This document shows, one piece after another, positions 1-35,671 of a DNA stretch of 35,671 nucleotides. Position 1 is the first letter of the stretch; each line of letters opens with the position of its first letter. The DNA is from Myxococcales bacterium (GTDB lineage Bacteria > Myxococcota_A > Polyangia > Polyangiales > Polyangiaceae), in assembly GCA_903642325.1 (NCBI GenBank), contig CAHJWM010000048.1, forward strand, positions 1 to 35,671. Reading direction: 5' to 3'. A model generated the notes under the pieces. That model made no database searches and was not told the origin of the DNA. It saw only the letters and a program-made list of their open reading frames with translations. The position numbers and the translations under genes were made by a program.

Positions 1-103
1 CGACGTAATACTCGGCGGGCGGCGCTTCGCCCGCCTTGGTCTGTGCGCCGGCGTGACCGGCAATCAAAACGAACAGAGCGATCGCTTGGCCCTGGCGGCG
101 CAT
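1..103 (-). CDS. N-terminus of an exported protein, cut by window edge
   Basis: Reading leftward from an ATG at 103, the frame stays open to base 1 and gives about 34 residues. It starts with Arg-Arg, then has a hydrophobic stretch (AIALFVLIAG) and an AGA-Q type signal peptidase I site, followed by a charged and Pro-rich start of the mature protein. This looks like a normal Sec signal peptide. Only the signal peptide and about a dozen mature residues lie inside the window, so no function can be given. A second ATG at 107 opens a different frame that lacks a signal-peptide pattern, so 103 is preferred. The gene is divergent from the ATP synthase cluster. Confidence 0.55.
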   Translation of the reverse strand, partial: MRRQGQAIALFVLIAGHAGAQTKAGEAPPAEYYV

Positions 104-136
104 TCATGAACGGTAGCACGCACTTTGCCTCGCACA

Positions 137-166
137 TTGACCCCCGGCGGAGCGCCATGCTAAGCG
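137..166 (+). promoter_or_regulatory. Weak candidate promoter of the F0 cluster
   Basis: TTGACC at 137-142 is a good -35 hexamer. After 18 bp comes TAAGCG at 161-166, a poor -10. It lies between the divergent gene ending near 103 and the GTG start of atpZ at 196. The -35 is seen directly; its use as a promoter is inferred. Confidence 0.25.
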
Positions 167-195
167 ACCGCCGCTCTCCTTAGCGGGAAGCATTC

Positions 196-471
196 GTGCA
201 GCAAGACTGGAAAGGTGTCGGGCGTTACGGAACCGTCGGCTTGGAGCTGGCGGCCAGCGTCTTGTTTGGGCTGTGGTTTGGCCATTGGGCAGACAAGAGG
301 CTCGGGACGCACGGCATCTTCACTCTAGTCGGGCTCGCATATGGATTTGCCGCAGGGGCGCGCTTCGTCTGGAGAGCGCTCAAGAGCGCGAATCGCGACG
401 CAGAAGCCGAAGAGCTCAGATCACGAGAGGCGCGCAAGAACTTCAATGACCACGGCGACGGAGAGCACTGA
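196..471 (+). CDS. atpZ: AtpZ/AtpI-family small membrane protein
   Basis: A 91-residue protein with two predicted membrane helices, about residues 15-30 (GLELAASVLFGLWFG) and 40-60 (IFTLVGLAYGFAAGARFV), followed by a charged tail rich in Arg, Glu and Ala. This is the AtpZ architecture: a short two-helix protein encoded first in many F0 operons. The family is linked to cation handling or assembly of the c-ring, but the role is not firmly settled. The start is a GTG at 196, with weak Shine-Dalgarno character (agcggga upstream). The 3' end overlaps the next gene, atpI, by 26 bp, as expected for an operon. The hit rests on size, topology and position before atpI-atpB-atpE. Confidence 0.75.
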   Translation: MQQDWKGVGRYGTVGLELAASVLFGLWFGHWADKRLGTHGIFTLVGLAYGFAAGARFVWRALKSANRDAEAEELRSREARKNFNDHGDGEH

Positions 472-835
472 TCAAAACGGCATCGCGTCTGCGATCTGGT
501 CGGTTGCAATCATCGGCGCGTTGCTCACCGCCGGTGTCCCTTCATTGCTTGGTTCGTCGAGTCGGCTGAGCGTTGGCATGGGCGCTCTGCTCGCGCTCGG
601 CAACCTGTGGGCGATCTCGCGCACCGTGCGCGGCTTCCTGTACCCGGCGGGCCCGCGGGCGGCGTGGATCCCGCTGGCAGTGTTGAAGTTTGCCGTGATG
701 TTTTTAGGTGTTTTAGTTTTAGTGCGCGAGGGCTACGCGCAGCTCTTGCCTCTGGTCATCGGTTATGGCGCGCTGCCCGTGGGGATAACGATTTCGCAGC
801 TGAAATCGGTGCCTCCGGGCTCGGAAAAAGGTTAA
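446..835 (+). CDS. atpI: ATP synthase subunit I (AtpI-like)
   Basis: A 129-residue, four-helix membrane protein: after a polar N-terminus (MTTATESTDQNG) come helices near residues 15-35, 42-62, 72-92 and 97-115. It matches the ATP synthase I-chain family, which helps assemble the c-ring and sits just before subunit a in F0 operons. The ATG at 446 lies inside the end of atpZ. An upstream in-frame ATG at 341 would add a charged, shadow-like extension read through atpZ and is not used here. The stop at 833-835 is 1 bp before the atpB start, so translation is probably coupled. The family assignment relies on topology plus context, since AtpI proteins are poorly conserved. Confidence 0.75.
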   Translation: MTTATESTDQNGIASAIWSVAIIGALLTAGVPSLLGSSSRLSVGMGALLALGNLWAISRTVRGFLYPAGPRAAWIPLAVLKFAVMFLGVLVLVREGYAQLLPLVIGYGALPVGITISQLKSVPPGSEKG

Positions 836-836
836 A

Positions 837-1604
837 ATGCCCGAGCATACGACTTGGTTCACGCTCCTTCTGTCGTACATGCACGAAACCCTCGAGCAGA
901 ACGCACACGCGTTCGGCCACTCGGTGGTCAAGCACGAGGCGCCGAGCTGGCGAAGCTTCGAGCCCATCCTGGTCGCCTTGTTCGTCTCGCTGCTGGTGCT
1001 GGGCGTCGCGGCTCGGGTCCGCGGGCAGCTGTCGAACCCCGATGACGCGGTCGTCCCTGAAGACAGGCTCACCCTGCGCACGTTCATGGAGGCGTTCCTC
1101 GGCTACTTCTACGATCTCGCCAAGAGTGTGATGGATGCCGAGCGGGCCAAGAAGTACTTCCCCTTGATCGGGGCGGCCGCCATGTTCGTGTTCTTTTCCA
1201 ATATCCTGGCGCTGATCCCGGGCTTCCCGGTGGCGACCAGTAGCCTGAGCGTCACGCTCGGTTGCTCGATCGTGGTCTTCGTTTGCTTCAATGCCTATGG
1301 CCTGGCCGCCAACGGTTTTGGATACGTCGCCCATCTGGCCGGCCCGGCTTGGTACCTCGCGTGGTTGGTGTTTCCGATCGAGGTCATATCGTTGATCGTC
1401 CGGCCCATCACGCTGGCGGTGCGCTTGATGCTGAATATGGCCGTCGACCACCTGATTCTCGGCATCTTTCTCAGCCTCGTGGCTGTGCTGGTGCCGATCC
1501 CGATCATGCTCCTCGGCGTGCTGATCATCCTGATTCAGACCCTGGTCTTCACCCTACTGACCTGCATCTACATTGGGCTGGCGACCGAGCACGAAGCACA
1601 TTAA
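837..1604 (+). CDS. atpB: F0F1 ATP synthase subunit a
   Basis: 255 residues with five or six membrane helices, forming the stator part of the F0 ion channel. The essential half-channel arginine is visible as R196 in TLAVRLMLNM, matching the family motif around E. coli aR210. The usual Phe-Gly after Arg-Leu in that motif is Met-Leu here, while the Asn-Met that follows is kept. The C-terminal helix pair (VLIILIQTLVFTLLTCIYIGLA) is typical. The N-terminus carries His-rich residues (MHETLEQNAHAFGH), common in a subunits of this type. The ATG at 837 directly follows the atpI stop, and atpE follows after 64 bp. Confidence is high from the C-terminal half alone. Confidence 0.95.
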   Translation: MPEHTTWFTLLLSYMHETLEQNAHAFGHSVVKHEAPSWRSFEPILVALFVSLLVLGVAARVRGQLSNPDDAVVPEDRLTLRTFMEAFLGYFYDLAKSVMDAERAKKYFPLIGAAAMFVFFSNILALIPGFPVATSSLSVTLGCSIVVFVCFNAYGLAANGFGYVAHLAGPAWYLAWLVFPIEVISLIVRPITLAVRLMLNMAVDHLILGIFLSLVAVLVPIPIMLLGVLIILIQTLVFTLLTCIYIGLATEHEAH

Positions 1605-1653
1605 AGAGCCGTGAACTTTCCGCGAGGGCATCGCCCTCGCCGCTGGGATCACT

Positions 1654-1659
1654 AAGGAG
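1654..1659 (+). promoter_or_regulatory. Ribosome binding site of atpE that decides the start
   Basis: AAGGAG at 1654-1659 lies 9 bp before the ATG at 1669 but only 3 bp before the in-frame ATG at 1663. Normal spacing favours 1669. It is one of the strongest Shine-Dalgarno sequences in the window, which fits the high c-subunit demand of an 8-17 copy ring. Confidence 0.6.
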
Positions 1660-1668
1660 TCGATGATC

Positions 1669-1995
1669 ATGTCCAAGAAGAATGTGGCGCTGGCCACCGT
1701 TACGCTGACCACTCTGTTCTCGTCCAGTGCCTTCGCGCAGGACGCAGCCGCTGGCGCGGGCGGCGGCGCCCAAGCCGCGGCAGCTATCGGCGCCGGGATC
1801 GCCATCGGCCTAGCCGTGCTCGGTGGCACGCTTGGTCAGGGTCGCGCCGCGGCCGCTGCGCTCGAAGGCATCAGCCGCAACCCGGGAGCCGCGCCGCGCA
1901 TCCAGACGCCGATGATTCTCGGTCTGGCCTTGATGGAATCGCTGGTGCTGTTCGCCTTTGCGATCGCCTTCTTGCTCCAATCCAAAATCGGCTAA
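1669..1995 (+). CDS. atpE: F0F1 ATP synthase subunit c with signal peptide
   Basis: A 108-residue proteolipid of the rotary c-ring. Residues 1-24 ([11 protein letters not shown]... ending AFAQ) form a cleavable signal peptide, longer than the about 80-residue classic c subunit; signal-bearing c subunits are known in several bacteria. Helix 1 is Gly/Ala-rich ([15 protein letters not shown]), the polar loop is [15 protein letters not shown], and helix 2 carries the ion-binding carboxylate E90 in LMESLVLF. Q57 in helix 1 (TLGQG) corresponds to the glutamine found in sodium-binding and some proton-binding rings. The gene follows atpB and ends the cluster: atpF, atpH and the F1 genes do not follow. 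An alternative start is 1663. Confidence 0.93.
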
Positions 1996-2051
1996 AGCCC
2001 GCTCTTCGCGCGTCCTTCGCTCGTCGAGAGTCGAGGGCGCGCCGGGTGCGC

Positions 2052-3329
2052 TCAGCGAACGCGCACCAACGTGCCTGGGTCGTAATCCGTGGGCAAGGCG
2101 GCGCTCCATCCTGCAGGCAACTTGGGGCTCGTCCACGCGAACAGGCGCTGTGCGTCGAGCGGGGTCAGGTTGACACAGCCATGGCTGTGCTTGTTGCCGA
2201 AGGCTCGGTGCCAAAACGTACCGTGAAGCCCATAGCCGCGGTCGAAGTACATCACCCACGGCACGGCCTGAATCGCGTAGTTCTCGGCGGCGGATTCGTC
2301 GTCCAAATTGTCCATATTGCTCGTTTTGAGCTTCACCCAAAGCCGGTGGGAGCCGCTCGGCGTGGCCAGGACGCTGCCGTCCTTGCCGCGTCCGGTGGAC
2401 GCAAGGGTCGCAAAGACCGGCCGCTCGCCGACATAGGCGGTCAGCACCTGATTTGCGACGTCCACGTCCAACCAGCGTTCGCCGGGCCGCAGCTCGCTTG
2501 GCGGCTCGGTACGAGTCGGGGCGCGCACGTCGCGGTCACTGATCCAGGAGCGGTCGTCGTAGCGGAACCAGCGATGGCCCCGCATCGTGCGCTCTTCCAG
2601 CACGCGCAGCTCCTGAAAGGGCGCAAGCCCGAGCGCTCGGTCGCGCAGTTGGGTTGGCCCTCGCGAGCCGAACACTCGCGAGCCGATCACCCAAGCGACG
2701 TCCAGCTCACCAGTGAGCTCGCGCCCGTGGAAAGTGAACGGCACGACCGGGCTCAAGCTGCGCATGGGCACCCACAAGCCTTCGCTCGTCAGCCCGAGCT
2801 CAGTGCCCGCGCGGTTCGTTTGCACTTGGATGACGGCCACGCCAAAGCCCTTCAATAGCTGTGCGTCCGGAACGCCGTCTTCCGCCGTCTGCAGGTCGCG
2901 GTAGCCGAATGCGCCGTCGGGGCCGACGAAATGATAGCGATAGGGCAGCCCGTCGTGCGCGCGAATCAGCGCAGGCTCGCCGTCCGCGTCGGGCGGCGCG
3001 GACGACAGCTCCACGCCTTCCTCACACAGCCAAGCCAGGGGACCGATCAATAAATATCGCCCCGCGCAGCCTGGGCCCCGGCGCGCGGCAAATAGCGGCA
3101 AACGCGCGCCGCGCGCCACCGCGCCTCGGCGCTTCGCCACGCGACTCGGCCCCTGAAATAGCGGCTCTTCGGACCGTGTCACCTCCACGCTCTGCACCCA
3201 GGCCGGGATTGGCATGTCGCCGGGTGACGTCCACGCACTGGGCTCAGCCGACAGCGGCGCCGTCGCCAAGCACAAGAGTGCCCCTAACGCGCGGAAGTGG
3301 CCGGTCCGAGGGCGCGCGCGGGGGATCAC
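2052..3329 (-). CDS. L,D-transpeptidase (YkuD domain)
   Basis: A 425-residue exported enzyme. The GTG start at 3329 overlaps the FHA-gene stop as GTGA and gives a good signal peptide (RALGALLCLATAPLSA, cleavage before EPS). A GTG at 3359 is an alternative. Residues about 30-280 are a family-specific region including SH3-like stretches. Residues about 285-425 are a YkuD catalytic domain: WLDVDVANQVLTAYVG at its start, H369 in GLHGTFWH, and the catalytic H383-G-C385 in NKHSHGCVNLTP. The family forms 3-3 peptidoglycan cross-links or attaches proteins to diaminopimelate in the periplasm. It is the last gene of a leftward group after the HEAT-like lipoprotein and the FHA protein, and converges on atpE. 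Confidence 0.9.
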   Translation of the reverse strand: MIPRARPRTGHFRALGALLCLATAPLSAEPSAWTSPGDMPIPAWVQSVEVTRSEEPLFQGPSRVAKRRGAVARGARLPLFAARRGPGCAGRYLLIGPLAWLCEEGVELSSAPPDADGEPALIRAHDGLPYRYHFVGPDGAFGYRDLQTAEDGVPDAQLLKGFGVAVIQVQTNRAGTELGLTSEGLWVPMRSLSPVVPFTFHGRELTGELDVAWVIGSRVFGSRGPTQLRDRALGLAPFQELRVLEERTMRGHRWFRYDDRSWISDRDVRAPTRTEPPSELRPGERWLDVDVANQVLTAYVGERPVFATLASTGRGKDGSVLATPSGSHRLWVKLKTSNMDNLDDESAAENYAIQAVPWVMYFDRGYGLHGTFWHRAFGNKHSHGCVNLTPLDAQRLFAWTSPKLPAGWSAALPTDYDPGTLVRVR

Positions 3330-4165
3330 TGAAAAGAAAAGCGCAGCTCGTGATCGCACACCTTGAAGGTGTCGCCGTCACTGATCACTTTTCGCTGTAC
3401 CCGCTGGCCGTTGTACTCGACTCCGTTCGTGGAGCCCATGTCGACGATGTAATACTGCCCGGTCAAAAATTCGATCATCGCGTGCTGCCGCGACACGTTC
3501 GGATCCTTGATCGTGAGATCGCTGTTTTGCTTCCCGCGACCGATGATGAAGCGGTCCTTGGTGACCTGAAATACCTCCCCTTGATAAGTGATGCTCAACG
3601 TTCCACTCGGCCGGCTGGGTGCCGACGGCAGTAGAGCGGGCGGAGGCGGGGGGGCCGGTCTCAGCCCGACGGTGCCCGGCGGCGACGGGATGCTTCGCGA
3701 AGGGCCGAGAGACTGTTGCGGCACCACGGCTTTGCGCGTCGCCGTAGCAGCGAGCGGCGCTACGGTGGGCGGCGGACCGAGCACGCTCGACGTGCGTTTG
3801 GCGGGCCGACCCGCGGGGGGCGGCGGTGCGGGCGGCAGCGGGGCGGCACGCGAGGCTCCCGGAAGCAAAGGCAAAGAGGGCACAGCCACGGCGACGGGCG
3901 GCGCCAACAATGGGGGCGGCAAGGGCGTTTCCGAGGCGGGACTCGAAGTCGGCGCCTGAGCTGGCGCGACCAGCGGAGGCGGAATCGACTGATTGCCCCC
4001 CGCGCTCGCGCCGTAGCCACGCTGGCGCGCGTACTGCTTCATCGAGTCGTTGATCAGGTAATCCACCGAGCACTCGAGCTCGCGCGCCATCTGCTCGAAC
4101 TTCGACCAGAGCGCCTCACGGCACTGGAAAGTCCGCGTGGTTTTCTTGTTGGGATCCGAAGTCAT
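3326..4165 (-). CDS. Ribbon-helix-helix/FHA domain protein
   Basis: 279 residues in three parts. Residues about 10-50 (TFQCREALWSKFEQMAREL then SVDYLINDSMKQYARQRG) look like a short ribbon-helix-helix fold of the CopG/Arc kind. Residues 60-185 are a Pro/Ala/Ser linker with several poly-Pro runs. Residues 188-279 are a forkhead-associated domain with G209-R210, S225-R-Q-H228 and S245-T-N-G248, the residues that bind phosphothreonine. FHA domains read Ser/Thr kinase signals, which myxobacteria use heavily. The ATG at 4165 has AGGA about 9 bp upstream. The stop overlaps the L,D-transpeptidase start, so it probably belongs to one operon with the genes on both sides. The DNA-binding role is inferred, not shown. 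Confidence 0.82.
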   Translation of the reverse strand: MTSDPNKKTTRTFQCREALWSKFEQMARELECSVDYLINDSMKQYARQRGYGASAGGNQSIPPPLVAPAQAPTSSPASETPLPPPLLAPPVAVAVPSLPLLPGASRAAPLPPAPPPPAGRPAKRTSSVLGPPPTVAPLAATATRKAVVPQQSLGPSRSIPSPPGTVGLRPAPPPPPALLPSAPSRPSGTLSITYQGEVFQVTKDRFIIGRGKQNSDLTIKDPNVSRQHAMIEFLTGQYYIVDMGSTNGVEYNGQRVQRKVISDGDTFKVCDHELRFSFQ

Positions 4166-4229
4166 GCCATGAATCCTGCGTCAGCCGACCACTCGCGGTT
4201 CCGGCACGACCTGGGCGTAGCGCAGCACG

Positions 4230-5858
4230 TTACTTCGCTGCCCCTTTGGCGCGCTTCTGCATCGCGGGCTTGACGCAGTATTCCACGAAGTCGCCGACGG
4301 TCTTGATCTCTTTGGTTTCCTCGCTGCTGCCAGCTTGGACCGTGCACTTCCACTCGCATTCCTTGGCGTCAGCTTTGCATTTCGGCGTCGCGGTGTTGTC
4401 TTTTTCGAATGCAGCGATCTTCGGCAGGTCCGCCGGCGTGCCCGCTGAATAGTAATAGCTGAGCGCGGTGAGACGGGCGGGCAGGGAATTGCCGGTGGCG
4501 GCGTACTTTTGCGCCAACTCCGCCGGGCTCGGCGGCCCTTTCAAGTCCGCGAACAAGCCGCCGTAACTGAGCGGTTCAGTGATGGCCAAGCCCTCGGCCT
4601 GCCCGATCTTGCTCATGAACTCGGGGATCTGGCTGGCGTCGCTCATCTTGATCACGAGGCTCGCCGCAACCCAGCGAACCTTCCAGTTGTCGTTTTTGAA
4701 CAGCTCGTAGAGCTTGTCCACCACCATGGCGCGCGGAAACTCCCCGACGCGCGACAGTGCGATGTCACGCAAGCTATCGGGCGTGTTCGGGTCGCCCGCG
4801 ATGTTCAAGATGACCGCCGCTTGCGCGGCGTTGTTGCGGTCAAGATTGCCCTGTAAAGCGGCCATTGCGGCGGCGCGCCGCTTCTCGATCGCGTTTTTGT
4901 CCTGCACGAAGGCGAGCAAGTAGTCGACGACCGGCTTGCCGCCGATTTTCTTCATCGACCCGAACACCCGCAAGAGCTCCTCGTCCTGGTATTGAGCGAG
5001 CTGGGCCTTGAGCTGTTCCGGATTGGGGCTGAGCTTCGACTGTTTGTTTGCGGCTTCGACGCCCGGGCGTTTGGAGGCGACCCACGCGTCCGAGCTGACG
5101 CTCTTGGCTACGTCGACGAGTTTCTGACTGGCTCGTTGCTTCGTCTCCGGGTCCCCGAGCTCTGCCGTCAAGTCGGACATGCGGTCGAGCTTGTTGACCC
5201 CAGGCAGCATCAGATCGGGCAGACTGCGCACGCCTTCCGCTTTGAGCTCGCGGAGCACTTGCTCGACCCCGAACAGTTGCGAAGAATCATCCAAGCGGTC
5301 GGAAAAATCCGTCGCACACCAGGCCGCAAGCGAGGTCCGAACGCTCTTTTTCAGACTCTCGTCGGGCATCAACGCGCCGTCGTCATGCGTGAGAATCGCG
5401 AACGCCGCGTCCTTGTAAGGGACTGAATTGTCGGTTACTGCCGGTTGCCCCACGACCTGCACGGGGGCGGGCTTCGCCATCTCGGCTTGCAGTTTGGGGA
5501 CCAGGTTGCCGATGAGCGCGGCCCGTGCCGCGGGCGCCATTTGCGCCAAAGCGTCGACCAAGCCCTCTTGGTCGTCCGTGCCCTGGATGCCGATCCGACG
5601 ACCGCCGCGCGGCTTCATGCTGACAAGCGTCTCGGCCGCTTCGATACGCAGATCGATCGGGTACTTGTCGTGGGTCAGCACGGCGACCAGCTTGCGAGGG
5701 CCCTGCGCGGTGTTGGCCCAGCGATGAACATCGTCCTCGCTGGTTCGACAGCCCGCGGCAAGGCTCAGTATTGCTGCCACCGTGACCGCGGCGACCATTT
5801 GGCCCACCCTTGCCCCCATCACCGTGCGTCGTCGCTGCGTGCTGTCGTGGCCTGACAT
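4230..5858 (-). CDS. HEAT-repeat-like lipoprotein
   Basis: 542 residues with an N-terminal lipoprotein signal: hydrophobic MVAAVTVAAILSLAAGC with the lipobox ending at C37. The rest is mostly alpha-helical and contains repeated helix pairs of the HEAT/armadillo kind, such as PRAMVVDKLYELFKNDNW then VRWVAASLVIKMSDASQI. The C-terminal 60 residues hold four cysteines (around PKCKADAKECEWKC and VEYC) that could form disulfides. The start at 5858 is supported by AAAGGA close upstream; M14 at 5819 would give a shorter signal peptide. It leads a leftward group with the FHA and L,D-transpeptidase genes (64 bp gap to the former). No enzyme motif is visible, so it may be a scaffold anchored to a membrane. 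Function unknown. Confidence 0.75.
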   Translation of the reverse strand: MSGHDSTQRRRTVMGARVGQMVAAVTVAAILSLAAGCRTSEDDVHRWANTAQGPRKLVAVLTHDKYPIDLRIEAAETLVSMKPRGGRRIGIQGTDDQEGLVDALAQMAPAARAALIGNLVPKLQAEMAKPAPVQVVGQPAVTDNSVPYKDAAFAILTHDDGALMPDESLKKSVRTSLAAWCATDFSDRLDDSSQLFGVEQVLRELKAEGVRSLPDLMLPGVNKLDRMSDLTAELGDPETKQRASQKLVDVAKSVSSDAWVASKRPGVEAANKQSKLSPNPEQLKAQLAQYQDEELLRVFGSMKKIGGKPVVDYLLAFVQDKNAIEKRRAAAMAALQGNLDRNNAAQAAVILNIAGDPNTPDSLRDIALSRVGEFPRAMVVDKLYELFKNDNWKVRWVAASLVIKMSDASQIPEFMSKIGQAEGLAITEPLSYGGLFADLKGPPSPAELAQKYAATGNSLPARLTALSYYYSAGTPADLPKIAAFEKDNTATPKCKADAKECEWKCTVQAGSSEETKEIKTVGDFVEYCVKPAMQKRAKGAAK

Positions 5859-6147
5859 GTTTTCCTTTGGTCCTCTTGCCAGAAACTTGCGAAAACCCGG
5901 GGCGCGTTGCGACGTTGCGAAGCTCGGTCGCGGCGGCGGTGGTCAAACGGGCCCGCGCTGCCGCGCTCTTGTCCGATTCACCCTAAACCCGAGCAGTCGA
6001 TAGTACTGCCCGAGTGCACCCCGACTCAAGCGGCGGGCCAGCGCCAGAGAACGCAGTCCTTTCGGCGGCTTCCTCGGTCGAGGCTCGATCCGCGGTTCGC
6101 GTGCAACTTGCGCTCGTGGGTGGGCTGATGTAGGTAAACGTAATCAA
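5859..6147 (+). promoter_or_regulatory. Divergent intergenic region between lipoprotein gene and ftsK
   Basis: 289 bp with no credible gene. It must hold the promoters for the leftward HEAT lipoprotein and the rightward ftsK. TTGCGA occurs three times in the same direction, at 5887-5892, 5907-5912 and 5915-5920, the last two 8 bp apart. No convincing -35/-10 pair was found for either gene, and no terminator. Confidence 0.3.
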
Positions 6148-8838
6148 ATGGGCGCAAAACTGTTCACGTCTCGAGCTGACTTGGCCGGGGTGCCTACCGC
6201 GGCCTCGGGCGTGAACAACCGGCCGCGTTCCTTAGGTCGGCTGTACGAAGCGGCGGCGCTGCTTCTGTTCACTGGTGCGGCATTCCTATTCTTGGCCCTG
6301 GCGACGGCCAAGTTCGATGCGCTCGATGCCCAGGTTCACGGGGCTAATTGGGTTGGTCCGGCGGGCGGCAGTGTAGCCGGTGTCCTGATTCAAGGCTTTG
6401 GCATGGTGGCCTGGCTGCTACCCCTCGAGATCGCGCTGTGCGGGGCGCCCCTGTTCCGCGGTCAGCGGCCGAGGGCCTTGGGGCTGCGCGTGGCGGGCGA
6501 CTTGGTCGTGGCCATCGTGCTAGCCGCGTTGGTTCAGGTTGCCCTGCCCGAAGCAGTGGTTTTTGGCAACGCGCCCGCCGGTGGCAACGTGGGCCTGCTG
6601 TTCGGCGAGCTGATGCGCGATGGCTTCTCCACGCTCGGCTCGTTCTTGCTCGCGAGCACGGTCGTGGGGCTGATCTTGATCGGCCGCAGCAGCTTCTCGT
6701 TCATCGCCGGCTGTCAACGAACGCTCGAGCTACTGCGCTTGTTTGCTCTGCGCCTGGAGGCGTTGCTTGGGCGGGTCGGCAAGGCCTGGGCGGAGGCCCG
6801 CCGGCTGCGTGGCGAGCAGCGTCTCGCGGAGCGGAAGGCGGCCATCCCCCGTATCGAGACGGATAGCGACGACGCTCGGATCTTACTCGCGCTGGACGAC
6901 GACTGCGATTGGATCCCAATGGAGCAGACGGGCACGCCTCCGCTAGCGATCTCCGAGGCCCTGCGACGAGGACGTTCGATACCCATCGACGGCGGCCGCG
7001 GCCTAGCCCTGGCGGATTTCAGTATCGACTTGGGCCCGGATGAGCCAGATGCGCCAGCCGGCGTAGGAGCGCCGCCGCTCGTGGCGGCTCCGGTGGCGAG
7101 CACCCACTGCAATGAAGAGAGAGTGCTCGAGCGCGCGCTTTCGGGCTCGCCCTCCCCGCCGCCGTCGGCAACGGAAGCCGGTGTCGATGCGAGCTTGCCG
7201 AAATCACTGGCCCCGGCGTCCGCAGCCGCGGCAATCCAGGCGCCGACCGAACCGCGCATCATCGACACCAAGCCCGCGCTCGAGGTCGAACGCGTCGTCG
7301 TCGTCAAGAGGACGCCGCGCAGAGGCACGTTCCAGCTACCGTCGTACGAAATTTTGCAACCCGCTGCGCTCGACCTCAGCGTCTTGGACCGCGATAAAAT
7401 CTTGCAACACGCAAGCCGTCTGGAGAAGACGCTCGCGGACTACGGCGTGCTCGCAAAAGTCGAGGAGATCCACCCGGGCCCGACCGTGACGACCTACGAA
7501 GTGTCGTGTGAGGCGGGCACTAAAGTTAGCAAGGTCGCGAGCTTGGCCGACGATTTGGCGCTCGGGCTCTCCCGAAAAGTTCGCATCATTGCGCCGATTC
7601 CCGGGAAAAACCGCATCGGTTTCGAGCTCCCGAACGACGAACGGATAGCGGTCAACTTGCGCGAGCTGATCGAGGACCAGCGCTTCGAAAAGCTCGCGGA
7701 AAAGGCGCCCTTACCGGTCGTGCTCGGTCGCGACATCGTGGGCGCGCCATTTTACGCAGACCTGGCGTCGATGCCGCACGTGATCGTCGCGGGCGCTACC
7801 GGCGCCGGCAAGAGCGTCGGCTTGAACGTGATGCTGTCGAGCCTTTTATTCAAGCGCACCCCGGACGAGCTACGGCTGTTGATGATCGATCCCAAGGTCG
7901 TCGAGCTCGCGCCCTTCGACGGCATTCCGCACATGCTCTTGCCGGTGGTGACCGACATGAAGCAAGCCGCCACGGCGCTGCGCTGGGCGGTGGACGAGAT
8001 GGAGCGCCGCTATCAACTTTTTGCCAATGCGGGCACCAAAAACATCACGACCTACAACGGTTGGGTGGCAAAAATCGCCGCTGGCGAGCTCCCGCCGCCG
8101 GAAGTGAAAACGGTGGAGGCCATCGACGCCAATGGCCAAACCGTGCTGGTCCCGGCGGCCAAGGAAGGCTTCGATGGCCACAACTTGCCCCAGAAATTGC
8201 CGTACATCGTGATCGTGGTCGACGAGTTCGCGGACTTGATGATGCAGCAGGGAAAGGAAGTGGAAGTCTCTGTCGCGCGCCTCGCGCAAAAAGCGCGTGC
8301 GGCAGGCATGCACGTCGTACTGGCAACGCAGCGCCCCAGCGTGGACGTGATCACGGGCATGATCAAAGCCAACTTCCCGTCGCGCATCGGCTTCCGAGTC
8401 GCGCAAAAAGTGGATAGCCGCACGATCTTGGACGAGCAGGGTGCGGAGCTATTGCTCGGCCGCGGCGACATGTTGGTCAAGCTGAACGGCGCGAACGATA
8501 CGCAGCGCGTGCAATGCCCGTTCGTGAGTGAAGAAGAAGTGAGTCTGCTCACCGATCACCTTCGAACCCAGGGCACTCCCGAGTACAACGAAGCGATTTT
8601 GCTCTGTCCGGACGAGGACGGCGCTGACGAAGAGGCCGATGAAGTGGTCGACCCGCGCTTCGATGAAGCCGTGCGCATCGTGGCCGAGACCCAACGGTGC
8701 TCGACTTCTTGGCTGCAACGGAAAATGACGGTGGGTTACAATCGGGCGGCCAAGATTGTCGAGCTCATGGAAAAGCGGGGCATGGTAGGGCCGCCCAATG
8801 GGGCCAAGGATCGCGAGATCCTCGTGCATGCTCACTGA
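6148..8838 (+). CDS. ftsK: DNA translocase FtsK/SpoIIIE family
   Basis: 896 residues. Four membrane helices lie within residues about 30-185 and anchor the protein at the division site. Residues 185-400 are a charged and Pro/Ala-rich linker. The motor follows: Walker A GATGAGKS at 549-556, Walker B VIVVDEFADL with D692-E693, then the conserved QRPSVDVITGMIKANFPSRI region. The C-terminal gamma domain (about 830-893, RFDEAVRIVAETQRCS through NRAAKIVELMEKRGMVG) is the winged helix that reads KOPS sequences and contacts XerD in known homologues. The protein pumps chromosome ends apart during septation and dimer resolution. A segment before Walker B (about 650-680) is slightly longer than in E. 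coli. The ATG at 6148 has only a weak ribosome site. Confidence 0.95.
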   Translation: MGAKLFTSRADLAGVPTAASGVNNRPRSLGRLYEAAALLLFTGAAFLFLALATAKFDALDAQVHGANWVGPAGGSVAGVLIQGFGMVAWLLPLEIALCGAPLFRGQRPRALGLRVAGDLVVAIVLAALVQVALPEAVVFGNAPAGGNVGLLFGELMRDGFSTLGSFLLASTVVGLILIGRSSFSFIAGCQRTLELLRLFALRLEALLGRVGKAWAEARRLRGEQRLAERKAAIPRIETDSDDARILLALDDDCDWIPMEQTGTPPLAISEALRRGRSIPIDGGRGLALADFSIDLGPDEPDAPAGVGAPPLVAAPVASTHCNEERVLERALSGSPSPPPSATEAGVDASLPKSLAPASAAAAIQAPTEPRIIDTKPALEVERVVVVKRTPRRGTFQLPSYEILQPAALDLSVLDRDKILQHASRLEKTLADYGVLAKVEEIHPGPTVTTYEVSCEAGTKVSKVASLADDLALGLSRKVRIIAPIPGKNRIGFELPNDERIAVNLRELIEDQRFEKLAEKAPLPVVLGRDIVGAPFYADLASMPHVIVAGATGAGKSVGLNVMLSSLLFKRTPDELRLLMIDPKVVELAPFDGIPHMLLPVVTDMKQAATALRWAVDEMERRYQLFANAGTKNITTYNGWVAKIAAGELPPPEVKTVEAIDANGQTVLVPAAKEGFDGHNLPQKLPYIVIVVDEFADLMMQQGKEVEVSVARLAQKARAAGMHVVLATQRPSVDVITGMIKANFPSRIGFRVAQKVDSRTILDEQGAELLLGRGDMLVKLNGANDTQRVQCPFVSEEEVSLLTDHLRTQGTPEYNEAILLCPDEDGADEEADEVVDPRFDEAVRIVAETQRCSTSWLQRKMTVGYNRAAKIVELMEKRGMVGPPNGAKDREILVHAH

Positions 8839-8943
8839 TCTTGGCCAAGCGCCCACATTGGCTTGTTTCTGCTCTCAGCGGACGCGTGTAAGCTGGGGCC
8901 AGTGGTCGAGGACGCCCCCCAGCGCGTCGTGGCCATCGCCCCC

Positions 8944-10443
8944 ATGACTGAGTCGCTTCCTGCGCTATTTCCCGAGCCCCTGGCCGACGACGACGACGAC
9001 GTGGCCTGGGCCCTACAGACGGCGAAAGTGCAATGGCAGCGCGGCACCCGCGCCGACGCGATCGTGTGGCTCCGACGCGCAGCGGACTCCGCGGAGTCCA
9101 CGAACAATGCGTGGCGCGCCATAGACCTGCGGCGCTCGGCGGACGAGCTCAGTACGAAGTTGAACAGCGTTGCGCGGCCGGTACTTGGGCGACGACCCCC
9201 CCCGCTCGCGTCGAACCGGCCCACCCTGTCTGGTCCCGCGTCGAGCCCACCGCCGCGGAGCGGCTTGGAGATCGACGAGCTGCTCGGCGTGAAGGAAGTC
9301 CACTCATCGCGCTACGACGCGCCGTCCGACGAGGTCGAGGTCGAGGTGTCGGAATCGTTCGAGGAGATGGTCCTAGAGGATCAGGAGGATCGGGAGGATC
9401 AGGAGGATCAGGAGCCGCGCGCCGAGCTCGTCAGCGCTGAGCTGCTGACCGATGACGAGCACGAAGAAATCGAGCCCGAAGTCATCGAGGACAGCGCGCT
9501 GATAGAGGTCGCGGCGGAAGCGTCCGACTTGCCACTGCCGGCATTCCCATTCGAGCCGGGAAGCTCTCCGGGAACGATGGGTTACGGTGACGCGGACGAC
9601 TCGATCACCCAACCCGCGCTCACTGATCCTACCCTGCATTCCGCCCTGAATCGTCGCTCTTCGTTCATTTCGTCTCCGCCGCCCGAGCCCGAAGGCGAGC
9701 CGGGCCTGGGCGGCCTGATCCTCGGGGAAGTGCGCGGGTTGGAGGACATCCCGCCGAACGCGCAGGTTGCCCTGGTGCGCGATGCGGTCATCGAGCCGCT
9801 CGACATCGACGAGGAGGTTCGCTCGTTTGCGCTCGCCTTGGTACTGAAAGGCGTAGTCAACATCATGCCGGCGGTCGCGGATCTGAGCTGCGCTCGCGCG
9901 GCCAAGGGCGACATCGTGTGGGCGCAAGGTCACCTCGACGAGGGCGTCGCCCTGCGCTTGGTCGGAGCCGAGAAGGGGACGGAGGTTGCAATTTGGGACG
10001 CGAGCACAATCAAGGCGGCCGTGCGCGACTGCCCATGGGTGATCGATGATTTGAAGGTGTTAGCCGATCGCTTCCAAGCCCTCGCCGGCGTGGCCATGGG
10101 TCCGCTCGGTGAACGCTTGGACGACTCCTTGCGCGGTATGGTGACGGGCCGCTGCGAGCTCAAACGCCTCTTGCCGAGCGAAGAGCTCGCCGCGCGTGGC
10201 AAACCCGTGGGCGGCATGTACATCGTCGCCGCCGGCCGCGTCGAAGTCCTCGACGGCGAACGCGTGGAGAGCGAGCTCGGTCCGGGCGAGTTCCTGTTCG
10301 GACCTCAAGTGCTCTCGAACGGTGCCGCGCCGCGCACGGCGCGCGCTGGGAAAGGAGGCGCGCTGCTACTGTTCGCTGGTCGCAGTGTGGCTCACGATTT
10401 ACTCATGACCGTGCCGCCGTTACTGGAGATCTTCGCCAGCTGA
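8944..10443 (+). CDS. Acidic protein with degenerate cyclic-nucleotide-binding-like domains
   Basis: 499 residues from the ATG at 8944; a GTG at 8902 is a possible alternative. The N-terminus (about 15-75, VAWALQTAKVQWQRGTRADAI...) looks like one or two TPR-like helix pairs. The middle (about 120-260) is strongly acidic and includes a repeated Glu-Asp-Gln stretch from a 9-bp tandem repeat. The C-terminal 220 residues resemble two cNMP-binding beta-roll domains: one around KGVVNIMPAVADLSC...KGDIVWAQG, one around PVGGMYIVAAGRVEVLDGE...GPGEFLFGP. Neither shows the phosphate-binding Arg cassette of true cAMP sites, so ligand binding is doubtful. The gene follows ftsK by 105 bp on the same strand. 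No membrane segment or signal peptide. Role unknown. Confidence 0.7.
   Translation: MTESLPALFPEPLADDDDDVAWALQTAKVQWQRGTRADAIVWLRRAADSAESTNNAWRAIDLRRSADELSTKLNSVARPVLGRRPPPLASNRPTLSGPASSPPPRSGLEIDELLGVKEVHSSRYDAPSDEVEVEVSESFEEMVLEDQEDREDQEDQEPRAELVSAELLTDDEHEEIEPEVIEDSALIEVAAEASDLPLPAFPFEPGSSPGTMGYGDADDSITQPALTDPTLHSALNRRSSFISSPPPEPEGEPGLGGLILGEVRGLEDIPPNAQVALVRDAVIEPLDIDEEVRSFALALVLKGVVNIMPAVADLSCARAAKGDIVWAQGHLDEGVALRLVGAEKGTEVAIWDASTIKAAVRDCPWVIDDLKVLADRFQALAGVAMGPLGERLDDSLRGMVTGRCELKRLLPSEELAARGKPVGGMYIVAAGRVEVLDGERVESELGPGEFLFGPQVLSNGAAPRTARAGKGGALLLFAGRSVAHDLLMTVPPLLEIFAS
9376..9411 (+). repeat. Four tandem copies of a 9-bp in-frame repeat
   Basis: GAGGATCAG at 9376-9384, GAGGATCGG at 9385-9393, then GAGGATCAG twice at 9394-9411, followed by another GAG. 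Each unit codes Glu-Asp-Gln (Arg in the second). As the unit is a multiple of three, copy-number change would keep the frame and only lengthen the acidic linker of the surrounding gene. Confidence 0.9.
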
Positions 10444-10461
10444 GGCTGTCGATGCCCGCGT

Positions 10462-11163
10462 TCAGTTCGTGCGCGTAGCGTGGCGCGCGTCCGAGAATTC
10501 ACGAGGACTGGAGCTGACGGCCCAGATCAACTCTTGGTTGCCTTGCGCGCCGGCGAAGCGCAGCCCGAACCAACGCGCCGCGGGTGAGATCGTCGGTCGA
10601 CCGTCAGCGCGCACTTTTGGAAACGTGATCCGAAACGCGCTCCGCCACGGCGTCGTGTACGGGAAGTAAGTGAGCTCGATGGCGCCCGGCTTTTTGATGG
10701 TCTGAATATCCGACGGCGCCGTCTCGGTGCCTTCGTCATCGGTTAGGCGGACGATCCAAGCTGGCTCGGCTGCTTTTAGGTCGTTCCACTTGTGTTTTTC
10801 CGCGTACAGAGCGACGTAAAATTCGTGTGCTTCACGCGTTTCCGCGAGCGAGCGCTCGAGCAAGGAATGTCGCTGGTCCACCGTCAGCCGGTAGTCCTCT
10901 GCGTAGCGGACGGTGTACGCCCAGCGGAAATCCCAAGATTCATAGGTAGCAGTGACCGTGAGCACGTTGTCCATTGCGTTCACGGTGGTGAGCTGCTCGC
11001 TACGCGTCCATGCCTTGAGCAAGGTCTCGTAGTCGGAGCCGACGTATTCACGTGGTCCCTCGTCCAGCCCCACCTCTGGCGTACGGCACGCGGTGGAGAA
11101 TGAGGCGCCGACGCCGATCAGCGCCAACGCGAACCACGCTGAAGCGATTTTCCGGGCGCGCAC
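10462..11163 (-). CDS. Lipoprotein of unknown function
   Basis: 233 residues from a GTG at 11163. The N-terminus is a lipoprotein signal: RARKIASAWFALALIGVGASFSTAC with lipidated C26. A longer open frame extends to 11430, but that part lies inside the divergent transporter gene, has no signal sequence and is best read as antisense shadow. The mature protein is mixed alpha/beta, with helix-like residues (YETLLKAWTRSEQLTTVNAMDNVLTV) and later beta-rich parts (AIELTYFPYTTPWRSAFRITF). No catalytic motif stands out. It is convergent with the preceding gene (18 bp between stops) and nearly head-to-head with the transporter (33 bp between starts), so both promoters must be very compact or lie inside the opposing genes. 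Confidence 0.7.
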   Translation of the reverse strand: MRARKIASAWFALALIGVGASFSTACRTPEVGLDEGPREYVGSDYETLLKAWTRSEQLTTVNAMDNVLTVTATYESWDFRWAYTVRYAEDYRLTVDQRHSLLERSLAETREAHEFYVALYAEKHKWNDLKAAEPAWIVRLTDDEGTETAPSDIQTIKKPGAIELTYFPYTTPWRSAFRITFPKVRADGRPTISPAARWFGLRFAGAQGNQELIWAVSSSPREFSDARHATRTN

Positions 11164-11196
11164 GAGCGCGAGGCTAGCATGGTACGCTGAGCTCGC

Positions 11197-12660
11197 GTGC
11201 GCCCTTGGGCCTTTTTCTGCATCGTATCGTTGTGCCTCGGGCCGGGCGTCGCGCATGCAGATTGGGCTTCCGTGCGCGCACGCGGCGAGCTTTCTTGGGG
11301 TGGTGATTTGCAGGGCGGCGAGCCCTACGTGTACGAGAGCCCGAGCCAGCCCGGGGCGCTCGTGGGGTTCGAGGTCGACATCGCCAACGCGCTTGCGCGA
11401 GAGCTGGGCGTGCGGGCCAAATTCCATCAAAACGATTGGTCGAACCTCATCCCCTCACTAGAACGAGGCGACTTCGATATTATCTTGAATGGTCTCGAGG
11501 ACACGCCGGCGCGTCGGGATCGGCTCCGGCTGAGCCGTCCCTACTTCGTGTATGGCGAAACGCTGGCCGTACGCCCGGGCTCGCGTTTGCTCAGCCTCGA
11601 TGATCTTGCCGGGCGGCGCATCGGAACGCTCAACCAGACCGTGGCACAAGAGCTGCTCTTCGCGCATCACGCCGAGGTCGTCCTGTACGAAGGGCAGCAA
11701 GAGCCGTATTTGGACTTAGGCCGCGGCCGCATCGAGGGCGTGCTGCTCGACCATGTGATCGCCGGTCGCTACGGCTGCGCAGTGCCAGGATTGCGCTGCG
11801 TTGCGCGGGACTTGGCTCGCGGCACGTACGTGATTGGCATGCGTGCACGAGACACGGAGCTGTCGGAGCACGTGGAGCGCGCATTGTCTCATTTGCTCGA
11901 GAACGGGACGCTCCGGGCGATCCTCGAGCATTGGAAGCTGTGGGATGCTCGGCAGAGTGAGCTGGACGAGCGCGCCGAGCTGCCGTCATCGACCGGCGCC
12001 GCGCCGCCACGGACCGTCAAGCAGACGCTCACTGTGGCTCAGCTGGGTTTGTTCTTGCAGGGAGCCTTGCTCACTATTTTCATCTCCGTGAGCGCCTTTG
12101 GCTTGGCGTTGCCGCTCGGGATGGCGCTGGCCGTCGCTCGTTCGTATGCGGGGCCCGTGACGCGGTTTTTCGCGACCGCCTACGTCGAGCTCTTCCGCGG
12201 CACGCCGGTGCTGCTGCAATTGTACGTGCTGTATTACGGGCTCTCGTCCTGGGTGAGACTCGGGCCAATAACGGCCGCGATTTTGGGCTTAGGCATGAAC
12301 TACGCCGCGTACGAGGCCGAAGTGCATCGAGGCGCGCTGGGCGCATTGCCGCGGGGCCAGGCCGAAGCCGCGGGCTCGCTCGGGTTGTCGCGCCGGCAAG
12401 TGCTGTGGCACGTGCTGTTGCCGCAGTCTTTACGCATCGCACTGCCGGCGTTGACCAACGACTTCGTCGCGCTGCTCAAAGACTCGTCCCTGGTCAGCGT
12501 GATCACCGTCGTCGAGCTGACCAAACGCATGACGATCGTGGCCGTCGAAGCGCGCGATTGGGTCGTGCCCGGATTTTTGTGCGCCAGTCTCTATTTTGCG
12601 ATCAGCTTTCCGCTGTCGAGGCTTTCGCGTTGGCTCGAGCACCGGTACCAAAGCACGTGA
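11197..12660 (+). CDS. Polar amino-acid ABC transporter, binding protein fused to permease
   Basis: 487 residues combining two usually separate proteins. Residues 1-21 form a signal peptide (AFFCIVSLCLGPGVAHA). Residues 22-250 are a family 3 solute-binding domain (ALVGFEVDIANALARELGV, DFDIILNGLEDTPARRDRL). Residues about 275-480 are a HisM/GlnP-type permease with five helices and the EAA loop (AEAAGSLGLSRRQVLWHVLLPQSLR, near 389-413) that docks the ATPase. Such fusions are known in GlnPQ-type importers, where the tethered domain feeds its own channel. The start is a GTG at 11197. The stop overlaps the next gene as GTGA, which encodes the matching ATPase. The substrate is probably a polar amino acid such as glutamine or glutamate; the exact one cannot be read here. 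Confidence 0.9.
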   Translation: MRPWAFFCIVSLCLGPGVAHADWASVRARGELSWGGDLQGGEPYVYESPSQPGALVGFEVDIANALARELGVRAKFHQNDWSNLIPSLERGDFDIILNGLEDTPARRDRLRLSRPYFVYGETLAVRPGSRLLSLDDLAGRRIGTLNQTVAQELLFAHHAEVVLYEGQQEPYLDLGRGRIEGVLLDHVIAGRYGCAVPGLRCVARDLARGTYVIGMRARDTELSEHVERALSHLLENGTLRAILEHWKLWDARQSELDERAELPSSTGAAPPRTVKQTLTVAQLGLFLQGALLTIFISVSAFGLALPLGMALAVARSYAGPVTRFFATAYVELFRGTPVLLQLYVLYYGLSSWVRLGPITAAILGLGMNYAAYEAEVHRGALGALPRGQAEAAGSLGLSRRQVLWHVLLPQSLRIALPALTNDFVALLKDSSLVSVITVVELTKRMTIVAVEARDWVVPGFLCASLYFAISFPLSRLSRWLEHRYQST

Positions 12661-13346
12661 TCCGCATCTCGGCGTTACACAAATCGTATGCCGGCACGCC
12701 CGTGCTGTGTGGGGTCGACGCCACGGTCGAGGCGGGCAAAATCGTGGCGCTGCTCGGCGCTTCGGGCTCCGGCAAGAGCACGCTGCTCCGTTGCTTGAAC
12801 GGGCTCGAGACCTTCGACGCGGGCCGCTTGCAGATCGCCGGGTTCACGCTGGAGCCGGGAGCCCAAGACCCGCGCCAGTTACAGGCCCTACGTTGCCAAG
12901 TGGGCATGGTATTTCAGGAGTTCCACCTGTTCCCGCACTTGAGCGTGCTCGACAATGTCACTCTGGCCCCGCGCCTCGTGCGCGGCGTTCGGCGGCCAGA
13001 GGCTGAAGAGCAAGGCCGCGAGCTCTTGGCGCGGGTCGGGCTGGCCGAGCGCGCCCGTGCCATGCCACGCGAATTGTCGGGCGGGCAGAAGCAGCGCGTG
13101 GCGATCGCGCGGGCGTTGGCCCAGGGCGTGCGCGTGCTGCTTTTGGACGAGCCGACTAGCGCTCTCGACCCAGAGCTCCGGGAGGAGGTGCGAGAGGTCT
13201 TGCGTCGGGTTGCGCGGGGCGCGCACACGCCGCAAGCGCTGACGATCGTTCTGGTCACTCACGAGCACGCGTTGGCTCATGAGCTGGCGGACGAGATCTG
13301 GAGCTTGAATGCGGGTCGGATCGTCGCAAAGACGGCGCGGGAGTAA
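12657..13346 (+). CDS. Amino-acid ABC transporter ATP-binding protein
   Basis: 229 residues, the usual size for a GlnQ/HisP-type ATPase. Walker A is GASGSGKS at 34-41, the Q-loop Gln is Q87 (MVFQEFHLFPHLSVLDN), the signature is LSGGQ at 140-144, Walker B is LLLDEP around 161-166 with the D-loop SALD, and the H-loop is VLVTHEH. All catalytic residues are present. The GTG start at 12657 overlaps the permease stop by 4 bp; a longer in-frame extension to 12405 lies in the permease gene and is rejected. It powers the fused permease/binding protein just upstream, and the two genes form a complete importer. Confidence 0.93.
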   Translation: MIRISALHKSYAGTPVLCGVDATVEAGKIVALLGASGSGKSTLLRCLNGLETFDAGRLQIAGFTLEPGAQDPRQLQALRCQVGMVFQEFHLFPHLSVLDNVTLAPRLVRGVRRPEAEEQGRELLARVGLAERARAMPRELSGGQKQRVAIARALAQGVRVLLLDEPTSALDPELREEVREVLRRVARGAHTPQALTIVLVTHEHALAHELADEIWSLNAGRIVAKTARE

Positions 13347-13581
13347 CTCCTTTCCGCCGAAAAAACTACCCGTGCTCGACGCGCCCGTGAAGCTGGCCGC
13401 GGCGCCGAAGGCTGGGTGCTAGAGGCCGCGCCGCGTGACCATCATCAACATCCATTTTTAACGAGAGCCATTTGATGGTCGCGTGGCCAGCGGAGCTCGT
13501 CAGAGCCTTCGGCGTCCCGGACGTCAGCGGTCACCCCAGCGCGCCCGCTCTCCAATCGCTTGCGTTTGGGAGCCGATCCGA

Positions 13582-14592
13582 TCAGTTGCCGCGGAAGGTG
13601 ACCACGGTGATCAACGCGATCAGAAGCATCAGCCCAAAGGCGTGGATGTTCGCTTCCACGCGGGCGTTGGGCTTTCGGCGCGTGACGGCCTCGTATGCGA
13701 GGAATGCGAGCCGCCCACCGTCGAGCGCGGGAAAGGGCAACAGGTTGAAGCCGCCCAAGTAGGCGCTGAGCGCGGCCAAGAACCAAAAGAACTCGGGAGT
13801 GCTGCGCTCGGCCGCTTTGGACGTTTCTCGCACGATACCCACCGGGCCTTTGAAGTCCGGCTTCTCTTTGCCAGTGATGATGCGCGATAGGCCGCTCACC
13901 AAATCCTCGACGACTTTGAAGGGCAGCTGCACCGAGGCGGACAGCGCTTCACGCAGGCTGATCGGAACTTGTTTGTCGATCGGCGTGACCCCGATTTTTC
14001 CGCCGCCCTCCTTCAGCTGCGGGGTGATCTTCAGCGTGAGGTGCTCTTTGCCGCGCTGCACGATGATATCGAGCGGTTTATTGGCGCGCGCCGAAATCAA
14101 TGCGCGCATCTGGTCCCAGTCCGTCACCGTGACGCCGTCGATGTTGAGGATGGTGTCACCCTTCTTCATTTGCGCGGACTTGGCCGGACCGTCCATCGGG
14201 ACCACGGAGGTGGTCGGCACGGGCTTGCCACCGATGATCAGCGCCGCAAAAAATAACACCGACGCAAACAAGTAGTTCGACAACGGACCGGCAAAGATGG
14301 CCGAGATGCGGCCGATCAGCGAGGCGTTCGCGTAGCTCGATTTGTCGTCCGGGTCGACGTCCTCGAACGGGTTCATGCCGGCGATTTGCACGTAGGCCAA
14401 GAACGGAATCAGCGCGATTTGGTAAACGGTCTCGCTGCCCTTGGCTTGATAACGCCAGAGCGCGGGCCCGAACCCGATGCTGAACCGCACGACGCGCATG
14501 CCAAAGGCGCGTGCGGCGAGCAAGTGCCCCGCCTCGTGCACGATCATCAAAACAGCGAGGCCTAAGATGGCAACGAGCACGACTGCGTTCAT
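13582..14592 (-). CDS. rseP: RseP-type site-2 protease
   Basis: 336 residues, slightly shorter than E. coli RseP. The zinc motif H19-E-A-G-H23 lies in the first membrane helix, and the third ligand is the Asp of LLPFPALDGGRL near residue 296 in a later helix. One PDZ domain sits at about 130-200 (AKSAQMKKGDTILNIDGVTVTDWDQM); RseP of E. coli has two. It cleaves transmembrane substrates such as anti-sigma factors after a first cut, releasing envelope-stress signals. The usual neighbours dxr, cdsA and uppS are not here; it stands alone, with 235 bp on its 3' side and 348 bp on its 5' side. The ATG at 14592 directly precedes the hydrophobic helix. Confidence 0.92.
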   Translation of the reverse strand: MNAVVLVAILGLAVLMIVHEAGHLLAARAFGMRVVRFSIGFGPALWRYQAKGSETVYQIALIPFLAYVQIAGMNPFEDVDPDDKSSYANASLIGRISAIFAGPLSNYLFASVLFFAALIIGGKPVPTTSVVPMDGPAKSAQMKKGDTILNIDGVTVTDWDQMRALISARANKPLDIIVQRGKEHLTLKITPQLKEGGGKIGVTPIDKQVPISLREALSASVQLPFKVVEDLVSGLSRIITGKEKPDFKGPVGIVRETSKAAERSTPEFFWFLAALSAYLGGFNLLPFPALDGGRLAFLAYEAVTRRKPNARVEANIHAFGLMLLIALITVVTFRGN

Positions 14593-14711
14593 GAGCCTAT
14601 TCTCGTTATAGCGTCACTCAAGACCTCCCGCCATCGCGCACGGCGACGAGGACCGAATATTCACTGCAGGAACGAGCCCCAACGGAAATTGCGCGTAAGC
14701 TAGGGTCGCTC

Positions 14712-14749
14712 GTTCGACGAAGGTTCGACGTTCGACGCAGGTCCGACGG
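14712..14749 (+). repeat. Tandem imperfect GTTCGACG repeats
   Basis: GTTCGACGAAG (14712-14722), GTTCGAC (14723-14729), GTTCGACGCAG (14730-14740) and GTCCGACGG (14741-14749) follow one another without gaps in the region between rseP and the TPR gene. The pattern could be a set of operator sites or a slippage product. It is not coding with any confidence. Confidence 0.6.
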
Positions 14750-14911
14750 ATAGATACCCAAGGCGCAGGCCGAGCATCCTGCGCGGAAACGCCCACCGGC
14801 CCCACGTACAGGCGAAGTTCTGGGTCGAACACGTGAATGGCGCGTAGCGATTGCCGGCGCAGTCGACGTGCGCACGCTGGCGGTGCCCAGGGCCGACGTA
14901 TTGCCGGCTTT

Positions 14912-14939
14912 GGGGGGCACTGCTAAGACCATGCCCCCC
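14912..14939 (+). promoter_or_regulatory. Hairpin at the start of the TPR gene
   Basis: GGGGGGCA at 14912-14919 is the exact reverse complement of TGCCCCCC at 14932-14939, with a 12-base loop. The stem ends 1 bp before the ATG at 14941, so in mRNA it would cover the place of the ribosome binding site. No T-run follows, so it is not an intrinsic terminator. A role in translation control is inferred. Confidence 0.4.
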
Positions 14940-14940
14940 G

Positions 14941-16083
14941 ATGACTCAGCCGACCGCCCCTGGAGCCCCGAACGTCGCCGCAAACCTCAACCTGCAAGGC
15001 GGCGCGGCCATTGTCGCGCCCGTGAGCGCCTTTCCGGGGGGCGTGCCAGGCAACGCCCTGATCGTTCTGCCGCTCAGCCAGCCGTCGGAAGAATTGTCGG
15101 CGGCTCTGACCAAAGGTCCCATCGCGCTCGAGATCGAGAAGATGTGGGAGCTCCTCGGCTTCAATGGCCCTGCGGTGCAGGTGCAGGACGCCGAGGGCCG
15201 CCCCATTGCCATTGGTCTGGAAGATCTGTTGGCCGGCCTCGAAAAGCACTGGAGTGAAGACCAGAACGACCTCAATCGTGGTCGCTTGTTCGCTCAAGAG
15301 CTGATGAAATACGGTCGCTTCGAGCGCGCCGAAAAGGTCATGGGCAAGATCGTGGCTCTCGGTGGGGGCGGTGAGGACTGGCTCGGGCTCGGCGTCGCCC
15401 AGTTACAGCAGGAAAAGTGGGAGAAGGCCGAGGGCACGCTGAAGGGGGCAATGAACTTGCTGCCCGAGAGCCCGTTTCCGGCCCTCCACTTGGCCAAGGT
15501 CTTTCAAGGGACGAAAGACGTCGTCAATGAGCGTCTCATGATCGAAAAAGCGATCGCCGCCGATCCCAACTCGGTCGACGCCTGGGCGTACCTGTTTACC
15601 CAGGTCCGCGGGCTCGAGACGGACGAGGCGGCGACGGCGGCCGTGGTTGCGCTGGCCGATACGGAAGCCAACAAGAAGACGGCGGCGCCGTTCATCGCTT
15701 TGCAGGGCCTCTACTCTGCGGACGAAACCACCCGGGACAAGGCGCTGGTCTGGGCCAGGAAAGCCGTCGAGCGGAACGAGAACGACCCGCTGGCATTGAT
15801 TTGCCTATCCGCGCTCCATGGGCAAAATGGCGATCTCGACTCGGTGATCAGCGTTCTTCAGAAGCACGAGAGCAAGATGGCCAACGACGTGCGCTTGGCC
15901 AACAACTACTTCGAAGCGCTGTTCCAGAAGCGCGAGCTCAACCGCGTGACGAAGCTCCTGAACGCCCTCGCCGGGTCTGCCAATCGCGAGGTCAAACAGT
16001 TCGCGATCGAGCGCTCGCGCGCGGTGGCCCAGTTCCTTCAACAGCAGCAGCAGCAGTTGACGAGTGGCGCGCCGCGCGCCTGA
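14941..16083 (+). CDS. Tetratricopeptide-repeat protein
   Basis: 380 residues, cytoplasmic (no signal peptide, no membrane helix). Residues 1-95 are Pro/Ala-rich then a small folded region (ALIVLPLSQPSEELSAAL...). From about 110 to 365 come helix pairs of TPR type: FAQELMKYGRFERAEKVMGKI, WLGLGVAQLQQEKWEKAEG, ALVWARKAVERNENDPLALI. TPRs are protein-protein interaction scaffolds. The C-terminus has a run of six Gln, five from consecutive CAG codons (about 16042-16056), then LTSGAPRA. The ATG at 14941 is preceded by a strong hairpin instead of a clear Shine-Dalgarno. It is followed by the CorC-like gene after 113 bp. The specific role is unknown. Confidence 0.8.
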   Translation: MTQPTAPGAPNVAANLNLQGGAAIVAPVSAFPGGVPGNALIVLPLSQPSEELSAALTKGPIALEIEKMWELLGFNGPAVQVQDAEGRPIAIGLEDLLAGLEKHWSEDQNDLNRGRLFAQELMKYGRFERAEKVMGKIVALGGGGEDWLGLGVAQLQQEKWEKAEGTLKGAMNLLPESPFPALHLAKVFQGTKDVVNERLMIEKAIAADPNSVDAWAYLFTQVRGLETDEAATAAVVALADTEANKKTAAPFIALQGLYSADETTRDKALVWARKAVERNENDPLALICLSALHGQNGDLDSVISVLQKHESKMANDVRLANNYFEALFQKRELNRVTKLLNALAGSANREVKQFAIERSRAVAQFLQQQQQQLTSGAPRA

Positions 16084-16196
16084 CGCGGGACCTCGTTCAA
16101 AGTGCTGGTTAAAGGCCTGAACGGCCTCCGCTCTCGCGCGCCGCGAGCCACTCGGCTACGGTCGCCCTCGCGCTCGAGTGTAGGCGCGCCGCGCCG

Positions 16197-17450
16197 ATGT
16201 TGATTCTCGTTCTCACCGTTCTGGGTTCGCTCTCGATCTCTTTCTTTTGCTCGATCGCGGAAGCGGTGGTCTTGAGCGTCGGGCACGCGCAGATCGAGGC
16301 TCTGGGAAAATCGCGAGCGGGCGCGATCATGCGGGAGTTCAAGCGCGAAATCGATCGCCCAATTGCCGCCATCGTTTCGTTTCATACCGTCGCCCACACC
16401 ATCGGTGCTTCGGTCTGCGGCGCGATGTACGTGCACAACATGGGCGAGTCGACGCTTTGGGTGTTTTCGCTGACCTTCACCCTGGCCGTTCTGCTCTTCT
16501 CGGAGATCATCCCCAAGACCATCGGCGTCACGTACGTCGCGCAGTTGGCGGCTCCGGTTGCGTACGGCGTAACCGGGCTTGCCATCGCGCTGCGCCCGGT
16601 CTTGTGGGTGACCGGCGTAGTCGCCAAAGTGCTGCGCGGAGATCACGAGAACCCGGTCACCTCCCTGGAGGAGATCCGATTGCTCGTCGCGCTCGGTCGG
16701 ACCGAGGGCGCGCTCGCCGGGCGCGTTGCCGACATGATCGAGGGCGCCACCGCCCTGCGCGAGCTGACGGCCTATGAGGTGATGGTTCCGCGCTCGCAGG
16801 TTACGTTCCTCTCTGGAGAGCGCACGGTTCAGGAAAATTTGGAGCTGATTCGGCGCTCGCAACACAGCCGTTTCCCATACACGCCGGATTCCGATCTCGA
16901 CCACGCAAAGGGCGTCATCCTCGTCAAAGACTTGTTATTTCGCGACGGCGCGTTGGCTACCGGCGCCGACCTCGACTTCGATGCCTTGCAAACGCCATTG
17001 CTCGTCGTGCCCGCGAGCGCGCCGCTCGAGAAGGTGCTGAGAACGTTTCAAGAAGCACGTCGGCATATCGCGATCGTCGTCGACGAATACGGCGGCACCC
17101 AAGGTCTGATCACGCTGGAAGACGTGCTCGAGGAGATCGTGGGTGAGATCGAGGACGAGAGTGATCGCGTGGATCAGCGCATTTTTCGGCGCGCGGATGG
17201 CGTCTTCGTCTGCCGAGCGTCGGCCGAGACGCGCAAGTTGTTCGAAATCTTGAGCATCGAGGAGAGCGTGGAGCTCGTCACCGTCGGCGGCTTCGTCGCG
17301 GATCTAGTCGGCCGGGTGCCGCGCACCGGGGACGTGGTGGAGTTCCACGGCTTTCAATTCTCGGTCGCGCGCGCCAGTGCTCGCCGCGCCGAGCGGATCG
17401 AAGTGCGAAGGATCGCAACGGCCGTGAAGTCCGACCGCGTGCGCAGCTGA
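16197..17450 (+). CDS. CNNM/CorC-type transporter with CBS domains
   Basis: 417 residues. Residues 1-150 are a DUF21/CNNM membrane domain with about four helices (LILVLTVLGSLSISFF, FSLTFTLAVLLFSEIIPKTIG, ALRPVLWVTGVVAKVL). The SEIIPKT motif is typical. Two CBS domains follow (about 195-315, VMVPRSQVTFL...; HIAIVVDEYGGTQGLITLEDVLEEIVGEI). The C-terminal CorC/HlyC domain is about 330-405 (GVFVCRASAETRKLF, VTVGGFVADLVGRVP). The family is linked to magnesium or cobalt efflux, and the name hemolysin C is historical. The ATG at 16197 begins directly at the first helix. It has no coupled partner gene: the next feature is a broken gene 200 bp downstream. Confidence 0.9.
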   Translation: MLILVLTVLGSLSISFFCSIAEAVVLSVGHAQIEALGKSRAGAIMREFKREIDRPIAAIVSFHTVAHTIGASVCGAMYVHNMGESTLWVFSLTFTLAVLLFSEIIPKTIGVTYVAQLAAPVAYGVTGLAIALRPVLWVTGVVAKVLRGDHENPVTSLEEIRLLVALGRTEGALAGRVADMIEGATALRELTAYEVMVPRSQVTFLSGERTVQENLELIRRSQHSRFPYTPDSDLDHAKGVILVKDLLFRDGALATGADLDFDALQTPLLVVPASAPLEKVLRTFQEARRHIAIVVDEYGGTQGLITLEDVLEEIVGEIEDESDRVDQRIFRRADGVFVCRASAETRKLFEILSIEESVELVTVGGFVADLVGRVPRTGDVVEFHGFQFSVARASARRAERIEVRRIATAVKSDRVRS

Positions 17451-17651
17451 AGGCAGTTAGAGCGCAAGAAGCCGAGTTAGACAAGAACGTCAGCCGCGAG
17501 AGCCGCGCGCGTAGCATCGCGGCCGGCGCGGACCGGCTCGGACAGCGCGGACCGACGCGCGCTGAGCGCTCTCGGGGCCGCGCGAACCTCATTATCGCAA
17601 ATATGGACCGGCAAGCGCGTGTCCAGTTGCACTATACTCGAGCGCTAGCTG

Positions 17652-18190
17652 ATGCGGACTGCGGTGACAACGTCGACTCAGGTACGGTTTGCGGCGCTTC
17701 TTGCGGCGGCAGGTTTGGGGTTGTCGTGGGGCTGTGATGATCAAGGCAGCCAGCGCAGGGGCGGCGGCGCGATTCCGGACCTTAGCGCGGGCTCGGGTGC
17801 GGTCGCCCCGCTTGGAGGCAGCCCGGATGCTGGCGCGGGCGGGGCGGCTGACGGGGAGCAGATCGTGCAAGTGGTGCGCGGCTTACGCGATCATCAAATG
17901 GGTATGTCGGCAGTGTCATCAAAGCCCGCCCGTGCATGACGCGCCACTGCCTCTGGTGACCTACGCCGATACGCAGGGCCAATGCCTAGGGTCTTCGGTC
18001 AAGAAGACGGTTTGGCAGGAGATGCGCATTGATCGCAAACCGCTACATGCCTTTCATCGGGCCCCCATCTTGCCGCCGCCGATGCAGGCGCTCACGGACG
18101 AACAGCGTTCGACCCTGCTCAGCTGGTTGGCTCAAGGTGCGCGTGATCAAGGCGGACAGGGTTGCCCGCGAGCTTGCGATTGGAGCGCAG
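17652..18190 (+). pseudogene. Frameshifted cytochrome-c-like lipoprotein
   Basis: From the ATG at 17652 the frame encodes a lipoprotein signal ([15 protein letters not shown]) and a Gly/Ala/Ser-rich linker, then stops at 17939. The +1-shifted frame over 17889-18190 continues with a heme motif CRQCH (nt 17905-17919) and [19 protein letters not shown], then [23 protein letters not shown]. That matches small myxobacterial lipoproteins with a CxxCH motif and an APMPLVTY-like segment. So the signal part and heme part are in different frames, with the break near 17890-17905. The heme frame has no stop before recA and runs into it in frame. A TATACT hexamer at 17633 is a possible -10. The cause could be decay or a sequencing error. 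Confidence 0.6.
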
Positions 18191-18339
18191 CGCCGGCCAC
18201 CGGCAAAAGCGATGCCCCGTCTTCGAGTCGCGGGCGCCGCCACCAGCCAGGGCAATTCTCGGTGCTCAGCCGCGTTCCGTGCCGTATATCTGCACGAACG
18301 GCTCTCCCGTCAGACTATGTCCGCGCGCAGGCTCGGGCG

Positions 18340-18368
18340 TTGACATCTGAACAACCGAGCAGTAGAAC
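18340..18368 (+). promoter_or_regulatory. recA promoter with possible LexA-type box
   Basis: TTGACA at 18340-18345 is a perfect -35. After exactly 17 bp comes TAGAAC at 18363-18368, a fair -10. The leader to the recA ATG at 18406 would be about 30 nt. The 17-bp spacer (TCTGAACAACCGAGCAG, 18346-18362) carries CTGAAC and resembles the reverse complement of the myxobacterial LexA site as I recall it (CTRHAMRYBYGTTCAGS), matching 14 of 17 positions. A repressor there would block polymerase. The hexamers are seen; SOS control is inferred. Confidence 0.6.
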
Positions 18369-18395
18369 CACTCACAGGTCGAGCCAACCCGTATT

Positions 18396-18400
18396 GAGGA
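18396..18400 (+). promoter_or_regulatory. recA ribosome binding site
   Basis: GAGGA at 18396-18400 lies 5 bp before the ATG at 18406. It settles the recA start, although the same open frame reaches upstream to 17689 with no stop. Confidence 0.65.
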
Positions 18401-18405
18401 CGCCC

Positions 18406-19599
18406 ATGGACGAAAAGCCGAAAACCAAAGCTCTCGAACTCGCAATTGCCAGTGTCCAAAAGGAGTTTGGCGATGGCGCCATCATGCGTTTGAAAGACGG
18501 TGAGAAGATCGGCGGTGATGTTCAGGTCGTGCCCACGGGCTCCATGGGTCTCGACATTGCGCTTGGCATTGGCGGCTATCCTCGCGGCCGCATCGTCGAG
18601 ATTTACGGGCCTGAGTCGAGCGGTAAAACTACGCTCACCCTCCACGCGATCGCGAATGTGCAACGCCAGGGTGGCGTCGCCGCGTTCATCGACGCGGAAC
18701 ATGCCCTAGACATCACCTACGCCAAGAAGCTCGGCGTCAAGACCGACGAACTGCTCATCAGTCAGCCCGATTTCGGTGAACAAGCGTTGGAAATTACTGA
18801 CATGCTGGTGCGCTCCGGTGCCGTTGACTTGATCGTGATCGACTCCGTTGCCGCGCTCGTGCCCAAGGCTGAAATCGAAGGTGACATGGGTGATTCGCAC
18901 GTTGGCCTCCAGGCCCGCTTGATGAGCCAGGCCTTGCGCAAGGTCACGGGCTCCGTGGCGCGTTCCCATTGCATCATCATGTTCACCAACCAGATCCGCA
19001 TGAAGATCGGCGTCATGTTCGGTAGCCCGGAGACGACTACCGGCGGCAATGCGCTGAAATTCTACGCTTCGCAGCGCTTGGATATCCGCCGCATCGGCGC
19101 CATCAAGGAGAGCCTTAGTCCGGGCAAGGACCCGGTAGCGGTCGGCAATCGCACGCGCGTGAAGGTGGTCAAGAACAAGCTTGCTGCACCATTCCGCGAG
19201 GTCGAGTTCGACATCCTATACGGTCAGGGCATCAGCCGTTCGGGGGAGATCATCGATCTTGCCTCGGATCTGAACATCATTCAGAAGAGCGGCGCGTGGT
19301 TTTCTGTCGATGGTGAACGCATTGGCCAGGGGCGTGACAACGCTCGCACCTATCTGGAAACCCACCCGGAGCTCATGGCTCGTATCGAGCAAAAGCTGCT
19401 CCTGCACCACGGCATTATCGGGGGTGGCGGAGCCGCCGCGCCGAATGTGAATGCACCCGGCTCTGCTGGGGCGCCTGTCTCTGCCAGCTCCGCGGGGGTT
19501 CCTGGTAAGCCGCCGGGAAAAGGTGAAGCGCCTGTCCTTGCCACCGCTTCCGATCCAAGTGGGGCCAACGCCAAACGCGGCAACGTTCGCCCGAGCTGA
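18406..19599 (+). CDS. recA: Recombinase RecA
   Basis: 397 residues. The core is standard: P-loop GPESSGKT at 68-75, Walker [11 protein letters not shown], loop L1 around [20 protein letters not shown], and [28 protein letters not shown] before loop L2. It coats single-stranded DNA, drives strand exchange and acts as co-protease for LexA self-cleavage. The N-terminus ([22 protein letters not shown]) is normal for the family. The C-terminal 50 residues are Gly/Ala/Pro/Ser-rich with several Lys/Arg, unlike the acidic autoregulatory tail of E. coli RecA. The start at 18406 is fixed by GAGGA and by the promoter. The open frame upstream belongs to a broken heme lipoprotein, not to RecA. The next gene encodes an SprT-like protease. 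Confidence 0.97.
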
Positions 19600-19985
19600 A
19601 GCTCTTGCCGTTGGCCTCGTGACGCGGCAATCAGCGAGGGGCTCGGAAGCCAGCCGCCGCGGTGTCGTGCTTCGGTGGCTCGTCCCATGGCAGCGGTGCG
19701 CACAGGTGTGGGCATGTCGTTCTGATTAGACTTGGCGGTAACCTGTCCGGATTGTTGGGATATTTCTGGAGTTCGGCCAGAGGGCCTCGTCGGGCCATTT
19801 GTGGGCACAAAACTCTGCCCTCGTGGGCGGAAGTCTTGGCGGAACGCGGGGTTAGGGGCGCGTCAGCGCGCGTCCGTGCTTTCGAGGTCAACGTGCCAGT
19901 ATTATTGGACTATTTTCGTTTCCTTGACGCTGTCGATCCCGTCCCTTAGTCCCAATTCCAGTTCCGCGTCTGGCTCGACCGTCTC
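19600..19985 (+). other. Intergenic region after recA
   Basis: 386 bp without a credible gene; frames here lack ribosome sites and have non-coding codon use. A possible hairpin TTGCCG...CGGCAA lies just after the recA stop (about 19605-19630) but has no T-run. Near the right end is an AT-rich patch with TATTAT at 19900-19905, and TTGACG at 19924-19929 with TAGTCC 17 bp later, either of which could serve a promoter for the protease gene at 19986. Confidence 0.4.
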
Positions 19986-20873
19986 ATGGCACCTCAATTG
20001 CGCTTCCCCTGGCTCACCGCCGCCGCAAGCACCGCAGGCTCCTCATTGAGCCGTCTCGGTCGCGCCGCGCGTCTGCGTGGCGCTCGCGTGTCCGTTCCGC
20101 GCATGGCGACCACCGCGGCGGTGCGCATCCCGGACGCGCAGGCGCAGGTCCCCCTTTACTTCCTGCCCTCCGGTCCGCAAATCTTCATCCACGAGGGAGC
20201 GCGTCAGCGTCTGGAGCGCCGCTTGGAGACAGCGTTCGGTGGTCCGGTTCAGCTCGGAGTGACGGATAACCGCCGGCGGATGGTCACACAGACGCGTGTC
20301 CGGGGGCGCTTGCGCGTTCGCGTCAACATGATGTTTTTGGGGGCGGAGCCCCGCATCTTGGACGCTCTGGTCGCCTACGTCGTGCACGGTGATCGCGATG
20401 CGTCGCAGGTCATTGGCGAATTCATCTCGGGGAACACTCACCGCATCCGCGCCTCACGCCGGGCCACGGTCAAGCTACAGGCTCAGGGGCACGTCCACGA
20501 CTTGGCGGAGATCTTCGCCCAGCTGAACGATACCTATTTCGGCGGCAGCATCGGGGATGTGCTCATCACCTGGGGTCGGCGCACGAGCCCCGCGGCCAAA
20601 CAGCGCCGCACCATCAAGCTCGGTAGCTACAGCGCAAGTGAGCGCTTGATCCGCGTCCACCCGGTTCTCGATGCGGAGTGGGTTCCCCGTTACTTCGTGT
20701 CCTACATCGTGTTTCATGAGCTCTTGCATCACGTGATGCCGGAAGTGCGCGTCGGCGGCCGGACCCTGATTCATCCGCCCGAGTTTGCCAGCCGTGAACG
20801 CGAGTTCCGCTTCCACGACCGTGCGCTCGCCTGGGAGCACAAGCACATCGACCGCTTGCTCCGGGCCCGCTGA
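19986..20873 (+). CDS. SprT-like zinc metalloprotease
   Basis: 295 residues. The catalytic motif is H244-E-L-L-H248, embedded in SYIVFHELLHHVMPEV, with E245 as general base and a likely third ligand at H277 (EFRFHDRALAWEHKHI) or H263. Upstream, residues about 170-225 (LAEIFAQLNDTYFGGSIGDVLITWGRR, then IKLGSYSASERLIRVHPVLD) match the SprT-like fold, where a helix and beta-strands precede the zinc helix. Some SprT/SPRTN relatives degrade proteins cross-linked to DNA, but bacterial members are poorly studied. Residues 1-50 are low complexity and basic, so the start at 19986 is uncertain; M40 at 20103 is an alternative. It follows recA on the same strand, 386 bp away. Confidence 0.78.
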   Translation: MAPQLRFPWLTAAASTAGSSLSRLGRAARLRGARVSVPRMATTAAVRIPDAQAQVPLYFLPSGPQIFIHEGARQRLERRLETAFGGPVQLGVTDNRRRMVTQTRVRGRLRVRVNMMFLGAEPRILDALVAYVVHGDRDASQVIGEFISGNTHRIRASRRATVKLQAQGHVHDLAEIFAQLNDTYFGGSIGDVLITWGRRTSPAAKQRRTIKLGSYSASERLIRVHPVLDAEWVPRYFVSYIVFHELLHHVMPEVRVGGRTLIHPPEFASREREFRFHDRALAWEHKHIDRLLRAR

Positions 20874-21102
20874 GGTCGGCCTAATCCGGCTCGCACTCGC
20901 AGGCCGCTGGGTCTCTGGCGAATTTGCGGGCGCGCGGACCTCTGAGATTTCGCTCGCGGGGGATCCCCGGGCCTACGAGTAGAGCCTGGGGCGCAATCGC
21001 GCGCTCGCAGCCCCGCTGTCAGCGCGCTCCGTGCTGCACGCTCTTCCACGCCGCGAGAAGCCCGTTGGAGCTGCGATTTTTCGGCATGCGCCGCGCCCGG
21101 GC

Positions 21103-21867
21103 TCAGAATTCGATCGCCAACCCCAATACCCATGTGTTCGCACCGACGTTCAAGCGTTTGGAGGAGCCGAATGCGTCGAGCTCGCTGCCGTACCACTCCG
21201 CGAAGATGTAGCTGTTGTTGATGCCGATGCTATTGTCGGCGTCACGCGCGGTTTGCTGGTCCAAAATGTCCATTAAGAACATGCCGCCGACCGCGTATTG
21301 AGGGCCGTATGAGGCGCCTTTGCCGGCCACACCATTCTGGTTGGCGGTGCTGCCGCCGTCGCTCGCCCACCACAGCGCGTAGCCGGCGCCGACCTTGGCG
21401 TAGGGCACGAGCGGCACGCCGAGCTCACGCATGAAGACGTCCGCGCGTAGCACGGCGACGAGGTAGAAGGGCATGACCGCGAGCGAGGTCTTTTCGTCGG
21501 ATAGGACGTCGGGTTGGGCGGTGAGGCGCGCGTAGCCGGATGCGCGCGTGTAGCCCCAGCCGAGACCGGGCCCGAGCGTACCCAAGTGCGGGATGCGCAG
21601 CACTTGCCAATCCCCTTCCAGGCCCACCATGTAGCGTTTGCCGTCGCCGAAGGTGTCTTTGAACGGCGTGCCAGACACGGAGTGATCCACTCGCGGCGTG
21701 TAGGGGCCAAAACGAGCTTCGAACATGCCGTATTGCGCGGACTCGCCATGATTGCGGTTGCGCGCTCCGTACGCGCCAAACTCGTCGGTGCCTTGTGCCC
21801 CCGCGTTTGGTGCCACCCCGAGCAAAGCCGCCGCTAGCGGCAGTGGGCACAGAGCGAATCGTTTCAC
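21103..21867 (-). CDS. Outer-membrane beta-barrel protein, MXAN_2562-like
   Basis: 254 residues with a signal peptide cleaved after about residue 24 (LPLAAALLGVAPNAGA). The mature protein alternates hydrophobic and aromatic residues (GYTRASGYARLT, YLVAVLRADVFMREL, YAKVGAGYALWWAS) and ends with WVLGLAIEF, a C-terminal Phe typical of barrels sorted by BamA. The FGPYTPRVD...TPFKDTFGDGKRY region looks like the MXAN_2562 outer-membrane family; this is from memory. The GTG start at 21867 overlaps the stop of the MYXO-CTERM gene as GTGA, so the two are translationally coupled. In Myxococcus the same pair of families is adjacent (MXAN_2561 and MXAN_2562), which supports the call. Confidence 0.78.
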   Translation of the reverse strand: MKRFALCPLPLAAALLGVAPNAGAQGTDEFGAYGARNRNHGESAQYGMFEARFGPYTPRVDHSVSGTPFKDTFGDGKRYMVGLEGDWQVLRIPHLGTLGPGLGWGYTRASGYARLTAQPDVLSDEKTSLAVMPFYLVAVLRADVFMRELGVPLVPYAKVGAGYALWWASDGGSTANQNGVAGKGASYGPQYAVGGMFLMDILDQQTARDADNSIGINNSYIFAEWYGSELDAFGSSKRLNVGANTWVLGLAIEF

Positions 21868-23069
21868 GCGGCTCGCCTCCGACGGAGGAGCAGGCAGGAA
21901 GCAACGCCGAGCAGTCCGATCCAGGTCAGCGGCTCGCGCCGAGATGAAAAGCTGCAGAAGCCGCCGCCGGCTTTACCGCCCGCGTCGGTGTAGGCCTCGA
22001 AGAAGCCGGTGATGGGCTGCGGCACCGCGCACTTGACCGTCGACAATACGCCGAGGTTTTCATACGAATCAGTGGTGGCGACGGCGACGTTGTACGCCAC
22101 GCCGTCGATTAAGCCCGTGGCGTTGCCGCCCTTCGATTGGGGCCCTGCGCTTCCACATTGGGTGTTTGGGTCCGGGTGGGCTCCGGCGATCAAGGCCGTG
22201 GAGCCCGAACACGCCGGGATGACGCCGGCGTCATCCGGATAGACGCCGGCATCTTTGGCGGCGGCGTCGCCCGGGGGCGGGTCGCAGTAGAAGTTATAAC
22301 CGTTGATCGTGGTGTCGCCGGTGGCCGTGGTGTAGTCGAAGCTTACCGGCAATAAGTTCTCACCGATGCCAACGCGGACCCGGTCGGGCGGCACCGGCGC
22401 CGATAGCTTGTAGGTCGCTTTCCAGGTGACGAAGGTGCCTACGACGTTGTTGCCAGCGTCGACCAGAAAGAAATAAACGTTGATGTTCTGATAGGCGGTG
22501 GTCGAGGTCTTGTCGATGCAGGCGTCGTCGTCCGACGCGCTGGCGGTGCTAGTGCCGCCGCTGCCGCCCGTGGTTCCACTGCTGTCTTCGCCGGCGGCGC
22601 CATTCGTGCTCGTGCCCCCCGTGCCGGCCGTCGCCCCGCTTGTGTTCCCCGAAGAAGTACCAGAAGCCAGGGTCCTCAAATAAAGGATCTCTTTGACCGG
22701 CACTCGGATCGTCGGAGGGTTGATTTGCGTCGCCGCGATCCCTTCGCCGATTTGATTACAGTTGCTGATGTTGGGGTTGATTCGATTGTCCTGCACCTCG
22801 CAGGCGTTCCCAGCCCACACTTGCAGCGTTAGACCGGTAAACCCGGACAGCGCGACCGAGAAGTCGATCGCGCCGTTTTGGTGGCAGTCCTCGTAATTGA
22901 TTTGATCATTGCGCAGGTTACGCCCGCGGTTCGGACGCGTGGCTGAGATCCCCGTGGTGGGCAGCGTGACGGCTGTTACCCCGAGCGTTTGCGCGTGGGC
23001 TGGCCTCACGATGCTCGACATGAAGCCGGCAATGGCTAGGAAGGCGAACACTCGAATGAGGGTGAACAT
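21864..23069 (-). CDS. MYXO-CTERM-anchored surface protein, MXAN_2561-like
   Basis: 401 residues. A signal peptide (IRVFAFLAIAGFMSSIVRPAHA) ends near residue 26. The body has beta-rich regions and about ten cysteines. A Gly/Ser/Thr linker at about 136-178 (GTSSGNTSGATAGTGGTSTNG and on) interrupts it. The C-terminus is a sorting tail: GGGFCSFSSRREP, a hydrophobic helix (WIGLLGVASCLLL) and RRRRAA. This is the MYXO-CTERM plan, in which a cysteine (C372 here) precedes the helix and the tail is processed for cell-surface attachment. The ATG at 23069 has AAAGGAG about 9 bp upstream; a longer frame to 23699 is antisense to the next gene and rejected. It is coupled to the outer-membrane protein gene. 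Confidence 0.82.
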   Translation of the reverse strand: MFTLIRVFAFLAIAGFMSSIVRPAHAQTLGVTAVTLPTTGISATRPNRGRNLRNDQINYEDCHQNGAIDFSVALSGFTGLTLQVWAGNACEVQDNRINPNISNCNQIGEGIAATQINPPTIRVPVKEILYLRTLASGTSSGNTSGATAGTGGTSTNGAAGEDSSGTTGGSGGTSTASASDDDACIDKTSTTAYQNINVYFFLVDAGNNVVGTFVTWKATYKLSAPVPPDRVRVGIGENLLPVSFDYTTATGDTTINGYNFYCDPPPGDAAAKDAGVYPDDAGVIPACSGSTALIAGAHPDPNTQCGSAGPQSKGGNATGLIDGVAYNVAVATTDSYENLGVLSTVKCAVPQPITGFFEAYTDAGGKAGGGFCSFSSRREPLTWIGLLGVASCLLLRRRRAA

Positions 23070-23173
23070 CTCGCGGGCTCCTTTGAGCACATGGCGTGCC
23101 ACGCTGCAATTGTGGGGCAGAACTCGGGTTAAATGCTGGCGCGTATTCGGGCGGCGCGCCAAGCTGTCGGAAG

Positions 23174-23198
23174 CGCTCCGGAGCGTGTCAAACTGACA
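23174..23198 (+). promoter_or_regulatory. Two adjacent palindromes in a divergent promoter region
   Basis: CGCTCCGGAGCG at 23174-23185 is a perfect 12-bp palindrome. TGTCA-AAC-TGACA at 23186-23198 is an inverted repeat that follows without a gap and ends 3 bp before the start at 23202. TTGACA on the leftward strand (23191-23186) overlaps it. This looks like an operator controlling the pseudokinase gene, the MYXO-CTERM gene, or both. Confidence 0.45.
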
Positions 23199-23201
23199 AA
23201 G

Positions 23202-25586
23202 ATGTTCGCGAACGGATCGCTCGTCGGCGCTCGCTTCCGGGTGCTGCAGAATGTCGGGGCGGACCTCGGCGCTGCCGCCGTAGCCCGGGCGCTCGAGCTG
23301 CAAAGCGGTCAGGAGCGCTGGCTGGTTCAGGTCGATGTGACGGCCAGCGAATCGCAGGTCAGCCTCGCCCTCGAGCAGCAGGCAAGATTTGCGGTGGGTG
23401 TCCCCGGCTTGGCTCGGCCGCTCGCGTCCGGGGTCGATGCAGGAACGGCATTCGTGGTGTTCGCGGCTCCGCCCGGTGGCAGCGTCGCCGAGGCACGCGC
23501 TGAGCCCTGGCCCGCGGCGCGCGTCGCGGGATTGGCGTCGCGCATTGCGGAAGCCCTCGCGCCGCTCCACGACCAGGGGATCGCTTACGGTTGTCTGCGG
23601 CCGGAGCTGGTAGGCGAGGGCGCGGGCGGTGAGGTCTTGTTCGGGTTCGGCGTAGCGGCGCTGGCGACCTCGTTCGGCGCTCCCGGCGAGGCCAGTCAAT
23701 TGCTCGCGCCGGAGTACCGTGCCCCCGAGCTGAGAGCGGCCTTGTTACCGCCCACGCCCGCGAGCGATGTGTTTGCTCTGGGCACGCTCTTGCGGCAGCT
23801 GATGGTTCCCCCCGACCGCGAGCTCGAGGCCTGTCTCGCTCGTGCGCAAGCCTTGGATCCGCGGCAACGCCCGCGTGAGGTACGGGCCTTCGCCGCGGAA
23901 TTTGCGCGGCTCGCACTGCGGATGCCGGACCTAGAGGTCGCTCCGCCCCACGTCGTGCTGGAGCCTACGCCGATGTCCGAGGGACCTGGGCCCCCACCGG
24001 CGCTAACCGCGCGGGCGCCCGCGATCGTGCGTCCGATGTACGTGCCGCCCCCCTTCGTCGTGCCGCCCCCGCCTAGCCGCTCGAGCCTGCTGGCGGTTTG
24101 GTTGCTGGTAGGGGCGGGCTTGGTGTTGATGGTGGGTGGGGTGGTCTACGCTTCATTCTATGCCGCGCGACGGGCGGCCGTGCTCGTCAGGACAGCGTCT
24201 GGCCCTGCGCTTCATGGGCCGGTCATTCCGAAGCTCGGCATTGCGCCTCCCGCCGCCGCTGTGGTCGCGCCGACACCGGAGGCATCTACGGGCGCGGAAG
24301 CCGAGACTCCGCCAAACCGCCCGCCGCGTTCACACCCGCCCCTGGTCGCGCCCGGCGTGGGCAGTGCGAGCTTTCCGGAAGAGGCGGGCGCGGTGATGCC
24401 CATACTGGGCAGCGAGCCCATTTGGGGCACGCGCGCGGCGCCGCTCACGTGGGTGCTTTTTGGTGACTTGGATTGCCCTTACACACGGCGTGCTTGGCGC
24501 GCCTTGGAGGCCGTCAAGCTGAGCTTTGGCGACGACTTACGGATCGTCTTCAGGCATCGACCGCTGCGCGAGCATCCCAATGCGTTCGCGGCGGCCAGCG
24601 TGCTCGCCGGGTTGCAGCGGCGCCGCGGGCCACTCGCGTTCTTTACCGTGTTACACCGCATCTCGAGGGACGAAGCGAGCCTGACGGCCGAGCACTTGCA
24701 GGAGGTGCTGGTGGCCTCGGGCTACGCTGACTTGAAACCCGCCGAGCTTGCCACGCAGGGCGCGTCCGCGGTGCTCGCCGACCTACAACTTGCTGGGCAA
24801 TTCGCCGTAAAATCTACGCCGTTTTCGTTTCTCAACGGCCAACCCATCGATGGCGAGCGCTCGCCGGCTGAGCTCGAGTCGCTGCTCCTCGAAGAGCGTC
24901 GCTCCGCGAGCTTCAGCCTGGCGGCGGGCGTGACGGCGCGCGCATTGTACGGCGCGCGGGCGAGCACCAATCTGATCGGCGTGGGGGAGTTGGCCGACAC
25001 CCGAGCCTGCGTGCCCGTCGGCGGGTCGCCGAGTCGTGGTCCCAGCGACGCGTTGCTGACCGTGGTCGAGTTTTCCGACTTCGAGTGCCCTTTCTGCAAG
25101 CGCGCCGAGCCGACCCTGCATGCTCTGCTCGAGCGCTATCCGAAGGACCTGCGCCTAGTCTGGAAAGACTTTCCCTTGGCCCAGCATAAAAGCGCGCGTC
25201 TGCTGGCAAACCTCGCCGCGGATGCGTATGCGCGTGGCTCGAACACGGCATTCTGGGGGTTGCACGACGCACTCTTCACGCTTTCGGAGACGCCGGACGA
25301 TGGCGCGCTGGGCGAGCTCGCCAGTAAGGCAGGCCTGGACGGGGCGCTGTTGCTCAATTCGGCGAGAGCAGGCGCTCACGACCCTAAAATTCAGGTCGAT
25401 ATGGCACTCGCGCAGAAACTGAGCGTGAAGGGCACCCCTACATTTTTCGTGAACGGCCGCCGCGTGCAGGGGGTGCTGCCGCCCGACCAGTTCGAGGCCT
25501 TGATCCGAGCCGAGCTGGCTTTTGCGCGCCGCATCGTGGCCCGCGGCGTGGCGCGCCAGGACGTGTACGCACTGACGTGCGACTGA
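23202..25586 (+). CDS. Membrane pseudokinase fused to two DsbA-like thioredoxin domains
   Basis: 794 residues from the ATG at 23202, where the kinase-like fold begins (GSLVGARFRVL); 23133 is an alternative start. Residues 5-240 resemble a Hanks Ser/Thr kinase, but the catalytic motifs are gone: the VAIK Lys position reads LVQVDV, HRDLKPEN reads YGCLRPE (129-135), and DFG reads FGFG (147-150). RAPEL and the subdomain IX Asp (ASDVFALG) remain. Residues 245-293 are Pro-rich, 296-320 one membrane helix. Outside are two DsbA-like domains: the first has C425-P-Y-T (second Cys lost) with cis-Pro KSTPFSF, the second has C629-P-F-C632 with cis-Pro KGTPTFF. This suggests a one-pass sensor or scaffold with a thiol-disulfide domain. 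It lies next to a SurA-like chaperone gene. Confidence 0.85.
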   Translation: MFANGSLVGARFRVLQNVGADLGAAAVARALELQSGQERWLVQVDVTASESQVSLALEQQARFAVGVPGLARPLASGVDAGTAFVVFAAPPGGSVAEARAEPWPAARVAGLASRIAEALAPLHDQGIAYGCLRPELVGEGAGGEVLFGFGVAALATSFGAPGEASQLLAPEYRAPELRAALLPPTPASDVFALGTLLRQLMVPPDRELEACLARAQALDPRQRPREVRAFAAEFARLALRMPDLEVAPPHVVLEPTPMSEGPGPPPALTARAPAIVRPMYVPPPFVVPPPPSRSSLLAVWLLVGAGLVLMVGGVVYASFYAARRAAVLVRTASGPALHGPVIPKLGIAPPAAAVVAPTPEASTGAEAETPPNRPPRSHPPLVAPGVGSASFPEEAGAVMPILGSEPIWGTRAAPLTWVLFGDLDCPYTRRAWRALEAVKLSFGDDLRIVFRHRPLREHPNAFAAASVLAGLQRRRGPLAFFTVLHRISRDEASLTAEHLQEVLVASGYADLKPAELATQGASAVLADLQLAGQFAVKSTPFSFLNGQPIDGERSPAELESLLLEERRSASFSLAAGVTARALYGARASTNLIGVGELADTRACVPVGGSPSRGPSDALLTVVEFSDFECPFCKRAEPTLHALLERYPKDLRLVWKDFPLAQHKSARLLANLAADAYARGSNTAFWGLHDALFTLSETPDDGALGELASKAGLDGALLLNSARAGAHDPKIQVDMALAQKLSVKGTPTFFVNGRRVQGVLPPDQFEALIRAELAFARRIVARGVARQDVYALTCD

Positions 25587-25694
25587 CGTTTCCGCCGCGC
25601 GCGTCGCGACCGGTCTTACCGCGCTCGCGCTGACTGGGCGCGCTTCGCTCCGCTGGCCGGAAAGTCGGGCTCGATTCGCAGCCCGGGGCGCGCT

Positions 25695-26663
25695 CTAAAG
25701 CCGCACTTCCACATGATTGCGGCGGCGTAGGCCGTCGAGCCAGGTGCGGCGCGCTTGGCTCATCTTATCCATGTACACTCGGTCACCCAGCTCCCGCCGG
25801 GCTTCCTCGAAGGGCGGAAGTTGCGACGCGTCGCGCGAGTTCACACGCAAGATCACGTAGTCGCCGTCTAGGGCCATGGGCGGCGAAGACTCGCCGACCT
25901 CTAGCCCCGTGGCCGCCCGCGCGATGCCCGGGGGAAGATCGGCGAGCTTCGTCTCCGGCAAGACACCGCCTTTTTCGCGAGTCGGGCGGTCTTGAGAAAA
26001 CTCCCGCGCGAGCCGCGCAAAGTCTTGAGTGCGCGCCGCATCGGCTACGCGCTCGGCGAGGGCACGGCCGGAATTATCCCCGCCGGCGGGGATGCGGATC
26101 AAGGCGACGCGTAGGCCGAGGCGCTGACGTTCTTCGAGCACCAGCTTGTGGTACGCGAGCCTCAAGTCCTCGTCCGTCACGCGAATGCGGCCTTGCAGGC
26201 GAACATTGACGAGCTTGGCCTGCAGCAACTGACGCCGCAGCTCGTCTCGATACTGAACTTCATTGACGCCAGTGCGCGCGGCTTCGGCGAGGAGCTTCTG
26301 CTGCGTGAGCTGATTTTGCGCGGCCACGCGCGTAATGGCTTCGTCGATCTCTTTGCTGGTAACGGTGATCTTGGCCTGGATCGCCGCGCGCTCTTCCAGT
26401 TCTTCATCGACGATTTTGTCCAGCACGCCCTTGTACACCTGCGAGATGGCCGCGCTGCGTTGTGCGCCGGGCTGCACGGTCTGCGTGACTTGGACCAAGA
26501 AGGGTTGGGCGCGGGCCTTCAAATCACTGAGCAGAATCGCGCGGTCGCCAATCACCGCGACCACACGCTCGACCACCGTGGCGCGCGCGGGGGACGCCCA
26601 TAGCCCGGCCGCACCGAGCAACACGGTCGAAAAAAGCGCCGACCGGCGAGCGAAAAACTGCAT
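25695..26663 (-). CDS. SurA-like periplasmic chaperone/peptidyl-prolyl isomerase
   Basis: 322 residues from the ATG at 26663; a GTG at 26675 would add four residues. The signal peptide is FFARRSALFSTVLLGAAGLWASPARA. The N-terminal chaperone domain (about 30-160) starts ERVVAVIGDRAILLSDLKARA, the classic SurA opening, and continues with long charged helices (ITVTSKEIDEAITRVAAQNQLTQQK). A parvulin rotamase domain follows (about 170-275: LRVALIRIPAGG, ARTQDFARLAREFSQD, GGVLPETKLADLPPGIARA). It escorts outer-membrane proteins to the Bam complex and isomerises prolines. Upstream by 30 bp lies a lipoprotein gene on the same strand, probably the same operon. Only one parvulin domain is present, against two in E. 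coli SurA. Confidence 0.9.
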   Translation of the reverse strand: MQFFARRSALFSTVLLGAAGLWASPARATVVERVVAVIGDRAILLSDLKARAQPFLVQVTQTVQPGAQRSAAISQVYKGVLDKIVDEELEERAAIQAKITVTSKEIDEAITRVAAQNQLTQQKLLAEAARTGVNEVQYRDELRRQLLQAKLVNVRLQGRIRVTDEDLRLAYHKLVLEERQRLGLRVALIRIPAGGDNSGRALAERVADAARTQDFARLAREFSQDRPTREKGGVLPETKLADLPPGIARAATGLEVGESSPPMALDGDYVILRVNSRDASQLPPFEEARRELGDRVYMDKMSQARRTWLDGLRRRNHVEVRL

Positions 26664-26693
26664 CAGGGGGCCCACAGCCGGGTCCTAGCACGC

Positions 26694-27230
26694 CTAGCGT
26701 GTCATGTGCGCGGCGTCGGCGGTGGTGACGAAGAAGTTACGCGGCCAGTGCCGGTAGTAGCTCGCTCTCAGCACGGCGCCGCCGTCATCCGGGTCGACAT
26801 CATCGGCCAACTTGCCGATTACGCGTAAGAGCGAGCCTTTGCCCACGCTGTATTGGCCGATGTCGTCCTCGCTGGACAGCTTGACCAGGACGTGAAGCGT
26901 CGCGTGCTCGTGCTCGCTGACCGTGACACGACAGGTGTCCTCGTCGAAATCGTCGCACAGGTTGCGGTCGCTCAGGGTGCGCATGCTCAACGTCAAGTAG
27001 GCGCTGCCGTCATGAGCCGGGGCCCGGGCCTTCACGACGCCGAACAGGCTCACCGCGCTCTTCTTCCAGTCGTCCTTGTCGCGTTCGGCCATGACCGGGT
27101 CGTACTCGCGTGCGCCGTCGCTGGCGTCCGCCTCGGCGCTGAGAGGCTGATATTTTCGGCTGTAGCCGTACTGCCCAGCGGAGTGACAACCCAATAACGC
27201 GAGAGCCAGTAGGAACCCAAAACGGCGCAT
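26694..27230 (-). CDS. Small lipoprotein of unknown function
   Basis: 178 residues with a clear lipoprotein signal: MRRFGFLLALALLGC, lipidated at C15. The mature N-terminus is polar and Ser/Gly-rich (HSAGQYGYSRKYQPLSAEADASDGA). The rest has beta-strand-like segments that suggest a small OB-like or barrel fold (SAVSLFGVVKARA, YLTLSMRTLSDRNLCDDFDEDTC, ATLHVLVKLSSEDD, GSLLRVIGKLADD), and two cysteines in LCDDFDEDTCR may pair. No enzymatic motif. It precedes the SurA-like gene on the same strand by 30 bp, which suggests a shared role in outer-membrane assembly. That link is inferred only from position. Confidence 0.75.
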   Translation of the reverse strand: MRRFGFLLALALLGCHSAGQYGYSRKYQPLSAEADASDGAREYDPVMAERDKDDWKKSAVSLFGVVKARAPAHDGSAYLTLSMRTLSDRNLCDDFDEDTCRVTVSEHEHATLHVLVKLSSEDDIGQYSVGKGSLLRVIGKLADDVDPDDGGAVLRASYYRHWPRNFFVTTADAAHMTR

Positions 27231-27280
27231 GCCGCCCGTCGACTAACACGCCGAGCGCCAAGAATCACGTCATCCCTTGG

Positions 27281-27338
27281 CACGCACGCGCCACGCACGC
27301 GCACGCGCACGCCGCGTGGGCCGCGTGGGCCGCGTGGG
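27281..27338 (+). repeat. CACGCG-rich and CCGCGTGGG tandem repeats before argS
   Basis: On the left the motif CACGCACGCG and shorter CACGC units recur over 27281-27311. On the right CCGCGTGGG is present three times in tandem (27312-27320, 27321-27329, 27330-27338). The left CACGC units are complementary to the GCGTG of the right units, so the block can fold into a GC-rich hairpin. It lies in the 149-bp gap between the lipoprotein gene and argS. Confidence 0.6.
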
Positions 27339-27379
27339 CAGAGTATTGGCCCGCGCCTGGAACGGCAGTAAGGAACGGC

Positions 27380-29113
27380 ATGCCACATCCCGAGCTGCTG
27401 CTCCGCGCCCGCTTCGAGGCGGCGCTCGCGCGGGCGTTTGGTGCCGAGTACCAGCACACCGATCCCCTCTTGCGGCGCTCGGACCGGGCCGATTTTCAGG
27501 TCAACGTCGCGATGAGTCTGGGCAAGGCTCTGCGCCGTCCGCCGCGCGAGGTCGCGCAAGCCCTCCTGGCGGAGCTAGATCTTTCGGATCTTTGTGTAGA
27601 AGGCGGGATCGAGGTCGCGGGCCCAGGTTTCATCAACCTCACTCTCCGTAACGACGTGCTGTCGGAAGCGCTGAGCGAGCTCTTGGCCGATACCGCGCTG
27701 GGCGTGCCAAAGGCCGTGACCCCGGACGTGTGCGTCATCGATTATGGGTCGCCGAACATCGCCAAGGAAATGCATGTGGGTCATCTGCGCTCCTCTATCC
27801 TCGGCGACACGCTGGCTCGAGTGCTTGCGTTTCGTGGCCACCGGGTAGTCGCGCAAAATCACGTCGGCGATTGGGGCACGCCGTTCGGCATGCTCATCGA
27901 GCACTTGGTCGACGTGCGCCAAGAGGGACGCGCGGCCGATCTCGACCCGAGTGAGCTGGGAGATTTTTACCGCGCGGCGCGCGTCAAATTCGACACCGAT
28001 CCGGGCTTTGCCGACCGGGCACGAACGCGTGTGGTTCAGCTGCAAGCGGGCGACGCGGCAACGCTCGCGCTGTGGCAACAATTCGTGAACAGCTCGAAGC
28101 GCTACATGGCCGCCGTATTCGAACGGCTGGGGGTCGGTTTGGTCGACGCCGACGTGCGCGGAGAAAGCTTTTTCAACGCGAAGCTCGGCGAGCTCGCCGA
28201 TGAGCTACAGGCGCGTGGCATCGCCGTCCTCGACGATGGCGCGCTGTGCGTTTTTCCGCCTGGGTTCTCGGGGCGCGAAGCCGAGCCGCTGCCGCTGATC
28301 GTGCGCAAGAAAGACGGTGGGTTTGGTTACGGTGCCACTGACTTGGCCGCGCTTCGTTTCCGGCACGAGGTGTTGGGGGGCACGCGGCTCTTGTACGTGG
28401 TGGGCGCCACCCAACAGCAACACCTGGCCATGGTCTTTGCCGTCGCCAATATGGCGGGTTGGCTGGAGCCGCCGGTGCGCGCCGAGCACGTCTCGTTCGG
28501 GTCGGTGCTGGGCGACGACCGTAAAATGCTCAAGTCGCGAAGCGGTGAGAACATCCGGCTCATCGAGCTCTTGGATGAAGCGGTGGAGCGCGCGCACGCC
28601 GCAGTCCTAGAAAAGAACCCAGATCTTTCCGAAGACGAGCGTCGGCGCGTGGCAAGACAAGTCGGTATCGGTGCCGTCAAGTACGCCGACTTGAGCTGCG
28701 ACCGCATCAAGGATTACGTCTTCGATTGGCGGCGCATGGTGGCGTTCGAGGGCAACACGGGCCCTTATCTGCAGTACGCGCACGCGCGCATTCATTCCAT
28801 TTTTCGCAAGGCGGGCGACCAGCAGGCGGGTGGGGCGATCCGCGTTCTGGCACCAGCCGAGCGGGCCCTCGCCCTCGAGCTCTTGGCCTTTGGCCGCGCC
28901 GTGAGCGAGGTCGAAGTCACGCTCGAGCCGCACAAGCTGTGCGGGTATCTGTACGGATTGGCCACGAGCTTTTCGAGCTTTTTCGAGGCTTGCCCGGTGC
29001 TCAAGGCTCCGCCGGAGGAGCGCGCGTCGCGGCTGCTCCTGTGCGAGCTCAGCGCGCGGACCTTGCGCACGGGGCTCAACTTGCTCGGGATCGACGCGCC
29101 GGAGCGGATGTAA
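27380..29113 (+). CDS. argS: Arginyl-tRNA synthetase
   Basis: 577 residues, a normal ArgS length. It charges tRNA-Arg with arginine, a class I synthetase. The N-terminal Arg-S domain is about 1-100 (DFQVNVAMSLGKALRRPP, VAGPGFINLTL). The catalytic core shows DYGSPNIAKEMHVGHLRSSILGD, holding the HIGH motif as HVGH. The KMSKS loop region reads DDRKMLKSRSGENIRL. The C-terminal anticodon-binding domain is about 430-577 (YLQYAHARIHSIFRKAGDQ, ASRLLLCELSARTLRTGLNLLGI). The ATG at 27380 has AAGGAA 4 bp upstream. Its last 38 bp overlap the 3' end of the convergent BatA-like gene, with both stops inside the other gene. Confidence 0.96.
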   Translation: MPHPELLLRARFEAALARAFGAEYQHTDPLLRRSDRADFQVNVAMSLGKALRRPPREVAQALLAELDLSDLCVEGGIEVAGPGFINLTLRNDVLSEALSELLADTALGVPKAVTPDVCVIDYGSPNIAKEMHVGHLRSSILGDTLARVLAFRGHRVVAQNHVGDWGTPFGMLIEHLVDVRQEGRAADLDPSELGDFYRAARVKFDTDPGFADRARTRVVQLQAGDAATLALWQQFVNSSKRYMAAVFERLGVGLVDADVRGESFFNAKLGELADELQARGIAVLDDGALCVFPPGFSGREAEPLPLIVRKKDGGFGYGATDLAALRFRHEVLGGTRLLYVVGATQQQHLAMVFAVANMAGWLEPPVRAEHVSFGSVLGDDRKMLKSRSGENIRLIELLDEAVERAHAAVLEKNPDLSEDERRRVARQVGIGAVKYADLSCDRIKDYVFDWRRMVAFEGNTGPYLQYAHARIHSIFRKAGDQQAGGAIRVLAPAERALALELLAFGRAVSEVEVTLEPHKLCGYLYGLATSFSSFFEACPVLKAPPEERASRLLLCELSARTLRTGLNLLGIDAPERM

Positions 29114-31037
29114 CGCCGCGTTGACGCCACGCTCGCAGCCCGAGCTCGAGCGCCAAAAGCGCGAGCGCCACGAACCCGAGCTCGGGCGAAGCGTCGACGT
29201 TCTGGCCATCGTTCGCTCCGCGGGCTCGTGCGGCGCTGCTTGGCGGCTTCTGAGGTCGCGTCGTGATCTCACCCGGATCGAGCGTGACGACGCGCTCCTC
29301 CAACCGCTCGTCGGTGCGCACCGCATAGCGTCCCGCAAGCGCCGGTGAGCTGCTCTTCTGAGGGCCCCCCGAGGCCGCTGCGCGCTCGTGCACTGGCAGC
29401 GACCCGCTGGGGCCCTCGATGACCACGTTGGCGGTGGCGGGAAATTGCCAATCGCTGCCGGCCACGCTTTGCGCTGCGCCACGGCGGCTCTGCGCTTCGT
29501 TCAAAAAGTAATCGAGGAGCGCCAAGAATGCCGGTCGCAGCGGGAAGTTACTGTGTTCGACCGAGGTCGAGAGCGCGACCGTGAACAGTGCGCCGCGACC
29601 GAGCGCGCGCTCGCTCAGAAATGGCTGACGATCGGAGAACGTCGCCAATACCCGCGCCCCCAGTAGGTCGCTCGTGCCCAAGGCCGCGCGACCGCGCAGC
29701 GCCAGATCATGCAAGCTGGAGGCTTCGGGGCCAAGCCAAGACAGCGAAGCTTCGTCGATGTCGGAAGGCGTCCGTGTTTCCCAATGCACGGCGCCGTGCA
29801 CGAAGGGCTCTAGAGTGGCGCCGAGCGGCGTCTGCTCGGCGCGTGGCCCGAGGAACGCCACGGCGACCCCGCCGTGCTCGACGAAGCTCATCAGAGCCGT
29901 GCGCGCTTCGGGCGTGATGCCGCCCGGATCGTCGAGCAGCACGAGGGCGTCGTTTTGGAGCTCGTTCGGGTCATCGGGCAGGAGTGCCATCGGGTGCAGC
30001 GCGGCATTGCCGTCGAGCGCGCTCAAGGCCTGCTCGAGCACGGGCGGCCCACCGGTTTCGGCGGAAGCGTTGCTGGTGTCGGCCGTGACCAAGACGCCCA
30101 GCGCCGCCGACTCGGCGGCGACAGGAGCGCGATCATCGGCCTTCAGCGAGTCCCCACCGCTCAGCTCGAGCTCGGGATGTTGGAGCTTGGGGTCGAGCTC
30201 CAACGTCAGCTCTTGCACGCCCGCGCGCGGCGAGAGCGGCGAAGCCGGCTCGTTTTTTGCGCCCACGAGCGACACGGCGCGGCCGGCGGCTGCCGCCGGC
30301 GAGGTGCACGCTACCCGGCCTAGCGCGCGCCGGCCGCGGCGCTCCGCGCTCACGAGCGCGCAGTTTTCGAGTGGCTTGGCCAGGTCAGGCAGCGGGGTCC
30401 AGAGCGCCGGCTGGCCTTCGGGCAGGGCATCGCCAGCCAGATCGCTGAGTAAGACGACGCGCTTGTCGCGATGGGAGAGCCCCGCGAGGCTGGTACGCGC
30501 CAAGCCGACCGCGGAGCTCAAGTCGGTGCTTCGGTCGCTCGCGCCGAGCTCGCTCAGGGTCCGGCGCGCCGCACTGAGGTCCGTTGTCGCCGCGAGCGCC
30601 AGACGAGCGGGTCTGCCCGCGAGCACGATCGCAATCGCATCGCCCTCGCGGGCGGAGCTCAAAAGCTCGCGGGCGGCCTTCGTGGCAAGCTCCCAGCGCG
30701 AGCCATCTGGGCCCTGTGCGCGCATGCTGTGCGAATCATCGAGCACGAGCGCAAGCGCGACCGAGCCGCCGGCGTCGCGGCTCAACGCCAGCCGCGAACA
30801 GCGCACGAACGGCGTTGCGCCGATCACGGCCAAGCAGAGGATGAGCAGCGCGCGCAGCGAAAGCAGCGCACGGTCCTCGAGTGTGGCTCGCTCGCGCGCC
30901 ACGGAGCGCGCGGCGGGTACCAAGCCGGCGGGCGGGAACGCGCGCTCGCGGGCCTTGCCGCGGCGTAGCAGGTGGGCGGCGATCGGAAAGACGATGAGCA
31001 AGCCCACGCCCAGGGCGGCGGCGACCAGAAAGCTCAC
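29076..31037 (-). CDS. BatA-like membrane protein with von Willebrand domain
   Basis: 653 residues. Two N-terminal membrane helices (VAAALGVGLLIVFPIAAHLL and LLSLRALLILCLAVIGATPF) form the BatA/aerotolerance N-terminal region. A von Willebrand A domain follows with the metal-binding MIDAS D100-D-S102-H-S104 (VLDDSHSM). Further on are extracytoplasmic domains and a C-terminal helix (LGFVALALLALELGLRAW, about residue 620). Proteins of this kind work with DUF58 proteins and MoxR ATPases in envelope maintenance or cofactor insertion. The GTG start at 31037 overlaps the DUF58 stop as GTGA. The 3' end overlaps argS by 38 bp. A 465-codon frame on the opposite strand is a GC shadow. Confidence 0.85.
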   Translation of the reverse strand: MSFLVAAALGVGLLIVFPIAAHLLRRGKARERAFPPAGLVPAARSVARERATLEDRALLSLRALLILCLAVIGATPFVRCSRLALSRDAGGSVALALVLDDSHSMRAQGPDGSRWELATKAARELLSSAREGDAIAIVLAGRPARLALAATTDLSAARRTLSELGASDRSTDLSSAVGLARTSLAGLSHRDKRVVLLSDLAGDALPEGQPALWTPLPDLAKPLENCALVSAERRGRRALGRVACTSPAAAAGRAVSLVGAKNEPASPLSPRAGVQELTLELDPKLQHPELELSGGDSLKADDRAPVAAESAALGVLVTADTSNASAETGGPPVLEQALSALDGNAALHPMALLPDDPNELQNDALVLLDDPGGITPEARTALMSFVEHGGVAVAFLGPRAEQTPLGATLEPFVHGAVHWETRTPSDIDEASLSWLGPEASSLHDLALRGRAALGTSDLLGARVLATFSDRQPFLSERALGRGALFTVALSTSVEHSNFPLRPAFLALLDYFLNEAQSRRGAAQSVAGSDWQFPATANVVIEGPSGSLPVHERAAASGGPQKSSSPALAGRYAVRTDERLEERVVTLDPGEITTRPQKPPSSAARARGANDGQNVDASPELGFVALALLALELGLRAWRQRGVTSAPARRSRAS

Positions 31038-31939
31038 CCGAGGCCTCCCACCGCATCCAGCACTTTTCTGACGGCTTTCACCGGATCATCGCCGGTTCCC
31101 AGCGAAACCAGGGAGCCACCACGGCGAAGCAGACGTTCAGACCAAGCGCGATCCTGCTCGGCGAGGGCAGCCAAGTAGCGCGGCCGCGCGCTGGCGGCGT
31201 CGGTTTCAACGCGCGCATTGCCTTCCATCGCGCGAAGGTGAAGGGGCCCGGTGAAGGGGAAGCTGAGCTCGTCGGGATCCAGCACCCGAGTAACGGCCAG
31301 GGACTTACCGCGCACGCCGAGCGAGCTCAGGGCGTTCTCTGCACCGGTCGGCAGATCCAACAGGTCGCTCAGCACCACCACGCTGGAGCCGCGCGACGCG
31401 CGGCGTTCCACTCGCGCCACCGCCCGTTCGAGCGCCGGAAGATCGGCGTGCAAGTCGGCGTTCGGAACCGCCGTTTCCAAGGCGCCGACTACACGCTCGA
31501 AGGCCTCGCGACCACCGGCGGTCGACAGCTCCACCGTGCGTTCGCCGCCTAGCCAATCCAAAGACACACGGTCGCCCGCGCCCACGGCTATCTTGGTCAA
31601 AGCAGCGGCGATCAGCGCCGCAAACGCGTACTTCGGGCCTGGTGCCTGCTCGCCTCGGTAACTCATGGAGGCGCTTGCATCTACCAGCAGGCACAGCGTG
31701 CGGTCGGTTTCCGTCTCGAATTGCCGAACCAAAAGCTCGCCATGGCGTAATAGCGCGTGCCGATCGATGAAGCGCAGATCATCACCGGGTACGTAACTGC
31801 GTTGGCCTCCGAACTCGATGCCTGCACCGCGCCTCCGGCTACGGTGACCGCCCGCGTACACGCCGTCGGCCACGCTTTTCGCACGTAAGCGCAGGGGCGC
31901 GAGCTTGCCCCAATCGAGGGCCCGGCGAAGCGCGCTCAC
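31034..31939 (-). CDS. DUF58 domain protein
   Basis: 301 residues from the GTG at 31939, which overlaps the stop of the LysM gene as GTGA. A longer frame to 32023 would overlap the LysM gene by 88 bp and is less likely. The DUF58 signature is clear: EFGGQRSYVPGDDLRFIDR, then GELLVRQFETETDRTLCLLVD with a MIDAS-like DASASM (D87, S89, S91). It has no membrane helix. The family normally pairs with a MoxR-type AAA ATPase and BatA-type membrane proteins. Here the partner BatA-like gene follows immediately, while no MoxR gene is present in the window. It is probably a cytoplasmic adaptor of a MoxR complex encoded elsewhere. Confidence 0.9.
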   Translation of the reverse strand: MSALRRALDWGKLAPLRLRAKSVADGVYAGGHRSRRRGAGIEFGGQRSYVPGDDLRFIDRHALLRHGELLVRQFETETDRTLCLLVDASASMSYRGEQAPGPKYAFAALIAAALTKIAVGAGDRVSLDWLGGERTVELSTAGGREAFERVVGALETAVPNADLHADLPALERAVARVERRASRGSSVVVLSDLLDLPTGAENALSSLGVRGKSLAVTRVLDPDELSFPFTGPLHLRAMEGNARVETDAASARPRYLAALAEQDRAWSERLLRRGGSLVSLGTGDDPVKAVRKVLDAVGGLG

Positions 31940-32850
31940 CTGCCACCGCGCGCGCACGCGGCCAGGATCTTCGGGCTCAGCTCGACCGGATCGAGCGTGG
32001 CCTGCTTGTCGCGCTTCCGCCACTCCGTACAGGCTTGCGTGGCGAGGCCGGTCGCTTCGAGTGCCACGTAGGCCTCCAGTAACTGGCGATTGACGATCGC
32101 CTGCTCCGGCTCGGTCAGCGCGCCGGATGCCAAGAAGCGGCTGCCGCGGCTGGCGGCGTCCACGTAACGGCCGCCCTTGACGTCGGCGATCAACGCGGGA
32201 ATCTCCTGCGCGACTTTTCTTTGTGCTTCGCGCAGATTGCCCATTGCCTCGGAACAGGTAGCGCCGGCGGATTCCTGGGCAGCTTTCCTGCCTGAATCAC
32301 TCAACGGCAGATCGGTGAGTGGCACTAAAACCACGTCATTCGGCTCGATTTTGTGACCGTTTAGGCCATTGTAACGGTCTAGCACCCAGGCCTTGTTCAT
32401 ATCGCCGTAATACTTGAAGGCGATGGTGACCAAAGTCTCGTTGCTGCCTGTAACGAGCACACGCAAATTATAGGGCACGACGACCTCGGCACCTTCTTCC
32501 GGCGCCAGCCACGGGTTCGAGCCATTGGCGATGGAAAGCACGTCCGAGCGGTTGGCCGCGCCCAGTAGCTCCGCGGCCAGCGCGTCCCAGGTGTCGCCGT
32601 GTTTGATGGTGTGGTGCCCGACCGACGGCACTTCCAAGCGCATGCCCTTCACGATCGGCGAGCCCCCTTCCAAGCCGAGTAAGTTCGCGTCGACCAAGAA
32701 TTTCTCGTATTGGATCTTGCCGTAATAGTGCTCGGCGATGGAGGCCAACGTGTCGCCTTGCACGACCACGTGTGTAAAGGCGCGGGCCCGGTTCTGCACG
32801 CAGCTCGAGCCCAACGCCAAGAGAAATGCCAAACCGATCCGAACGTTCAT
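31936..32850 (-). CDS. Exported protein with three LysM domains
   Basis: 304 residues with a signal peptide (RIGLAFLLALGSSC) whose C17 could be a lipobox cysteine; cleavage after ARA near residue 24 is another option. Three LysM modules follow: residues 27-76 (THVVVQGDTLASIAEHYYG), 79-127 (HHTIKHGDTWDALAAELLG) and 131-178 (VLVTGSNETLVTIAFKYYG). LysM binds N-acetylglucosamine chains of peptidoglycan. The C-terminal 115 residues are alpha-helical (EAMGNLREAQRKVAQEIPALI, EQAIVNRQLLEAYVALEATG) with three Cys. It heads the LysM-DUF58-BatA operon by 4-bp overlaps. A wall-sensing or anchoring role is inferred. Confidence 0.88.
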   Translation of the reverse strand: MNVRIGLAFLLALGSSCVQNRARAFTHVVVQGDTLASIAEHYYGKIQYEKFLVDANLLGLEGGSPIVKGMRLEVPSVGHHTIKHGDTWDALAAELLGAANRSDVLSIANGSNPWLAPEEGAEVVVPYNLRVLVTGSNETLVTIAFKYYGDMNKAWVLDRYNGLNGHKIEPNDVVLVPLTDLPLSDSGRKAAQESAGATCSEAMGNLREAQRKVAQEIPALIADVKGGRYVDAASRGSRFLASGALTEPEQAIVNRQLLEAYVALEATGLATQACTEWRKRDKQATLDPVELSPKILAACARGGR

Positions 32851-32867
32851 GACCGGCCGAGCCTAGC

Positions 32868-33668
32868 TCAAACGGTGCTCAGCGGATCGGCGTCCCGCGT
32901 CGAAACCAGGACCGCCAGCTGGTGCTTCGAGAGCTCACGGATGCGCTCGGCGAGCTCGGGCAAAAACCCGCGTTCGGTGTGGGAGTGCTCGGCCAAAATC
33001 ACGCTCGCCCCCGAGCGCACCTTGGCCAAAACGTCGTGGTGACGCATTTCTCCCGTCACGAACAAATCCACGCCGCGCACCGCTTCGAACGAGCTGCCGC
33101 CGGCACCGGCGCAGAGCGCGACCCGTGAGATGGCAGTTTCTGCGTCCGGCCGAGCGACGCGGAGCACGGCGACGCCAAGGTGCGTCTTTAGGCGGTCGAC
33201 AATGGCGCCCAGCGTGGCCGGCGTGTCGAGCTGCAGGCGCCGGCCCGCGCCGGCTTCGGGCCTCAGCGCGTTCGGCACGATGGGTACGCTGGGCCCCTTG
33301 CCCACGCCGCGCGCCAGCCAGTCGTTGACGCCACCCGGCGTGGCGTCGAGCGCGCTGTGGGGTGAGTAGACGGCTAACCCGGCCTCGAGCGCGCGAACCA
33401 ACACGCGCTCTTCGCTCGACGAGCCACGCAGGCGTGTGAGCCCGCGAAAGATCGGTGGGTGGTAAGCGATCACGAAATCGGCTCGCGCGTCCAGTGCCTC
33501 CGCCAGCACGCTTTCGTTGAAGTCGATACACAGAAGTAGCCGCTCGAAATCTTGGGTTGCGGCCCGGCTCGGCTCGACCAGTAAGCCGACATTGTCCCAA
33601 GCTTCGGCCAGCTCGAGCGGTGCAATGTGCTCGAGCAGCGCGAGCACTTGCGAAAGGGTGCGACTCAT
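32868..33668 (-). CDS. Nif3-like dinuclear metal-centre protein
   Basis: 266 residues, typical for the Nif3/YbgI family (the GTP cyclohydrolase 1 type 2 label is largely by homology). It starts MSRTLSQVLALLEHIAPLELAEAWDNVGLL, the usual opening. Metal-binding elements: YHPPIF (H70), the HSALD segment with D108, and HSHTERG with H228 and E232. In most members the first element is His-His-Pro; here it is Tyr-His-Pro, so one ligand is replaced. The ATG at 33668 lies in the promoter region of the divergent deacetylase. It is 17 bp downstream of the LysM start and on the same strand, so both may be co-transcribed. The biological role of the family is unsettled. Confidence 0.88.
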   Translation of the reverse strand: MSRTLSQVLALLEHIAPLELAEAWDNVGLLVEPSRAATQDFERLLLCIDFNESVLAEALDARADFVIAYHPPIFRGLTRLRGSSSEERVLVRALEAGLAVYSPHSALDATPGGVNDWLARGVGKGPSVPIVPNALRPEAGAGRRLQLDTPATLGAIVDRLKTHLGVAVLRVARPDAETAISRVALCAGAGGSSFEAVRGVDLFVTGEMRHHDVLAKVRSGASVILAEHSHTERGFLPELAERIRELSKHQLAVLVSTRDADPLSTV

Positions 33669-33695
33669 TGGACAGGAGCATACCCCGGCTATACT
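33668..33695 (+). promoter_or_regulatory. Candidate promoter of the deacetylase gene
   Basis: TATACT at 33690-33695 is a good -10, with TTGGAC at 33668-33673 as -35 at 16-bp spacing. Transcription would start near 33702, about 25 nt before the GTG at 33727. The -35 overlaps the start codon of the divergent Nif3 gene. Confidence 0.4.
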
Positions 33696-33726
33696 GGCGC
33701 GCGCGGTTCCGAGCTAAGCTCGCCAA

Positions 33727-34563
33727 GTGGCTCACCGCTGGCTGCTTTTCACTGGCCTCCTGTCGAGCACCCTGGCGAGCTGCTTGACCGCAATGCCGCC
33801 GTCGCGCGACCGGCCAGCGCGCGTGCTGGGTCCAGTCGAGGCCTTCGCGTGGCCTGACGGTGCCCGCGCCGCGGTGTCACTCACTTACGACGATGCCATT
33901 GCGAGTCAGCTCGACAACGCGGTGCCCGCGCTCGCTCGGTACGGCCTGCACGCGACCTTCTTTTTGACGGGTCACGCAGACGCGTTACGCGCCTCGCCGG
34001 AAAGCTACCGCGCCTTGGTCTCAGCGGGCCACGAGCTCGGCGCGCACACCATGGATCACCCGTGCGCCCGCTCCTTCAGCTGGGTGAAACCGGGCTTTGC
34101 GCTGGAAGACTACGACTCGACTCGAATGGAGGCCGACCTGCGGGAGAACCGCCAAGAACTGCAAGCGCTCGCTCAGCCGGCGCCATTTTCGTTCGCCTAT
34201 CCCTGCGGCGCTACTTGGATCGGCGCCGCTCACGCGAGCTACGTGCCACTCGTAAAAGAGCTGTTCATCGCGGCGCGCGGCTCAAACAGCAGAGTCTGCG
34301 ATCCGTACCAGGATAGCTTGTTCGAGGTGCCGAGCGTGCCGGGCAACCTGAGCGGCAGCGAGCTCACCGCGTGGGTGGAACGCGCGTTGCTCGTGGGCGG
34401 CTGGGTCGTCTTCACTTTCCACGGCGTTGCTGGGGATTACCTGACGGTCAACGCGGACGCTCACGAAGCGCTGCTCGGCTATCTTGCGGAGCATCGGGCC
34501 AGCATCTGGACCGAGCGTTTCGGGGCAGTGGCTCGCTACGTGGCGGCCAAGCGCGGCCGCTGA
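33727..34563 (+). CDS. Polysaccharide deacetylase lipoprotein (NodB domain)
   Basis: 278 residues. The N-terminus is a lipoprotein signal (WLLFTGLLSSTLASC) with C19. The NodB/CE4 fold begins near residue 45: motif 1 is T53-Y-D55-D56 (SLTYDDAIAS), motif 2 is H107-T-M-D-H111-P (ELGAHTMDHPC), and the later FAYPCG and VFTFHGVAGDY fit motifs 3 and 5. D55, H107 and H111 would hold the metal. It removes acetyl groups from a polysaccharide such as peptidoglycan or exopolysaccharide, at the outer membrane or in the periplasm. The start is a GTG at 33727; a promoter with TATACT lies 30 bp upstream. It converges on the kinase gene, 6 bp between stops. Confidence 0.88.
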   Translation: MAHRWLLFTGLLSSTLASCLTAMPPSRDRPARVLGPVEAFAWPDGARAAVSLTYDDAIASQLDNAVPALARYGLHATFFLTGHADALRASPESYRALVSAGHELGAHTMDHPCARSFSWVKPGFALEDYDSTRMEADLRENRQELQALAQPAPFSFAYPCGATWIGAAHASYVPLVKELFIAARGSNSRVCDPYQDSLFEVPSVPGNLSGSELTAWVERALLVGGWVVFTFHGVAGDYLTVNADAHEALLGYLAEHRASIWTERFGAVARYVAAKRGR

Positions 34564-34569
34564 GCTCGC

Positions 34570-35671
34570 TCAGTCGCCGAAGCGAATGTTTTCCGAGGAC
34601 CGCGGCGACACGCGCTGACGCGCCATCGACTGCGGATACTCCGAAACTAGGCCTGCTCGGGGGACGTCGTTCAAAATTCGCTCCAAATCGCGCGCGGAGG
34701 AGGGGCGCTCCGCGGCGCGCTTGCGCAGGCAAAGCATCACGGCCGCGTCTAAGCCCTCCGGGATCTCGAGCTCGGGTCGAAGCACGCGCATGGAGCGTGG
34801 AATTTCGCGCTGATGGAGCTCGAGCAGCTCCCGTCGATTGCGACCGCGGATCGGCAGCTCGCCCGTCAGCGCCTCGTACATCAGCACCCCGAACGCGTAT
34901 AGATCAGTGCGCGGATCGACGGGCGCGCCGATACACTGCTCTGGTGACATGTACTCGGGCGTACCCAAGGTATAGCCGTCCTGGGTCAGGGACTCGGACT
35001 CGCCCAGCTTGCTCATGCCGAAATCCAGCACTTTGATGCCGTTTTCGTCACAGATGAAAATGTTTCCGGGCTTCAAATCCCGATGCACGATGCCGAGCCC
35101 GTGCGCCGCGGTCAGCGCATGGCAGACCTGGATGAACATGGGTATGCCGAAGCCGGGCGCGACGGGGCCCTGCGCTTTCAAGCGCTGGGCCAAGCTCATC
35201 CCGTGCAAAAGCTCCATCACCACATAAATGGAGCCGTCCGGCATTTGACCGAGATCGAGGGTGCGGACCACGTTTGGCTGCTCGATCGAGCCTTGTACGC
35301 GCGCCTCGCGGCGCAGTCGCGCGATCTCGGAAGCATCGACGGCAGCCGCGCCGCGCAGCACCTTGATCGCGACCTTCGCGCCGATGCCCATGTGCTCTGC
35401 CGCGTATACCGCGCCGATGCCGCCAGAGCCGATGCGACGCAGAATCCGATATTTCCCGCCCAAGGTTTCGCCCGCCAAATCCCCCGCGGCTTGGTTGAAT
35501 TGACCACGTGCCTCGAGCCCTCGCTCGAGCGCAGCGATGCGGTTTCTTTCGAACACGCGTGACGCCCGCTCCTGCTCGACCTTTTCGGTCAGGCGCCCGA
35601 TGGCGGCGCCGAGCACGGCGCCGGCCAGCGTGGCGATGCCCGCCGCCAGCTCGCTGCCCGCGGCGAGGACC
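34570..35671 (-). CDS. Membrane-anchored Ser/Thr protein kinase, 5' end outside window
   Basis: The frame is open from the right edge to 34570, at least 366 residues, and the start lies beyond the window. The visible N-terminal part is a hydrophobic Ala/Gly-rich helix (ELAAGIATLAGAVLGAAIG), then a charged coiled-coil-like stretch (RLTEKVEQERASRVFERNR), then a full kinase domain: GSGGIGAVY glycine loop, VAIKVL lysine, IVHRDLKPGNIFI catalytic loop, VLDFGMSKL DFG motif, GTPEYMSPEQ. All catalytic residues are present. The tail after the domain is short and Arg/Ser-rich (SMARQRVSPRSSENIRFGD). The catalytic domain lies C-terminal to the membrane helix, the reverse of many PknB-type kinases. The substrate is unknown. 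Confidence 0.9.
   Translation of the reverse strand, partial: VLAAGSELAAGIATLAGAVLGAAIGRLTEKVEQERASRVFERNRIAALERGLEARGQFNQAAGDLAGETLGGKYRILRRIGSGGIGAVYAAEHMGIGAKVAIKVLRGAAAVDASEIARLRREARVQGSIEQPNVVRTLDLGQMPDGSIYVVMELLHGMSLAQRLKAQGPVAPGFGIPMFIQVCHALTAAHGLGIVHRDLKPGNIFICDENGIKVLDFGMSKLGESESLTQDGYTLGTPEYMSPEQCIGAPVDPRTDLYAFGVLMYEALTGELPIRGRNRRELLELHQREIPRSMRVLRPELEIPEGLDAAVMLCLRKRAAERPSSARDLERILNDVPRAGLVSEYPQSMARQRVSPRSSENIRFGD

Follow-up and report, generated by a model that had tools for sequence, protein, structure and literature searches.

A conserved bacterial protein family that joins a Hanks kinase fold lacking its catalytic motifs to DsbA-like domains through one membrane helix

Introduction

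To our knowledge, it is an open question how the kinases of the cytoplasm might learn the state of periplasmic disulfide formation. The question is raised by one gene (the target) in a 35,671-nucleotide stretch of DNA, analysed here as a whole and referred to as the window. The product had been predicted to join a kinase fold devoid of the Lys, HRD and DFG motifs, through one membrane helix, to a redox pair of thioredoxin-type domains, and to pass redox state to the cytoplasm or to scaffold a kinase complex. Is this architecture real, and what might it do? The open-licence papers searched include none that describes a fusion of DsbA with a kinase or pseudokinase, and bacterial pseudokinases are described as largely unexplored experimentally in the abstract of a review (PMC12599244). 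The parts are of known kinds; their order, head-helix-monothiol DsbA(-DsbA), came up in none of these papers and has so far been seen in one taxonomic family.

Results

Layout of the gene and protein

The gene lies in a frame of 817 open codons (23133..25586, +), in which an in-frame ATG further upstream, at 23133, is a possible alternative start; the start at 23202 was preferred because the heads of aligned orthologues share their N-termini at that point. The layout is given in Table 1. The Pfam models DSBA (PF01323) and Thioredoxin_4 (PF13462) each matched two stretches of the protein above the gathering cut-off (E 5e-29 and 3e-30, 101.8 and 106 bits, respectively). No NCBIfam model matched the 794-aa protein at its cut-off, and neither Pfam nor NCBIfam yielded a whole-protein model at cut-off for this order of domains. 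The one membrane helix of the original prediction was recovered. Since this single helix follows an N-terminal kinase fold, the head would be cytoplasmic and the C-terminal part periplasmic.

Table 1. Features of the target gene and its neighbours, in window coordinates
Feature	Residues	Coordinates	Strand	Basis
Whole gene: pseudokinase, TM helix, DsbA-like D1 (CPYT), DsbA-like D2 (CPFC)	1-794 (794 aa)	23202..25586	+	
Pseudokinase head, helix G region deleted	1-240	23202..23921	+	Head profile, Pfam, AF2 model
HRD position = YGC, catalytic Asp gone	Y129-G130-C131	23586..23594	+	Alignment
DFG position = GFG, metal-binding Asp gone	Gly148 (Asp site)	23643..23651	+	Alignment
Pro-rich linker, probably cytoplasmic	241-295	23922..24086	+	Sequence; widely variable length among orthologues
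Single transmembrane helix	296-319	24087..24158	+	Hydropathy peak; hydrophobic segment at the equivalent place in 19 aligned orthologues
Pro/Ala-rich linker, probably periplasmic	320-398	24159..24395	+	Sequence
D1, DsbA-like, one active-site Cys; CPYT at 24474-24485	399-598 (CPYT 425-428)	24396..24995	+	AF2 model, fold match, motif count
Extra linker Cys603 (D1-D2 linker)	603	25008..25010	+	Kept in 15/15 D2-bearing orthologues
D2, dithiol DsbA-like; CPFC at 25086-25097	604-790 (CPFC 629-632)	25011..25571	+	Fold match, motif count
C-terminal Cys793	793	25578..25580	+	Kept in 15/15 D2-bearing orthologues
Convergent neighbour, SurA_N + PpiC-type peptidyl-prolyl isomerase, probably in periplasmic folding		25695..26675	-	Pfam; near target in 19/19
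Divergent neighbour F, secreted-looking, 10 Cys, C-terminal Cys-helix-Arg tail		21864..23069	-	Weak match to MXAN_2561 MYXO-CTERM-anchored family
Neighbour E, MXAN_2562 family outer-membrane beta-barrel		21103..21867	-	NCBIfam NF040596, E 5.6e-71, above cut-off

The head keeps a kinase fold without its catalytic motifs

Pkinase (PF00069) matched residues 102-201 of the whole protein at E 9e-4 (19.1 bits) and the window head alone at 22.0 bits, both below the gathering cut-off of 31.7. Scans with single heads returned Pkinase at E<=0.1 in 9 of 14 heads (best 3.6e-8); the full-length proteins of G023 and G028 did not match Pkinase at E<=0.01. The profile of all 14 orthologous heads, searched against the PDB, matched StkP (9ruk) at E 1.5e-22 over profile positions 1-260 of 272, PknA at E 1.7e-20 and, in the C-lobe part, PknB at E about 4e-15. 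The head thus has a Hanks-type (Pkinase) fold that is profile-detectable over nearly the entire domain. The AlphaFold2 model of the head (pLDDT 75.8, pTM 0.79) was nearest to PknG (Z 20.8, rmsd 3.6, 232 aligned) and PknB (Z 20.6); it supports the kinase fold and does not prove it, because the alignment used for folding held 12 real kinases.

The motifs of the window head were read from an alignment with 12 kinases that retain the Lys, the HRD/HGD Asp and the DFG Asp. The ATP Lys was missing, with no Lys anywhere in residues 1-240, and the Asp residues of HRD and DFG were replaced as listed in Table 1; APE and SDVFALG were retained. Indeed, all 14 heads lacked a Lys in the aligned VAIK region, the HRD Asp and the DFG Asp, and read H/Y/F-Gly-x at the HRD position, so the kinase fold without Lys, HRD and DFG that had been predicted is borne out, as is the conservation of the loss. 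Judged by these motifs the head is not an active Hanks kinase and, because they are absent in 14/14, it cannot transfer phosphate by the usual chemistry.

The head is maintained and not decaying, since its dN/dS was well below 1, as under purifying selection: 0.23 (G070/G020), 0.33 (G070/G069) and 0.21 (G066/G029) in three close pairs, and 0.49 between G076 and G034, which are strongly diverged. Values for D1 in these four pairs were 0.20, 0.27, 0.29 and 0.37, respectively, those of the three close pairs being similar to the head values.

One DsbA-like domain has lost its second cysteine

The predicted pair of a CPYT domain, with the second Cys lost, and a CPFC domain was confirmed, and both had DsbA-like folds by model and fold match. 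The AlphaFold2 model of the D1-D2 tail had a mean pLDDT of 93.1 against a pTM of 0.57, so that the folds of D1 and D2 are sure but their mutual placement is not. D1 was nearest to ScsC (6mhh; Z 22.9, rmsd 1.6, 168 aligned) and D2 to BdbD (3eu3; Z 22.6, rmsd 1.9, 176 aligned); these chains have no kinase head, and the window D1, unlike them, lacks the second Cys. The TP cis-Pro dipeptide was present in both domains. By its CxxC and cis-Pro loop D2 qualifies as a dithiol DsbA oxidoreductase, and D1, without CxxC, does not.

This difference was conserved. Among the 19 orthologues described below, D1 carried CxxT in 16 and CxxC in none, and its active-site Cys was gone, with the cis-Pro retained, in three (G075, G003 and G007); D2 carried CxxC in all 15 orthologues that possess it. 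Tandem DsbA proteins with two or three DSBA domains are known (PMC2757866), and they share the D1-D2 order of the window tail at 28-37% identity. They differ from the window family at the D1 position, which read CxxC in 37/37 ordinary tandem DsbA segments from named genomes, and at the Cys603 column, which held Cys in 0/37. These 37 segments are not independent, many overlapping or sharing genes (four more rows were excluded for their stop codons), and 34 of them end short of the Cys793 column. Among the 80 of 309 relatives listed in the named-genome scan, none matched the window head region, all matches starting at query residue 325 or later. The idea of a selenoprotein was rejected, the in-frame TGA at G000:C25 being an ordinary stop after a DsbA frame.

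Orthologues and modularity

Orthologues were sought in 59 genomes of the family and order and in 108 genomes of the family, where the loci beside the PpiC gene were read. Such loci were readable at least partly in 93 of the 108 family genomes, several stretches being short or perhaps not the true counterpart; the other 15 were left out (nine without a PpiC match, six at contig ends). Nineteen orthologues were obtained, the window protein included, with 27-37% identity to that protein, from nine genera of one family of soil bacteria, probably the Polyangiaceae. A profile scan of 94 such loci (two being repeats of G020 and the window) added no orthologue. Within the order and outside the family, 0/47 genomes matched a D2-less orthologue query at E<=1e-25, which argues only weakly for absence there, as G034 and G071, both known orthologues, also escaped that search.

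Fourteen genomes, spread over the nine genera, carried the head-bearing, fused form. The head was missing in five orthologues (G003, G002, G007 and G001 of the window's genus, and G071), and D2 in four (G072, G066, G029 and G023), which consist of head-helix-D1 only and have no CxxC; headless G071 and D2-less G072 belong to one genus. Only the helix and D1 were universal (19/19). The D1 tree requires at least three changes for the head, two for D2 and two for the D1 Cys, counts that are rough because 8 of 16 inner branches have less than 80% support. A separate kinase gene upstream of the headless forms was rejected in the two that were checked, where there is no room: in G003 divergent F ends at 7876 and is followed at 7911 by the opening of the headless frame, and the corresponding positions in G002 are 1418 and 1581.

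The architecture is thus that of a genuine conserved family and no assembly accident. The original prediction was to be abandoned if homologues proved to be simple DsbA proteins and the N-terminal part lacked a kinase fold, or if the fusion was unique to one assembly; what was found is a kinase-fold head fused in 14 genomes of nine genera. The periplasmic redox pair did not hold as the core of the family, four orthologues having no D2 and hence no CxxC. Nor can the passing of redox state to the cytoplasm be the role of every member, because five lack the head and four lack D2.

Neighbouring genes

Neighbours E and F, the target and the PpiC gene occurred together at 14/19 loci. Elsewhere, the short contig of G002 carried F and PpiC and the 4.5-kb contig of G076 carried PpiC; in G066, G029 and G023 PpiC was present, with no recognised E or F within the stretch read. 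F matched NCBIfam NF045522 at E 2.8e-9 (36.9 bits, below the cut-off of 150), and its tail follows the Cys-helix-Arg pattern reported for MYXO-CTERM (PMC11980579). No paper on MXAN_2559 to MXAN_2563 was found in the open-licence literature. E and F do not depend on the target, because both occur at target-less loci, of which 8/14 hold both F and PpiC, including two of the window's genus, G005 and G006; for the same reason the idea that F is an obligate client of the target was rejected.

The gap between target and PpiC was at most 254 nt in 11/19 orthologues (108 nt in the window). Gaps of 993 nt in G003, 1041 nt in G007 and 1739 nt in G023 held long opposite-strand frames (L126, L128 and L146) and not the adjoining kinase described below. 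Farther off in the window, a RecA frame (17689-19599, +) has about 240 open codons ahead of the RecA domain; residues 63-160 of this part match DNA upstream of recA in other genomes, as separate pieces, so that the part could be either a distinct gene or a true extension.

An intact kinase adjoins the target in two genera

At 5/19 loci an intact membrane kinase is encoded directly downstream of the target, on its strand, between target and PpiC: G070, G069 and G020 of one genus, and G028 and G065 of another (for example L118:10294-11949, +; the others are L119, L120, L121 and L123). These genes have 551-609 codons, retain VALK, HRDLKP and DFG, and encode hydrophobic segments, four by the count of a simple hydropathy threshold. 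Their first possible start codon lies 9-36 nt past the target stop, and the copies have 68-94% identity to that of G070. The Stk1/PknB class model was matched at E 6.4e-69, below its cut-off; the other compared loci matched only the kinase domain of the G070 gene.

The window itself has no kinase gene directly next to the target. A Hanks kinase with HRDLKPGN and DFG is encoded 9 kb away (34573-35616, -).

As an independent line, the adjacency hints that dead and live kinase act together, and it lends some support to the predicted scaffolding of a kinase complex, in five genomes of two genera. It is only suggestive because it represents about one evolutionary event, in kinase-rich genomes.

Discussion

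Comparison with known systems

Receptor-type Hanks kinases such as StkP, PknB and PknA carry a C-terminal outside domain made of PASTA. The window protein resembles them in having an N-terminal Hanks fold followed by one membrane helix; the window family differs from them in lacking all three catalytic motifs (14/14) and in having a DsbA-like outside domain. Bacterial pseudokinases that have lost all three motifs are known: ActPs1-3, GLW, CP1 and, in M. tuberculosis, MviN (PMC12599244). They share the loss of the ATP Lys, HRD and DFG with the window head; ActPs3 and GLW also have a helix C-terminal to the head, and about 60% of ActPs1 have lost the helix-G region, as has the window head (PMC12599244). 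The window family differs in its H/Y/F-Gly-x at the HRD position, ActPs1-3, GLW and CP1 being compared here by the text of the review alone; that main text contains no word beginning "DsbA", "thioredoxin" or "myxo" (PMC12599244). A likeness of working rather than of descent may be seen in the plant pair PDI9-IRE1, where a disulfide-isomerase domain acts through its Cys on membrane kinase signalling (PMC11137178). It differs in being two proteins of the eukaryotic ER, of which IRE1 is not a dead kinase, and would be a precedent for contact between a disulfide isomerase and a membrane kinase, not proof for the window protein.

Possible roles

Building on the architecture, the loss and retention of motifs, selection on the head, synteny and the kinase adjacency in two genera, we propose tentatively, and with somewhat less than even confidence, that the protein captures thiols as a single-pass inner-membrane receptor or adaptor, with its pseudokinase acting as a scaffold for docking or allostery. 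By established thiol chemistry, a DsbA-type Cys that lacks its resolving partner is unable to free itself from a mixed disulfide. Because D1 keeps the attacking Cys and has Thr for the resolving one, it could not by itself resolve a mixed disulfide formed on it, which should then persist for long. D1 might therefore capture a client or a small thiol, and D2, where present, could resolve or reset it through its CxxC; in the D2-less forms a separate DsbA protein could do so. A class of thioredoxin-fold proteins in which another residue stands in for the second Cys is known (PMC2757866). On the cytoplasmic side, the head would dock an active Hanks kinase, and the occupancy of D1 might be reported to kinase signalling or be positioned by it; for two genera, the kinase encoded just downstream would be the likely partner. 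Counting against this proposal are the presence of that neighbour in only two of nine genera and the consideration that, in genomes with many kinases, one such neighbour is not very unlikely. Moreover, neither signalling nor covalent capture can be universal, because 5/19 orthologues have no head and 3/19 no D1 Cys.

The same parts could instead form a membrane-tethered disulfide oxidase or isomerase for envelope proteins, in which D2 does the chemistry, D1 binds clients, the head anchors or positions and nothing is signalled. Such an enzyme would suit the CxxC of D2 in 15/15, the PpiC chaperone near the target in 19/19 with Cys-rich F divergent, and a head whose presence changes at least three times on the D1 tree while helix-D1-D2 persists in headless forms. 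However, that head is under purifying selection with its fold motifs retained, F and PpiC also occur without the target, and the four head-helix-D1 forms fit poorly with a plain oxidoreductase because they have no CxxC. We regard an enzyme of this kind as possible, though on balance we doubt it. Greater doubt attaches to a true redox receptor, in which the redox state of D1/D2 alters the conformation of the head and is passed to a kinase. The domain order is receptor-like, a kinase gene lies next door in two genera, Cys603 and Cys793 of the D2-bearing forms could make a switch with the CxxC, and in plants a PDI modulates a membrane kinase via active-site Cys (PMC11137178); yet the helix is flanked by long, variable Pro/Ala linkers, which make rigid transmission unlikely unless it works by dimerisation, and head or D2 is often missing (5/19 and 4/19). 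On this evidence a redox receptor is clearly unlikely.

The loss of the D1 Cys in G075, G003 and G007, with the cis-Pro kept, would also suit a D1 that is a non-redox binding domain on its way to losing the Cys, in a protein that is a plain tether between cytoplasm and periplasm. This is very improbable, given that the Cys is kept in 16/19 despite only 27-37% identity to the window protein and that the three losses amount at the fewest to two changes on the tree. The weak single-sequence Pkinase score could be taken to mean that the fusion arose by chance or in assembly, or that the kinase is decaying; 14 fused orthologues in nine genera and a dN/dS well below 1 already refute this, and its probability is negligible.

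Carried further, thiol capture by D1 and docking by the head could make the protein a bacterial counterpart of PDI-IRE1, with a periplasmic Dsb capture domain and a dead Hanks kinase gating a live membrane kinase. We consider this extension rather unlikely; if true, trapped misfolded or reduced envelope proteins would be reported to Ser/Thr phosphorylation. In either form the family may link protein-disulfide chemistry to kinase signalling. Questions of disulfide reporting and of pseudokinase function are testable here because one family offers natural dissections (head + D1, D1 + D2, and head + D1 + D2), to which are added variants of D1 with or without its Cys and loci with or without a neighbouring kinase gene.

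Other DsbA-rich genes were met in these searches. Of 18 query matches in the window's genome, 13, the gene's own included, cover DsbA domains, and two further loci there hold three adjacent DsbA-like matches each (G000:C14:70456-72333 and C16:16464-18275). Triple-DsbA genes of Sorangium, Polyangium and relatives (L028, L029, L031-L036, L043, L045 and L050) have an opposite-strand kinase gene upstream, with two kinase domains in several.
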